Below are positions 1 to 51,032 of a stretch of 51,032 nucleotides of DNA, piece by piece. The stretch is from Chthonomonas calidirosea (GTDB taxonomy: Bacteria > Armatimonadota > Chthonomonadetes > Chthonomonadales > Chthonomonadaceae). The notes under the pieces are model-generated. The model did not search any database. It was not told the DNA's origin and worked only from the letters and a program-made list of their open reading frames with translations. Within the stretch, counting starts at the first letter, position 1. The number at the start of each line of letters is the position of its first letter. The translations under genes and the position numbers were made by a program. The stretch covers positions 1 through 51,032 of the forward strand of contig CAMCUQ010000003.1 in the NCBI GenBank assembly GCA_945878775.1. Reading direction: 5' to 3'.

Positions 1-906
1 GGTATCACTGGTGTCGAGTTGAATAACGAGATGTTCCTGGATGATAAACTTCAGATTGATCCAGCCAAGATCAAAGAGGTTCAGGATGCACTTGCGACCT
101 ACAAACTAACGCCTACCAACATGAACACCAATATCTGGACGCGTGCCTACTATCGTATGGGTGGCATCACCAACCCCGACGCAGGCAGGCGACAAGAGGC
201 TTTGGAATACTGCCTTCAGACGGTTGAGTTGGCAGACCTGCTGAATTGTCCCTCTTGTCAATTGTGGCCCGGATCGGACGGCTGGGATTATCACTTTGAG
301 GTGAACTATGGCAAACAACTGGATTGGTTCATTGATGGGTGTATCGCTATCGCGAAGAAGGCACAATCGCTAAACTTGAAGTTTGGCACAGAGGCAAAGC
401 AGAAGGAGCCACGCGAGGGAAATATGATCCTGAACACGACCGCTAAGGCAGCACTCGTGGCGAAAACGGTGAACGAAGCGGTTGGCGCGACGGTTATGGG
501 GGTTGTGATCGATTATGGACATGAGCAGATGGTTGGAAACCAACCCGCCGATAGCCTCTATCTCCTCAAACGTATTGGTGTTCCTATCGCAAACTTCCAC
601 ATCAACGCCGCGAAATACAACTCGAACGATGAAGATCGTGTGACCGGAACAGACGATATTTGGCGTTTGGCAGAGTTCTGCTACGCCGCTATCGACACAG
701 GATACGATGGGTGGTTTGGGGAAGATCAGTTTACATACCGCATGGAGCCAATCAAGGCGATGCTTTTGAGCAAGGAGCTTTTTGCGAATGCGATGAAGAA
801 GGCTCTTAAAATCTATGCTGTGAACGACAAGCTCGAAGTTGCACAGAAAACAGGGGATGCCGGAAACGTTATTGACGTTGTGAAACGTATTTTGAACAAC
901 GGCTAA
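1..906 (+). CDS. Xylose-isomerase-like TIM-barrel protein (5' end outside window)
   Basis: The reading frame is open from base 1, so the start lies upstream; 301 residues are visible. A TIM-barrel sugar isomerase/epimerase is indicated by acidic and histidine residues at the ends of successive strands: KFGTEAKQKEP (Glu ~131), VVIDYGHEQ (Asp ~171, His ~174), ANFHINAAK (His ~200) and WFGEDQF (Glu ~241). These match the spacing of the divalent-metal ligands in xylose isomerases, and QLWPGSDGWDYHF resembles the xylose isomerase substrate-site segment. The likely reaction is aldose-ketose isomerisation in the cytoplasm, but the true sugar cannot be read from the sequence. A TTG at position 19 is internal and not the start. 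A hairpin follows 20 bases after the stop. Confidence 0.72.
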   Translation, partial: GITGVELNNEMFLDDKLQIDPAKIKEVQDALATYKLTPTNMNTNIWTRAYYRMGGITNPDAGRRQEALEYCLQTVELADLLNCPSCQLWPGSDGWDYHFEVNYGKQLDWFIDGCIAIAKKAQSLNLKFGTEAKQKEPREGNMILNTTAKAALVAKTVNEAVGATVMGVVIDYGHEQMVGNQPADSLYLLKRIGVPIANFHINAAKYNSNDEDRVTGTDDIWRLAEFCYAAIDTGYDGWFGEDQFTYRMEPIKAMLLSKELFANAMKKALKIYAVNDKLEVAQKTGDAGNVIDVVKRILNNG

Positions 907-926
907 GGTTGCCAAACGCTACACTG

Positions 927-963
927 ACGCCCTCTCTACCCTTCTTGGGGTAGGGCAGGGCGT
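927..963 (+). terminator. Hairpin after the isomerase gene, possible weak terminator
   Basis: A 7-bp outer stem (ACGCCCT with AGGGCGT) and a 6-bp inner stem (CTACCC with GGGTAG) are separated by a small internal loop. The following bases are not a clean T tract, so termination would be weak. It ends 12 bases before the next start codon. Confidence 0.4.
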
Positions 964-975
964 TCGATTGTCTCT

Positions 976-1860
976 ATGCCCAATACCGAGAACACTTGTA
1001 CCCTTTCTATCGTCATCGTGAGCTGGAATACGCGCCAGATGCTTCTGGATGCGCTCGCCAGTATCTATGTGGCTCCGCCCAACTTTGAGTATGAGGTCTT
1101 TGTGATAGACAACGGCTCAAAGGATGGTAGCGCGGAAGCGGTTGCGCGTGAATACCCTCAAGTACAACTCACTGCGAACCAGGGGAACACGGGGTACGCA
1201 GAAGGAAATAACCAAGGGATTGAGAGGGCAAAGGGCAAATATATTTTGCTACTCAACCCAGACGTGATTCTGCCGAAAGGTGGATTGGAGAGAGCCGTCC
1301 GGTTTATGGAGGATCGCCCAAATGCGGGAGCCTTAGGGGTTCGCCAAGTCCATCCAGATGGCAAACTGCAACGCTCTGTGCGAGGGTTTCCTTCTCCCAT
1401 AGCAGTCTGGTGGGAGCTAATCGGTTTCACTCGCCTCTTCCCACAGAACCAAGAATTTGGGGCATACCGAATGACTTGGTTTAACTACGATAAGGTTCAA
1501 GAGGTGGATCAGCCCATGGGGACGTTTCTGCTTATGCGAGGTGACGTGGTACAGCAAGTGGGTGCGCTCGATCTTGCATTCCCTATCTTCTTTAATGAGG
1601 TTGACTGGTGTTTGAGGTGCAAGCGGGCAGGTTGGAAAATCTATTTCACTCCCGATGTGGAGATAATACACTATGGAGGCGCAAGTACGTCGCAGGTGGG
1701 TGCAGCAATGGCGTGGGAGTCGCGTCGGGGGCTTTTGGGCTTCTATGCAAAGCACTACCGCGCGATATGGCATTTGCCTCTACGGGTGCTCATTGCATTG
1801 CTCTCGTTTCCGTATGCGTGGTCACAGTCTAGGGCAAGGCGTGAAGGGAAGTCACTTTAA
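976..1860 (+). CDS. Glycosyltransferase family 2 (rhamnosyltransferase-like)
   Basis: A 294-residue GT-A-fold glycosyltransferase. The N-terminus TLSIVIVSWNT is the first nucleotide-binding strand. VIDNGSKDGS (~45) and the DxD-type LLNPDVIL (~93) bind the nucleotide-sugar and metal. The C-terminal FFNEVDWCLRCKRAGW (~205) matches the conserved ED-type acceptor motif, and there is no strong membrane segment. By family it transfers an activated sugar, often rhamnose, to a surface glycan at the cytoplasmic face. It directly abuts a second GT2 gene with zero intergenic bases, so the two are co-translated. Donor and acceptor are unknown. Confidence 0.88.
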   Translation: MPNTENTCTLSIVIVSWNTRQMLLDALASIYVAPPNFEYEVFVIDNGSKDGSAEAVAREYPQVQLTANQGNTGYAEGNNQGIERAKGKYILLLNPDVILPKGGLERAVRFMEDRPNAGALGVRQVHPDGKLQRSVRGFPSPIAVWWELIGFTRLFPQNQEFGAYRMTWFNYDKVQEVDQPMGTFLLMRGDVVQQVGALDLAFPIFFNEVDWCLRCKRAGWKIYFTPDVEIIHYGGASTSQVGAAMAWESRRGLLGFYAKHYRAIWHLPLRVLIALLSFPYAWSQSRARREGKSL

Positions 1861-2850
1861 ATGGACTCACCTGTGGACATATCGGTTATCATACTGAATT
1901 GGAACACGCGGGTGCTTCTGGAGCAGTCTCTGCGCTCATTACAACGCCCTCAACCCGATATCACGCTTGAGGTCATTGTTGTGGATAATGCTAGCGGAGA
2001 CGGCTCACGGGAGATGGTTGCAGAGAAGTTTCCAGATGTCATTTTGCATGTCAACCCGTATAATATGGGCTTTGGAGAGGGCAACAACAACGGCGCAAAG
2101 CTCGCAAAAGGACGCTATTTGCTCTTTCTGAACTCGGACACCGTTGTAGAGGAAGGGACTTTGACGCGAGTGGTGGAGTTTGGAGACGCAAACCCCACAG
2201 TGGGCATCATGGGACCAAAACTTCTGAATGAAGATGGCTCGTTGCAGTACTCCTGTCGTCGTTACCCCAACCTGCTCACGGGCTTTTTTCGTAATACTCC
2301 CTTGGGGCGACTCCTGCCGACGAATCGTTTTGCCTCAGATTATTTGATGAAAGAGTATGATCACGAGATGCCCCGTGATGTCGATTGGGTTTCGGGGGCA
2401 GCACTCGTGCTACGACGCGAACTTTACGATCAGATTGGTGCATTTGACGAGGCATTCTTTATGTATTGCGAGGATGTCGATCTTTGCTGGCGCGGAAATC
2501 ATGCCCCCTTACCAGTAGGTCTTCGCAACCTCTGTGAAGTGGTTGTTCCTTCCAATGTAAACGTTTTTAGCATAGGTTCTGAGGACGAAAAGCCCGTAGG
2601 AACATGGCGTGTGACCTATCTGCCCCAAGCAGTGATCTATCACTATATTGGGAAGAGTACCGATCAGGCTCCCACACGCATGACCTATGAGTTCCACAGA
2701 TCACAACATCTGTTTTATAAGAAACACTATCGTGCCTTTACCCCCTTGTGGGTTCGTCCCATCATCCCACTTGGCATTGCCCTGCGTGCCACTGGTCAGA
2801 TGGTGCGCTATCGCATTAACTACTATCGTCGCAAGTACCTGAATCACTAG
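1861..2850 (+). CDS. Glycosyltransferase family 2 (second of a pair)
   Basis: 329 residues with the same architecture as the preceding gene: SVIILNWNT at the N-terminus, VVDNASGDGS (~45), the DxD-like LFLNSDTVV (~93) and CEDVDLCWR (~205). After that motif the protein has a ~40-residue insertion before the conserved VIYHYIGKST segment. The ATG follows immediately on the previous stop codon, indicating translational coupling. Together with the downstream ligase this looks like part of a surface-polysaccharide or glycoprotein assembly locus. The specific linkage is unknown. Confidence 0.88.
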   Translation: MDSPVDISVIILNWNTRVLLEQSLRSLQRPQPDITLEVIVVDNASGDGSREMVAEKFPDVILHVNPYNMGFGEGNNNGAKLAKGRYLLFLNSDTVVEEGTLTRVVEFGDANPTVGIMGPKLLNEDGSLQYSCRRYPNLLTGFFRNTPLGRLLPTNRFASDYLMKEYDHEMPRDVDWVSGAALVLRRELYDQIGAFDEAFFMYCEDVDLCWRGNHAPLPVGLRNLCEVVVPSNVNVFSIGSEDEKPVGTWRVTYLPQAVIYHYIGKSTDQAPTRMTYEFHRSQHLFYKKHYRAFTPLWVRPIIPLGIALRATGQMVRYRINYYRRKYLNH

Positions 2851-2921
2851 AGGAATGTGGGAGTAGTTAGGCACATGGGCATCGTAACGGCATTAAAGAC
2901 TCCTCCTGAGAGGCACTACGC

Positions 2922-5150
2922 TTGAACACAAAACGCACTGACACCCCAGAATCACGATTGGCACTACAACCACTGGATTGGTGTGCTGTTGCCCTGCTTG
3001 CTCTTACGCTCTTCCTTGTACCCCTTACTGCCGGACATTTCGCGAACTCTTTAAACGGCTTTGGAATCGGAATGGACTACCAAATCGGCGTACCCTTGGC
3101 TTGGGTGCTGCCAGCTCTTGCAACGGTCGTTATCATTCTTCGCGAGTATCGACGGCCTGTCGCCATTGGCTCTATCTTTGGCGTGCGCGAAGGGGTGTTG
3201 CTTTTGACGGGTTGGGCATTGCTGTCTGTTTTGTTAAGTAATGGGAAGTTTTTCTGCTGGAATGCCTTTCTGACCCTGCTTGCAGGGCTACTCGTTTCTA
3301 CCCTTATATCCCGTCTCGGACGTGATCCTAAAGCGTGGTTGGTGCTTCTGGGGGTGCTTTTAGGGGTAGGGAGCCTTGTTTCTGTTCTCGGCATCATGGA
3401 GTATTTTGCGCAGAGAGTCCCTGAATGGCGCATCTTTGGCACATTCGCGAACCCTGACTTCCTTGCAGGCTATCTTTTACTTGGGATACCCATGGCTTTG
3501 GCGTCGTTTGTTGCCACAAAGGACAGTCGGGCAAGGTTGCTATTTGGCTTTGCCATCGCTCTTCAGACCTCAGCCCTCTTTCTAACGGGGTCGCGTGCGG
3601 GCATTCTGGCATTAGCGGGCGCGATAATCGTTTGGGTGGCTCTGTTGGCTTGGTCAGGAAAACTGCGGGGCGTTTTGAAGCCACTCGGTTTGGCATTGAG
3701 CATCTGTCTCGTTTTTGGGGTGATTGGCTTTGCGCCGTTACGGAACCGTGTCATTGGGCAGGCATCCAATGCGGTGGCGCAGCCCGCACAGTCTACAGCA
3801 CAAGCTGTCCAAGTGACGGCTGAGGCTCAGGGGCACTCTGCGGCATTTCGTCGCTGGACTTGGCAAGGTACGATTGATATGATCCGTAGTCGTGCCATTT
3901 TAGGGACAGGGTTTGGCTCCTATGAAATTGCCTATCCCAAGTACACATTGACGGCGTTTACCGCCCACGCACATAACGGGTATCTTCAGTGGACTTCTGA
4001 AACAGGTGTGCCAGGGGCACTTTTCCTGCTTTTTGCATTGGCGTCTCTAGCCGCTTTTGCTCTCTATGTGCTTCGGATTGCTGAAGGAACCACCGATGGT
4101 GAGACTCCTAAAGTAATGACATTTTCCGTTTTTCAAGAGCCTCGTGTGTTACTTGCAGGGGTTTTAGCTGCGGTTTCGGCTTCACTACTGCATAGCTTCA
4201 TCGATTCAGATTGGTATATCGTCGCCGTTTTGATCACCTTTCCTGCCGTTTTAGGGCTTTTGTTGGCTCTTTCCCGTGCGCTTGCGCCTTTAGCAACAAA
4301 TGAGCCAAGCCCTGCTTCCAAAGGGGAGTTTGCGTTAGGGGCAGTGGTGGTCTGTTTTCTTTTATGGCAAGGTTTTGCCCTCTATTCCTCTCGCCTCGCG
4401 TTCGTGTCTGGCTCCACCGCAAACGGTTTAGAAGTGGTACGTAGTCAGTTTCAGAATGCGGTAGCCCTTTTTCCTCGCGATCCCGAACCGACGCTGATTC
4501 TGGCAAGTATAGAACAACAGGGAGGGAATCTTCCAGAAGCCGAACGTCTTCTCGTGGGCGCGACGCAGATGGCTCCTTGTGGGAAAACCTTTTATCGATT
4601 GGCACAGTTTTATATGAAAACCACGCGCCTCGACGATGCGCTTCGTATGTTTGAAGAGGCGCGGAGCCGGGAACCACGGAACGTTCAGAATCTGCGTGCA
4701 TTAGGCGATGCCTACCGACAGGCGCATAAGCTGGAGGACGCGAAGCGAGTCTATGAAATTGTTACGGAGCTAGAGCGTGGGGTATATGGCAAAGTACGCG
4801 CCATGCCGGAGGTAATCGAAGCGGAGTTCGGGTACTCGCATATTGGCTTAGCCGATGTGGCTATGGAGGAAAAGGCTTTTGAAGAAGCCTTAAGCGCGTA
4901 TAGTGCCGCTGGTACGGTTTTTGGCGAGTATTGGGAACACCGAGATTGGGAGGCATATCGTGGTGTTCTACCACAAAAGCGCGTGGACTGGAGAACACGC
5001 TATCAATACCTGCTGGAGCAGATTGTGAAGGTGAAACGGCAATTGCGAAGAGATTCGGCAGCGGATGACGCGAAGCTTCAGAAGTTCTTAAAAGAGGCGG
5101 CAGAAGCACCGTCCCCAGAGACCGAGATGCAGACAGGAGGGCGCCAATAA
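2922..5150 (+). CDS. O-antigen ligase/polymerase (Wzy_C type) with C-terminal TPR domain
   Basis: 742 residues. The first ~465 form a polytopic membrane region of roughly 12 hydrophobic segments. The Wzy_C/O-antigen-ligase hallmark HAHNGYLQWTSETGVPG lies near residue 350, with a large loop in front of it. Residues ~500-640 contain tetratricopeptide repeats (PEPTLILASIEQQGG, LDDALRMFEEA, AHKLEDAKRVYE). The family joins lipid-linked glycans to an acceptor at the outer face of the inner membrane, and the TPR tail suggests a protein partner. The start is TTG, with GAGAGG (2909-2914) 7 bases upstream. The stop overlaps the next start as TAATG. The neighbouring GT2 pair supports a polysaccharide or glycosylation role. 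Confidence 0.82.
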   Translation: MNTKRTDTPESRLALQPLDWCAVALLALTLFLVPLTAGHFANSLNGFGIGMDYQIGVPLAWVLPALATVVIILREYRRPVAIGSIFGVREGVLLLTGWALLSVLLSNGKFFCWNAFLTLLAGLLVSTLISRLGRDPKAWLVLLGVLLGVGSLVSVLGIMEYFAQRVPEWRIFGTFANPDFLAGYLLLGIPMALASFVATKDSRARLLFGFAIALQTSALFLTGSRAGILALAGAIIVWVALLAWSGKLRGVLKPLGLALSICLVFGVIGFAPLRNRVIGQASNAVAQPAQSTAQAVQVTAEAQGHSAAFRRWTWQGTIDMIRSRAILGTGFGSYEIAYPKYTLTAFTAHAHNGYLQWTSETGVPGALFLLFALASLAAFALYVLRIAEGTTDGETPKVMTFSVFQEPRVLLAGVLAAVSASLLHSFIDSDWYIVAVLITFPAVLGLLLALSRALAPLATNEPSPASKGEFALGAVVVCFLLWQGFALYSSRLAFVSGSTANGLEVVRSQFQNAVALFPRDPEPTLILASIEQQGGNLPEAERLLVGATQMAPCGKTFYRLAQFYMKTTRLDDALRMFEEARSREPRNVQNLRALGDAYRQAHKLEDAKRVYEIVTELERGVYGKVRAMPEVIEAEFGYSHIGLADVAMEEKAFEEALSAYSAAGTVFGEYWEHRDWEAYRGVLPQKRVDWRTRYQYLLEQIVKVKRQLRRDSAADDAKLQKFLKEAAEAPSPETEMQTGGRQ

Positions 5151-5869
5151 TGCGCGTTGTGCGCCATGACCTGATTATTCCGAATCTGCCTCCCGCCTTG
5201 AAAGGGGCAACCCTCGCGCAACTTACCGATATTCACCGTTCCTGGTGCACCTCGGATGCTCTTATCAAAAAAGCGGTGGAGATCACGAATGCAGAAAAGC
5301 CTGCCATTATTGTCTTAACGGGGGACTTTGTGACAGGGAATAGGGCAGACATCGCGCCCTGCATGGAGATGCTTGCACCCCTCAAAGCCTTCTTGGGAAC
5401 CTATTTCATCTTGGGAAATCACGATTATACGACGGACGCCCCTGCCGTGACAAAGGCATTGGAGGGGATTGGGTTCCACTCACTGGTCAATAGGAACGTG
5501 TGCTTTGAAGAAGGGCTTTGGATGGTCGGGTTGGATGATGATAGGTGTGGTGTTCCTGACTATAGTCGGGCTTTGGAAGGGGTTCCTAGCGATGCCCATT
5601 TTATCGCTCTCTGTCATAACCCCGTGATGATGGAGTCGTTAGTGCAGTACGATTGTACGATACTCAGCGGTCATACTCACGGAGGGCAGATCGTGGTTCC
5701 TGTGCTCACTGCCGCAAAAATACGCCATATTGGCTCGAAGAACTATTGGGCAGGTTGGTATCAGTTAGGCAAGGCACGCACCTACGTAAGCCGTGGAATA
5801 GGGAACGTTGCCCTGCCACTACGCCTCTTTGCTCCCCCTGAAGTGACGTTTTTCACACTCCTACCATAA
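5150..5869 (+). CDS. Metallophosphoesterase (YaeI/YkuE-like)
   Basis: 239 residues with the full calcineurin-like metal-site series: LTDIH (Asp27, His29), LTGDF (Asp59), LGNHDY (Asn90, His91), ALCHNP (~155) and SGHTHGGQ (~174). This predicts a two-metal phosphodiesterase or phosphatase. Relatives named YaeI/YkuE act on lipid-linked phosphates such as UDP-diacylglucosamine or related lipids, but the substrate here is not determined. No N-terminal membrane anchor is visible. The ATG overlaps the ligase stop by one base (TAATG), so translation is coupled and a cell-envelope role is likely by context. Confidence 0.85.
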   Translation: MRVVRHDLIIPNLPPALKGATLAQLTDIHRSWCTSDALIKKAVEITNAEKPAIIVLTGDFVTGNRADIAPCMEMLAPLKAFLGTYFILGNHDYTTDAPAVTKALEGIGFHSLVNRNVCFEEGLWMVGLDDDRCGVPDYSRALEGVPSDAHFIALCHNPVMMESLVQYDCTILSGHTHGGQIVVPVLTAAKIRHIGSKNYWAGWYQLGKARTYVSRGIGNVALPLRLFAPPEVTFFTLLP

Positions 5870-5960
5870 CCTCTATCACGGCGAATACCCGCTTCTGCAT
5901 CGTACAATATATCCAACACACTACCCCGTAGTTTTACCGTTGTTGGAGCAATTCCCGAAA

Positions 5961-6754
5961 ATGCATAAGATTTTAAAAAGACTTGCCCTCGTCACTGTAT
6001 TTGCCCTTACGATACTCCTCTTCAGGACATCTGCTTCGGCATATACCTTCACCTTTGTTGGCAAAGGGGTGAATAGTCAAACGGGGAGTGTTTTGGCGGC
6101 ACAAGCGCAGTTCGATTATGATGGGGGAACCCAACTGCTGATCACGTTGTCCAATATTTCGGGTACAGGTGCACTCGCTCCCAGTGATGTTCTTGCGGCG
6201 GTTTTCTTCAACATGGACGAGAAAGACACAGCGACACCTCTTTTTGCAAAACTGGGCGCGAATTCCAAACTCCTCAATCCGCCTGGGAACTACAGCCTTG
6301 GCAAGGAGTGGGACTTTGAGCAGAAAAAAGGTATACTGAAATCGGCGAATACTGGGATAGGCGAATACTGGGATAGGCGAATACTGGGATAGGCGGGGCG
6401 GGTTTTGGCATATTTGGTCAAGGCAACTTTGATACCCCTGGCAATAACGTTCAAGGCTGGGAGTATGGCATTGTGAACGGTGTCGATCCAAAGGCGAACA
6501 AACTCACGCAGGCGACTTCCCTTGTGACGAACTCCCTCGTTTTCGGTTTCACGGTGAACAATGGCTTTAACTATAAGGAGCTGTCCGATGTCTATTTTCA
6601 GTTTGGCTCAAGCCTCTCAGACACCTTGCTGGAGGGAAAAGCGAGTCCCGGTATGCCCGGCGCGGTTCCCGAACCAGGTATGCTCTCTTTGCTCGCAGGA
6701 TTAGCCTCCACGGCACTATTTCCCGTGATCCGCCGAAAGATTTCGCGCATTTAA
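5961..6754 (+). pseudogene. PEP-CTERM sorted protein, frame broken by a 16-bp tandem repeat
   Basis: The N-terminal half has a signal peptide (KRLALVTVFALTILLF) and a beta-rich domain. It stops at 6390-6392 inside three tandem copies of a 16-bp unit. The C-terminal half continues in another frame to 6754 and carries the sorting signal VPEPGM, a hydrophobic helix and a basic end (IRRKISRI). Deleting two repeat copies in silico restores one continuous frame reading ANTGIGGAGFGIFGQGNF, which aligns with SNSGIGSNSFGGLFSSGNF of the adjacent paralogue. ATG 5961 is preferred over TTG 5940 because GGAG lies at 5945-5948 and the signal peptide follows. As sequenced, the product would be a truncated protein without its anchor. 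Confidence 0.85.
6345..6395 (+). repeat. Tandem repeat, 16-bp unit x 3.2
   Basis: Three exact copies of GCGAATACTGGGATAG occupy 6345-6360, 6361-6376 and 6377-6392, followed by GCG of a fourth. Copy number sets the reading frame of the PEP-CTERM gene. One copy leaves it open. Two copies shift it. Three or more always meet an in-frame TAG at the end of the third copy. Confidence 0.97.
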
Positions 6755-6771
6755 GACAAGAAAGATTAGAA

Positions 6772-6817
6772 CTGATATTTATATCAGGGTAAGAGTCGTG
6801 AGAATCTATCGTATAAT
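6772..6817 (+). promoter_or_regulatory. Palindrome and -10 element upstream of the second PEP-CTERM gene
   Basis: A perfect 16-base palindrome CTGATATTTATATCAG (6772-6787) lies 24 bases upstream of a consensus TATAAT (6812-6817). No good -35 hexamer is present, which would suit activator-dependent transcription with the palindrome as a protein site. That would leave a ~140-base leader before ATG 6963. This is inferred from sequence only. Confidence 0.4.
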
Positions 6818-6962
6818 ATAAGTAGTGTTCTTAGGGATATTGGTATTTTGTAGTACCTGTTACCCCCTTTCGACATAGAATAGACGCCAAGATGCAGTCT
6901 ATCAATGCAGACCGAGGCTTCGGTAGGGATCGACGACCTCTGTTATAGGAACTCCAATCAAC

Positions 6963-7739
6963 ATGATGGATTTGAAACGCACAACTCAACCCAGAACAAA
7001 ACTGCTTTGCATTCTATTCCTGCTGTCGCTCCTCTTTGTGGGCAGTGCTAAGCCAGGGAACGCGGCTTCGTTGTCGTTTTCCGTGGACGGTACAAACGCC
7101 GCAACCGGTACTTCACTCGTTGGCTGGGCAAACTTTGTATTGGATTCTCAAACCAATACACTCACCGTCCAAGTGATAAACGGCTCTGGGAATGCGGTTC
7201 AAACCACCGATATTCTTGGGGCAATTTTCTTTACAAACACAAACGGTAGCTCCATACTCACTCCGACTGGCGCAAGTAAAGGTCCCAATTCTTATGTGCG
7301 GAACCCACCTGCAACCTACAGTATTGGGCAGCAGTGGCAGTTCAAATCGGGGATTGCGGGACCTAGTGGCTCTAATTCAGGCATTGGAAGCAACTCTTTT
7401 GGTGGCTTGTTTTCCAGTGGAAACTTTGCGGCGAATGGTCAGAGCGTAAGCGGTATCAACTACGGTATTGCGAACGGTATCGACCAGAACGCTACTGCCG
7501 GTGTGAAGAACGCGGTTCTTATCCAAAACGAGGTAGATTTTAGCTTCACCGTTTCCAATGGTTTTTCCCTCGATAGCATTCGTGACGTCTATTTTCAGTT
7601 TGGCACGACGACCTCCGGACCGCGCCTCTTTGCAAACCTGAGCGTCCCTGAACCTGGAAGCATTGCACTCCTCATGACGATGGGTAGCAGTGGCTTATTA
7701 TTTGGTTTCCGACAGCGTCGATTACGCAAGCGAGCCTAA
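6963..7739 (+). CDS. PEP-CTERM sorting domain protein
   Basis: 258 residues. An N-terminal signal peptide (LLCILFLLSLLFVGSAKPGNAA) is followed by a Ser/Asn/Gly-rich beta-type ectodomain. The C-terminal exosortase signal has VPEPGS, a hydrophobic stretch and the basic end RQRRLRKRA. Exosortase would process it at the inner membrane for export, often together with extracellular polysaccharide. It is a paralogue of the broken upstream gene; shared blocks include NPPxxYSxGxxWxF, YGIxNGxD and DVYFQFG. Two ATGs (6963 and 6966) are possible, with AGGA about 12 bases upstream. No exosortase gene is in the window. The molecular function of the ectodomain is unknown. Confidence 0.85.
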   Translation: MMDLKRTTQPRTKLLCILFLLSLLFVGSAKPGNAASLSFSVDGTNAATGTSLVGWANFVLDSQTNTLTVQVINGSGNAVQTTDILGAIFFTNTNGSSILTPTGASKGPNSYVRNPPATYSIGQQWQFKSGIAGPSGSNSGIGSNSFGGLFSSGNFAANGQSVSGINYGIANGIDQNATAGVKNAVLIQNEVDFSFTVSNGFSLDSIRDVYFQFGTTTSGPRLFANLSVPEPGSIALLMTMGSSGLLFGFRQRRLRKRA

Positions 7740-8088
7740 TCGACGCCGCCGGTTGAAAAGCCTTTAGTGTCATCTTTCCCGCTCTGCCCCCTTTGTTTTT
7801 CGTGAAAGTTCCCACAGAACAAAAAAACTTTAGAATTCCCTCGTTTTTCTACCACTTTCGCTCATATTCCTATCGAAATCTGGCAAAGTATATGTCATAA
7901 TCTCTCCTTGAGAAACAGGGCAATGCCTTGTACTTCAAATCCAAAGCAGAGTGTGCTGAACCCCAAAAATCTCTGTTGCCTTCCAAACATTGCTAGCCAC
8001 CGCTGAAAGCGAAATTTAGCCGAGACTGTGACCCTTTTTGATGGTTAGTCTAACATCGTGAAAAAAGGCACAATTTCCGCGAAATCGC
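7740..8088. other. Intergenic stretch without recognisable genes
   Basis: About 350 bases between the PEP-CTERM gene and the respiratory-operon promoter. I see no ORF with a ribosome site, no tRNA and no convincing terminator hairpin; several short A/T homopolymers are present. Confidence 0.6.
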
Positions 8089-8118
8089 TTGACTTGATGG
8101 GATGAGATTGGTTATACT
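8089..8118 (+). promoter_or_regulatory. Sigma-70-type promoter of the ACIII/cox operon
   Basis: TTGACT (8089-8094) and TATACT (8113-8118) are separated by 18 bases, each matching 5 of 6 consensus positions. Transcription would start near 8125, giving a leader of about 124 bases before the actA ATG. No operator palindrome is obvious. Confidence 0.7.
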
Positions 8119-8248
8119 ACTAGCAATAGTGGATTTCAGAGGGCACAGTGCGCGTTATAGCGTACTTGCACTTGGGGAATCGCATACGCTGTGTACGGCT
8201 ACTTAGAATTGTTCCTATTGTCTTACCGTACTCACATGGAGCGCATCG

Positions 8249-8983
8249 ATGGCTCAAATCTTTCATTCTGGCTTTAATACCCTCGCGAAACTTAGCCTCG
8301 TTCTCGTGGTTGTTGGTCCCGTTGCAATTATCTGCACCGCCTCTGCCATTAGTCGATCTCCTCACAACACAAAAGTGGGCGCACCTCAAGACCAGCCGAT
8401 TCCTTTCAGTCACGAACACCACGTGAACGAACTCGGCATCGATTGTAGGTACTGCCACTCGAATGTAGAGAAGTCGGCACACGCGACCGTACCGCCCACC
8501 GAGACTTGTATGTCGTGCCATTCACAGATATGGACCAATAGCCCCTTATTGGAACCCCTACGTGAGAGCTACCGCACAAATACCCCCTTGAAGTGGACGC
8601 AGTTGAACAAGGTCCCTGAGTTTGTCTATTTCAACCACAGTATCCACGTCAACCGAGGCTTGAACTGTAATATTTGTCATGGTCCCGTGCAACAGATGCA
8701 ACTCGCGTATAAAGGCAAAGCTTTCTTTATGATCTGGTGTCTTAACTGCCACCGGGAACCGGAGAAATATGTTAATGATCGCGAGAAACTGTTCCAACTC
8801 TATGAGAAGGGACAGAAGGGCGCAGACAAAGACTACGGAAATGTGACTCCTGAAGAACGTGCCTTGTTGAATGGCGAAGAGTATCAACGTTCGCCCGAAG
8901 AGTTGGAGAGGGGCAAGCAATTGCTCGAAAAGTACGGAGTCAAGAAGAAGCAACTCGCCGACTGCTGGATTTGTCATCGCTAA
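8249..8983 (+). CDS. actA: Alternative complex III subunit ActA, pentaheme cytochrome c
   Basis: 244 residues with one N-terminal membrane segment (~12-34) and five CxxCH haem c motifs: CRYCH (66-70), CMSCH (87-91), CNICH (140-144), CLNCH (164-168) and CWICH (239-243). This is the ActA pattern in alternative complex III, the quinol:electron-acceptor oxidoreductase that replaces cytochrome bc1. The haems face the periplasm and move electrons from quinol towards cytochrome c or the oxidase. GGAG lies 7 bases before the ATG. It is the first gene of a 12-gene respiratory operon. Confidence 0.95.
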   Translation: MAQIFHSGFNTLAKLSLVLVVVGPVAIICTASAISRSPHNTKVGAPQDQPIPFSHEHHVNELGIDCRYCHSNVEKSAHATVPPTETCMSCHSQIWTNSPLLEPLRESYRTNTPLKWTQLNKVPEFVYFNHSIHVNRGLNCNICHGPVQQMQLAYKGKAFFMIWCLNCHREPEKYVNDREKLFQLYEKGQKGADKDYGNVTPEERALLNGEEYQRSPEELERGKQLLEKYGVKKKQLADCWICHR

Positions 8984-9029
8984 TCTCGCTTGAAATCGGC
9001 TCCCAATGTCGCATAGGTGTCAAAAAATC

Positions 9030-12000
9030 ATGGAGAACCCGCAGAAACCAAAACTCGATCTCGCTCAGATACGTACTCGCCTTGCCGAAAAAGACGGCGA
9101 GGAGATGTGGCGTGGTCTTGGAGAGCTAGCAGAGACCGAAGAGTTTCAGCAATTTTTGGAAGACGAAATTCCTCTGGTGGCGCGCCCTCTGCGTTTCAAT
9201 ATGGATCGAAGGCAGTTTCTCATTCTGTCGAGTGCATCGCTTGCACTCGCAGGGGTCTCTGGCTGTCGCTTCCTACCACAGGATAAGATCGTTCCCCACG
9301 TCAAGGCTCCGGAAGATAGTATTCCGGGGAAGGCACTCTACTACGCCTCCGCAGTCCTCTTTGGAGGATATGCCAAAGGGGTACTGGTGGAGAGCCACGA
9401 GGGGCGTCCGACGAATATACAGGGCAACCCGGATCATCCTGCTAGCCTCGGTTCCTCCGACATGTACACACAGGCAGAGGTACTCAATCTCTACGATGCG
9501 GATCGCTCCAAGAACGTACAAGGTTTGGGATCGATGGGCTCTTGGGATTCGTTTCTCACAGCAGCACGTGACGCGCTTAGCAAGCAGAAGCAAAGCGGTG
9601 GCGCAGGTATTCGTATACTCACAGAGACGGTGACCTCCCCCACGCTTGCGAACCAGATTCAAGAGGTTTTGAAGAAGAACCCACAGGCGAAGTGGATACA
9701 GTACGATCCTATCTCACAAGACAATGTGAAAAAGGGTTCACAACTCGCTTTTGGGAAGATACTTAATACCATCTATCAGTTTGATAAAGCGGATCGCGTA
9801 CTCTCCTTCGATAGCGACTTTTTTGTATCGGGTCCTGCCAGTGTTCGCTACTCTCGTGATTTTGCTTCCAAGCGTAAAGTGACCAAAGACACCTCCGAAA
9901 TGAACCGGATGTACGCGGTGGAGAGCACTCCGAAACTGACCGGAGCCATGGCGGAGCACCGCTTCCCCGCACGCGCCAGTGATATTGAAAGCCTCGTTTT
10001 TGCGGTTGCCGCGAAGCTTGGTGTTGCGGGCGTGACTGCACCCTCCGGTGATGTTGGGTGGCTTGATGCCGTGGTGGAAGACCTGAAGGCAAATAGCGGT
10101 CGGGGTATCGTAATCGCAGGCGATCACCTCTCCCCGAACGTTCATGCACTTGTGCACGCTATCAACGCAACGCTGGGGAACGCGGGTAAGACCGTCGTTT
10201 ACACCGAATCCATTGAGGCAAGCCCGACTATTCAAGTCGATGCATTGCGCGAACTTGTTGCCGATATGCAGGGCAATAAGGTGGAGTTCCTGCTCATCCT
10301 CGGTGCGAACCCTGTCTACCATGCACCCGCCGATTTCCTCTTTGGACAGGTGCTAACCAATGTCCCGTTTGCGGTTCATGTCGGAATGCACTATGACGAG
10401 ACGGGCAACATCGCGACATGGCATGTGCCAGAAACCCATTTGCTTGAATCTTGGGGAGATGCGCGGGCATTTGATGGCACGACCTCCATTATTCAGCCTC
10501 TCATTCGTCCTATTTATGAGAACGCCAAATCGGTGCTTGAGGTGCTAGCGGCACTCTTCGTTCGCCCTGACTCCAGTGATGACATCGTGAAAGCATATTG
10601 GCAGAAGACGCTTGGCGGAATAGGCTTCGAGAAGAAGTGGCGCAAAGCTTTGAATGATGGCTCCATTGCTGGGACGGCAGTTGCCCCCATTCTCCCCACG
10701 CTATTGACGACTGGTTTCTCTGGACTAACACCTCCTCAACCTGCACCTGCTAGCACGGATAATCTTGAGATTATTTTCGCCCCAGACCCCACCGTTTGGG
10801 ATGGACGCTTCGCAAATAACCCGTGGCTTCAAGAGGTTCCCAAACCTATGACGAAGCTGACCTGGGATAACGCCGTTCTAATGAGCTTTGCGACTGCGGA
10901 AGCCCTACGTGTTCAAAATGAGGACATTGTCGAACTTGAACTGGGTGGTAAGACCGTTAAGGGACCCGTTTGGATCGCTCTCGGTCATCCTGATAATTCG
11001 ATAACGACGCATTTGGGCTATGGACGCACACAGGGTGGAGCTATTGCCGCTGGTGGTAAGGGCGTCATGCCTGTGAATGGTTGGGATGGAGCCGGTTTTG
11101 ATGCGGGACGACTGAGAACCTCGAATAACCTATGGTTTACGACAGGCGTTGCGCTCAAAAAGGTGGGTGGGACGTGGCAGATAGCTACCACTGAGAACCA
11201 TCATATCGTCGAAAACAAATCGATTGATAGCCAATTCAAGCGAGATATTATCCGTGTTACTACCATGGAAGAGTATAAAAAGGGCAAGATTGGCGCCCCT
11301 GAATACGAAGAGACCGACAAGACGAAGGAAGAGCACGAGGCGAAAGAGGAGCCTGAGACACTCTACCCCGCTATCGTTGGCGGTCCTGAAGAGAAGATAC
11401 GCCTCACGCCAGAGTCTTACGACTATAAAGAGTTTAATGCATGGGGTATGGTCATCGACCTCAACACTTGTACCGGCTGTAGTGCCTGTACAGTCGCCTG
11501 TAACTCTGAAAATAATATCGCCGTCGTTGGAAAAGACCTCGTGATGCGCGGTCGTGAGATGCACTGGATTCGGCTTGACCGCTACTATAAGGGTAGCTCC
11601 GATAACCCGCAGACCTATTTCCAACCCCTCGGCTGTCAGCACTGTGAGCTTGCACCCTGTGAGCCTGTCTGCCCCGTTGCCGCTACGATCCATAGCCATG
11701 ATGGTTTGAACCAAATGGTTTATAACCGCTGTATTGGCACAAAGTATTGCTCCAACAACTGCCCTTACAAAGTTCGACGCTACAACTTCTTGAACTATAG
11801 CGAGCGATGGGAAGAGCCCTTTACCGTAATGACGCTAGCACGTAACCCGAACGTGACGGTGCGCGCTAGAGGAGTTATGGAGAAGTGTTCGTTCTGCGTA
11901 CAGCGGATTAGTGCCACTCGTATTGAGGCAAAGAAAGAGAACCGCCCGATTGGGGGAGATGAGGTTGTGACTGCGTGTCAGCAGGCTTGCCCATCGAACG

Positions 12001-12167
12001 CCATTATCTTCGGTGATCTCAACAATCCCAAGAGCAAGGTTGCACAAGCAAAAGCGCAGCCACAGAACTATATCTTGTTGGAAGAACTCAATACCCGACC
12101 ACGTGCGACCTATCTCAGTCGCCTGCGGAACCCGAACCCCAAACTTGGGGCGGGGAAGGAGTCCTGA
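9030..12167 (+). CDS. actB: Alternative complex III subunit ActB, molybdopterin-oxidoreductase-like/Fe-S protein
   Basis: About 1045 residues. After a ~50-residue N-terminal segment comes DRRQFLILSSASLALAGVSGC, a Tat-like twin-arginine signal that ends in a lipobox cysteine. The large middle part resembles the molybdopterin domain, which in ActB carries no molybdenum by family knowledge. The C-terminal ~240 residues are a ferredoxin-type domain with CTGCSACTVACNSEN (~814), CQHCELAPCEPVCP (~869), CIGTKYCSNNCP (~902) and CSFC...CQQACP (~953-985), enough for four clusters. ATG 9030 is chosen over ATG 9006 because AGGTG lies about 10 bases before it and MENPQKPKLDL looks like other ActB starts. 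Confidence 0.93.
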   Translation: MENPQKPKLDLAQIRTRLAEKDGEEMWRGLGELAETEEFQQFLEDEIPLVARPLRFNMDRRQFLILSSASLALAGVSGCRFLPQDKIVPHVKAPEDSIPGKALYYASAVLFGGYAKGVLVESHEGRPTNIQGNPDHPASLGSSDMYTQAEVLNLYDADRSKNVQGLGSMGSWDSFLTAARDALSKQKQSGGAGIRILTETVTSPTLANQIQEVLKKNPQAKWIQYDPISQDNVKKGSQLAFGKILNTIYQFDKADRVLSFDSDFFVSGPASVRYSRDFASKRKVTKDTSEMNRMYAVESTPKLTGAMAEHRFPARASDIESLVFAVAAKLGVAGVTAPSGDVGWLDAVVEDLKANSGRGIVIAGDHLSPNVHALVHAINATLGNAGKTVVYTESIEASPTIQVDALRELVADMQGNKVEFLLILGANPVYHAPADFLFGQVLTNVPFAVHVGMHYDETGNIATWHVPETHLLESWGDARAFDGTTSIIQPLIRPIYENAKSVLEVLAALFVRPDSSDDIVKAYWQKTLGGIGFEKKWRKALNDGSIAGTAVAPILPTLLTTGFSGLTPPQPAPASTDNLEIIFAPDPTVWDGRFANNPWLQEVPKPMTKLTWDNAVLMSFATAEALRVQNEDIVELELGGKTVKGPVWIALGHPDNSITTHLGYGRTQGGAIAAGGKGVMPVNGWDGAGFDAGRLRTSNNLWFTTGVALKKVGGTWQIATTENHHIVENKSIDSQFKRDIIRVTTMEEYKKGKIGAPEYEETDKTKEEHEAKEEPETLYPAIVGGPEEKIRLTPESYDYKEFNAWGMVIDLNTCTGCSACTVACNSENNIAVVGKDLVMRGREMHWIRLDRYYKGSSDNPQTYFQPLGCQHCELAPCEPVCPVAATIHSHDGLNQMVYNRCIGTKYCSNNCPYKVRRYNFLNYSERWEEPFTVMTLARNPNVTVRARGVMEKCSFCVQRISATRIEAKKENRPIGGDEVVTACQQACPSNAIIFGDLNNPKSKVAQAKAQPQNYILLEELNTRPRATYLSRLRNPNPKLGAGKES

Positions 12168-12169
12168 TA

Positions 12170-13624
12170 ATGCCGCCGCGAGAGAAACTGAACGATTCCC
12201 TAATTCTGGGAGAGCAGTCCTATAAGACGATCAATGACAAGATATCCAATATTGTTCTAAATCAGAACAAGCACGGTATTCCTTGGTTCATCTGTTTCGT
12301 CGTTGGATTTGGACTCCTGCAACTTTTGGGGCTTGCCATTATGTGGCTGCTCTATCGTGGCATCGGAATTTGGGGACCCAATAACCCTGTTATGTGGGGT
12401 TGGGACATCATTAACTTCGTCTGGTGGATTGGAATCGGTCACGCAGGAACGCTGATCTCGGCGATCCTTCTGTTGTTAAAACAGTCGTGGAGAAACTCGA
12501 TCAACCGATTTGCGGAGGCAATGACGCTCTTTGCCGTTTCCTGTGCGGGTCTGTATCCGCTTTTACACACAGGACGCCCTTATTTGGGATACTGGATGTT
12601 CCCGTACCCCAATATTTTGGGAATGTCGCCTCAGTTCCGTAGTCCGCTTCTGTGGGACGTATTTGCGATCTCGACCTACGCGCTTGTCTCTCTAATATTC
12701 TGGTTTGTGGGGCTGGTTCCTGACCTTGCCACCATACGTGATCGGTCTAAGAACCCTTTCTTTCGTTATCTATTTGGAGCTTTAGCGATGGGGTGGAGAG
12801 GCGCGACTTCGCACTGGTATCGGTACGAATCGGCATACATCATTCTCGCAGGGCTTTCGACTCCGCTGGTACTTTCGGTGCACAGTATAGTTAGCCTCGA
12901 CTTTGCTGTTTCCAACCTTCCGGGCTGGCACGTGACCATCTTCCCGCCCTACTTCGTTGCTGGAGCCGTCTATGCGGGGTTTGCGATGGTGTTGACACTG
13001 GCAATTCCCGTGCGGTCTTGGTATAAGCTTAAAGACTTTATCACTATGCGCCATATCGACTGGATGGCGAAAGTCATGCTGGCGACAGGCTTGATCGTCT
13101 TCTACGGTTACCTCTGCGAAGCGTTCTTCTCATGGTATAGTGGCAACATTTTTGAGCGTGACATGTTGCGCTTCCGTGCCTTTGGACCTTATGGCTGGGC
13201 ATACTGGTCCTTGATCTTCTGTAACGGCGTCGCCATTCAAATCTTGTGGTTCCCGAAGGTTCGACAGAATCTCGTCGTGCTATTCCTTCTCTCGCAAATA
13301 GTGAGTGTCGGTATGTGGCTAGAGCGGTTTGTCATTATCTCCGTCAGCCTGACACGAGACTTTCTGCCGTCCTCTTGGGGCTACTATACCCCAACGATGT
13401 GGGACATAATGATGTTTGTAGGAACGATAGGACAGTTCACGTTCTTGATGTTTGGCTTCATTCGGGTGTTGCCTATGGTCAACTCCTTTGAGATGAAAGA
13501 GCTACTTTATAGGCTTAAAGGACGAGGACATCATGGGCATGGTCATGTTGCTCATGCAACGGCGGGTGCACACGGTGACGATTCAACTGCGGGGCACCCT
13601 GCCGCAGAAGGAGAGGAGAACTAA
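12170..13624 (+). CDS. actC: Alternative complex III subunit ActC, NrfD-like quinone-binding membrane protein
   Basis: 484 residues with about ten hydrophobic helices in the NrfD/PsrC pattern, for example FVWWIGIGHAGTLISAILLL and LSTPLVLSVHSIVSLDFA. In ACIII this subunit forms the quinol site and probably part of a proton path. The start lies 3 bases after the actB stop (TGATAATG). The C-terminal tail is rich in histidine (GRGHHGHGHVAHATAGAHGDD), which is not part of the core fold. Confidence rests on family pattern plus exact operon order. Confidence 0.94.
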   Translation: MPPREKLNDSLILGEQSYKTINDKISNIVLNQNKHGIPWFICFVVGFGLLQLLGLAIMWLLYRGIGIWGPNNPVMWGWDIINFVWWIGIGHAGTLISAILLLLKQSWRNSINRFAEAMTLFAVSCAGLYPLLHTGRPYLGYWMFPYPNILGMSPQFRSPLLWDVFAISTYALVSLIFWFVGLVPDLATIRDRSKNPFFRYLFGALAMGWRGATSHWYRYESAYIILAGLSTPLVLSVHSIVSLDFAVSNLPGWHVTIFPPYFVAGAVYAGFAMVLTLAIPVRSWYKLKDFITMRHIDWMAKVMLATGLIVFYGYLCEAFFSWYSGNIFERDMLRFRAFGPYGWAYWSLIFCNGVAIQILWFPKVRQNLVVLFLLSQIVSVGMWLERFVIISVSLTRDFLPSSWGYYTPTMWDIMMFVGTIGQFTFLMFGFIRVLPMVNSFEMKELLYRLKGRGHHGHGHVAHATAGAHGDDSTAGHPAAEGEEN

Positions 13625-13627
13625 GCG

Positions 13628-14161
13628 ATGGCAAGACCTACCTATGCGCTTATCGCCGAATTCCATGACCCCGATGATGTTTTGGACGCTGCTGAGAAGG
13701 TTCATTCGGAGGGGTATCGAAAAGTGGAGGCGTACACACCGTTCCCTGTACATGGACTTGCTGAAGCATTAGATCACGAGGACTCCAAGGTTCGCTGGAC
13801 CGCTTTTATTGCGGGGGTTATTGGTGGCGTGAGCGGAATGCTGATGGAGATATACGTGCTTGCTTATGACTACCCACATAATGTCGGTGGACGTCCTCTC
13901 ATCAGTTGGCCCCAATTTATACCTGTTGCCTATGAGATGACTATTCTGTGCGCGGCGTTTGGTGCGGTGCTTGGAATGTTTGCGTTCAATGGGCTGCCGC
14001 GCCCTCACCACCCCATTTTCAACGCCAAAAACTTTGAGCGTGCCTCACAAGACAAGTTCTTCATCGGAATTGAGGCGACAGACCCGAAATTTGACCTCGA
14101 AGCGACCCATTCGTTTCTGCGCTCTCTGGGAGCCGACGACGTTTCGACGGTGGAAGCGTGA
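13628..14161 (+). CDS. actD: Alternative complex III subunit ActD (DUF3341)
   Basis: 177 residues. An N-terminal soluble domain starts ARPTYALIAEFHDPDDVLDAAEKV and includes YTPFPVHGL, the DUF3341 signature. Two membrane helices follow (FIAGVIGGVSGMLMEIYVLA and MTILCAAFGAVLGMFAFNGL), then a short soluble end (FFIGIEATDP). ActD is a structural membrane subunit of ACIII without cofactors. It starts 3 bases after actC and its stop overlaps the region before actE. Confidence 0.93.
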   Translation: MARPTYALIAEFHDPDDVLDAAEKVHSEGYRKVEAYTPFPVHGLAEALDHEDSKVRWTAFIAGVIGGVSGMLMEIYVLAYDYPHNVGGRPLISWPQFIPVAYEMTILCAAFGAVLGMFAFNGLPRPHHPIFNAKNFERASQDKFFIGIEATDPKFDLEATHSFLRSLGADDVSTVEA

Positions 14162-14202
14162 GGAGAAGAACGGTGAGAGCAACTCATAGCGTGGAGAACA
14201 CG

Positions 14203-14853
14203 ATGCGCCCAATCCGAACCTTGCTCGTGCTCGGTGTTGCCACTTTCGGTATGGTGGGTGCCACAGGATGTCATATGGACATGTGGCGTCAACCCAAACT
14301 GAAGGGGCAACAGGAGAGTACCTTTTTTGCTGACCAGTCTGGGATGCGTATGCCCGTCGTAGGGACTGTAGCCCATGGACATAACATCGAAGATGAGGCT
14401 CTTGGAACAGGTTTCCTTAGCGGTGCAGATGGTAAAAAGAAACTGGTTACCGAGATACCCATCAAGGTGACGGAAGCGGTGCTCAAGCGTGGGCAAGACC
14501 GATACAATATCTTCTGTACACCGTGCCATGGCAAGCTTGGCGATGGTAACGGAATGATCGCTCAGCGTGGCTTTGCGTTGAGACGCCCTCCCGGTAACTA
14601 CCATACAGACCGTCTCCGTAAGATGCCCATTGGACATTTCTACGATGTGATAACCAACGGATACGGTGCGATGTTCAGCTATGCTGCCCGTATTCAGGAC
14701 GTGAATGATCGTTGGGCAATTGTGGCGTATGTGCGGGTTCTGCAAAAGAGCCAAAACGCTACCGTGAACGATGTGAAGCCGGAAGATCGCTCCAAACTGG
14801 AAGCGAACGCTGAGAGTGGTTCTGGTGAGAAGACGCGGAGCGAGGGACACTAA
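14203..14853 (+). CDS. actE: Alternative complex III subunit ActE, monohaem cytochrome c lipoprotein
   Basis: 216 residues. A lipoprotein signal (RTLLVLGVATFGMVGATGC) puts the lipidated cysteine at ~23. One haem c site CTPCHGKLGDG lies near residue 104 with a downstream Met-containing segment (LRKMPIGHFYDVITNGYGAM). In ACIII ActE is the periplasmic cytochrome that passes electrons on. ATG 14203 is preferred to GTG 14158: GGAG (14193-14196) is 6 bases upstream and the signal peptide then begins correctly. Confidence 0.92.
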   Translation: MRPIRTLLVLGVATFGMVGATGCHMDMWRQPKLKGQQESTFFADQSGMRMPVVGTVAHGHNIEDEALGTGFLSGADGKKKLVTEIPIKVTEAVLKRGQDRYNIFCTPCHGKLGDGNGMIAQRGFALRRPPGNYHTDRLRKMPIGHFYDVITNGYGAMFSYAARIQDVNDRWAIVAYVRVLQKSQNATVNDVKPEDRSKLEANAESGSGEKTRSEGH

Positions 14854-14856
14854 ATC

Positions 14857-15945
14857 ATGGAACTGTTCTTTCAGGCATATCTCTTCGCTTGGGTAACATG
14901 GACAACTCTCTCTTTGGGTTGTGCAGGCATCTTAATCCTTCACCATGCTCTGCGTGGTAAATGGAGCCTGGTTCTACTCAGGGTTTTTGAGTCGGGTGCG
15001 CGACTGCTTCCCTTGATGGGGTTACTCTCGTTGCCGATCATGGCAAATGTGCTTTCAGAGGGTACTCTCTATCCTTGGCTTGGAGTGTTGAAGGATCACC
15101 ATCTTGTAAAGGCGAAAGCTGCCTATCTCAATAAGTATTGGTTTGTGGCGCGAACGGTGATCTACTTTCTTGTCCTTTCGAGCTTGACGAACAAGCTCAC
15201 CAAGTCTGGGCTAAGGCAGGACAAGTCGGGCGATATGAACGAATCGCAGATGCGGGCAAACTGGGGTGGGGTTGGGCTTGTGATCTTCTTCATCACCATT
15301 ACTGGAGCCTATGTGGATTGGGTCATGTCGCTAGAACCGCGCTGGAGTTCGACCATTTTCCCTGTCTGGTTTGTTATGGGCGGTGGATTGATGGCGCATA
15401 CGTTTGCTATCATCTACACGACGCGCAGAATGGACAAAGAACCTTACAAAACTGCCGCGAACCAAGAGGTTATGAAGGATTGGGGCAACATCTTCCTGAT
15501 GTTTACGCTGATCTGGGCATACTTCTCTCTCTCGCAGTTCTTGATTATGTGGTCTGCAAACATTCCTGAAGAGGTTGGTTACTACGCAAAAAGATTTAAC
15601 GACCCAACGCTGGTAATGGTGGGTGCGTTCTTGGTCTTGGGGCAGTGGTTCATTCCCTTTATCGCTTTGCTGGCTCCACGAACCAAGCAACGCCCGCGCT
15701 TGTTGCGTAATGTGGCGATATTCAGCTTGCTAATGAAGTTTATCGATACTTTTTGGACAGTGGTTCCCTTCTTTACAAAGCATGGGCACGGTATCGATTC
15801 CACGACCTTCTTGGTGAATGTTGGACTGCTGTTGGCGATGGGGGTTCTCTGGCTTGGCGCGTTCCAATCGAGTATTAGCAAGTACTCGCCACTCCCTCTG
15901 CACGATCCACGCTTGGAGGAGGCACTGAACAATGCACGGTCATGA
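14857..15945 (+). CDS. actF: Alternative complex III subunit ActF, NrfD-like membrane protein
   Basis: 362 residues with about ten hydrophobic helices, including FFQAYLFAWVTWTTLSLGCAG and VGLVIFFITITGAYVDWVMS. It also has the ActF-typical segments WSSTIFPVWFVMGGG and SQFLIMWSANIPEEVGYY. ActF is the second NrfD-like membrane core of ACIII, paired with ActC. It starts 3 bases after actE and overlaps the next gene by 14 bases, consistent with tight co-expression. Confidence 0.94.
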   Translation: MELFFQAYLFAWVTWTTLSLGCAGILILHHALRGKWSLVLLRVFESGARLLPLMGLLSLPIMANVLSEGTLYPWLGVLKDHHLVKAKAAYLNKYWFVARTVIYFLVLSSLTNKLTKSGLRQDKSGDMNESQMRANWGGVGLVIFFITITGAYVDWVMSLEPRWSSTIFPVWFVMGGGLMAHTFAIIYTTRRMDKEPYKTAANQEVMKDWGNIFLMFTLIWAYFSLSQFLIMWSANIPEEVGYYAKRFNDPTLVMVGAFLVLGQWFIPFIALLAPRTKQRPRLLRNVAIFSLLMKFIDTFWTVVPFFTKHGHGIDSTTFLVNVGLLLAMGVLWLGAFQSSISKYSPLPLHDPRLEEALNNARS

Positions 15946-16465
15946 CACACCTGTAGTTATTCCCGATCCGAAAGGGTACGAGTCTGAGGATATTATCCTT
16001 AACCCAATCATCAAGTGGATTACGAACCTCTTGTTGTTTGTAGGTATCTCGTCCCTGGTGACTTGGTTTATCTATCTGTATATGCTTCCCAAGCAGAACT
16101 TTGTGGGCGCAACGAACCGTTTTTCCTTTGAGCGGCGTCTCCCTCCTGAGCCTCGTGTGCAGGTTGCTCCAAAGACGGAGATGAAAGATTTTCGTTTGGA
16201 CGAGGCACAGAAGACGGAGAATGCAGGTTGGGTAGACCGTCAGAAGGGGATTGTGAGGATTCCCATCGAGCAAGCGATGCAGGACGTTCTTCAACGTGGA
16301 TTTGAGAGCACACCTCCCAAGCAAGGCGAGAACGCGAAGCCAGTCGCTTCCACCACAAAAACGAATGTACCGTTGGAGACGAAGCCCACCGCGTTGAAAA
16401 CAGAAAGCCTTCTCCCCACGGAACCAAACCCGACGCCAAACGAGGCGGGTTCGGCAAAGCAGTAG
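15932..16465 (+). CDS. Small single-helix membrane protein of the ACIII/cox operon, function unknown
   Basis: 177 residues: a His-containing start (MHGHDTPVV), one membrane helix (~28-50), and a periplasmic part with GWVDRQKGIVRIPIEQAMQD at ~97. The C-terminus is a low-complexity Pro/Thr/Lys tail. The WVDR...G-V-R-I-P-I-x-x-A-M block recurs, as far as I recall, in small proteins next to SCO and cox genes of several phyla, so the gene is probably an accessory or assembly factor. It overlaps actF by 14 bases and precedes SCO by 28 bases. No cofactor motif is visible. Confidence 0.75.
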   Translation: MHGHDTPVVIPDPKGYESEDIILNPIIKWITNLLLFVGISSLVTWFIYLYMLPKQNFVGATNRFSFERRLPPEPRVQVAPKTEMKDFRLDEAQKTENAGWVDRQKGIVRIPIEQAMQDVLQRGFESTPPKQGENAKPVASTTKTNVPLETKPTALKTESLLPTEPNPTPNEAGSAKQ

Positions 16466-16493
16466 GTCTCGTTTGAGGACAGGATGTAATACT

Positions 16494-17360
16494 ATGAGAC
16501 GAGTTTCTGCACGGTTTTGGGGTGCGAAACTACTCCTCTGGGTCGCGCTAGGATTAACAGCATTTGCCGTGCCGACATCGGGGCAAACGGAACTGAACCT
16601 ATCGCGCGATGTCAGCCTTGATCAGAAGCTGGATGAGCAGGTTCCACCCGATATTGCCTTTATGGATGAGACCGGCAAAAGCGTCAAGCTAGGGGATTAT
16701 TTCGGTTCCAAACCGATCTTGTTGATGTTGCCGTTCTACCGCTGTAAGGGGAGTTGTGCTCTCGAATTGGAAGGGTTGCTCACGTCACTGAACAAGGTTG
16801 CGTTTACAGCAGGTAAAGAGTTCGAAGTCGTGATTGTGAGCATTCACCCCAAGGAGAATCCAGAGATTGCCGCCATTAAAAAGCGGGAATTGATGAAGTT
16901 TTACAAAAAAAACGGTGGCGAAGCGGGCTGGCATCTTTTGACAGGAAGTTGGGATGCGATTACCCAGTTGACCAAGACGGTGGGCTTTAAGTTTGTCTAT
17001 AAAGCGGATAAGGATCAGATCGCTCATCCGGCAGGACTGATGGTTTTGACTCCCAAAGGCAAGCTATCACGCTACGTCTATGGCGTGAGCTATCCTCCAC
17101 AGAGTCTGCGGTTGGCAATGGTAGAGGCAGGAGAGAACAAGATAGGCTCCGTTGTGGACAAGATCATTCTCTACTGCTCACCGTTCGATATGCACAAGGG
17201 CAAATACACCATGAGCCTGATACGACTGCTTCAAGTCGCTGGTGTGGGAACCGCCCTCATTCTGTTTGCTTCGATTACGGTTCTGTCATTTCAAAATCGT
17301 CGTGTTGCTCTCTATAAATCCGACTTGGATGTACAGGGCAGACTCAAGACAGACAATTAG
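16494..17360 (+). CDS. SCO1/SenC-type copper chaperone of cytochrome oxidase
   Basis: About 288 residues: a signal or anchor helix, then a thioredoxin-fold domain with the copper-binding CKGSC (CxxxC, ~84) and a distal His in DQIAHPAGL (~180). A C-terminal membrane helix (GVGTALILFASITVLSF) is also present. SCO proteins deliver copper to the CuA site of oxidase subunit II in the periplasm, and the gene sits directly upstream of that subunit. ATG 16494 is preferred to TTG 16473 because AGGA is 9 bases upstream and the signal peptide begins there. Confidence 0.9.
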   Translation: MRRVSARFWGAKLLLWVALGLTAFAVPTSGQTELNLSRDVSLDQKLDEQVPPDIAFMDETGKSVKLGDYFGSKPILLMLPFYRCKGSCALELEGLLTSLNKVAFTAGKEFEVVIVSIHPKENPEIAAIKKRELMKFYKKNGGEAGWHLLTGSWDAITQLTKTVGFKFVYKADKDQIAHPAGLMVLTPKGKLSRYVYGVSYPPQSLRLAMVEAGENKIGSVVDKIILYCSPFDMHKGKYTMSLIRLLQVAGVGTALILFASITVLSFQNRRVALYKSDLDVQGRLKTDN

Positions 17361-17378
17361 CGCAGGAGCGCAGGACTT

Positions 17379-18455
17379 ATGTTCGACAAAATATCTTTTT
17401 TCCCAGAGCAAGCCTCGACCTTTGCAAATGAGGTGGATGTCCTGTATCTAACCATCTGGGGGCTCACGATCTTCTTCTCTGCCCTTGTGGTAGTGATGAT
17501 GCTCATTCTTGGCATTCGCTATCGAAGGCACAATAAGATAGATCGCACACACCCCGTGCATACACACCACGGGCTAGAATTGGCGTGGTCTGTCATTCCG
17601 CTGATCCTAGGACTGATGATATTTGCGTGGGGCGCGAAGCTCTATGCGGATGCCTATAAGGTTCCTGAGAATGCGGAAGAGGTCTTCGTTATCGGCAAGC
17701 AATGGATGTGGCATCTTCAACACTCGAACGGCATTCGAGAGAATAATGAACTGCACGTTCCTGTAGGACGTCCGTTTAAGTTGACGATGATCTCCCAAGA
17801 TGTTATTCACAGCTTCTTCATTCCCGCTTTCCGTGTAAAGCGCGATGTTCTACCGGGGCACTACAGTTCTGCATGGTTCACTGCTACTAAGCCGGGCAAA
17901 TATCACCTGTTTTGCGCCGAGTATTGCGGGAACGAACACTCTCGTATGGTTGGTAGCGTCTATGTGATGACTCCTGAAGACTTTCAGAGATGGCAGGATT
18001 TGAAGGGAACCGCTGGCGGAGAGCTTAAGAACCCTGTAGTAAAGAAGACTCTCGCAGATGAGGGCTTCGAAATATTCCAGTCGGTGGGCTGTTCCAACTG
18101 CCATGTCGCTGAGGATACTGCCCGTGCGCCGTCGTTGAACGGAATCTATGGTAAAAAACGGCAGATGCAAAATGGAGAGGTCTTGCTTGCGGACCGCGAC
18201 TATATGCGCTCGAACATTCTGACACCAAACGACAAGATTACAGCGGGATATGAGGCGACGATGCCGACCTATCAAGGCTCTCTCACAGAAGAGCAAGTGA
18301 ATAGCCTGACTGCCTATATGAAGACTTTGGGTACACCTGATGAACCCAAGCCTGCGGGTGGCGAGATTAAGGTGAGGGCAGGGAAGGTTGTGAACCCACC
18401 GCCTGCCAATAGCACGAAACCCGCAACAGGAACTACCACGGGAGGAAGACTATGA
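17379..18455 (+). CDS. coxB: Cytochrome c oxidase subunit II with fused cytochrome c domain (caa3 type)
   Basis: 358 residues: two N-terminal membrane helices, a cupredoxin domain with the CuA ligands (DVIHSFFIP and [15 protein letters not shown], ~180-195), then a C-terminal cytochrome c domain. That domain has the haem motif CSNCH (~240) and a Met candidate in [14 protein letters not shown]. The cytochrome fusion defines the caa3 type, which receives electrons directly from ACIII or soluble cytochrome c. The stop overlaps the coxA ATG by 4 bases (ATGA). Confidence 0.96.
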
Positions 18456-20182
18456 GTGACATACCCGTACACCATGACCCGCATTCTCACGATCAGCCCG
18501 AACCAAACTATCTGAACTGGAGCCATACCGTTAAGGATTGGCTCTTGACGGGTGACCACAAGCGGATTGGTATGCTGTATCTCATCTCCGTCACGATATT
18601 TTTTATTGTGGGCGGCGTTGCAGCGATGTTTATTCGCGTAGAGTTGTTGACGCCAAAAGCCGATCTTTTCTCATTAGAGACCTACAATAGAATCTTTTCG
18701 GCACACGGAATCGTGATGATCTTCTTCTTCTTGATTCCGTCGATACCCGCAACACTGGGGAACTTCTTAATTCCCTTGATGATAGGGGCAAAAGACCTTG
18801 CCTTCCCGCGCCTAAACCTGCTGAGTTGGTACATCTATGTTATTGGTGGCACGTTCGCAGTGTTGGCATTGGTTTTTGGTGGTGTCGATACAGGGTGGAC
18901 GTTCTATACACCCTATAGTAGTATGTTTAGTAACGGCAATGTGGTGCTGACCATCTTTGCGGCGTTCTTTGCAGGTTTTTCGTCTATCTTTACGGGCATC
19001 AACTTCATCGTGACGATCCATAAGATGCGTGCTCCAGGTATGACTTGGTTCCGCTTACCATTGTTTGTCTGGGCGCATTACGCAACAAGCCTTATTATGG
19101 TTCTGGGAACGCCTGTTGTTGCCATTACGCTCTTGCTTTTGGTTGCAGAGCGATCCCTCCATTTAGGAATCTTCAATCCGAATAACGGTGGCGATCCCGT
19201 TCTGTTCCAACATATGTTTTGGTTCTACTCTCACCCTGCGGTCTACATCATGATCCTGCCGGGAATGGGGGTTATCAGTGAGATTATCGCCTGCTTCTCA
19301 CGCAAGCGTATTTTCGGCTATAGCTTCGTAGCATTTAGTAGCCTCGCGATTGCGCTTCTCGGCTTTTTCGTCTGGGGACACCATATGTTCACTACGGGTC
19401 AGTCGATGTATCTGGGCATGGTATTCTCAATCTTGAGCTTTATGGTGGCGGTTCCTTCCGCTATCAAAGTGTTTAACTGGGCATCCACGCTTCACAAAGG
19501 GCGCGTGTCTTTCCACTCACCAATGTTGTATGCCCTCGGATTTATGGGCTTGTTTTTGATTGGTGGTCTGACGGGATTGTTCCTTTCCACTATGGGAGTC
19601 GACATCCACCTACAAGACACCTATTTCGTTGTGGCACACTTCCACTACGTTATGGTTGGTGGCGCGATTATGGCGTTCTTGGGAGGAGTTCACTTCTGGT
19701 GGCCCAAGATGACGGGGCGCATGTACAATGAGAACATGGCGAAGGTAGCAGCCGTGATGATTTTTGTAGGGTTTAACGCCACGTTCTTCCCGCAGTTCAT
19801 CGTGGGTTACTTGGGTATGCCTCGTCGCTATGCCGTCTATCCCGAAGAGTTCCAGTTTTGGCACATTCTTTCTACGATGGGCGCAACGCTCTTGGGGCTA
19901 GGTTATGCAATGCCGGGTGTCTATCTTGTTGCATCGCTCTTTAATGGTAAGAAAGCTCCGGCAAACCCCTGGGGAGCCGTTGGTTTGGAGTGGCACGCGG
20001 ATTCTCCTCCCAGCCCCCACAACTTCCATGAAACGCCCATTGTGACCTGGGAAGCATACGAGTACGACATTGATGGCGAAGCGGGTATGTATGATGGACC
20101 ATTGGAAGGTAACGAGGAGAAGCGAACTAATTTTGGAGGGGAGTCTGGCACTGAACCTGCCGGGCACCCCGCAGGAGACTAA
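18452..20182 (+). CDS. coxA: Cytochrome c oxidase subunit I, A2-type
   Basis: 576 residues, about 12 helices. Haem and CuB ligands are visible in [38 protein letters not shown] and [12 protein letters not shown]. Helix VI reads YSHPAVY rather than GHPEVY, the tyrosine-serine form that replaces the D-channel glutamate in A2-type oxidases such as Rhodothermus caa3. It reduces oxygen and pumps protons. It overlaps coxB by 4 bases. The N-terminus is His-rich (HHDPHSHD). Confidence 0.97.
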
Positions 20183-20185
20183 GCG

Positions 20186-21019
20186 ATGAGTGTGGAAACC
20201 CTACACGGCGAACCTGTACAAAGTGATGATCCGCATCAGGCGTTTGCTGTTCACTATAAAGAGCGCAAACAGCAAGATGAATCCTACATTGTGGGGATGT
20301 GGACATTTCTCGTCACCGAGATCATGTTCTTTGGCGCGTTGTTTCTTGCCTATATCGTATTCAGAAACATCTGGCCCGGCGAATTATCGGAGATCAGCCG
20401 TGAGCATTTGAATGTGAAACTTGGGTTCATCAACACCCTTATCCTCTTGACCAGTAGCCTTACGATGGCGATGGCGGTCCAAAGCGCACAGCGCAAGATA
20501 GAGGGACGCGTTTACTTCTTTATGTTTGCGACGATTGCACTTGCCCTCTGCTTTATGGGCGTGAAGTTTGTCGAATATAGCAAGAAGTATAACGAGAATC
20601 ACGTTCCAGGTCCTCTGTTTCATTATGTGGCAGAGGGGGCTGAGACAAAGGCAACGGTTGCAGGTGTGGAAGTTGTTAAGACTGAGGGAAGCACCGAAGT
20701 AGCGCATGAAGCAGAGCATGGTCGTAAGTTCTCGCTAGAGCCTGTGAAGGGGAGTGCAACCTCCTCGGCACAGCACGCGGAGATTTTCTTCTCACTCTAC
20801 TTCATTATGACGGGCTTGCACGGTATCCACGTTATCCTAGGTGTGCTTGTCATGCTCATCATTATTGTGATGATGTGGTTCAAGAGTCCTCTTGTGGCGG
20901 ACTTCATGCCTATTGAGATGACTGGACTCTATTGGCACTTTGTCGACATTGTCTGGATTTTTCTTTATCCCGCGTTATATCTGGCGCATCCCGATCTGCA
21001 AAAATTCCTACACGGATAG
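20186..21019 (+). CDS. coxC: Cytochrome c oxidase subunit III
   Basis: 277 residues. The helices carry the subunit III signature (YIVGMWTFLVTEIMFFGALF, FFSLYFIMTGLHGIHVILG, GLYWHFVDIVWIFLYPALYL). Residues ~135-190 form a charged loop insert (ETKATVAGVEVVKTEGSTEV) between helices that is longer than in typical subunit III proteins. It starts 3 bases after the coxA stop. The subunit stabilises the catalytic core and the proton uptake site. Confidence 0.95.
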   Translation: MSVETLHGEPVQSDDPHQAFAVHYKERKQQDESYIVGMWTFLVTEIMFFGALFLAYIVFRNIWPGELSEISREHLNVKLGFINTLILLTSSLTMAMAVQSAQRKIEGRVYFFMFATIALALCFMGVKFVEYSKKYNENHVPGPLFHYVAEGAETKATVAGVEVVKTEGSTEVAHEAEHGRKFSLEPVKGSATSSAQHAEIFFSLYFIMTGLHGIHVILGVLVMLIIIVMMWFKSPLVADFMPIEMTGLYWHFVDIVWIFLYPALYLAHPDLQKFLHG

Positions 21020-21057
21020 AACCTCTACCCTATCGTGGAGAGAAGGAATAGGTAATT

Positions 21058-21423
21058 ATGGCTAAGCATTCCGAACATTCTGAGGCAGTTGTGTCGCATG
21101 AAGAGCACCATGAGCACCACTACACGCCAACAAGTCACTTTTTAGTCGTGTTCGGTTTTCTCATGATCATGCTGTTTGCAACCGTAGGGGCGGCATTTGT
21201 CGATCTCTCCAAGGTTGTTCCCATTCCGGGGCTAAATATAATAGTGATGCTGTTAATCGCGACTGTGAAGGCGTCCGCGGTTGTACTGGTCTTCATGGAG
21301 GTTCGCAAAGGGACTCGTTTGGTGTGGATGTGGGCTGCTGTTGGCTTTGTTTGGCTCCCCACCATGCTAGGCATTCTTGGCGACTACTTTACGCGGAACT
21401 GGACAACAGCCCGTCCTTGGTGA
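21058..21423 (+). CDS. coxD: Prokaryotic cytochrome c oxidase subunit IV
   Basis: 121 residues with a very His/Glu-rich N-terminus (SEHSEAVVSHEEHHEHHYTPTSH) followed by three hydrophobic helices. KASAVVLVFMEVRKGTRLVW is typical of the prokaryotic COX4 family. It is the last gene of the operon, 38 bases after coxC, and an intrinsic terminator follows the stop by 24 bases. The His-rich end may bind metal; that is inference. Confidence 0.88.
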   Translation: MAKHSEHSEAVVSHEEHHEHHYTPTSHFLVVFGFLMIMLFATVGAAFVDLSKVVPIPGLNIIVMLLIATVKASAVVLVFMEVRKGTRLVWMWAAVGFVWLPTMLGILGDYFTRNWTTARPW

Positions 21424-21447
21424 TACGCTTTCGATGGCTATAGCGAC

Positions 21448-21481
21448 TGCCACCCTTTTGGCGGGGTGGCATTTTGCTTTT
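21448..21481 (+). terminator. Intrinsic terminator of the respiratory operon
   Basis: TGCCACCC (21448-21455) pairs perfectly with GGGTGGCA (21464-21471) around an 8-base loop, followed by TTTTGCTTTT. It lies 24 bases after the coxD stop. Confidence 0.9.
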
Positions 21482-21509
21482 CTATCGTACTTTCAAGAAT
21501 AGAACCTTT

Positions 21510-22286
21510 ATGGCACCGAATGAAGCCCCTCCACAATTTGTAACGGTTGCTCCTCTCTATGACTTGCTGATGATGGGAGTTCCTTATACGGCTTGGATAC
21601 TCTATCTCAGGCAACTGCTTGATTTGTGGAATGCTCACCCAAGGACTGTTCTCGATCTCGCTTGTGGGACGGGTAACGTGTCTGAATTATTATATCACGA
21701 GGGCTATGACGTGGTAGGCGTGGATATTGCGCCCGCAATGATAGAGGTTGCCAAGCAAAAAGCGGCGACGGAGGGTTTTCCCATCGAGTACTTCGTGCAA
21801 GATGCCGCCGAACTCTCTTTACCAAAACGGCGTTTTGATCTTTGCACTTGTCTGTTCGATAGCCTGAACTATATTTTGGAGCCAGCGCGTTTGCAGATGG
21901 CGTTCGAGCAAGTCTACGCTCATCTTGCCCCGCGTGGTGTCTTCATCTTTGATATGAATAGTGAGTTTGCGCTGATCAATAACTTCTTCGATCAGGAAAA
22001 TCTTGAGATGGATGAGCCACTTAAATACGATTGGCACAGTACCTATGTACCAAGCCTTCGTATCTGTAGAGTTGAGATGGATTTTAACCACACTGCTGAG
22101 AGTGGAGAAGTCACGCACTTCCAGGAGACGCATCTTCAGTTTGCCTACCGTACCGAGGAGGTTCTGGAGATGCTGAACACGGCGGGCTTTGAGAAGTGTG
22201 CGACATATCAAGCCTATACCTTACGCTCTCCCTCCAAAACTTCAGATCGTATCTTCTACGTGGCACGGAAGCCCTCAAAAGACTAG
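21510..22286 (+). CDS. Class I SAM-dependent methyltransferase
   Basis: About 258 residues. Motif I TVLDLACGTGNVSELL (~44) binds S-adenosylmethionine. VVGVDIAPAMIEVA is the acidic strand-2 motif, FVQDAAEL binds the adenine, and FDLCTCLFDSLNYI is motif IV. The substrate is unknown; the arrangement is like small-molecule methyltransferases. ATG 21510 is chosen because the upstream TTG 21474 lies inside the terminator of the previous operon. The 3' end overlaps the convergent DUF2252 gene by 4 bases. Confidence 0.88.
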   Translation: MAPNEAPPQFVTVAPLYDLLMMGVPYTAWILYLRQLLDLWNAHPRTVLDLACGTGNVSELLYHEGYDVVGVDIAPAMIEVAKQKAATEGFPIEYFVQDAAELSLPKRRFDLCTCLFDSLNYILEPARLQMAFEQVYAHLAPRGVFIFDMNSEFALINNFFDQENLEMDEPLKYDWHSTYVPSLRICRVEMDFNHTAESGEVTHFQETHLQFAYRTEEVLEMLNTAGFEKCATYQAYTLRSPSKTSDRIFYVARKPSKD

Positions 22287-23392
22287 TTTTTAGCCTTTTT
22301 CTTAGACTCCATGTATCTCTTCCACCCCTCAGCCTCTGCGTCAACATCCTCTTTCAGTGCTTTCGCCTGTAGATATATCCATTCTGCTGTACGCCCCCTC
22401 ATGTCTTCCAAAATGGCACCGCGCTTGGTAGGTGTGCCGAGGTGTACATTTGCTGCCTCCGCACCCATTGCCCAGCAGAGTTCCTTTTCGTTGCTGGCAT
22501 CTTTGAGATCTTTTAGCTCGAGGCGTATGCTGTCTGGTGCAAGGCGTCGAACGCTCCAATCACCCACAATGTGTACATAGGGATCGGGACAACGGACCGC
22601 AGACTTTAGTAGTTCCTCGGCGTGAATGGAATAGCTACCGTCTTGTTGTGAATAGGTGGCACTGGAGGGAAGTAGCCGTTTTGCCTCGCGAAAAATGGTA
22701 CCACGGTTCCACTGCGCCTTAATAACATAGCGAGGTCTCCCAAGACTCCCCAACCCCGATTCGCGCGTATGGTATGAAGTGATAGTTGCCCCACTCGGTA
22801 GCAAATCGCGCATGGTATTTATTGCGTCTTGTGGAATATCGGAAAGGGGTATCGTGTTTTTGTCTATCCTATCCATCTTTTCCCAAAACGACTTTGTGTC
22901 ATTGGTTGCGGAGAGACATAATGAGCGGAGAGCTGGGTTTTCTCGCTCTAGCAGGAAAGGGCTTCCCCCGTTTCGGAGAGTGTCTTTATAGCCGTCTAAA
23001 AGCGAAGCGATAAGAGCATCGGCACCCGCTTTGGTATCCTTAGATTTAGTCAAAAGGAGGCTCGTCGCTAGACGTAGTAGGTCATTTAGGTAGGGAAGGG
23101 GAGTCGCCTCGTCAAAATCGTTGATCCCCCAAATAAGGCGCCCCTCTGCATCACGCCACATCCCGTAGTTCTCGATATGCAGATCGCCTACAGAGAGAAT
23201 TCGTGGTGCTGTAGAGATTTCAGGGCAGACCTCTAGTAAGCGTCGTGACCATCTGTAAAACGTTGCGCGGAAGAATTTGAAAGTATTGTCTGCCATCTCC
23301 TTGTATTTGGTCTCCAGAGCTTCTGGGATGGTTTTCGTCTGCGATTCTACCCATGCGTCGTATTGTTTTGTTGCCTCAACTATCGTTGCCAT
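22283..23392 (-). CDS. DUF2252 family protein (kinase-like fold)
   Basis: 369 residues with the DUF2252 landmarks ILSVGDLHIENYGMWRD (~66) and LIWGINDFDEATPLPYLNDL (~86), which resemble the catalytic HGDLHxxN and DFD motifs of phosphotransferases. Also present are YVIKAQWNRG and CWAMGAEAANVHLGTP. The family is widespread but its substrate is not known. Its ATG overlaps the upstream HEAT gene by 17 bases, so the two are co-translated. A kinase-type activity is an inference from the motif resemblance. Confidence 0.85.
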   Translation of the reverse strand: MATIVEATKQYDAWVESQTKTIPEALETKYKEMADNTFKFFRATFYRWSRRLLEVCPEISTAPRILSVGDLHIENYGMWRDAEGRLIWGINDFDEATPLPYLNDLLRLATSLLLTKSKDTKAGADALIASLLDGYKDTLRNGGSPFLLERENPALRSLCLSATNDTKSFWEKMDRIDKNTIPLSDIPQDAINTMRDLLPSGATITSYHTRESGLGSLGRPRYVIKAQWNRGTIFREAKRLLPSSATYSQQDGSYSIHAEELLKSAVRCPDPYVHIVGDWSVRRLAPDSIRLELKDLKDASNEKELCWAMGAEAANVHLGTPTKRGAILEDMRGRTAEWIYLQAKALKEDVDAEAEGWKRYMESKKKAKN

Positions 23393-24089
23393 CGGTGCCT
23401 GGTTCCTCTCGTGGTATATGGAGTAGATCGGTCACGTCGTACTCTGGTGCCGACATAACATGAAGTAGCTCTGTTGCGGGTATGGATGAGGCACGCAAGA
23501 GTGTGATCGCATCCTCCTCTTTTGCGCGGAAATGGATTGCCCGGAAAGCACGCGCAATGTTCCGACCAAGTACCCAATCCTCTGTACCTGCCTGTCTATG
23601 GAGTTTTGCGAGAATGGGCAATGTGCGTACATCTCCAATGATTTCGAGAGCCTCTACAATTTTCAGCCTTGCGTTGTGACTCTTGCACGTCTCTAAACCT
23701 ACTAAGAGGTGCTGTACAGCGTGTTCTGCCGTAAGTATCTCCAAGCCGTAGTCCATACCAATTCGTTGAAGGGGATCGGCGTTATCTAGGCGATTCCATA
23801 GAGCGGTAAGTGCGTGAATAGGAAACATCGGGAGAAGCCTTGAAAGGGCAAGGTGTATCTGCCAGAGTTGGGGCTTTTCTACCAATCCGTCCCACTCTCT
23901 GGTTTGTTTGAGAATGGCGCAAAGTAGAAGCGCACTCTCTGAACGGGCATATTGGGTGAGTGTGTCGAGGTACTCTGCCCAAATTTCCCCAATATTGGGG
24001 GCAGGAGTTAGGTTCATTGTCGCCTCAAAGCGGGCTTGAAGCGACGTATAGGGTGTGCCGATTTCTGTTTGGACGGGTTGTAATGTCAA
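23376..24089 (-). CDS. HEAT-repeat-like helical protein, function unknown
   Basis: 237 residues, almost all alpha-helical. A HEAT/Armadillo-like section (LQRIGMDYGLEILTAEHAVQHLLVGLETC, NARLKIVEALEIIGDVRTLPILAKLHRQ) covers ~105-190. No catalytic motif, signal or membrane helix is visible. The start is uncertain: TTG 24089 gives the longest frame, while ATG 24017 has GAGG 6 bases upstream and would give 213 residues. The 17-base overlap with the DUF2252 gene suggests the proteins work together. Confidence 0.7.
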   Translation of the reverse strand: MTLQPVQTEIGTPYTSLQARFEATMNLTPAPNIGEIWAEYLDTLTQYARSESALLLCAILKQTREWDGLVEKPQLWQIHLALSRLLPMFPIHALTALWNRLDNADPLQRIGMDYGLEILTAEHAVQHLLVGLETCKSHNARLKIVEALEIIGDVRTLPILAKLHRQAGTEDWVLGRNIARAFRAIHFRAKEEDAITLLRASSIPATELLHVMSAPEYDVTDLLHIPREEPGTDGNDS

Positions 24090-24104
24090 AATAGGGAGAC
24101 CCTT

Positions 24105-24144
24105 AAAAGCCCTCCTGACCCACAGAGAACGGGGCAGGAGGGCT
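24105..24144 (-). terminator. Intrinsic terminator of the ABC exporter gene
   Basis: Read on the minus strand, AGCCCTCCTG and CAGGAGGGCT form a perfect 10-bp stem around a 17-base loop and end in TTTT. It lies 25 bases after the ABC gene stop and just before the HEAT gene, so the two are probably separate units. Confidence 0.85.
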
Positions 24145-24168
24145 AGGAGAGGGTATGCTGATTAGTGA

Positions 24169-26367
24169 CTACGCGATGCCGATGATCTCGTTTGCTTGCG
24201 TCTGAGTCTCTACCAGATGGTAGAAAACGCCTTTTGATTCCATCAGTTCGGCATGGGTTCCTGTCTCAACGATTTCGCCTTTGTCAAGGACGATGAGTCG
24301 AGTGGCATTGCGTAGCGTGCTGAGTCGGTGGGCAATTGCGAACGTCGTGCGCCCTTGTATTAGTCGTCCGATAGCCTCTTGAATCTGCTTCTCGGTCTCC
24401 ACGTCGACAGACGAAGTCGCCTCATCAAGTATCAATATACGCGGATTATGCAGAATGGCACGGGCGATTGAAATGCGCTGACGCTCTCCACCTGAGAGTT
24501 TTGAGCCTCGTTCTCCAACCATTGTATCATATCCGTCTGGCTTACTCAAGACAAAATTGTGCGCGTTTGCCGCTTTTGCTGCCTCCACGATCTCTTCAAA
24601 TGAGGCATCCGACTTACCGTAAGAGATGTTTTCTGCAATGGTTCCGTTAAAGAGGAACGGCTCCTGGAGAACAACTCCGATCTGGTGACGCATATCCTGA
24701 AGACTGAGTTGCGTTGAGGCGACACCATCTATGAGGATTCGCCCCGCGTCTGGTTCGTAGAATCGGCAGATGAGGTTGATCGTAGTCGATTTACCTGCAC
24801 CAGATTTTCCCACAAGTCCGATCATGTCGCCGGGCTTTGCGGTGAAAGATAACCCTTTGAGGACGGGATTGGATTTGTCGTAGCCGAAGCGAACGTTATC
24901 GAACTGAACCTCGCCCACAATTGGGAATGCCGCCGTCTCTTTCGCGTATTGCTCCGATTCCGAATCGATTACTTCAAAGATGCGCTCGGCTCCTGCCATC
25001 GCACGGCTGAACCAGTTATTCAACTGCCCAAACCACTGCAAGGGACCATAGATAAGCATGAGGTACGAGTTGACCTTGATAAAGTTGCCCAGTGTGAGGG
25101 TGTTGTTGTAAACCATGTAGCCTCCCACGGTCCAGTTGATCAAGCCTCCCATGGCTGTGAAGAACGTCATATAACCAAAGATGGTGTACCACTTGGTATC
25201 TGCACGTACTCCGGCATCCCTCAACTCTTGATTCCGACGTTGGAACTTTGCGAACTCGGCATCCTCTTTTGCAAACGCTTTGACCACACGAATTCCAGAA
25301 AGCGATTCGTTGAGGTGCATGTGAAATCTAGCCCACTTTTGTCCCACGCGAAAGAACATCTGCGAGACAGGTTTCCAGAAGATAGCACTGATGAGTACCA
25401 CAACCGGCATAGGAGCCAAGACGCAGAGTGCCAGTCTCCAGTTTGTCAAGAAAAGGAAGATGGTGATACCCGCGAGCAGTAGCGCGTTTGATACTACATA
25501 CGGCATACCATCGACCAAAAAGCCCCAAACTCTGTCTGTGTCCTGAGTAACGCGGCTGGTAATCGCTCCCACTTGCTTCTTATCAAAATAGCTAAGCTGA
25601 AGAAACTCAATGGCGCGATAGATGTCGCGGCGGAGGTCACTGGCGACATGTCCCGCCAAAAACGAGATAAGACGCCCAGATGCCACCTGGATGAATGTCG
25701 CAATAACAATGACGCCTAACCACGCTAGCATATACCAAGCGAGAATGTTAATATTCTTGTGTGTGGTCAGCACTTTGTCGATGATGGCTCCCTGTAGAAA
25801 AGGAGGCAGAAGGTTGATTATCGTTGTGCCGAGCGACAGCGAGGCAAGCGCGATCACCTGTTTCCGGTAGGGAAGCAAGAAACGCGCGATGCGGAGAAAA
25901 GTCTTGCCACGGTTGACGCACGCGGGACAGATACCGTCCTTCTCTGGGAGGAGGCGGTTACACTTCACACAGCGCGTCCGCTCCGTTTTTAAATTGATGA
26001 GAAGCGATTCACCCTTCGCAAGCTGTTCAATGCCCCTTGCCGCCTCTGAAAATTGGGCAGCGACGGTGAGCGAGTAGGAGATGATAGGGAGGATTTCGCC
26101 CGATTTGGTGGTGACTTCGAGGCGTCCACCCCCTACGAGTGGCTCATTACGGGCAGATTTTATATCACTTATCGGAATCAAGAGCGAAACGGTTCCATTG
26201 CTCTCGGCGACGCGTACTGCTTGGTTAGTCACTTCCAAAATGCGATTCCCAAATATGCCTGTGTCGGAGACGTCACCATTCAGCCGCACAAGCACTTCTG
26301 CTTCAATGGGCTGGTTCATGCGTTCTTTCGGTGTCTCTTCGCTCGATTCTGAATGCAGAGTTGCCAT
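24169..26367 (-). CDS. ABC exporter (ATPase-permease) with N-terminal PH-like and zinc-ribbon region
   Basis: 732 residues. Residues ~20-120 form a beta-rich PH-like domain (VLVRLNGDVSDTGIFGNRIL), followed by a zinc ribbon CVKCNRLLPEKDGICPAC (~130-147). Six membrane helices follow (~160-440), then a C-terminal ATPase with Walker A GLVGKSGAGKSTT, signature LSGGERQRIS, Walker B RILILDEATSSVD and H-loop AIAHRLSTL. The core is a type I half-transporter exporting a lipid, peptide or drug as a dimer. ATG 26367 is certain: a perfect AAAGGAGGT is 4 bases before it, and the longer TTG frame would translate that site. Confidence 0.9.
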   Translation of the reverse strand: MATLHSESSEETPKERMNQPIEAEVLVRLNGDVSDTGIFGNRILEVTNQAVRVAESNGTVSLLIPISDIKSARNEPLVGGGRLEVTTKSGEILPIISYSLTVAAQFSEAARGIEQLAKGESLLINLKTERTRCVKCNRLLPEKDGICPACVNRGKTFLRIARFLLPYRKQVIALASLSLGTTIINLLPPFLQGAIIDKVLTTHKNINILAWYMLAWLGVIVIATFIQVASGRLISFLAGHVASDLRRDIYRAIEFLQLSYFDKKQVGAITSRVTQDTDRVWGFLVDGMPYVVSNALLLAGITIFLFLTNWRLALCVLAPMPVVVLISAIFWKPVSQMFFRVGQKWARFHMHLNESLSGIRVVKAFAKEDAEFAKFQRRNQELRDAGVRADTKWYTIFGYMTFFTAMGGLINWTVGGYMVYNNTLTLGNFIKVNSYLMLIYGPLQWFGQLNNWFSRAMAGAERIFEVIDSESEQYAKETAAFPIVGEVQFDNVRFGYDKSNPVLKGLSFTAKPGDMIGLVGKSGAGKSTTINLICRFYEPDAGRILIDGVASTQLSLQDMRHQIGVVLQEPFLFNGTIAENISYGKSDASFEEIVEAAKAANAHNFVLSKPDGYDTMVGERGSKLSGGERQRISIARAILHNPRILILDEATSSVDVETEKQIQEAIGRLIQGRTTFAIAHRLSTLRNATRLIVLDKGEIVETGTHAELMESKGVFYHLVETQTQANEIIGIA

Positions 26368-26370
26368 GGT

Positions 26371-26379
26371 ACCTCCTTT
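26371..26379 (-). promoter_or_regulatory. Strong Shine-Dalgarno sequence fixing the ABC exporter start
   Basis: On the minus strand AAAGGAGGT precedes ATG 26367 with 3-4 bases between. This rules out the in-frame TTG at 26385 as the start. Confidence 0.85.
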
Positions 26380-26553
26380 TTGCAACAGTTATCTGTCCAT
26401 ACATCATTGACAAATATTCTACTCCATTGGATGCACTGTAACCGGAAATTTTGGAAGGAGTAGTCACCAAGTTTCATATCGTTTCAAAGATGGAGAATGG
26501 TAAAGGGGTGTGGGAAATGAGTTCGGTGAGAAAGAGGAAATCTTGTGACAATT

Positions 26554-26585
26554 AAAAAGAGGAGCCAGAATAGTCTGACTCCTCT
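26554..26585 (-). terminator. Intrinsic terminator of the TolB-like gene
   Basis: On the minus strand, GAGGAGTCAG and CTGGCTCCTC form a 10-bp stem with one G-T pair and a 6-base loop, followed by TTTTT. It lies 40 bases after the TolB-like stop. Confidence 0.85.
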
Positions 26586-26625
26586 GAGCAACCTTTGCGG
26601 ACATGCCTCCAAAGCGGTTTGAGGC

Positions 26626-28200
26626 TTATCGTATCGAGAGAACCTTTCCTGTTGTACTCTCTACTTGCACTTCGTGCGCCCCGCTAGGAGCGAGGTTCTG
26701 GCCCGTCGAATCATAAACCCCTCGGAAGGTGCCACGCCACACATTTTGACCGCCCTGCGTTGTGATAGCAGGGTGAGGGGCATCACCGGCAGCGCGACTG
26801 GGAGCCGCATAGGGTAACACGAGGAGTACTTTGCCTGTGGTTGCCGAGATTTGGACTATGGCGCCTGTGATGGACGCGTCGCCGAGGGTAATAGAGGCTG
26901 GGCTTGCCTCTGTTAGGTTCCAAAGACGAAAGCCTGTAAAGGAGATTGGGGAATTTGAACCCTCTAGCACGTAGGTCAACCATGCGCCAGCGGTCTCTTG
27001 GCTGTTGCCGAGGGTCACCTTTAGCTGAGAGAAGTCGGAGGTGCTGAAAGCGACAATGCTCGTGGGCATGTCCCCTGCTGCCGAGTAGATGACCCCAGAC
27101 GCTTGGTTGCTCAGTATTCCATTCGCTCCGACGAACGCGCGTTGTGTCAAGAAGGGAGACCAAGTGGGGCGATCATCGACTTCAGGATGATTGGTCAATC
27201 GCGTCTCAATCCCTGTGGCAACAGAGTAGGTATAAACATCCGTGTTGTTATTGCGGCGGCTGGAAAAGGCGAGTGTCGTTCCATCTGGTGACCAGCAAGG
27301 GCTAGAATCTGAAAAAGCGTTTGTTGTGAGGCGCGTAACCAAGTTGCCACCAGTGTCCATTTTATAGAGCTCTGGTAATCCGCCATCTCGCGTAGAATCG
27401 AAGGCAATGGTTCCACCATCCGGCGACCAAGCCGGGTTTTGGTCGAGTCCTGCGGTATTGGTTAAGCGGATAGGGGAGGCTCCAGTGTTGGTCATTGTAT
27501 AGATGTGTATTGTGCCATCTCTATCCGATTCAAAGGCGATTTTGTTTCCATCTGGTGACCATGCAGGGTGTTGATCATTTCCCGCATTCACAGTAAGGCG
27601 CGTCTGTCCTGTGCCGTCTGCGTTCATGACATATATCTCGTTGTTTCCGTCACGCTTTGATGTGAAGGCGATTTTGTTTCCATCTGGCGACCAAGCAGGG
27701 CTTATATTCAAACCTGCACTAAACGTCAATTGCGTAGCGGGCCCGCCCTCCACGTTCATCGTCCAGATTTGTGAACTCTTGTAGAAGGCGATCTTTTTGC
27801 CATCTGGGGACCAGCTTGCTTCACCTATTGCAATAACGGAAGGGCTGATGATCGATTGAGAGGAACCGTCGGGAAGCATGGTAAATACGCCTCCATTCAG
27901 ACTGCTCGTGCGCCCTGACGCAAAGAGAATGCGGGTATTCGCAAGTGTCCGTGGTAGCCCACGTAACTCCAAACTGTTTATTTGCCCGGTGAGTGCCAAA
28001 GAGGAGACACCACGCCCACTCGCGAAGAGGGGTGGATTGGTGAGAGCAGCACGTCCCGACATATTTCCGAAGGCGAACGATTTTTCCATAGGAGCTGTTT
28101 TTGAACTTGTGGAGCTGCCCGCTGTAGAACAACCTGGCAACACTCCCATAACCAAAAGTGCACCAAGTGCATAGGGGAGATTGTGAGCATTTCTTTTCAT
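26626..28200 (-). CDS. TolB-like beta-propeller lipoprotein
   Basis: 524 residues. A lipoprotein signal (LPYALGALLVMGVLPGC) is followed by a Ser/Thr linker, then six TolB/PD40 propeller blades (~130-370). Each blade has the form PAWSPDGNKIAFxSxRDGxxxIYxMN and repeats every 42-43 residues. The C-terminal ~150 residues are a separate beta-type domain. Such proteins usually bind ligands or proteins in the periplasm or at the surface; no enzyme motif is visible. ATG 28200 is chosen over GTG 28263 because AAAGG is ~8 bases upstream and the signal peptide begins there. No Pal or TolA gene is nearby, so it is not the canonical tolB. Confidence 0.85.
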   Translation of the reverse strand: MKRNAHNLPYALGALLVMGVLPGCSTAGSSTSSKTAPMEKSFAFGNMSGRAALTNPPLFASGRGVSSLALTGQINSLELRGLPRTLANTRILFASGRTSSLNGGVFTMLPDGSSQSIISPSVIAIGEASWSPDGKKIAFYKSSQIWTMNVEGGPATQLTFSAGLNISPAWSPDGNKIAFTSKRDGNNEIYVMNADGTGQTRLTVNAGNDQHPAWSPDGNKIAFESDRDGTIHIYTMTNTGASPIRLTNTAGLDQNPAWSPDGGTIAFDSTRDGGLPELYKMDTGGNLVTRLTTNAFSDSSPCWSPDGTTLAFSSRRNNNTDVYTYSVATGIETRLTNHPEVDDRPTWSPFLTQRAFVGANGILSNQASGVIYSAAGDMPTSIVAFSTSDFSQLKVTLGNSQETAGAWLTYVLEGSNSPISFTGFRLWNLTEASPASITLGDASITGAIVQISATTGKVLLVLPYAAPSRAAGDAPHPAITTQGGQNVWRGTFRGVYDSTGQNLAPSGAHEVQVESTTGKVLSIR

Positions 28201-28460
28201 TTTGTGACCTTTCGTTGAGAGACATCTATTGGTATTGCGATTTGAGAACTCCAAACCTACCACTTATTGTATTCTTCTTGCGTTACTGCCGCGTATACGG
28301 TAGCGTAGTTTATGCGTTACCAAGAACCCGATTTCAGCCCATTAGCCAAGCAATTTGCAGGTAGGCGTCAAAATGTGCAGGAAAAAGAGTGGTTTGTCGT
28401 GAAATACTGTACACAGAGTTGCGCTATTGCGTTACCACATTTATGGGAGGAGTAGAGATT

Positions 28461-29150
28461 TTGCAACAGGTGGAGATAACACCGTGGCACAATGGTTTGT
28501 TGAATGAACTCTTGCTCACCGTGCCCGTTGAGGGTACATGGGAAGAGGTGCTTTCACGGGTTGAAGCCAATATGCAGGAGAACAAGAGCAGTTTTACGGG
28601 ACGTAGCCCTCAGATTACCCTCCATTTGGGAACCCGCAGTGTGGGTGTTGAGGATTTGGACGGCTTGGTTCGGCAGATACAGACCAAGTATGCACTGCTT
28701 ACCGTCGCCGTTGTTTCGACCGATTTAACCACACAGGAGGCGGCGCGACGCCTTGCCCTCAATGTCTATATGATGCAGCCCGGTTCGGCACTGGTCTTTG
28801 CAACGAGTGAGGCAGAAGCAGGAAATAACGCCCTCTATTTGCCGCAGACAATTCGAAGCGGTCAGAAGATTGTTCACGCTGGAACGGTCATTGTTGGTGG
28901 AGACGTGAACGCGGGAGCAGAGGTTGTTGCAGAGGGAGACATTCTTGTCTTTGGCACATTACGGGGCTTGGCACACGCGGGGAGCCACGGCGATGAGAAG
29001 GCACGTATTATGGCGGGGAATATGCGCCCGCAACAGCTACGGATTGCGAACACGTTTGCGGGGGCTCCTCCCGATGCACCGCCTGCTAAGGTACGGCTCA
29101 CTGAAGTCGCACGCATAGAAAACGGCAAAATCACAGTAGCTCCTTATTAA
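28461..29150 (+). CDS. minC: Septum site-determining protein MinC
   Basis: About 229 residues. The N-terminal domain (LTVPVEGTWEEVLSRVEANM...FFTGR-type) would inhibit FtsZ. The C-terminal beta-helix (TIRSGQKIVHAGTVIVGGDVNAGAEVVAEGDILVFGTLRGLAHAG) is the MinC hallmark that binds MinD and FtsZ. It blocks Z-ring formation at the poles. TTG 28461 is preferred because GGGAGGAG ends 8 bases before it; the in-frame ATG 28443 would translate that site. It is followed by minD and minE, which fixes the identification. Confidence 0.92.
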   Translation: MQQVEITPWHNGLLNELLLTVPVEGTWEEVLSRVEANMQENKSSFTGRSPQITLHLGTRSVGVEDLDGLVRQIQTKYALLTVAVVSTDLTTQEAARRLALNVYMMQPGSALVFATSEAEAGNNALYLPQTIRSGQKIVHAGTVIVGGDVNAGAEVVAEGDILVFGTLRGLAHAGSHGDEKARIMAGNMRPQQLRIANTFAGAPPDAPPAKVRLTEVARIENGKITVAPY

Positions 29151-29218
29151 GCCTCGACTTTGTTGAGGTTCGTTGCATATTTTAGGTTGTGGCTTCAGGC
29201 TTGATTCGTGTTACGGGG

Positions 29219-29224
29219 TATAAT
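29219..29224 (+). promoter_or_regulatory. Possible -10 element upstream of minD
   Basis: A consensus TATAAT lies 50 bases before the minD ATG in a 124-base gap. No good -35 hexamer is at the right spacing, so this would be a weak or activator-dependent internal promoter that could let minDE be made independently of minC. Confidence 0.35.
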
Positions 29225-29274
29225 AGGCTTCTTGTAGACAAAGAGTGTCCTAGAGAGAGGGGAGAGCGTTTTTT

Positions 29275-30096
29275 ATGGCAGATTCCAATTCTCGAGTTAT
29301 CGTCATTACATCGGGAAAGGGTGGTGTTGGTAAAACGACCACTACCGCGAATATTGGTGTCGCGCTTTCGCACCATTTGGGAGAGAAAGTGGCTCTCATC
29401 GATGCCGACATTGGCTTGCGGAACCTTGATCTTGCGCTGGGTTTGGAGAATCGTATCGTTTATGATATTGTAGATGTGGTTGAAGGACGGGCTAAGTTGC
29501 GTCAGGCTCTCATCAAGAGCAAGAGCAACCAGAATCTCGCTCTGCTTCCTGCTGCCCAAACGCGAGATAAGTCGGCGGTCTCTCCGAGCCAAATGATCCA
29601 GATCATTCAAGAGTTGCAGGAAGAGGGCTATACCTACATTCTCATTGACTGCCCTGCGGGAATCGAACAAGGGTTTAGAAACGCCACGGCAGGCGCAACT
29701 GAAGCGATTGTGGTGACAAACCCAGAAATGTCCTCCGTCCGTGATGCGGATCGCATCATCGGTCTTCTGGAGGCTCAAGAGTTGCATAGCCCGTATCTGA
29801 TCGTGAACCGGCTCCGTCCCAAGATGGTGAAGCAACAGGAGATGTTGGCTGTTGAGGACGTTCAGGACGTTTTGGGAAGCAATGTGCGCCTGTTAGGTGT
29901 CATTCCAGAGGATGAGGTCATCATCACCTCCACGAATAGGGGTGAGCCTGCCGCGTTGCTGGAAGGCAATCTTGCGGGGCAGGCGTATCGAAATATTGCA
30001 CGGCGTCTAAAGGGTGAGACCGTTCCGTTCCTTAATCTGGACGAGAAGACGGGCTTTTTCGATAGGATTAAGAGTATCTTCGGGGGCAAGAGATAG
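29275..30096 (+). CDS. minD: Septum site-determining ATPase MinD
   Basis: 273 residues. The deviant Walker A SGKGGVGKTTT (13-23), VALIDADIGLRNLDLALG, switch-like ILIDCPAGIEQGF and a C-terminal amphipathic end (FFDRIKSIFGGK) are all MinD features. As an ATP-bound dimer on the membrane it recruits MinC, and MinE drives its release to position division. A purine-rich ribosome site (GAGAGGGGAG) lies 8 bases upstream. minE follows after 17 bases. Confidence 0.97.
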   Translation: MADSNSRVIVITSGKGGVGKTTTTANIGVALSHHLGEKVALIDADIGLRNLDLALGLENRIVYDIVDVVEGRAKLRQALIKSKSNQNLALLPAAQTRDKSAVSPSQMIQIIQELQEEGYTYILIDCPAGIEQGFRNATAGATEAIVVTNPEMSSVRDADRIIGLLEAQELHSPYLIVNRLRPKMVKQQEMLAVEDVQDVLGSNVRLLGVIPEDEVIITSTNRGEPAALLEGNLAGQAYRNIARRLKGETVPFLNLDEKTGFFDRIKSIFGGKR

Positions 30097-30113
30097 AAAG
30101 GGGAGAGCGCACC

Positions 30114-30377
30114 ATGCGGAGTCTATTTGATCGGCTCTTTGGAAGAAGCGATAAGTCCACCAAAGACGTAGCGAAAAACCGGTTGCGGTTTGTATTAATG
30201 CATGATCGTGCTGACATCTCTGCGCCCATGATGGATCAGATTCGTCAAGAGATATTAGCGGTACTCTCTAAGTATGTCGATATTGACGAACAGGCACTAG
30301 ATGTGAGCGTGGAGCGGGTGGATGGCGGAGTGGTATTGGCGGCAAGTATTCCCATTCTTCGCGTCAATGCAAAGTAA
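30114..30377 (+). CDS. minE: Cell division topological specificity factor MinE
   Basis: 87 residues, normal for the family. The N-terminus RSLFDRLFGRSDKSTKDVAKNRLRFVLMHDRAD contains the amphipathic membrane-targeting part and the MinD-binding helix. The C-terminal dimer domain reads QEILAVLSKYVDIDEQALDVSVERVDGG. MinE stimulates MinD ATPase and restricts MinCD to the poles. The stop is 6 bases from the convergent peptidase-like gene. Confidence 0.95.
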   Translation: MRSLFDRLFGRSDKSTKDVAKNRLRFVLMHDRADISAPMMDQIRQEILAVLSKYVDIDEQALDVSVERVDGGVVLAASIPILRVNAK

Positions 30378-30383
30378 CAGCCT

Positions 30384-30851
30384 CTACTCCATGTGGATGC
30401 CTTTTGCCCACCAGCGGCATGCTCCAAAGTAGTGCAGTGCGTTATAGTAGATGGCATAAGGGTAGGAGAGATGTGCCAATAGGGCAGCGAGCAGGCGTTG
30501 GTGTGGGGCATCAATGGACTGGATACGTAGGTCTTCATGAATGACACGTGTGACTCTTCCTAAAACCTGACCCCAAATAACGGGTGGGTCTGTCCAAAGG
30601 TTGGTGTCCCCTTTTAGGAAGCAGAGCCGTCGGGTCTTGCGAATGAGGCGATGGCAGATAAGCGTTCTCCCATTTGAGAAGACGACAAGATCGCCGATTC
30701 TCAACTCATCAAACGCGACGGGGTGTACTTCCACACGAGTTCCATGCTTCAAGGTAGGAAACATACTGCGCCCCTGAACCGCGACAACAGTTCTGCCACG
30801 CCTTGTGAGAGCCTCCTTCACTGCATCTAAAGTTTCGGGTCTTGATACCAT
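30384..30851 (-). CDS. S24/S26-family signal-peptidase-like protein
   Basis: 155 residues. VAVQGRSMFPTLKHGTRVEV (~25-44) is the signal peptidase I box with the nucleophile in GRSM. GDLVVFSNGRTLICHRLIRK and CFLKGDTN follow, where the His in place of a Lys fits the ER/SipW-type Ser-His dyad. It has no clear N-terminal membrane anchor, and its C-terminus is only weakly hydrophobic. It could process a specific exported substrate. It is isolated on the minus strand, converging with minE by 6 bases. Confidence 0.75.
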   Translation of the reverse strand: MVSRPETLDAVKEALTRRGRTVVAVQGRSMFPTLKHGTRVEVHPVAFDELRIGDLVVFSNGRTLICHRLIRKTRRLCFLKGDTNLWTDPPVIWGQVLGRVTRVIHEDLRIQSIDAPHQRLLAALLAHLSYPYAIYYNALHYFGACRWWAKGIHME

Positions 30852-31012
30852 TCGTTCCCCAACGCCCTCGTTTCTAGCATAGTACGTAGATTATTTTGCA
30901 ACCCGCGAAACGCTCTTTCACCACAACAAGTTCGAGAGTTTCCCCAACACAAAAACTGCTGTTTTTCGCGAGGGCTGATTCTGCCCCATAGCACCCCTGC
31001 TAGGGTTTAGCT

Positions 31013-31756
31013 CTATTTTAGATGGGTGCGAAAGAATGAGACCGTCTCTAGAATCACTTCGTTATTTAGGAGTGTCGTTCCATGTTCGGAACCTCCCAAA
31101 GCGTGAAGTTCATAACCTGCGGCTTTCCCTGCTTCTGCGATTTGTTTGGGTCCCTCACCGGAGATCACATCCTCGGTTTCGTTCCAAATGGCGACGGCTC
31201 CCTTGTACTTCTCGGCGGCGGGGAGTGCCTCAAGACCGTGATAGTCTAACCCCGGTGAAAAGAGCGCAACTGCCTTTACGAGTTTGTGGTTGTTGGCGGC
31301 GTGTATTAGCGCATTGTTTGCCCCATAAGAGGCTCCTGCTAGCCCTATAGGACCCTTGAGTGTGGCAATCGCCGCGTCTATGTCCTTGAGGACGAGCCAA
31401 GGTGCCTCTTTGCCTCCTGTCATCGCCATCGAGCGACCTGTACCACGTAAGTCTAGCGCGAGGGCAGAGAACCCCTCTTGCTGTAATTGGGCACAAAGAT
31501 TTCGCCAATCGTATGCGGAGCCGCCCCTCTGGTGCAGCAGAATGATGATCCCCTTTTTGTTGTTTGGTGCGCCAAAAAGGTCTCCCACGATCTTCCAGCC
31601 GTCGCTTGTAGAGAGGGTAATGGTTTTGGATGCCACCTCGGTTGATTGTGTAGAAGTCGCTGACTTAGCGTCTTTCTGGTTACTCACGTCGCCCTTCTGA
31701 CAGCCTATGACCGGAAATAGCAGGCAAACCGCGATAATGTGGAGTAGGCTTTTCAT
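31013..31756 (-). CDS. Alpha/beta-hydrolase lipoprotein (dienelactone-hydrolase-like)
   Basis: 247 residues. A lipoprotein signal (KSLLHIIAVCLLFPVIGC) is followed by an alpha/beta-hydrolase fold: IILLHQRGGSAYDW (oxyanion side), LDLRGTGRS, nucleophile elbow LAGASYGANNAL, likely Asp in WNETEDVISG and His in GGSEHGTTLL. It is an esterase or lipase-type enzyme anchored in the envelope; the substrate is unknown. ATG 31756 overlaps the murJ stop as ATGA, which sets the start and indicates coupling to murJ. Confidence 0.85.
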   Translation of the reverse strand: MKSLLHIIAVCLLFPVIGCQKGDVSNQKDAKSATSTQSTEVASKTITLSTSDGWKIVGDLFGAPNNKKGIIILLHQRGGSAYDWRNLCAQLQQEGFSALALDLRGTGRSMAMTGGKEAPWLVLKDIDAAIATLKGPIGLAGASYGANNALIHAANNHKLVKAVALFSPGLDYHGLEALPAAEKYKGAVAIWNETEDVISGEGPKQIAEAGKAAGYELHALGGSEHGTTLLNNEVILETVSFFRTHLK

Positions 31757-33483
31757 GCGGGGGCAATTCCCTTCTTGGTGAATTTTTTGAGGAGGCTTCT
31801 CAGCTTGTTTTGAATGGGTTTGAACTCTTCCATCTGCCACGATACCGCGAGCATCGCATAGACCAGACCGCTAATGCTCAAGCAGGTACTGAGGACAATG
31901 CCCGTCCGCATAAATATCGGCATGGGGAATTGAAAGCAGACTGTGTTGACAAATTCGCGTACTCCATAACAGGCGACGGCAGTGATTCCTGATGCCCCAA
32001 CAATCTTCACGGTTGAGCGCAAGAGGACGGCATCATCCAAGCCATTGAGTCGCTTTCGGAGTAGTACCAGCATCGATAGCATGTGGATGGTTGCGGCTAT
32101 GGATGTAGCCAATGCCAAGCCATTCACGCCGAAGAGGTGCTTTAAGGGAAAGCAGAGCGGTATGAATATGAACGTGACGACTGTTCCAACTATAATGGGG
32201 GTATGCGTCTCCTGGAGTGCGTAAAATCCACGGGTTAATATCGCGTGGGCTGACCAAGCGAATATTCCTAAAGAGAACCAGCATAAAACTTGTGCCGCGA
32301 GTTCGGCATCACTGGTGGTGAATTTCCCAGATTGTAGCAAGAGTTGTACAATCGGCATGGCAAGTACTATCATGAGGAAGGAAGAGGGGACCGTCATAAA
32401 TAGGATGGAGCGCACCCCGTAACAAGCAGTACGTTGTAGCCCTGCAATGTCCTTTTGTGCTGCGAGTGCCGACATCGTGGGAAAGAGCGCGATTGCCGTG
32501 CTCTGAGCGAATATGCCGAGCGGTAGTTGCATTAGCCTGTTTGCATTCATCAATGCCGATTGGGCTCCATCGCTGAAGTCGGAGGCAAGGCTCCTACCAA
32601 TAATGGTGCTGACGTAGGGAAGAGATAGCCCAAATATAACGGGTATCATCAGCTTCCAAATTTTCTTTACGCCCGGAAGCTTCATGTGGGTGCGTAGATT
32701 CTTGACAACAAACACCCCACCAGATTTTCGCACAAGTACCCACTGATAGATCAGGTTTCCGACAATGGCTCCACCCAATGCTCCCCAACATAACCCCGCC
32801 ACACCCATGAACTGACTGAGGACAAGACCACCAAAGATAATTCCTATGTTGTAAATAACGGGACCATACGCCTGACCTTGAAATTTGTTTTGCGCGTTCA
32901 GGGTTCCCATCATTAAGCCTCCCAGAAGGAAGCATATTTGAGCAGGAAGCAGAATCCGCGTAAGGTTTACGGTCATTTGGGCTTTTTGGCTGAGAACAAG
33001 ATCGTGATGGATCGTGTGGGAAATAATCCATCCGATGCTTTGAAAGAAGCCGTGTGGCATTTGGGGCATATATCCGGGGTTGGTCAGAATGACAAGCTGT
33101 GGTGCAAAGATAACTCCCAAGATGCTGAGAACGCTCATAACAAGAGTCATTATTACTGCGACCGCGCTAAAGATTCGCCATGCCTCTTGCTTTTTACCTA
33201 GCGTGTAATACTCGGTGAAAACCGGTATGAAGGCTCCCGATAACGCTCCTCCTGCGAGCAGAAAAAAGAAAAGATCGGGGAGAGTGAACGCGGCGTTATA
33301 GACATCTGTCTCAAACCCTTGACCAAATCGATGCGAAATGATTCTATCACGAACAAATCCGAGCAAGCGACTCAGCAGAATTCCGAACATCATCAAAGAC
33401 GTGGCTCCCGCTGCTTTCTGAGTGATCAAGCCGGGCGTCTTTTTGCTCCCTGAGTTGGTAGGCGGTTGTTTTGTATAGGGCAT
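31753..33483 (-). CDS. murJ: Lipid II flippase MurJ
   Basis: 576 residues with about 14 hydrophobic helices and the MurJ/MviN signatures SRLLGFVRDRIISHRFG, AFTLPDLFFFLLAGGALSGAFIPVF and ILTRGFYALQETHTPIIVG. It moves lipid II from the inner to the outer face of the cytoplasmic membrane for peptidoglycan synthesis. ATG 33483 is preferred to the longer TTG/GTG frame because a promoter occupies the bases just upstream. The stop overlaps the hydrolase ATG by 4 bases. Confidence 0.94.
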   Translation of the reverse strand: MPYTKQPPTNSGSKKTPGLITQKAAGATSLMMFGILLSRLLGFVRDRIISHRFGQGFETDVYNAAFTLPDLFFFLLAGGALSGAFIPVFTEYYTLGKKQEAWRIFSAVAVIMTLVMSVLSILGVIFAPQLVILTNPGYMPQMPHGFFQSIGWIISHTIHHDLVLSQKAQMTVNLTRILLPAQICFLLGGLMMGTLNAQNKFQGQAYGPVIYNIGIIFGGLVLSQFMGVAGLCWGALGGAIVGNLIYQWVLVRKSGGVFVVKNLRTHMKLPGVKKIWKLMIPVIFGLSLPYVSTIIGRSLASDFSDGAQSALMNANRLMQLPLGIFAQSTAIALFPTMSALAAQKDIAGLQRTACYGVRSILFMTVPSSFLMIVLAMPIVQLLLQSGKFTTSDAELAAQVLCWFSLGIFAWSAHAILTRGFYALQETHTPIIVGTVVTFIFIPLCFPLKHLFGVNGLALATSIAATIHMLSMLVLLRKRLNGLDDAVLLRSTVKIVGASGITAVACYGVREFVNTVCFQFPMPIFMRTGIVLSTCLSISGLVYAMLAVSWQMEEFKPIQNKLRSLLKKFTKKGIAPA

Positions 33484-33492
33484 AGTAGATTC

Positions 33493-33522
33493 ATTATACA
33501 ACGCAGAGGCACAAATAGTTAA
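33493..33522 (-). promoter_or_regulatory. Promoter of murJ giving a nearly leaderless transcript
   Basis: On the minus strand TTAACT (33522-33517) and consensus TATAAT (33498-33493) are 18 bases apart. The -10 ends only 9 bases before ATG 33483, so the transcript would start about 3 bases before the start codon. Confidence 0.6.
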
Positions 33523-33541
33523 AACCTGACCAGAAATTAAC

Positions 33542-34057
33542 CTAGAGAACGCCTTGGACAAAGGAAGCTTGTTGCTGTTGTAGTGCCCATTTTGCGTTGG
33601 AGAGTATTTTTGTGTCTCGTTCGCTTGTCAAAAGAGCGGAGAGGGCTTCTACTGCACGAGGGTCTTGAGGTTGACACCCTAGTTGGTGCGTAGCGACGCG
33701 CCGAACACGAATGCTTCTATCTGTTTGTATGACCTTGACGAGGTTGCCAACGATGTCGATATTGAGAGGGCAAACCTTACAACCCTGACAACTAAGGGCA
33801 TGAACCGCGAGGCGACGCACGGCTTCGATGGGATCGTCTAGTAGGGCTAGAAGTGGCTCAACGCATCTGGTATCTGCGAGGTGATCCATGAGATCGGCAC
33901 AAGAGCGACGCACGCGCCAATCCGCGTGTCTTGTGCCTTCAATGAGGGCTTCGATAGCGAGTGTACCTTGTTGTTGAAGTGTTCTGAATGCTTTCTCCCG
34001 TTGTTCCCATGTTTTTGCGCCAAGGGTAGCAAGCAGTTGAGATTGTATTCTGTCCAT
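33542..34057 (-). CDS. Small HEAT-repeat protein with a cysteine cluster
   Basis: 171 residues. HEAT-type repeats (IEALIEGTRHADWRVRRSCADLMDHL, VEPLLALLDDPIEAVRRLAVHALS) run through the whole protein. Between repeats lies CQGCKVCPLN, three cysteines that could bind metal. It has no enzyme motif and no signal, so it is probably a scaffold. ATG 34057 is chosen because AAGGAG is 6 bases upstream; the longer frame would cross the promoter. It has its own promoter and lies just upstream of murJ. Confidence 0.78.
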   Translation of the reverse strand: MDRIQSQLLATLGAKTWEQREKAFRTLQQQGTLAIEALIEGTRHADWRVRRSCADLMDHLADTRCVEPLLALLDDPIEAVRRLAVHALSCQGCKVCPLNIDIVGNLVKVIQTDRSIRVRRVATHQLGCQPQDPRAVEALSALLTSERDTKILSNAKWALQQQQASFVQGVL

Positions 34058-34087
34058 TGATTGCTCCTTCATATTGTAGGTGTTGAG

Positions 34088-34116
34088 AATGTAGCATTCG
34101 CAAAGAGGTTTGTCAA
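34088..34116 (-). promoter_or_regulatory. Promoter of the small HEAT gene
   Basis: On the minus strand TTGACA (34116-34111) and TACATT (34093-34088) are 17 bases apart, 30 bases before ATG 34057. A run of eight C (minus strand; G on plus, 34120-34127) sits 3 bases upstream of the -35. Confidence 0.55.
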
Positions 34117-34241
34117 GGTGGGGGGGGAGGTTCAATTTGTGTGGACATGAGGTGGGACTGCGCGGAAAACGTGAAGAAGCGAGATTTGAGGCGTGAATAC
34201 GGAGTGTGGCAGCAGGTGTTTTCAAGCATTGGTTATGCGAC

Positions 34242-34271
34242 TTGACAAACCTAGATAGAGCAGACTATAAT
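34242..34271 (+). promoter_or_regulatory. Consensus promoter of hrcA-grpE
   Basis: TTGACA (34242-34247) and TATAAT (34266-34271), both perfect hexamers, are 18 bases apart. It leaves a leader of about 68 bases before the hrcA ATG. No CIRCE operator (TTAGCACTC-N9-GAGTGCTAA) is present in or after it. Confidence 0.8.
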
Positions 34272-34345
34272 AGAAATAGGCTGTATTTAGTTTCGAGAAT
34301 GTTTCCTCTCAGTAAGCCAAATTCTACGGAGAGTGTGCCACTACT

Positions 34346-35389
34346 ATGAATCTGGATGACCGAAAGTCTCGTATACTATATGCGATTGTCCGTGACTACG
34401 TTCAGACTACGCGCCCTGTTGGATCAGAGCGCCTCATCGAAGCCTATGGGATAGGCTGTAAGTCTGCCACAGTACGGAATGAGATGTCTGAGCTGTCAGA
34501 GTTGGGGTATATTGTTCAACCCCATACCTCTGCGGGACGCATTCCAACGGACTTAGGCTACCGCTATTACGTAGATACCCTTATGCCGCCTTCCACTCCC
34601 GAACCCGAAGTTGATCGCCTTGGCGAAGACCTACACCACAAGCCCTGGGACGAGCTAGATGCCATTCTGAATCAGACGTGCCGCATCCTTGCGTCCCTCA
34701 CATCGTATCTCTCTATCGCAACAAACCCAATCACCGAGACGACTTGTCTGCACCGTGTATACGTCAGTCAAGCGACGGCACGCCATATGTTGCTCGTCGT
34801 TGTACTCTCTACAGGGCATGTAGAGCATAGACTGATTGAAGGGGATACGTTACCAAGTGAAGCACAACTCAGCCAGATTACCAATTATCTGAACGGAGTG
34901 GTGGGAGACAGGGAATTGACGGAGCTAGGGCGCATTCTCGCCACACTAGAGACCCCAAACGAGATGCAGCAACACACCCCTGCGATTGGACGCGTTGTTG
35001 CCGCACTCATTCAGGTAGTCTCAAATAGTAGGGAGCAGGGCAAAATCTACATGGAGGGTAGTAATCAGATTTTGCGTCAACCCGAATTCCATGATATGGA
35101 GCGGTTGGAGTTGCTCTTTACAGCGCTTGAAGAGAAGAGGCACTTTTATGAGGTACTACGACACGCTTGGTCCGAACATCGAGTAACGGTGATCATCGGA
35201 ACCGAGAACTCGTATGCGCCCATGCAGAGCTGTAGTCTCATCACGTCTCTCTATCACATTGGGGGGCGTCCTGCGGGTGTGCTTGGAGTTGTAGGACCCA
35301 CGCGTATGAATTACGATCATGCCACTGTCACCGTCGCGAGGATGGCGGGGCATCTCTCCCAGGCTCTCACGGCACTTAGCCAAGCCTGA
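34346..35389 (+). CDS. hrcA: Heat-inducible transcription repressor HrcA
   Basis: 347 residues. The N-terminal winged helix LDDRKSRILYAIVRDYVQTTRPVGSERL and KSATVRNEMSELSELGYIVQPHTSAGRIPTDLGYRYYV are textbook HrcA. The C-terminal GAF-like domain carries IGTENSYAPMQSCSLITSLY and GVLGVVGPTRMNY. HrcA represses chaperone genes by binding CIRCE and is kept active by GroEL. Here it sits upstream of grpE, the usual order, but dnaK and dnaJ do not follow. Confidence 0.95.
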   Translation: MNLDDRKSRILYAIVRDYVQTTRPVGSERLIEAYGIGCKSATVRNEMSELSELGYIVQPHTSAGRIPTDLGYRYYVDTLMPPSTPEPEVDRLGEDLHHKPWDELDAILNQTCRILASLTSYLSIATNPITETTCLHRVYVSQATARHMLLVVVLSTGHVEHRLIEGDTLPSEAQLSQITNYLNGVVGDRELTELGRILATLETPNEMQQHTPAIGRVVAALIQVVSNSREQGKIYMEGSNQILRQPEFHDMERLELLFTALEEKRHFYEVLRHAWSEHRVTVIIGTENSYAPMQSCSLITSLYHIGGRPAGVLGVVGPTRMNYDHATVTVARMAGHLSQALTALSQA

Positions 35390-35531
35390 TAATGATTAGA
35401 TTTTGATTTGAACCGGCGGCCGAAGCGTGTACCACGTCATTGTATGTTGGGAACCTCACGCGCTTGGTCGCCGTACTTATGCCTTGAAGTCCAATTTTGC
35501 CTTGTTACAACGATAGGAGTGAGTATTTGCC

Positions 35532-36083
35532 ATGAGTAGAAGAGAAAAGCACAAAGAGGATGAGATAGACGAGACCGAAAAGAATGAAGACACAGAAAGT
35601 GCCTCGGATGGCTCGCAACCAAATCTTTTAATGGAACTGGCTAGTGCACAAGACAAGATCGCTGAGTTGGAAAAGACGCGCCTATATATTCAAGCTGAAT
35701 TTCAAAACTACCGACGGCGGCGAGATGACGAGTTTGTGGCACAACAAAAGTATATTGCAGGCACTCTGTTTAAAGACCTGCTTCCCGTATTGGACAACTT
35801 TGATCGCGCTTTGCAAGCTGCCGAGTTGAGCCAAAACTTCGAGAAACTGATCGCGGGAGTGCAAGGAACCTTGAAGCAGATGCAGGTGTTCTTAGAGAAG
35901 TCGGGTATCGCACCGATAGAAGTACTAGGCAAAGAGTTTGACCCCGAATTCCATGAAGCCATAGGCTACATGGAGGAGAGTGATCTTCCTCCCAACACCG
36001 TAGCGGTAGAGATTCAGCGTGGGTATATGATCCATGAGCGCGTCCTCCGCCCCGCGCTGGTTAAGGTGTCTGGTTCACCGTAA
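35532..36083 (+). CDS. grpE: Nucleotide exchange factor GrpE
   Basis: 183 residues: an acidic, disordered N-terminus and a long coiled coil (ELEKTRLYIQAEFQNYRRRRDDE). The beta-domain has the GrpE signature FDPEFHEAIGYMEESDLPPNTVAVEIQRGYMIHERVLRPALVKVS. It releases ADP from DnaK. It lies 142 bases after hrcA and ends in an intrinsic terminator. Confidence 0.95.
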   Translation: MSRREKHKEDEIDETEKNEDTESASDGSQPNLLMELASAQDKIAELEKTRLYIQAEFQNYRRRRDDEFVAQQKYIAGTLFKDLLPVLDNFDRALQAAELSQNFEKLIAGVQGTLKQMQVFLEKSGIAPIEVLGKEFDPEFHEAIGYMEESDLPPNTVAVEIQRGYMIHERVLRPALVKVSGSP

Positions 36084-36097
36084 TGCCGCAATGGTTT

Positions 36098-36137
36098 AGC
36101 CCTCCTTCCTATTCGGAAGGGGGGCTTTTTATTTTTT
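36098..36137 (+). terminator. Intrinsic terminator after grpE
   Basis: AGCCCTCCTTCC (36098-36109) pairs with GGAAGGGGGGCT (36115-36126), 12 bp with one weak pair and a 5-base loop, followed by a T-rich tail. It overlaps the last codons of the convergent transferase-like gene. Confidence 0.88.
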
Positions 36138-36927
36138 GTGGCTCCCACAATCCCGTAAATTTGGCTTGCAGGGCGTGATCTTTCTGCTTAAAGAGGTCGG
36201 CGTTTTCTTGCGGCTCCAAATCGTTGGCGCAGAGCGACTTGAGAATGCTAATATCGTTGTTCCAACCCACACCATCAAAGAACTCACACCCTTTATGATC
36301 ACGCACTTTGTAGAGCGCTTTAGGAGTGTAACAGGTTCCCAAATAGAGATACTGCAAGCCAAACTCTTTTGCCCAGAGCAATGTGTGTAACATGATTGCC
36401 TTACCCAGAGCGTGGGATTGCAAAAGTGCGGTATCGAAGAAGGCATACCAGTAGTGGAACATCTCACCCACCTGCACACCGAACACGTAGCCCAAAACTC
36501 TGTCGGTACTTCGGAAGGTGAGTATGTGCGTCAGCAACTCTCTCTCAAGGACATATGCAAGGCGTTCTGTAGCCATGCTACCTCCCGAAAACCGCTCCTC
36601 GGCATAGTGGGCACAGTAGTCGAGAAAGGCAGAGTTTGTTATGTCAAAATCCTCTTTGCGTCTTACCTCGATCTGAATGTTTAACTCAGCACTGAGCCGT
36701 AGCACACGCCGGTTTTCGGAGGTGAGCGAGAACTCTGCGAGGTTCACGCGAAGGCTACGGGCAAGATAAAAGAGGTCGGCAGGAATGTCCAAGCGTCCTG
36801 TATAGGGCAAGAACCCTTGTGCGTAGATGCTAGGAGCCTCCTCCTGTTGTTCCTTCAAGGCATATACTGCGTAGGAGAATGTGTAGGTTGTGTAGTCGTT
36901 GCGGTATTCTGAGTAGAAGAGCTTCAC
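36109..36927 (-). CDS. Arginyl/leucyl-tRNA-protein transferase-like protein (ATE1/Bpt-type GNAT fold)
   Basis: 272 residues. The C-terminal half matches the ATE1/Bpt layout: a beta segment (VLGYVFGVQVGEMFHYWYAFFD), then SHALGKAIMLHTLLWAKEFGLQYLYLGTCY and YKVRDHKGCEFFDGVGW, compare the family pattern LG...YxYLG...YK...P-E. The N-terminal cysteine cluster of canonical ATE1 is missing. The family moves an amino acid from aminoacyl-tRNA to a protein N-terminus. Here the start overlaps the Mur-ligase-like stop (ATGA), so it may instead act on a cell-wall or peptide substrate. Function is therefore open. Confidence 0.6.
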   Translation of the reverse strand: MKLFYSEYRNDYTTYTFSYAVYALKEQQEEAPSIYAQGFLPYTGRLDIPADLFYLARSLRVNLAEFSLTSENRRVLRLSAELNIQIEVRRKEDFDITNSAFLDYCAHYAEERFSGGSMATERLAYVLERELLTHILTFRSTDRVLGYVFGVQVGEMFHYWYAFFDTALLQSHALGKAIMLHTLLWAKEFGLQYLYLGTCYTPKALYKVRDHKGCEFFDGVGWNNDISILKSLCANDLEPQENADLFKQKDHALQAKFTGLWEPQKIKSPPSE

Positions 36928-38396
36928 GCGCTTGGATACTCCTTCTCAAACCACTCTATCACGGGCTGAATACTGCCCTCCATACCGCCGGAGGTCATGA
37001 AGATCACCACATCACCACGAGAGAGACTCGCATGATTGAGATTCTGGATAATCTCTTCCGCATTCGCGACAGGAATAACAGGACAGGTATTGCCGTGGTT
37101 GATTGCGTCCCAAATCTCCTCATGGCTGAGTTGTTCGGCGCCACTTAGCCCCCGCAGGTTTGGTGGGCTGAAGACCAGTACACTATGAACACCTTTGAAC
37201 ATGAGCGGATACCAGTCCAACGCTTGGCGCGAACGAAAACTAAAGGTGTGGGGTTGAAAGATCGCGTAGATATGGGACTGTGGGTGTCGCTCTTGGAGGG
37301 CTTGGAGTGCCGCAACCGCTTTGGGGCGGGAGCTGGACAGGTCTTCATAAAGGAAAACGCTACTTGTATTGGACTTGATTTCGAGCCGACGCCGTATACC
37401 CCGAAAGGCGGCAATCGCATCTTGGATGGCTCTTGCCTCCAACGCGTTCTGCTCTACAAGGGTTGCCACGCAGCCGACAATGTTTTGGACGTTATGCTCC
37501 CCTAGCAGTTGTGTCGTAATTTCGATTTCTTGGACAATCTCGCGCGTCTGTTGGTTTCGCTTGCAGACGGTGAAGCGTGTGTGAGCCTCGTTTAGTGCTA
37601 TGGCGCTGACAAACCAGTCGGCATTGGGGTTATTCTGACCAGAGTAGGTTACGACTCTGGCTTTGGTGTCACGAATAACATTTTGCACCTCCTTGCCATC
37701 CAGACATGCGATGAGAAGATTATCAGCAGTGAGAGTCGAAAGGAGTTTGCGGTAAGGGGTAAGATAGGAAGCCAGGGTAGGGAACTCGTTGAAATGATCG
37801 TGTTCGCAGGAAGTGAGCAGAACGGTGCCTGCATTGTAGTGGAGAAATTTCGGAGAAGAATCCCAGTTTGCGGAAGGGTATTCGTCACCTTCAAGAACAA
37901 AGAACTTCCCCGTACCACGGCTCGCATTTGCCGTAAAATCGAGGGGAATCGCTCCAATGAAATAGCTTGGATCGACTCCTGCATGGGCAAGGCTCCACGC
38001 CAGTAGGGTTGTCGTCGTTGACTTTCCGTAGCTCCCCACTACGACAATGTTGTGCGTGCTCTGCGTGAGCAAATTTAGTACTTGAGGATAGGAGACGATT
38101 GCAACCTCACCTTTTGCCTGACGCTCAAACGCAGATTTGACCTCCGCATTCTGCTCCGGTGTGAGTTTGGCGTGCTTGCCAATGACCACAAGCGCACACT
38201 CTGGAGGGATGTTTTCGGGTGCGTAGGGTGTTTTACATGATAAGCCCTCCTGCTCCAGAAACGTGCTGACCGGGGGGTAGAACCCATTGTCTGAGCCAGA
38301 GACATTCCAACCGTCATCTTGCATGAGTTTTGCGACGGCACTCATTCCTGCACCACAGATACCGATAAAGTGAACTGTTTTCGCCCGTTCTGTCAT
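36924..38396 (-). CDS. Mur-ligase-family protein resembling Mpl
   Basis: 490 residues. The N-terminal Rossmann domain (VHFIGICGAGMSAVAKLMQDDG, GSDNGFYPPVSTFLE) and the middle ATPase domain (P-loop VGSYGKSTTTTLLAW, FFVLEGDEYPSANWD, SCEHDHFNEFPT, LLGEHNVQNIVG) follow Mpl, the ligase that recycles murein tripeptide onto UDP-MurNAc. Two places differ. The P-loop is GSYGKS where Mpl has GTHGKT, and the usual DDFAHHPTA motif of the C-terminal domain reads EDLSSSRPKA. Either it is a divergent Mpl or it joins other substrates. ATG 38396 overlaps the MFS stop by 4 bases. Confidence 0.8.
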   Translation of the reverse strand: MTERAKTVHFIGICGAGMSAVAKLMQDDGWNVSGSDNGFYPPVSTFLEQEGLSCKTPYAPENIPPECALVVIGKHAKLTPEQNAEVKSAFERQAKGEVAIVSYPQVLNLLTQSTHNIVVVGSYGKSTTTTLLAWSLAHAGVDPSYFIGAIPLDFTANASRGTGKFFVLEGDEYPSANWDSSPKFLHYNAGTVLLTSCEHDHFNEFPTLASYLTPYRKLLSTLTADNLLIACLDGKEVQNVIRDTKARVVTYSGQNNPNADWFVSAIALNEAHTRFTVCKRNQQTREIVQEIEITTQLLGEHNVQNIVGCVATLVEQNALEARAIQDAIAAFRGIRRRLEIKSNTSSVFLYEDLSSSRPKAVAALQALQERHPQSHIYAIFQPHTFSFRSRQALDWYPLMFKGVHSVLVFSPPNLRGLSGAEQLSHEEIWDAINHGNTCPVIPVANAEEIIQNLNHASLSRGDVVIFMTSGGMEGSIQPVIEWFEKEYPSA

Positions 38397-40858
38397 TGTT
38401 GTAGGCACTCCCGAAGTGTGAGGATAAGGAGAAGGGTCTCTTCGGGTTCGTGCTCTTCAAAGCCGCAAAGACGTTCGAGCATCGCGTTCAGAAGCCCCTT
38501 ATCTCCGATTTGGGGTATGTGGGGAAGGATTTCCCGAACGCGTTGAATAAACGCGTCCTGCTCACCGGAGAGATAAGTTTCCATCAGCCCCTCCATGTCT
38601 GGTATCTCAGGGGTAGCTTTAGTTCGCCGTTGGATGTCTTGCAGTATTTTGGAAACCGCATCTTCTCGTGCATACGCCTCTCTGGAGAGCAGGGGATAGA
38701 GGGTCTCTTTTGCGCCGATGATACTTGCGATAGCGACCGCAACCTGCTTTCTTGCGACGGGGCTTTTCAGAAAATGGAGTTTATCGATAAGTTCCGAGAG
38801 TGCTGTTGTATCTTTCAGGCGTGCCAATGCGTCGGCTAGTGGAGGCAGGGCAACATCATCATCTCCCATCGTGGCGAGGCAATGGTGCAGTGCCGGCAAT
38901 GCTTCCAGAGCGTTTAACTCCCCAAGGGTGCGGATGATGGCGAGAGCAAGCGGGCGTGTAGGGTTCATTTCCAGCTTTGCAATCAGGGTAGGAGCAACAA
39001 AGCGTTCTCCAATCTCACCCAATGCACGAGATATTGCTTCCTGAACCTCTGCGTCGTGGGTCTCTTCGAACTCTTGGAGGAGTAGGCTCGCGGAGTCAAA
39101 ACCTCCCAAGTCTCCCAACGCCTGCACAACCGCTATCTGTTCACTGCGTCTCAGATGGCGGTCGGAATCGAGCAGCAGATTCGCTATTTCTGTGATGGCG
39201 CGTCGATCTCCAATGCGTCCTAGAGCTTTGACGACTTCACTGAGTATCTCATTGGCAGGATCGTGTAGGGCATGAAGTAGCGCTTCCACCGCCACGCTAT
39301 CGCCTATTTCGCCGAGGGCGTGTGCCGCCTCCAAACGCACGGCTGGGTTTGGATCGTGCAGAGCAAGCTCCAATTCACTGACCGCCAAACCCGCCTTCGA
39401 TTCTGCCAACGCCTCTGTTGCGCGTAACTTTCCCTCTGCGTCATCTCCTCGTTGTAGTCTACGTATGTTTTGCCATGTTCGTGGGTTTGCGCGTCGCAGT
39501 TGGTGCAGGACCTCCTTTGTGGAGGCGGCACGTCCATCTTCTACTTTGCGCAGAAAGAGGAGACCTGTCAGGCGGAGCATCGCACTAATGAAGAATACCA
39601 CATGGAAGTTGAGCCAATCTATTCCAAGAAAATGCCCCGTCCAGCCTGTTAGCCCGCTCATTATCAGACTGCCAACAAGGGGGGCTAGCCCACCTGTCAA
39701 GCCTGTAATGGCAGACATGGTTGCCACATAGATCGGAGTTTTTTGGCTAGGACTCATGGAGATGAGCAGATTGAACTGGGTGAGCGTGACGCCTGCCCAA
39801 GACAGCCCGCCCAAGAGGTTGAGAAGGGTAAGCAGTGCAAACATAAGCCCCGGCTTTGTGGGGTTGACGACCACCCAAAAGAGGGGCAACGTGAAGGTTC
39901 CGCAGACGCCTAATGCCAACAGGGGCTTGTTTCCAAAGCGATCAGAGAGATAGCCCCATAGTGGCATGGAAGTGAGGCTGGAGATACTGGTGAGCGTGGC
40001 AAAAACCTGTAGCCAAACGTTGTCAATGTTCAGGTTTTTGAGGGCATAGACGGTATAGAAATGTGCGGCAAAGTTTTGTCCCAAGCCAAACACGACATTG
40101 AAAGTCATGAGGCGAACAAAGTTTTTGTCGTTGAAAGGGGTCTTGTAGTAGGCGAGTATCCCAGCGAAGCCTTGGGGAGCATCTTCGGAGGGAGGGGGGC
40201 GGTGTAGAGGCGGCTCCGGTTGGCGCAAGAGGCAGAGAAAAGAAAGAACGCCTCCTAATAATCCCACTCCGAAAAGCACGCTAAATCCAAAGACCCCCCA
40301 ATGGTGTCGCTTAGTGGTGAAGTCGAGGAACCACGCGGCAGGTAAGCCAAGCACCATTGCCACGATCCCCGCGATCATGTTCCTGCGCCCAAAATAGCGT
40401 CCCCGATGATCCGCTGGAACGAGATCGCTCATCCAAGACATATAAGCGGGCAAGGGGATGTTGAGGGAGACATAGGAGCCTGCCAAAAGAACAAGAAACG
40501 CGCCTAGGGCAACACTACGTGGGAGCAAAAGTGGCAGAAGTAATATCGGGAGCCAGAGACCTCTGCCCAAAAGGGAGAACCATGCCGTAATCGGTTTTCT
40601 TGCGGGTAGCCTGTCTGTGAAATAGGAGGCGACTATCTGAATAAGCCCGCAGAAGGTTGGGATTGAGGTCATTATGCCAATGACGATATTGTTTGCCCCA
40701 AGCCACAGCGCAAAACCCGTCATAAAGATTCCCGTGGTGAGTGTTGCCCAAACGGTGGCAAAGCTCGCCTCCCAAGTCGCCATACGGAGTCCACGAAGCA
40801 CCTCTAGGCGATTTAACTCTTTTGGAGTCTCTGGGGTTGCTGTCTGCATGGTCTCCAT
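38393..40858 (-). CDS. MFS transporter fused to a HEAT-repeat domain
   Basis: 821 residues. Residues ~1-440 form a 12-helix major-facilitator domain, including ADHRGRYFGRRNMIAGIVAM (the intracellular motif-A-like loop) and the second-half LWGYLSDRFGNKPLLALG. After a linker (~445-475), residues ~475-780 are about nine PBS-lyase/HEAT-type repeats such as AVRLEAAHALGEIGDSVAVEALLHAL and VVKALGRIGDRRAITEIA. The helical arm would be cytoplasmic and could bind partners. Substrate unknown. The stop overlaps the Mur-ligase start (ATGA), so transporter and ligase are co-translated. Confidence 0.85.
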   Translation of the reverse strand: METMQTATPETPKELNRLEVLRGLRMATWEASFATVWATLTTGIFMTGFALWLGANNIVIGIMTSIPTFCGLIQIVASYFTDRLPARKPITAWFSLLGRGLWLPILLLPLLLPRSVALGAFLVLLAGSYVSLNIPLPAYMSWMSDLVPADHRGRYFGRRNMIAGIVAMVLGLPAAWFLDFTTKRHHWGVFGFSVLFGVGLLGGVLSFLCLLRQPEPPLHRPPPSEDAPQGFAGILAYYKTPFNDKNFVRLMTFNVVFGLGQNFAAHFYTVYALKNLNIDNVWLQVFATLTSISSLTSMPLWGYLSDRFGNKPLLALGVCGTFTLPLFWVVVNPTKPGLMFALLTLLNLLGGLSWAGVTLTQFNLLISMSPSQKTPIYVATMSAITGLTGGLAPLVGSLIMSGLTGWTGHFLGIDWLNFHVVFFISAMLRLTGLLFLRKVEDGRAASTKEVLHQLRRANPRTWQNIRRLQRGDDAEGKLRATEALAESKAGLAVSELELALHDPNPAVRLEAAHALGEIGDSVAVEALLHALHDPANEILSEVVKALGRIGDRRAITEIANLLLDSDRHLRRSEQIAVVQALGDLGGFDSASLLLQEFEETHDAEVQEAISRALGEIGERFVAPTLIAKLEMNPTRPLALAIIRTLGELNALEALPALHHCLATMGDDDVALPPLADALARLKDTTALSELIDKLHFLKSPVARKQVAVAIASIIGAKETLYPLLSREAYAREDAVSKILQDIQRRTKATPEIPDMEGLMETYLSGEQDAFIQRVREILPHIPQIGDKGLLNAMLERLCGFEEHEPEETLLLILTLRECLQQ

Positions 40859-40881
40859 ACTGTGTTCGTGCCGTGCCTCTC

Positions 40882-41685
40882 CTATTTCCAGTTCTCACAT
40901 CCCCGAAATGGCATACATTCGCCCTCCACATAGCGGGGTAGGGGGTTGTAGTCGTTGATGCCGGGGACGGCTTCTCCTCGCAAGAGGAACGCACTGGGCC
41001 ACCGCCCTTCGTTTGTGGTGAAGCCTTGCAAAAGAATCTCGGTGGTAGCAGGAATGTAGCGAATGGTGAGCCCTGCGCGACGTTTTGGCGAGAGATTGGC
41101 TTCTGAACCGTGGATGATGTTGGGATGGTGGATAGAAACACCGCCGCGCTCCAAGATACAGTCTACCGCTTTCGATTCATCGACAAACTCTGGAGGGGTC
41201 TCAGAGTTCAAGACGTTGGCAATGTCCTTACGCTCATTGAGTTCTTTGAGGTCGAGTTTGTGGGTTCCGGGAATGACGCGCATACAGCCGTTTTCCGGCG
41301 TGGATTCGTCTACTGCCAACCAGATTGTGATCACTTCCATTGGGGAGAGGGGCCAATAGCTTCCATCCTGATGCCAGAGTACGGGCTGTCCTTCAAAGGG
41401 GGGCTTGCAGATGTAGTGAGCGGCGAACAGTCCGATATTGGGACCAATAAAAGGCTCCACTATATCGAGTAGCCTATCATCCTTCACTAGGCGCACCCAA
41501 AAGGGGTCGTGTGTCATTAAGGTATGTCCGAGGAGTTCTGGGCGCAGGTCGGGGTTGCGTTTGCTGAGCCATTCGATATGATCGCTCGCCTCTTGAATAA
41601 GATCGTCATCTAAGATTTTGGGAAGGAGTACGTAGCCTTCGCGCTCATATTGTTCTCGAACAGTGTTGATTTCCATGAGAGCCAT
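40882..41685 (-). CDS. Phytanoyl-CoA dioxygenase (PhyH) family protein
   Basis: 267 residues. The 2-oxoglutarate/iron site is visible: HxD in VLWHQDGSYWPL (~118), the distal His in HHPNIIHGSEANLS (~196) and a likely 2-oxoglutarate-binding Arg in KRRAGLTIRYIP. It hydroxylates an unknown small molecule in the cytoplasm. ATG 41685 is used, with GGAGGT 10 bases upstream. It lies 23 bases before the MFS-HEAT gene and probably shares its transcript. A second PhyH gene is at 47376. Confidence 0.85.
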   Translation of the reverse strand: MALMEINTVREQYEREGYVLLPKILDDDLIQEASDHIEWLSKRNPDLRPELLGHTLMTHDPFWVRLVKDDRLLDIVEPFIGPNIGLFAAHYICKPPFEGQPVLWHQDGSYWPLSPMEVITIWLAVDESTPENGCMRVIPGTHKLDLKELNERKDIANVLNSETPPEFVDESKAVDCILERGGVSIHHPNIIHGSEANLSPKRRAGLTIRYIPATTEILLQGFTTNEGRWPSAFLLRGEAVPGINDYNPLPRYVEGECMPFRGCENWK

Positions 41686-41765
41686 TGGTAGAGAGACCTC
41701 CAGAAGAGTAATGATGTTTTCTAATTCAGTATGCCACAAGGGGCGTACTGCTCACTTATGCGTTA

Positions 41766-42569
41766 CTAGCCCATATGTCGGCGCAGGGGGTTCCGCACGA
41801 TTATTTCGAAGCCTAGTTTCTGATAAACTTGCTCCCCTTCGCCTCCACGTTCGGTAAAGAGGTAGCAGAGACAATCACCTTGAGCCAAGGAATCTCTGAC
41901 TGCTATAGCGACAAGGGCAGTTGCGACTCCCTGACGTCTGTATTCTGGGAGAGTAAAGACGCTGTCTATCCGTCCCCAATTCTCAATGGACGCGAGGCTA
42001 CAAGTCGCAATCGGAGTCTCACCGAGGGAGGCGAGATAGAGCCGTGTGAGCGGTGATTCTGCTTCAATCTGGGCAACCTGTTTCCACATCGCGTAGGTTT
42101 CTGGCTCAGATTCGGATGCAAGGAGTGCTATCCATTGTTCTTGAGACAATGACGATTTTGCGATAACCTCTATTCGCAAATCAGCAGGAACATAAATGGA
42201 TGCTTGTGCAGAGGTGACAGCCATTACCAACATTTCACCAATAAGGGGTAAGACTCCTCGTTGGCGTAGTGCAAAACCTATGCCTTGTGCTTCAGCAATG
42301 GGATCGACATCGGCAATGACGGCTCGTCCCTGGTTCCGAAAGTGTTGGATGACCTCCGTCACCACCTCTTGCACTCCACATCCGTCCTCTCTCAAGTGAA
42401 AGGCTCTATTGAGGTCGTGATACTCTGGAAGAGCCTCTTGACGCAAATAGTAGGCGTGTGGGGTCTGCTCCAACAAGCCAATGGAGCTAAAATACAAAGC
42501 TTCGCGCTTGCAGAGTTGCTCTAGGAATTCTAGTTCATTTGTATATACCGCATTGGAGTTGGCTTGCAT
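41766..42569 (-). CDS. GNAT-family N-acetyltransferase
   Basis: 267 residues. The C-terminal half is a GNAT domain: VFTLPEYRRQGVATALVAIA is motif A with the acetyl-CoA pyrophosphate loop (RRQGVA), and CYLFTERGGEGEQVYQKLGFE is motif B. The N-terminal ~120 residues are a second, degenerate GNAT-like or acceptor domain. Substrate unknown. It is followed by the PhyH gene after 80 bases on the same strand. Confidence 0.82.
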   Translation of the reverse strand: MQANSNAVYTNELEFLEQLCKREALYFSSIGLLEQTPHAYYLRQEALPEYHDLNRAFHLREDGCGVQEVVTEVIQHFRNQGRAVIADVDPIAEAQGIGFALRQRGVLPLIGEMLVMAVTSAQASIYVPADLRIEVIAKSSLSQEQWIALLASESEPETYAMWKQVAQIEAESPLTRLYLASLGETPIATCSLASIENWGRIDSVFTLPEYRRQGVATALVAIAVRDSLAQGDCLCYLFTERGGEGEQVYQKLGFEIIVRNPLRRHMG

Positions 42570-42616
42570 AGGGTATTGTTCCCCTTTTTGCCAGATATTC
42601 CCTGCCTAAAAATGAT

Positions 42617-42642
42617 AAAAGACCTGCGGAAGCAGGTCTTTT
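42617..42642 (-). terminator. Intrinsic terminator, bidirectional form
   Basis: AAAAGACCTGC and GCAGGTCTTTT form a perfect 11-bp stem with a 4-base loop, flanked by A and T on both sides so it would work on either strand. On the minus strand it ends the sigma/anti-sigma operon 62 bases after the last stop. Confidence 0.9.
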
Positions 42643-42704
42643 ATAGTTATACTCTTATCTCTACGCCACCTCGTTTTAATCGGGTACGAAAGCAGAAGAC
42701 TCTA

Positions 42705-43280
42705 CTAGGGTCCGTTTGGGTTTGGCGTTCTTGGATGCGTTCTAAGGTTATCCGTTGAAGAAAGCCGAGGAACACCCTGTATTGGTTCCGGTTCGCCATA
42801 CCGAGTATAGCTGTTCACGACAGGGGCAGCATACGAACCTCTGGGAGAGTAGAACGAGGAGTCTTGTATGGTCGTGTTTGTAGCTGAGGTCAGTTTGGGT
42901 TCGTTCACCGTACTTGTCCATCGAATCTCATTGGGGTCTTTGGAGAAGGCGATTACTCCGACAATGGCAAGACCCGCTAATGACGCCCCTAGCCAAAGGC
43001 GTCGGCGAGGCGAAAGATTTAGTTCCCATCGCGGGAGGCGGGTTGTGTTTTGTTTTGATGTTTCGTCATGTATTCGAGCCATGATCTGATTCGAAAATTC
43101 AGGGCGAGGGGCGTGCATCTGGATGTTCGAAAGTGCGTGCTTCATTTGCACAATGCCGTCATATTCATCACGGCACTCGGCGCAAAGGTTAATATGTTCT
43201 CGGACTATTTGATGGTCAGTGCTTTGAAGCTCTCCATCGATATAGGCGGATATGAGACTGCTGGTTTTTCGACAGTTCAC
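42705..43280 (-). CDS. Anti-sigma factor with zinc-binding zf-HC2 domain
   Basis: 191 residues. The N-terminal ZAS domain has H-x3-C-x2-C in REHINLCAECRDEYDG (~30), the usual zinc site. One membrane helix (RLWLGASLAGLAIVGVIAF, ~95-113) is followed by a ~75-residue extracytoplasmic Ser/Thr/Pro-rich tail. It would hold the adjacent ECF sigma factor at the membrane until an envelope signal. It starts 39 bases after the sigma gene. Confidence 0.9.
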   Translation of the reverse strand: MNCRKTSSLISAYIDGELQSTDHQIVREHINLCAECRDEYDGIVQMKHALSNIQMHAPRPEFSNQIMARIHDETSKQNTTRLPRWELNLSPRRRLWLGASLAGLAIVGVIAFSKDPNEIRWTSTVNEPKLTSATNTTIQDSSFYSPRGSYAAPVVNSYTRYGEPEPIQGVPRLSSTDNLRTHPRTPNPNGP

Positions 43281-43319
43281 CGTGATCTCCTCTTATTCGG
43301 GCGTTTTTCCCAAAAGAGT

Positions 43320-43907
43320 CTATTCAAAGAGGCGGGATTGAGAGACGCGCACTTTTTGGCGAAGCAGTTTTCTGCCTCGATGAAGCCGCGAACGTACCGT
43401 TCCCAATGAGCAGTGCATGACCTCTGCGATCTCTTCATAGGAGAGACCTTCAATATCTGCCAATACAACGGCGGTACGAAACTCTGTGGGCAAAGCGTCC
43501 AACGCCATTTGGAGTGGCTCTTCTAATGAATCTGTGAGGAGGCGAACCTCTGGGTTTGAAGCGAGATCGGGAATCTCCAAGAGAATCTCGGCATCCCCCA
43601 TGCCTCCGATGGAGAGAGGTTGGTCGAGGGACTGCGCGCGAAACTTGGGTTTTTTGCGTAGCTCATCGATGAAAACACGCGACATAATGCGGTAGAGCCA
43701 GTTCTCAAACGGCATATCGCGCTTATAACGGTCAAAAAAGCGATAGGCACGTAAGAACGACTCTTGAGTCAAATCTTCTGCATCGGCGTGGTTGCCTGTG
43801 AGCCGATAGGCGATATTATACGCCTGACGATGATACCGCTCTACAAGAGAATCGAACTCTTTGCGGTCATTCTTCACGACTCCGCTGAAAAATCGGGCAA
43901 AATCCAT
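43320..43907 (-). CDS. ECF-type RNA polymerase sigma factor
   Basis: 195 residues. Region 2 (FDSLVERYHRQAYNIAYRLTGNHADAEDLTQESFLRAYRFFDRYK, then FENWLYRIMSRVFIDELRKK) recognises the -10. Region 4 (LPTEFRTAVVLADIEGLSYEEIAEVMHCSLGTVRSRLHRGRKLLRQK) binds the -35. GGAGG is ~10 bases before the ATG. Paired with the zf-HC2 gene downstream, it forms a typical envelope-stress module of the SigE/RpoE kind. Confidence 0.95.
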   Translation of the reverse strand: MDFARFFSGVVKNDRKEFDSLVERYHRQAYNIAYRLTGNHADAEDLTQESFLRAYRFFDRYKRDMPFENWLYRIMSRVFIDELRKKPKFRAQSLDQPLSIGGMGDAEILLEIPDLASNPEVRLLTDSLEEPLQMALDALPTEFRTAVVLADIEGLSYEEIAEVMHCSLGTVRSRLHRGRKLLRQKVRVSQSRLFE

Positions 43908-43992
43908 CGAAGTTACGCCTCCTCCATTTTGTGGTTACGGGCAAATGGTCAAGAATAGTTCCCATTTCGAAAGGGCATTTGTGTGCCGTTAA

Positions 43993-44916
43993 TCAGGAAC
44001 CCTTTGGCACAGACTTGGTATTTTGTGTTGCCAGTTTTGCCGGCGTTGATTGTGCAACGCTTGGCAAAAGGAACGCAGGGCGGGGAAGCTGTTGTTTTTC
44101 CTCCACGCCGTTCCACACTTTCAATGCGAGCTGTCGCTCTTTGGGGGGCAGGTGGGCTATCATTTCGGATGTAGTGACGAAATGGTACCCTTCGCGTGTC
44201 AATTGGTCGAGTATTTTGGGCAATGCCGTTGCCGTTGCAGGGTAGTCATGAAGTAGGACGATACCGCCGGGATGCGTGTTCCTCAACGTCCGTTCTACGA
44301 CTTTGGCTGGATCAACATTGTCCCCATAATCAGCGGATGCGGCGGTATAGGAGACTACAATGTAGCCAAGCCGTTTTGCCTCTGCAAGGGAGGTAGTATC
44401 GAATTTCATGCCCGGAGGACGCAAGATTCGCAGGTGTTTCCCTGTTAGCCTGTAGTAGGTAATGTCTGCGTCGTTGATACCTTTATGGAGCGTGTCTGGT
44501 TTTAAGCCCGGTAGGTTTTGGTGATACATGGTATGGTTTGCGATCTCATGCCCGTCCTCAATGGTACGTCGCAAGAGGTCGGGGTTTTGCGCCATTCGCA
44601 TCCCTACCTCAAAGAAGGTGGCTTTTACCTTAAATCGTTTTAGGACCGCTAGTATCTGTTCTCGGCTCTCGCGATGAGGTCCATCGTCAAAGGTGATACA
44701 AACCTCCTTGAGTGCAGGGTTGCCGCTCCGTAGCATGGCATCCTTGGCTTCAAAAAGAGGAATGACCTCCGGTTTTTGGATCCATCGCCGAAAGCTAAGG
44801 AACTCCCAACGCCCATGACGCTTCTGATAAACGACAACGCTTCCTAGAGAGGCGAATATAAGCAGGATCACTGCCACGATGCTTCGCCGTCTATTTGTGA
44901 ACGCTAGGGAAGGCAA
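43993..44916 (-). CDS. Polysaccharide deacetylase (NodB homology)
   Basis: 307 residues. An N-terminal membrane anchor (IVAVILLIFASLGSVVVY) precedes a NodB domain with CITFDDGPH (~92), EIANHTMYHQ (His pair, ~142) and RPPGMKFD (~180), the metal and catalytic sites. It removes acetyl groups from peptidoglycan or another glycan outside the membrane. The start is TTG 44916, supported by AGGAGA 10 bases upstream. A promoter lies 63 bases upstream. Confidence 0.88.
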   Translation of the reverse strand: MPSLAFTNRRRSIVAVILLIFASLGSVVVYQKRHGRWEFLSFRRWIQKPEVIPLFEAKDAMLRSGNPALKEVCITFDDGPHRESREQILAVLKRFKVKATFFEVGMRMAQNPDLLRRTIEDGHEIANHTMYHQNLPGLKPDTLHKGINDADITYYRLTGKHLRILRPPGMKFDTTSLAEAKRLGYIVVSYTAASADYGDNVDPAKVVERTLRNTHPGGIVLLHDYPATATALPKILDQLTREGYHFVTTSEMIAHLPPKERQLALKVWNGVEEKQQLPRPAFLLPSVAQSTPAKLATQNTKSVPKGS

Positions 44917-44978
44917 GTCTAACGCGTCTCCTGTACCCTTGAGCCATGCAGGGCTATGTCAATATAATTTGTATCTAT

Positions 44979-45008
44979 ACTATACAATCATATTAGTCTG
45001 TTTGTAAA
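44979..45008 (-). promoter_or_regulatory. Promoter of the polysaccharide deacetylase
   Basis: On the minus strand TTTACA (45008-45003) and TATAGT (44984-44979) are 18 bases apart, each 5 of 6 with consensus, in an A/T-rich stretch. Confidence 0.6.
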
Positions 45009-45067
45009 GAGCCTTCTTCCCCTCTCTCTGTGTGAAATTGGTGACAAGCGTGGCAGTGACGCCGTTT

Positions 45068-46132
45068 TCACCTTCCGAAGAGGAGGGTTGATAGTTTTGT
45101 TTTGTGTGTCCAACGTGCCACTAACATAGGAAATGCGATGGACACTACGAGAGTCACGAGTACGGCAAGCAGGAGCTTGAGAGGTGCATTACCATAGGTG
45201 ACCCTATCCATGACCCAAACGGGGAAGCGGTGCAATAGGTACACCTGCATTGAAATGCCACCAATAGAGAGGAGCCAGTCCTTCAGTAGAGGATTCCATT
45301 TGATTGTTAGCGTTAAGCCCAAAAGAAATAGCCCTGCTGCATTGGTATAGCCCCACTCGAAAATCTGGTAGCGAAAGGTCTCCACGTCGTTACGCCCCGC
45401 GATGCTGTCTAGGGCATATGGAAGGTAGGCAATGGCAAAGAGCAGTGCAAGTATTCCTGTGACAGGGAGCCAACGCTTGACGGTACTAGCCAACTCTTGG
45501 GTTCGACTCCCAAGCCACAAGCCAATACCGACGGTTACCACGTACCAAGCGATAACACTCCCAAGATAGGGTAGGTCAAAGTAGAGCCTATTTGCCCAAT
45601 AGAATCCGAGTTCAATTCCCAGAAGAATGGGGAGTACGAGTGTTATGGGTGGACGTTTACGAAAGAGTGGGACGAGCAACGGCAGGACGATGTAGAGCTG
45701 AAGTATGACGCCAAGAAAGTAGAGATGGTAGTAGGACTTTCCTGTACAGACTCGGAATGCCGCGTCGTGCCATGAGAACTTGGGATCGATGCGGGAGGCG
45801 AGAACAGTGTAGAGGACACTCCAGAGGAGATATGGCGCGAGTGCAGTCTGAATTCGCTTGAGGTAGAACTGTTTCAGATCGTAGTCTTTGAGGAGCTTTC
45901 TGGTGAGTAGAATGGTCGTTAGAAGGAGAAAGGAGGGGACTGCAAAGAGGAGCAGGCGGTTGATGACTCCTGCAATAGTCCAAAGGGGGGAGTATTTTGG
46001 GGTGTGGTTTAAGACCAGTTGCAGGGTGTGTATGCCCACTGCCGCCAATGCCGCTACGCCACGAAAGAGGTCCAATGCCTCGATGCGTCCTTTTGGTGGG
46101 TTTTTTGGTGCAGTGTCTGTAGGATTCTCCAT
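45068..46132 (-). CDS. Acyltransferase family 3 membrane protein
   Basis: 354 residues with about ten hydrophobic helices. The N-terminal RIEALDLFRGVAALAAVGIHTLQLVL contains the Arg and the His typical of acyltransferase-3 proteins such as OafA, which O-acetylate surface glycans at the membrane. FRKRPPITLVLP and FEWGYTNAAGLFLLGLTL continue the pattern. GAGGAGT is 4-5 bases before the ATG. It may modify the polysaccharides made elsewhere; the substrate is unknown. Confidence 0.85.
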   Translation of the reverse strand: MENPTDTAPKNPPKGRIEALDLFRGVAALAAVGIHTLQLVLNHTPKYSPLWTIAGVINRLLLFAVPSFLLLTTILLTRKLLKDYDLKQFYLKRIQTALAPYLLWSVLYTVLASRIDPKFSWHDAAFRVCTGKSYYHLYFLGVILQLYIVLPLLVPLFRKRPPITLVLPILLGIELGFYWANRLYFDLPYLGSVIAWYVVTVGIGLWLGSRTQELASTVKRWLPVTGILALLFAIAYLPYALDSIAGRNDVETFRYQIFEWGYTNAAGLFLLGLTLTIKWNPLLKDWLLSIGGISMQVYLLHRFPVWVMDRVTYGNAPLKLLLAVLVTLVVSIAFPMLVARWTHKTKLSTLLFGR

Positions 46133-46227
46133 GCAAACTCCTCGGAGCGAATGTATTCTCTGAAACTGCCCTCATTTTCAACGTGAGATAGGAAAATTCC
46201 TGTCTCGCGTCGAATGGTTGCAAAGAA

Positions 46228-47343
46228 GTGAGAGTGTTTCGTAGCCTCCTAGAAAGCGGATATAGATTTATGCAAGGGAAACCCCTTACCGATATAGCGC
46301 AGGCATCACCGGACTGGTTGACGGAGGTTCTGACCGTACATGGAACGCTTCAGCGGGGAAGGGTCATTTCTGTCACCACTGAAGCAGGTACTAGCCCCCA
46401 TAGTACCAACGCACGGCTTCTCATCGGCTATTCCCAGGAAGCAGAAGGCGTCTGCCCTCAGAGCCTTTTATTGAAAATTTCTCGCTCCACCGCAGAGTTT
46501 GGAACCAGTGAACTGGACTACTATTTTCAGATCGCTAAGCGGATGGAGAACCCGCCCATACCGCACTGCTATCATGCCGACTATAGCGCGTCCGTAGGAG
46601 CCTACCACCTGCTTTTGGAGGACTTGAGTACGACACATATTGCGCGGTGGCAGGGCGATCCGAGTCTTGCGAACGGTCGGAGTGCCATCGATTCGTTGGC
46701 GCACCTCCATGCACACTGGTGGAATCATCCAGAACTGCCCGCTATTGTGGGGGAATACCCGACAGCCGAAACTATAGAGCGGTATCTCGATCCAGCGCGA
46801 CAAGGGCTACTCCCCTTGATAGCAGAGATGGGGGCAGAGCTTTCCATTGAGGATAGGAACACTCTTGAGCGTGTCTTCGAGCGACAGGGTGCGCTAATGA
46901 TAGAGCGTGCCAAAGAGCAGTCCAGTCTCACCTGTATCCATGGTGACCCAAACCCTGGCAATGTGCTTTCGCCCCTAGAGCCTGACGGAAGGGCATACCT
47001 GATTGACCGCCAACCGTTCGATTGGAGCCTCGTGGTGTGGACGGGAGCTAGCGATCTCGCCTACATGATGGTGCATTGGTGGGAACCGGAGCGAAGGCGC
47101 ACCCTAGAAAAGCCTTTACTTGACCGCTATCTTCAGCAGTTAGAGGCGAGGGGTGTGCGTGGATATTCTCTTGAGGCACTTTGGTATGACTATCGCCTTT
47201 CTGCCATGCAGAGCCTTTATGTGGCAACGGAATGGTGTCGCACAGAGGCGGATATTCAGGGCATGAAGTGGGTTTGGTTGCCCCAACTCCGAAAGACTCT
47301 GATCGCTTTGCGTGAACTGGACTGCCTTGCGCTTTTGAATTAG
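46228..47343 (+). CDS. Small-molecule kinase of the APH/ecdysteroid-kinase-like superfamily
   Basis: 371 residues. LLLEDLSTTHIARW (~130) is the hinge segment of the CHK/ecdysteroid-kinase group, CIHGDPNPGNVL (~234) the catalytic Brenner motif HGDxxxxN, and AYLIDRQPFDWS (~257) the metal-binding Asp. It should phosphorylate a hydroxyl group of a small molecule with ATP. The start is uncertain: GTG 46228 as used, or ATG 46270 (MQGKPL). It leads a three-gene cassette with PhyH 32 bases downstream and a nitrilase-type hydrolase. Confidence 0.82.
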   Translation: MRVFRSLLESGYRFMQGKPLTDIAQASPDWLTEVLTVHGTLQRGRVISVTTEAGTSPHSTNARLLIGYSQEAEGVCPQSLLLKISRSTAEFGTSELDYYFQIAKRMENPPIPHCYHADYSASVGAYHLLLEDLSTTHIARWQGDPSLANGRSAIDSLAHLHAHWWNHPELPAIVGEYPTAETIERYLDPARQGLLPLIAEMGAELSIEDRNTLERVFERQGALMIERAKEQSSLTCIHGDPNPGNVLSPLEPDGRAYLIDRQPFDWSLVVWTGASDLAYMMVHWWEPERRRTLEKPLLDRYLQQLEARGVRGYSLEALWYDYRLSAMQSLYVATEWCRTEADIQGMKWVWLPQLRKTLIALRELDCLALLN

Positions 47344-47375
47344 AATGAACATGAAACAGGAGCCGATACCAGAAT

Positions 47376-48272
47376 ATGGAACATATACCTTCTACATTGA
47401 GCGTTGCTGAGATAGAGATATTTGCCGATAACCTCGATCCAAAGCGGGCAGCCGAAATCTATAGAGAGCATGGCTGTCTCGTTATTCGTGGCTTAATGAA
47501 GCCCTATATCGAGGCGATTGGACGGGACATCGAGGATGCCGCAAAGCAGTCTCTCGCACTTCTTCCACAGGCGAAGCAGGTTCCTGAAGGGTGGGTGACG
47601 CCAAACGGAACGCTCTTTTTGCCTGCCCCCGCAAACTATGATCGTGATAAGCAGATTATGGTGTTGGGAATAGGCTATTTCACAAGCGCGGCGTTCTTTC
47701 ACTCTGCCTTCGATGCGGCTTTACTCGATGTCGTTGGGGCGATATTGGGAGAGAACATCGAACTCTTTTTGAACGGGCAGTGCCTTTATAAAGAGCCTGT
47801 GGGAGGACACCCAAAGAAACTCCATCAGGATTCTGCCTATTTCGAGCATAAGTTTGAGGGACCCGTGGGGGCATTGAACTACGTGGTCGAAACGAACCTA
47901 CAAAACGGTGCGCTTCATGTCATTCCCGGCTCTCACCGCTGGGGAACCTTACAACACGTCGATACCTTCAGCCACTTGGGGCTAGATGAGGCAGAATGGT
48001 CATGGGATCGGGCAGTGCCTATCTGTGGAGACCCCGGCGACACGATCTTGTTCCATGTTCACACGATTCATGGCTCCAAGGAAAACTACTCCGAGAGTCC
48101 GCGCCCTGTCTTTATACACCGTTATCGTCGTGCCGATGACTTTGTGACAATCAGCGCAACAACGGCGGCGAATAGAGCGGAGGCAGAGAAGCGTGCAGAC
48201 ATGGTACAAAAGGAGAACCAGAAAGGGCTGATGGTGCGAGGTTATCGCCCCTACGTGGAAGAGGCACGATGA
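47376..48272 (+). CDS. Phytanoyl-CoA dioxygenase (PhyH) family protein
   Basis: 298 residues. The Fe(II) ligands are HxD in KLHQDSAYFEHK (~150) and the distal His in HVHTIHGSKENYS (~230). A likely 2-oxoglutarate Arg lies in HRYRRADDF. It is a different subtype from the PhyH at 40882 (longer N-terminus, PGDTILFHVHT). It hydroxylates or oxidises an unidentified small molecule. The stop overlaps the following ATG by 4 bases, so it is made together with the hydrolase. Confidence 0.87.
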   Translation: MEHIPSTLSVAEIEIFADNLDPKRAAEIYREHGCLVIRGLMKPYIEAIGRDIEDAAKQSLALLPQAKQVPEGWVTPNGTLFLPAPANYDRDKQIMVLGIGYFTSAAFFHSAFDAALLDVVGAILGENIELFLNGQCLYKEPVGGHPKKLHQDSAYFEHKFEGPVGALNYVVETNLQNGALHVIPGSHRWGTLQHVDTFSHLGLDEAEWSWDRAVPICGDPGDTILFHVHTIHGSKENYSESPRPVFIHRYRRADDFVTISATTAANRAEAEKRADMVQKENQKGLMVRGYRPYVEEAR

Positions 48273-49099
48273 ACAACACAGTGAAAGTCGCATTCGCTCA
48301 AATTGATATTCGGAGAGGCAATACGGTGCAGAATCTTGCTCTGATTGCCGAACGGATGGAGGAGGCAGGAAGCCGAGGGGTACAGTTACTGATATTTCCT
48401 GAGTGCGCCCTGTCTGGATATGTGTATCAGAGCGCGGAGGAGGCAATGCCGTCGGCAGAACCCCTTCACGGTACGAGTAGCACCTATTTGGTCACCCTTT
48501 GCGCGAAATGGAACTTGTATGTAGTGGTTGGGTTTTTGGAGCGAGAGGGCGACACGCTGTACAATAGCGCGATGGTACTGGGTCCCGAAGGGGTTATCGG
48601 TTCGTACAGAAAGTGCCATTTGCCGATTTTGGGCATAGATCGATATGTGGGGAAAGGGGACTGTCTTTCGGTGATTGATCTGCCCTTTGCCCGAATCGGT
48701 ATTTTGATCTGTTATGACGTGCGCTTTCCGGAGGCGTGCCGTAGCCTTGCGCTTCAAGGAGCCGACATTCTCGTACTTCCTACCAACTGGCCCCAAGGAG
48801 CAGAGAGCTCACCAGATTTCTTGACCCGTGCAAGGGCTTGGGAAAACCGAATATTTCTTATTGCCTGCAACCGCGTGGGAGTGGAGGCGGGGGTTACATT
48901 CATTGGAAGGAGCCAAGTGATTGCGCCTTCTGGAACGATTCTGGCGGAGGCAGATAGCAGAGAGCAGGAGCTAATTGATATTGACATTGATCCCACGGTG
49001 GCAAGAGAAAAGCGTATTGTGATCGAGCCGGGCGTCTTCGAATTTGATCCGATTGGCGGAAGAAGACCAGAGTTGTACACGCGACTCACACAAAAGTAG
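48269..49099 (+). CDS. Carbon-nitrogen hydrolase (nitrilase superfamily)
   Basis: 276 residues with the full catalytic triad: Glu45 in FPECALSGY, Lys115 in YRKCHLP and Cys148 in ILICYDVRFPEA. The fold and PTNWPQG and ACNRVG blocks are those of omega-amidase or N-carbamoylase-type members. It cleaves a C-N bond of an amide or nitrile in the cytoplasm. Overlap with the PhyH gene suggests both act on related molecules. Confidence 0.92.
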   Translation: MNNTVKVAFAQIDIRRGNTVQNLALIAERMEEAGSRGVQLLIFPECALSGYVYQSAEEAMPSAEPLHGTSSTYLVTLCAKWNLYVVVGFLEREGDTLYNSAMVLGPEGVIGSYRKCHLPILGIDRYVGKGDCLSVIDLPFARIGILICYDVRFPEACRSLALQGADILVLPTNWPQGAESSPDFLTRARAWENRIFLIACNRVGVEAGVTFIGRSQVIAPSGTILAEADSREQELIDIDIDPTVAREKRIVIEPGVFEFDPIGGRRPELYTRLTQK

Positions 49100-49243
49100 T
49101 ACTTCTACAGAACCTGTTTTCTAAACGACGCCTCTGCTTGAAGTTCGCTCGATTATTCGAGCTTTTGAACCACATTGCTGGCTCTTCACGCGCATAGTAG
49201 AACAAATGTACTATGCAGGCAACAGCCTACACCTAAATTGTGG

Positions 49244-49249
49244 TATACT
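49244..49249 (+). promoter_or_regulatory. Extended -10 promoter of the leader RNA
   Basis: TATACT is preceded by TGG, forming an extended -10 (TGnTATACT). No -35 hexamer is clear. Transcription would begin near 49256, exactly where the first hairpin starts. Confidence 0.55.
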
Positions 49250-49255
49250 CGCAAT

Positions 49256-49367
49256 AGACCACTCTTGAAGGTCTAACCTGTCTTTGCCCATCCAAATACG
49301 CAGGAGGATAACGCCTCTGTCTCTCGCGCATTTTGCCGTTGCGCGTGAGAGAGAGGCGTTTTGTTTT
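49256..49367 (+). ncRNA. Putative small RNA or attenuator leader
   Basis: About 112 bases from the predicted start to the T tract. Structures: AGACC/GGTCT (49256-49274), a short possible CCTG/CAGG pairing (49277-49280 with 49301-49304), then a 21-bp terminator stem with two mismatches (49310-49330 with 49340-49360), followed by TTGTTTTT. It does not match a riboswitch I recognise. It could be a self-contained small RNA or a conditional terminator for the gene at 49437. Confidence 0.55.
49310..49367 (+). terminator. Long intrinsic terminator in the leader
   Basis: AACGCCTCT pairs with AGAGGCGTT at the base and CGCGCA with TGCGCG at the top around a 9-base loop, followed by TTGTTTTT. It lies 70 bases before the start of the coiled-coil gene. 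Confidence 0.85.
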
Positions 49368-49436
49368 TGATTGCTACATCTCCTGCGCCAAGAGTTTTGT
49401 GCTCTCTATCGACGAGATGCCAGAGAGGAAATCGCT

Positions 49437-49682
49437 ATGTCATCAGACCCAAATGTACCAAATAATCTGTCTTTCTCAACACGATGCCTGCCCGGCTCTG
49501 TTGCAGAACAGATCGAACAAGACCGTATGGTAGAATTCCAACGCACTAAGGCACTCCGCAAGGAAGAAGAGCTGAAAAACAGACCCCTACAGGAAGCTGA
49601 ACGGGAGCGAAAGCACCTTCTCGCCGTCAAAGCACTTGAAGAACGGAAGAGACAGGATCGCTCTAGGAATTCTAACCGCTAA
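49437..49682 (+). CDS. Small charged coiled-coil protein, function unknown
   Basis: 81 residues, about a third of them Glu, Arg or Lys. After a Pro/Ser-rich start (SSDPNVPNNLSF) the rest is one long predicted coiled coil (RKEEELKNRPLQEAERERKH). No family recognised. ATG 49437 is supported by GAGAGG 8 bases upstream. It lies downstream of a terminator-like leader and has its own terminator, so it may be a single regulated unit. Confidence 0.6.
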   Translation: MSSDPNVPNNLSFSTRCLPGSVAEQIEQDRMVEFQRTKALRKEEELKNRPLQEAERERKHLLAVKALEERKRQDRSRNSNR

Positions 49683-49686
49683 ACAC

Positions 49687-49730
49687 AGGTGACCCGAATC
49701 TCTATGCGAATAGAGCGGTCACCTTTTTCT
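49687..49730 (+). terminator. Intrinsic terminator after the coiled-coil gene
   Basis: AGGTGACC (49687-49694) pairs with GGTCACCT (49717-49724); an inner stem CTCTAT/ATAGAG sits on top. The tail is TTTTTCT. Confidence 0.88.
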
Positions 49731-49836
49731 ATCAGACCGTGGGCTCCACCAACCTTGTGCCTCGTTACTTATTGCGGACAAGAATAGTACTCGCTCTACC
49801 GCACGGTTCCTATACAAGACAGAAAACGAGGACAGC

Positions 49837-50445
49837 ATGATACCCCAGTTTACGCTTAGCCCCCTTGAGGCACAAACCAAGGGCGAGGTTAAACGCCTTC
49901 GCTTATCTGGTTCCATTCCCGTCTCCATCCAACATAAGGGCATGGAAACTCAGCATTACCAACAAAAAACTGCACCGCTTCAGGAATTCATCCGATTGCA
50001 CGGGGATGGAGTCTTATTGGAGCTTATTACTATGCCGGATGAGCGACGCCAAAATGTCATTGTGAAGGCGATACAGCGCGATATGCTCTCGTTGAAAATC
50101 ACGCAGGTAACGTTTCAGTTGGTGCGCCTAGAGGACACGCTCAAAACACACGTTCCCATTACCTTTGTGGGAGCGCCCGCACAAATCTATCTCCATGAAG
50201 CGATGGTCATTCACCAACTGGAGAGGCTAGATGTGGAGTGCTCTCAGATAGATTTGCCAGAGCAGATTCTTGTGGATGTCTCACAATTGGTACCTGGTGG
50301 AGTTCTTCGAGTCTCCGATATACCAGAAAATGCACGCTACAAAATAGTCACGTCCCAAGACACTGTGCTTGCCTCGCTCACTCGCATGAGAGGCGCAGGA
50401 ACGGCAGAGGCTGCGGAGGTTGTTGCCACCCCTGAGACCGCATAG
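49837..50445 (+). CDS. rplY: 50S ribosomal protein bL25 (CTC form)
   Basis: 202 residues. The N-terminal domain that binds 5S rRNA is recognisable but divergent (TKGEVKRLRLSGSIPVSIQHKG; KAIQRDMLSLKITQVTFQLVRL). The C-terminal TL5/CTC domain is typical (THVPITFVGAPAQIYL, LERLDVECSQIDLPEQILVDVSQLVPGGVLRVSDI). GAGGAC is 3 bases upstream of ATG and a 9-bp hairpin follows the stop. It is a standalone unit; pth, which often follows rplY, is not next to it. Confidence 0.85.
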   Translation: MIPQFTLSPLEAQTKGEVKRLRLSGSIPVSIQHKGMETQHYQQKTAPLQEFIRLHGDGVLLELITMPDERRQNVIVKAIQRDMLSLKITQVTFQLVRLEDTLKTHVPITFVGAPAQIYLHEAMVIHQLERLDVECSQIDLPEQILVDVSQLVPGGVLRVSDIPENARYKIVTSQDTVLASLTRMRGAGTAEAAEVVATPETA

Positions 50446-50456
50446 TTCCCTCTGAG

Positions 50457-50482
50457 CTTACGCACGAGCCTGTGTGCGTGAG
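50457..50482 (+). terminator. Probable terminator of rplY
   Basis: CTTACGCAC (50457-50465) pairs with GTGCGTGAG (50474-50482), 9 bp with one G-T pair and an 8-base loop. The tail is only GTTT, so termination would be moderate. Confidence 0.5.
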
Positions 50483-50524
50483 TTTACACGCCGAAAAGTA
50501 AAACAGAGGTCAAAACCGTTGCAA

Positions 50525-50568
50525 CCCTAACCGTCGTCATTTATGGAAACATAAGATGGCGGTTAGGG
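50525..50568. repeat. Long imperfect inverted repeat with GAAA loop
   Basis: CCCTAACCG pairs with CGGTTAGGG, an unequal middle follows, and ATG-GAAA-CAT closes the top with a GNRA-type loop. There is no T tract, so it is not a normal terminator. No second copy was seen in the window. Confidence 0.75.
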
Positions 50569-50667
50569 AGGCTTAGGATTCGATTACGGGATTGATTGCC
50601 GTGCTAAGTCACAATCTCTACTACTGGAATATTCAATACAGAGTATGGTTCCGTGTATTTAGTGTGG

Positions 50668-50673
50668 TATAAT
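50668..50673 (+). promoter_or_regulatory. Extended -10 promoter of the DEAD-box helicase gene
   Basis: Consensus TATAAT is preceded by TGG at 50665-50667. The -35 region is poor. It would give a leader of about 170 bases, common for cold-induced RNA helicase genes. Confidence 0.6.
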
Positions 50674-50822
50674 GGGATGTTACAATTTATTAAGTGCAAC
50701 GTTGTGTTGTTTCGCACTCCGGTTATGCGTCTCCACCCTGTTCATGGTTGTCGTACAAACGCCCCGATCATTGCACCCTATCCGTAATCCGCCTGAACCG
50801 GACTCAAGCATCTTATTGCTAA

Positions 50823-51032
<210 letters not shown>

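Follow-up and report, generated by a model that had tools for sequence, protein, structure and literature searches.

A frame-breaking 16-bp tandem array in an XDD4-family surface-protein gene of Chthonomonas calidirosea

The interrupted gene and its array

The window, by which we mean the whole 51,032-nucleotide stretch of contig CAMCUQ010000003.1 that was analyzed, carries a gene of the XDD4 family of exosortase-dependent surface proteins (NF045504, NCBIfam) at positions 5961–6754. The reading frame opens with an ATG at 5961, a few bases downstream of a GGAG motif, and the sequence reads as a signal-peptide-like N-terminus, MHKILKRLALVTVFALTILLFRTSASA. A tandem array of a 16-bp unit sits inside this gene. 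The features of the locus are as follows:

5961–6392, forward strand: truncated XDD4 product as assembled, signal peptide and the N-terminal portion of the XDD4 domain, 143 aa (NF045504, frame test, codon score)
6333–6348, forward strand: degenerate 16-bp unit ATACTGAAATCGGCGA, overlapping the first five bases of copy 1 (TRF)
6344–6391, forward strand: three exact tandem copies of GGCGAATACTGGGATA (TRF, direct reading, frame test)
6395–6754, forward strand: C-terminal half, out of frame, with VPEPG, a hydrophobic stretch and a basic tail (NF045504, codon score)
6963–7739, forward strand: intact neighboring XDD4 paralogue with a PEP-CTERM signal and no array (NF045504, 100.1 bits; TIGR02595, 20.7 bits)

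The three exact copies that had been placed at 6345–6392 are this same array read in another register. Exact 16-bp periodicity extends over 6344–6395, with the copies identical (a 36-nt exact run at lag 16), and TRF counts 3.9 copies across 6333–6395. The 16-mer was ruled out as a dispersed repeat: outside the array it has only four sites in the genome, each with two mismatches. A search over the contigs returned 119 scattered matches, apparently unrelated. Folded as single-stranded DNA, the array does not stand out (z 0.24), and no Rfam family was found in the window.

Both parts of the gene score above the curated NF045504 cut-off of 40 bits. The N-terminal half matches profile positions 3–119 of 202 (78.9 bits) and the C-terminal half positions 121–201 (48.5 bits), so that the positions are contiguous and leave no residues to spare for extra copies; the break thus lies exactly at the array. 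With one copy of the unit the gene is a full-length family member, whereas the assembled allele is split in two. In the out-of-frame PEP-CTERM region the VPEPG motif, hydrophobic stretch and RRK are visible, and the region scores 14.1 with TIGR02595 (cut-off 16) and 14.7–17.4 with PF07589 (cut-off 20.7). An antisense ORF at 5973–6491 was rejected as a gene, its codon score being about zero (-0.015), and an internal GTG start at 6473 could yield only a fragment with no signal peptide. Elsewhere in the window, the reverse strand at 38396–40858 encodes an 821-aa ORF that joins a major-facilitator transporter domain (33–393) to HEAT repeats (best stretch 496–573), an unusual-looking combination.

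Copy number and reading frame

The gene was translated with 0 to 10 copies of the unit. Only a single copy gives a frame open to its natural end, producing 253 aa with the PEP-CTERM tail in frame. Without the unit the product runs out of frame at 155 aa, two copies give 151 aa, and three or more give 143 aa, ending in a TAG that occupies 6390–6392 in the assembled three-copy allele. Alleles with four or seven copies, longer than the one-copy form by a multiple of three units, remain off because the TAG always forms at the end of copy three. The original prediction had one copy open, two shifting the frame and three or more meeting the TAG, and the translations bear this out. Relative to the one-copy form the assembled gene carries a net insertion of 32 bp. 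Losing two copies would bring the gene back into frame, which makes the lesion reversible in principle; reversion by loss of exactly that number would be plausible, on the pattern of the pneumococcal capsule-gene duplications discussed below.

It had further been proposed that changes in copy number would alternate anchored and unanchored forms of a surface protein. This part is weak. What remains in the 143-aa product is the signal peptide and about 59% of the domain profile; the truncation removes the rest of the domain (about 40%) together with the PEP-CTERM tail. A stable secreted form lacking only its anchor is therefore unlikely, and the assembled allele has presumably lost its function.

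Paralogues, relatives and the age of the break

The genome holds three XDD4 genes: the broken one, its intact neighbor and a third on contig 25. Across 291 genomes of the phylum we found 29 such genes in 20 genomes, the broken gene included. Three of the other 28 also look broken, none of them by an array of this type. In one (L138, G019:C10, reverse strand near 1412–1417) the frame changes at a run of seven G, and homopolymer slippage, decay or a sequencing error may account for it. A second changes frame in roughly the region of the protein where the window gene is broken, again with no array, and is adjoined by an intact paralogue (L183, G012:C407, reverse strand 1827–1889). The third, in G137, is missing its 5' part. 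These breaks may represent decay or assembly errors. With three other genes broken, losing an XDD4 copy is no rarity in these assemblies and calls for no special mechanism. A different kind of change was seen in the XDD4 gene L134 (G002:C492), in which a short stretch, FVRLTRRF, stands in place of the LSDI seen in relatives; this could be a small compensated frame change.

Tandem pairs of XDD4 genes were observed in the window (5961–7739) and at G156:C23 (L155/L175), G096:C286 (L158/L178), G168:C22 (L161/L176), G169:C122 (L164/L177) and G012:C407 (L170/L183). That the genes so often stand in pairs in this phylum suggests that local duplication has happened repeatedly, and any one copy may be dispensable as a result. 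A true orthologue of the broken gene was not found by synteny in G001, G002 and G003. In G001 and G003 there is no XDD4 gene within a few kb beyond the phosphoesterase, and in G002, where both contigs end between the two flanks of the locus, the XDD4 gene beside a multihaem cytochrome gene is the counterpart of the neighbor, not of the broken gene. A cognate exosortase was not found in this assembly, which is only 65% complete; each of the three same-genus genomes has one, and 17 of the 21 genomes searched carry one. In Aquincola, a PEP-CTERM gene is reported to be linked to floc formation (PMC9850573).

Comparison with homologues supports one copy as the ancestral coding state. Against its closest homologues in the phylum the one-copy protein aligns with no gap across the unit-encoded NxGIG motif, which reads NTGIG here and NSGI or NMGIG in the nearest relatives; the family profile agrees. 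Each half of the gene remains coding-like in its own frame (codon log-odds per codon of 0.145 for the N-terminal and 0.194 for the C-terminal half), as high as the intact neighboring genes (0.093 and 0.126); wrong frames score -0.23 to -0.34. Between the start codon and the end of the PEP-CTERM region we saw no further disabling change, leaving the array as the only break. With both halves coding-like, a single break and identical copies, the lesion appears young; the break looks recent from this one sequence, which cannot date it.

Origin of the array and alternative readings

We scanned 1.03 Mb (about 40% of the genome, taken as stretches) for exact tandem arrays of period 7–60 with at least two copies and at least 24 nt. 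Seven were found, and six have periods divisible by three. The window array is the exception, and being the only such array in 1.03 Mb whose period is not a multiple of three, it is not attributable to chance. A 400-kb sample from a family relative yielded three arrays, each of period 12, and 19 distinct homologous genes contain no exact array with a unit of at least 7 bp. The array is thus alone of its type in the sample, with none in the relative or the homologues, and the sampled genome shows no class of switch arrays.

We consider it highly probable that a recent slipped-strand or unequal duplication turned one 16-bp stretch into three and truncated one of three XDD4 paralogues. The seed would have been an imperfect 16-bp direct repeat, ATACTGaaATcGGCGa / ATACTGggATaGGCGg, already present in the one-copy gene, in which ATACTGAAATCGGCGA is directly followed by ATACTGGGATAGGCGG (12 of 16 bases alike). 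The chance of such a match at one fixed place is about 4e-5, a figure that precedes any counting of places and lags and concerns a match spotted post hoc. After copying ATaGGCG, a nascent strand could slip back 16 bases, pair with ATcGGCG and recopy the stretch, which would yield exactly the second copy that is observed. Once made, the perfect repeat would expand or contract more easily; the net gain of 32 bp would then shift the frame, truncate the protein at 143 aa and leave the gene off in the assembled genome. Judged from the sequence, slippage is the likely cause of the triplication.

An assembly or sequencing error, the real genome having one copy, is unlikely. The assembly is fragmented (139 contigs, 65% complete), which would favor an error, but the array with its degenerate unit spans 63 bp, under ordinary short-read length, and the remaining large ORFs, which together tile 93% of the window, look uninterrupted. 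Short repeats are more often collapsed than expanded by graph assemblers, and to our knowledge exact 32-bp insertions are not produced by long-read errors.

Similarly unlikely is a reversible switch that evolved or is maintained through slippage, in which the surface protein would be made with one copy and not made with two or more. In simple-sequence-repeat contingency loci, slipped-strand phase variation acts through the copy number of an intragenic repeat, which sets the frame. The XDD4 array resembles them in lying within a gene, in having a unit that is not a multiple of three and in setting the frame by copy number, here seen by TRF and the frame test; the gene is otherwise intact and its anchor signal is preserved out of frame. 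Unlike those loci, it comprises few copies of a long unit, is private to one gene and belongs to no genome-wide class in the 1.03 Mb sampled, nor is it kept in the 19 homologous genes. Only one copy number is on, and the open state does not recur with gain or loss of copies between 0 and 10, so that from three copies exactly two must go. A cell with one copy would retain only the imperfect 12/16 repeat, and switching back off should be slow. Unrelated lesions in some other XDD4 genes likewise count against a switch.

Spontaneous tandem duplications in pneumococcal capsule genes offer a closer parallel. They are described for the type 3 locus (Waite 2001) and for cap8E and tts (Waite 2003), and are reported to control phase variation, both as cited in a later paper (PMC4022640). 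There, too, a surface-related gene is put out of action by a short, exact tandem duplication inside its ORF, and the XDD4 case likewise has an exact duplication, not a multiple of three, in the ORF of an otherwise intact gene. In the capsule genes, with two copies, reversion has been reported and loss of the extra copy can restore the gene, expected at no more than about 1e-5 for an insertion of at longest nine bp (PMC4022640). The XDD4 array, in contrast, is known from a single sequence with three copies, of which two must go, and would be revertible in principle only. Indels that break the frame and may silence genes reversibly have also been described in Mycobacterium tuberculosis, where comparison of 5977 isolates revealed scars and restoring second indels (PMC8339072); the XDD4 case is like these in breaking the frame and unlike them in coming from one genome with no scar. 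In the library searched, no paper brings exosortases together with tandem repeats and frameshifts; a few mention both PEP-CTERM and phase variation.

Recoding, in which a -1 ribosomal shift near the stop (CTG GGA TAG) would give some full-length protein from the three-copy allele, is very improbable: a single -1 shift at 6375–6390 would restore the frame, and re-pairing of the glycine tRNA from GGA to GGG next to the stop should be possible in principle, but 6375–6390 holds no classical slippery heptamer and none of the 19 homologous genes examined has the array. Slippage at the AAAAAA run was also rejected, as this run lies upstream of the array and cannot rescue the frame by one shift.

The array most likely records a recent knock-out of one paralogue by slippage, which is a known type of mutation. 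The original prediction stands in that the array breaks the frame, one copy is ancestral and the break looks recent; it does not stand as to a dedicated switch, since the comparisons made yielded no evidence that the array was selected as one. Recent decay, which it had offered as an alternative alongside assembly error, is the best-supported reading. If cells with one and three copies coexist, the locus would be a switchable exosortase substrate, and tandem-duplication phase variation would extend to a poorly studied phylum. If the three-copy allele is fixed, it would be a commonplace pseudogene within a small set of paralogues, and its main use would be as a clear example of slippage at an imperfect repeat that was already in place.
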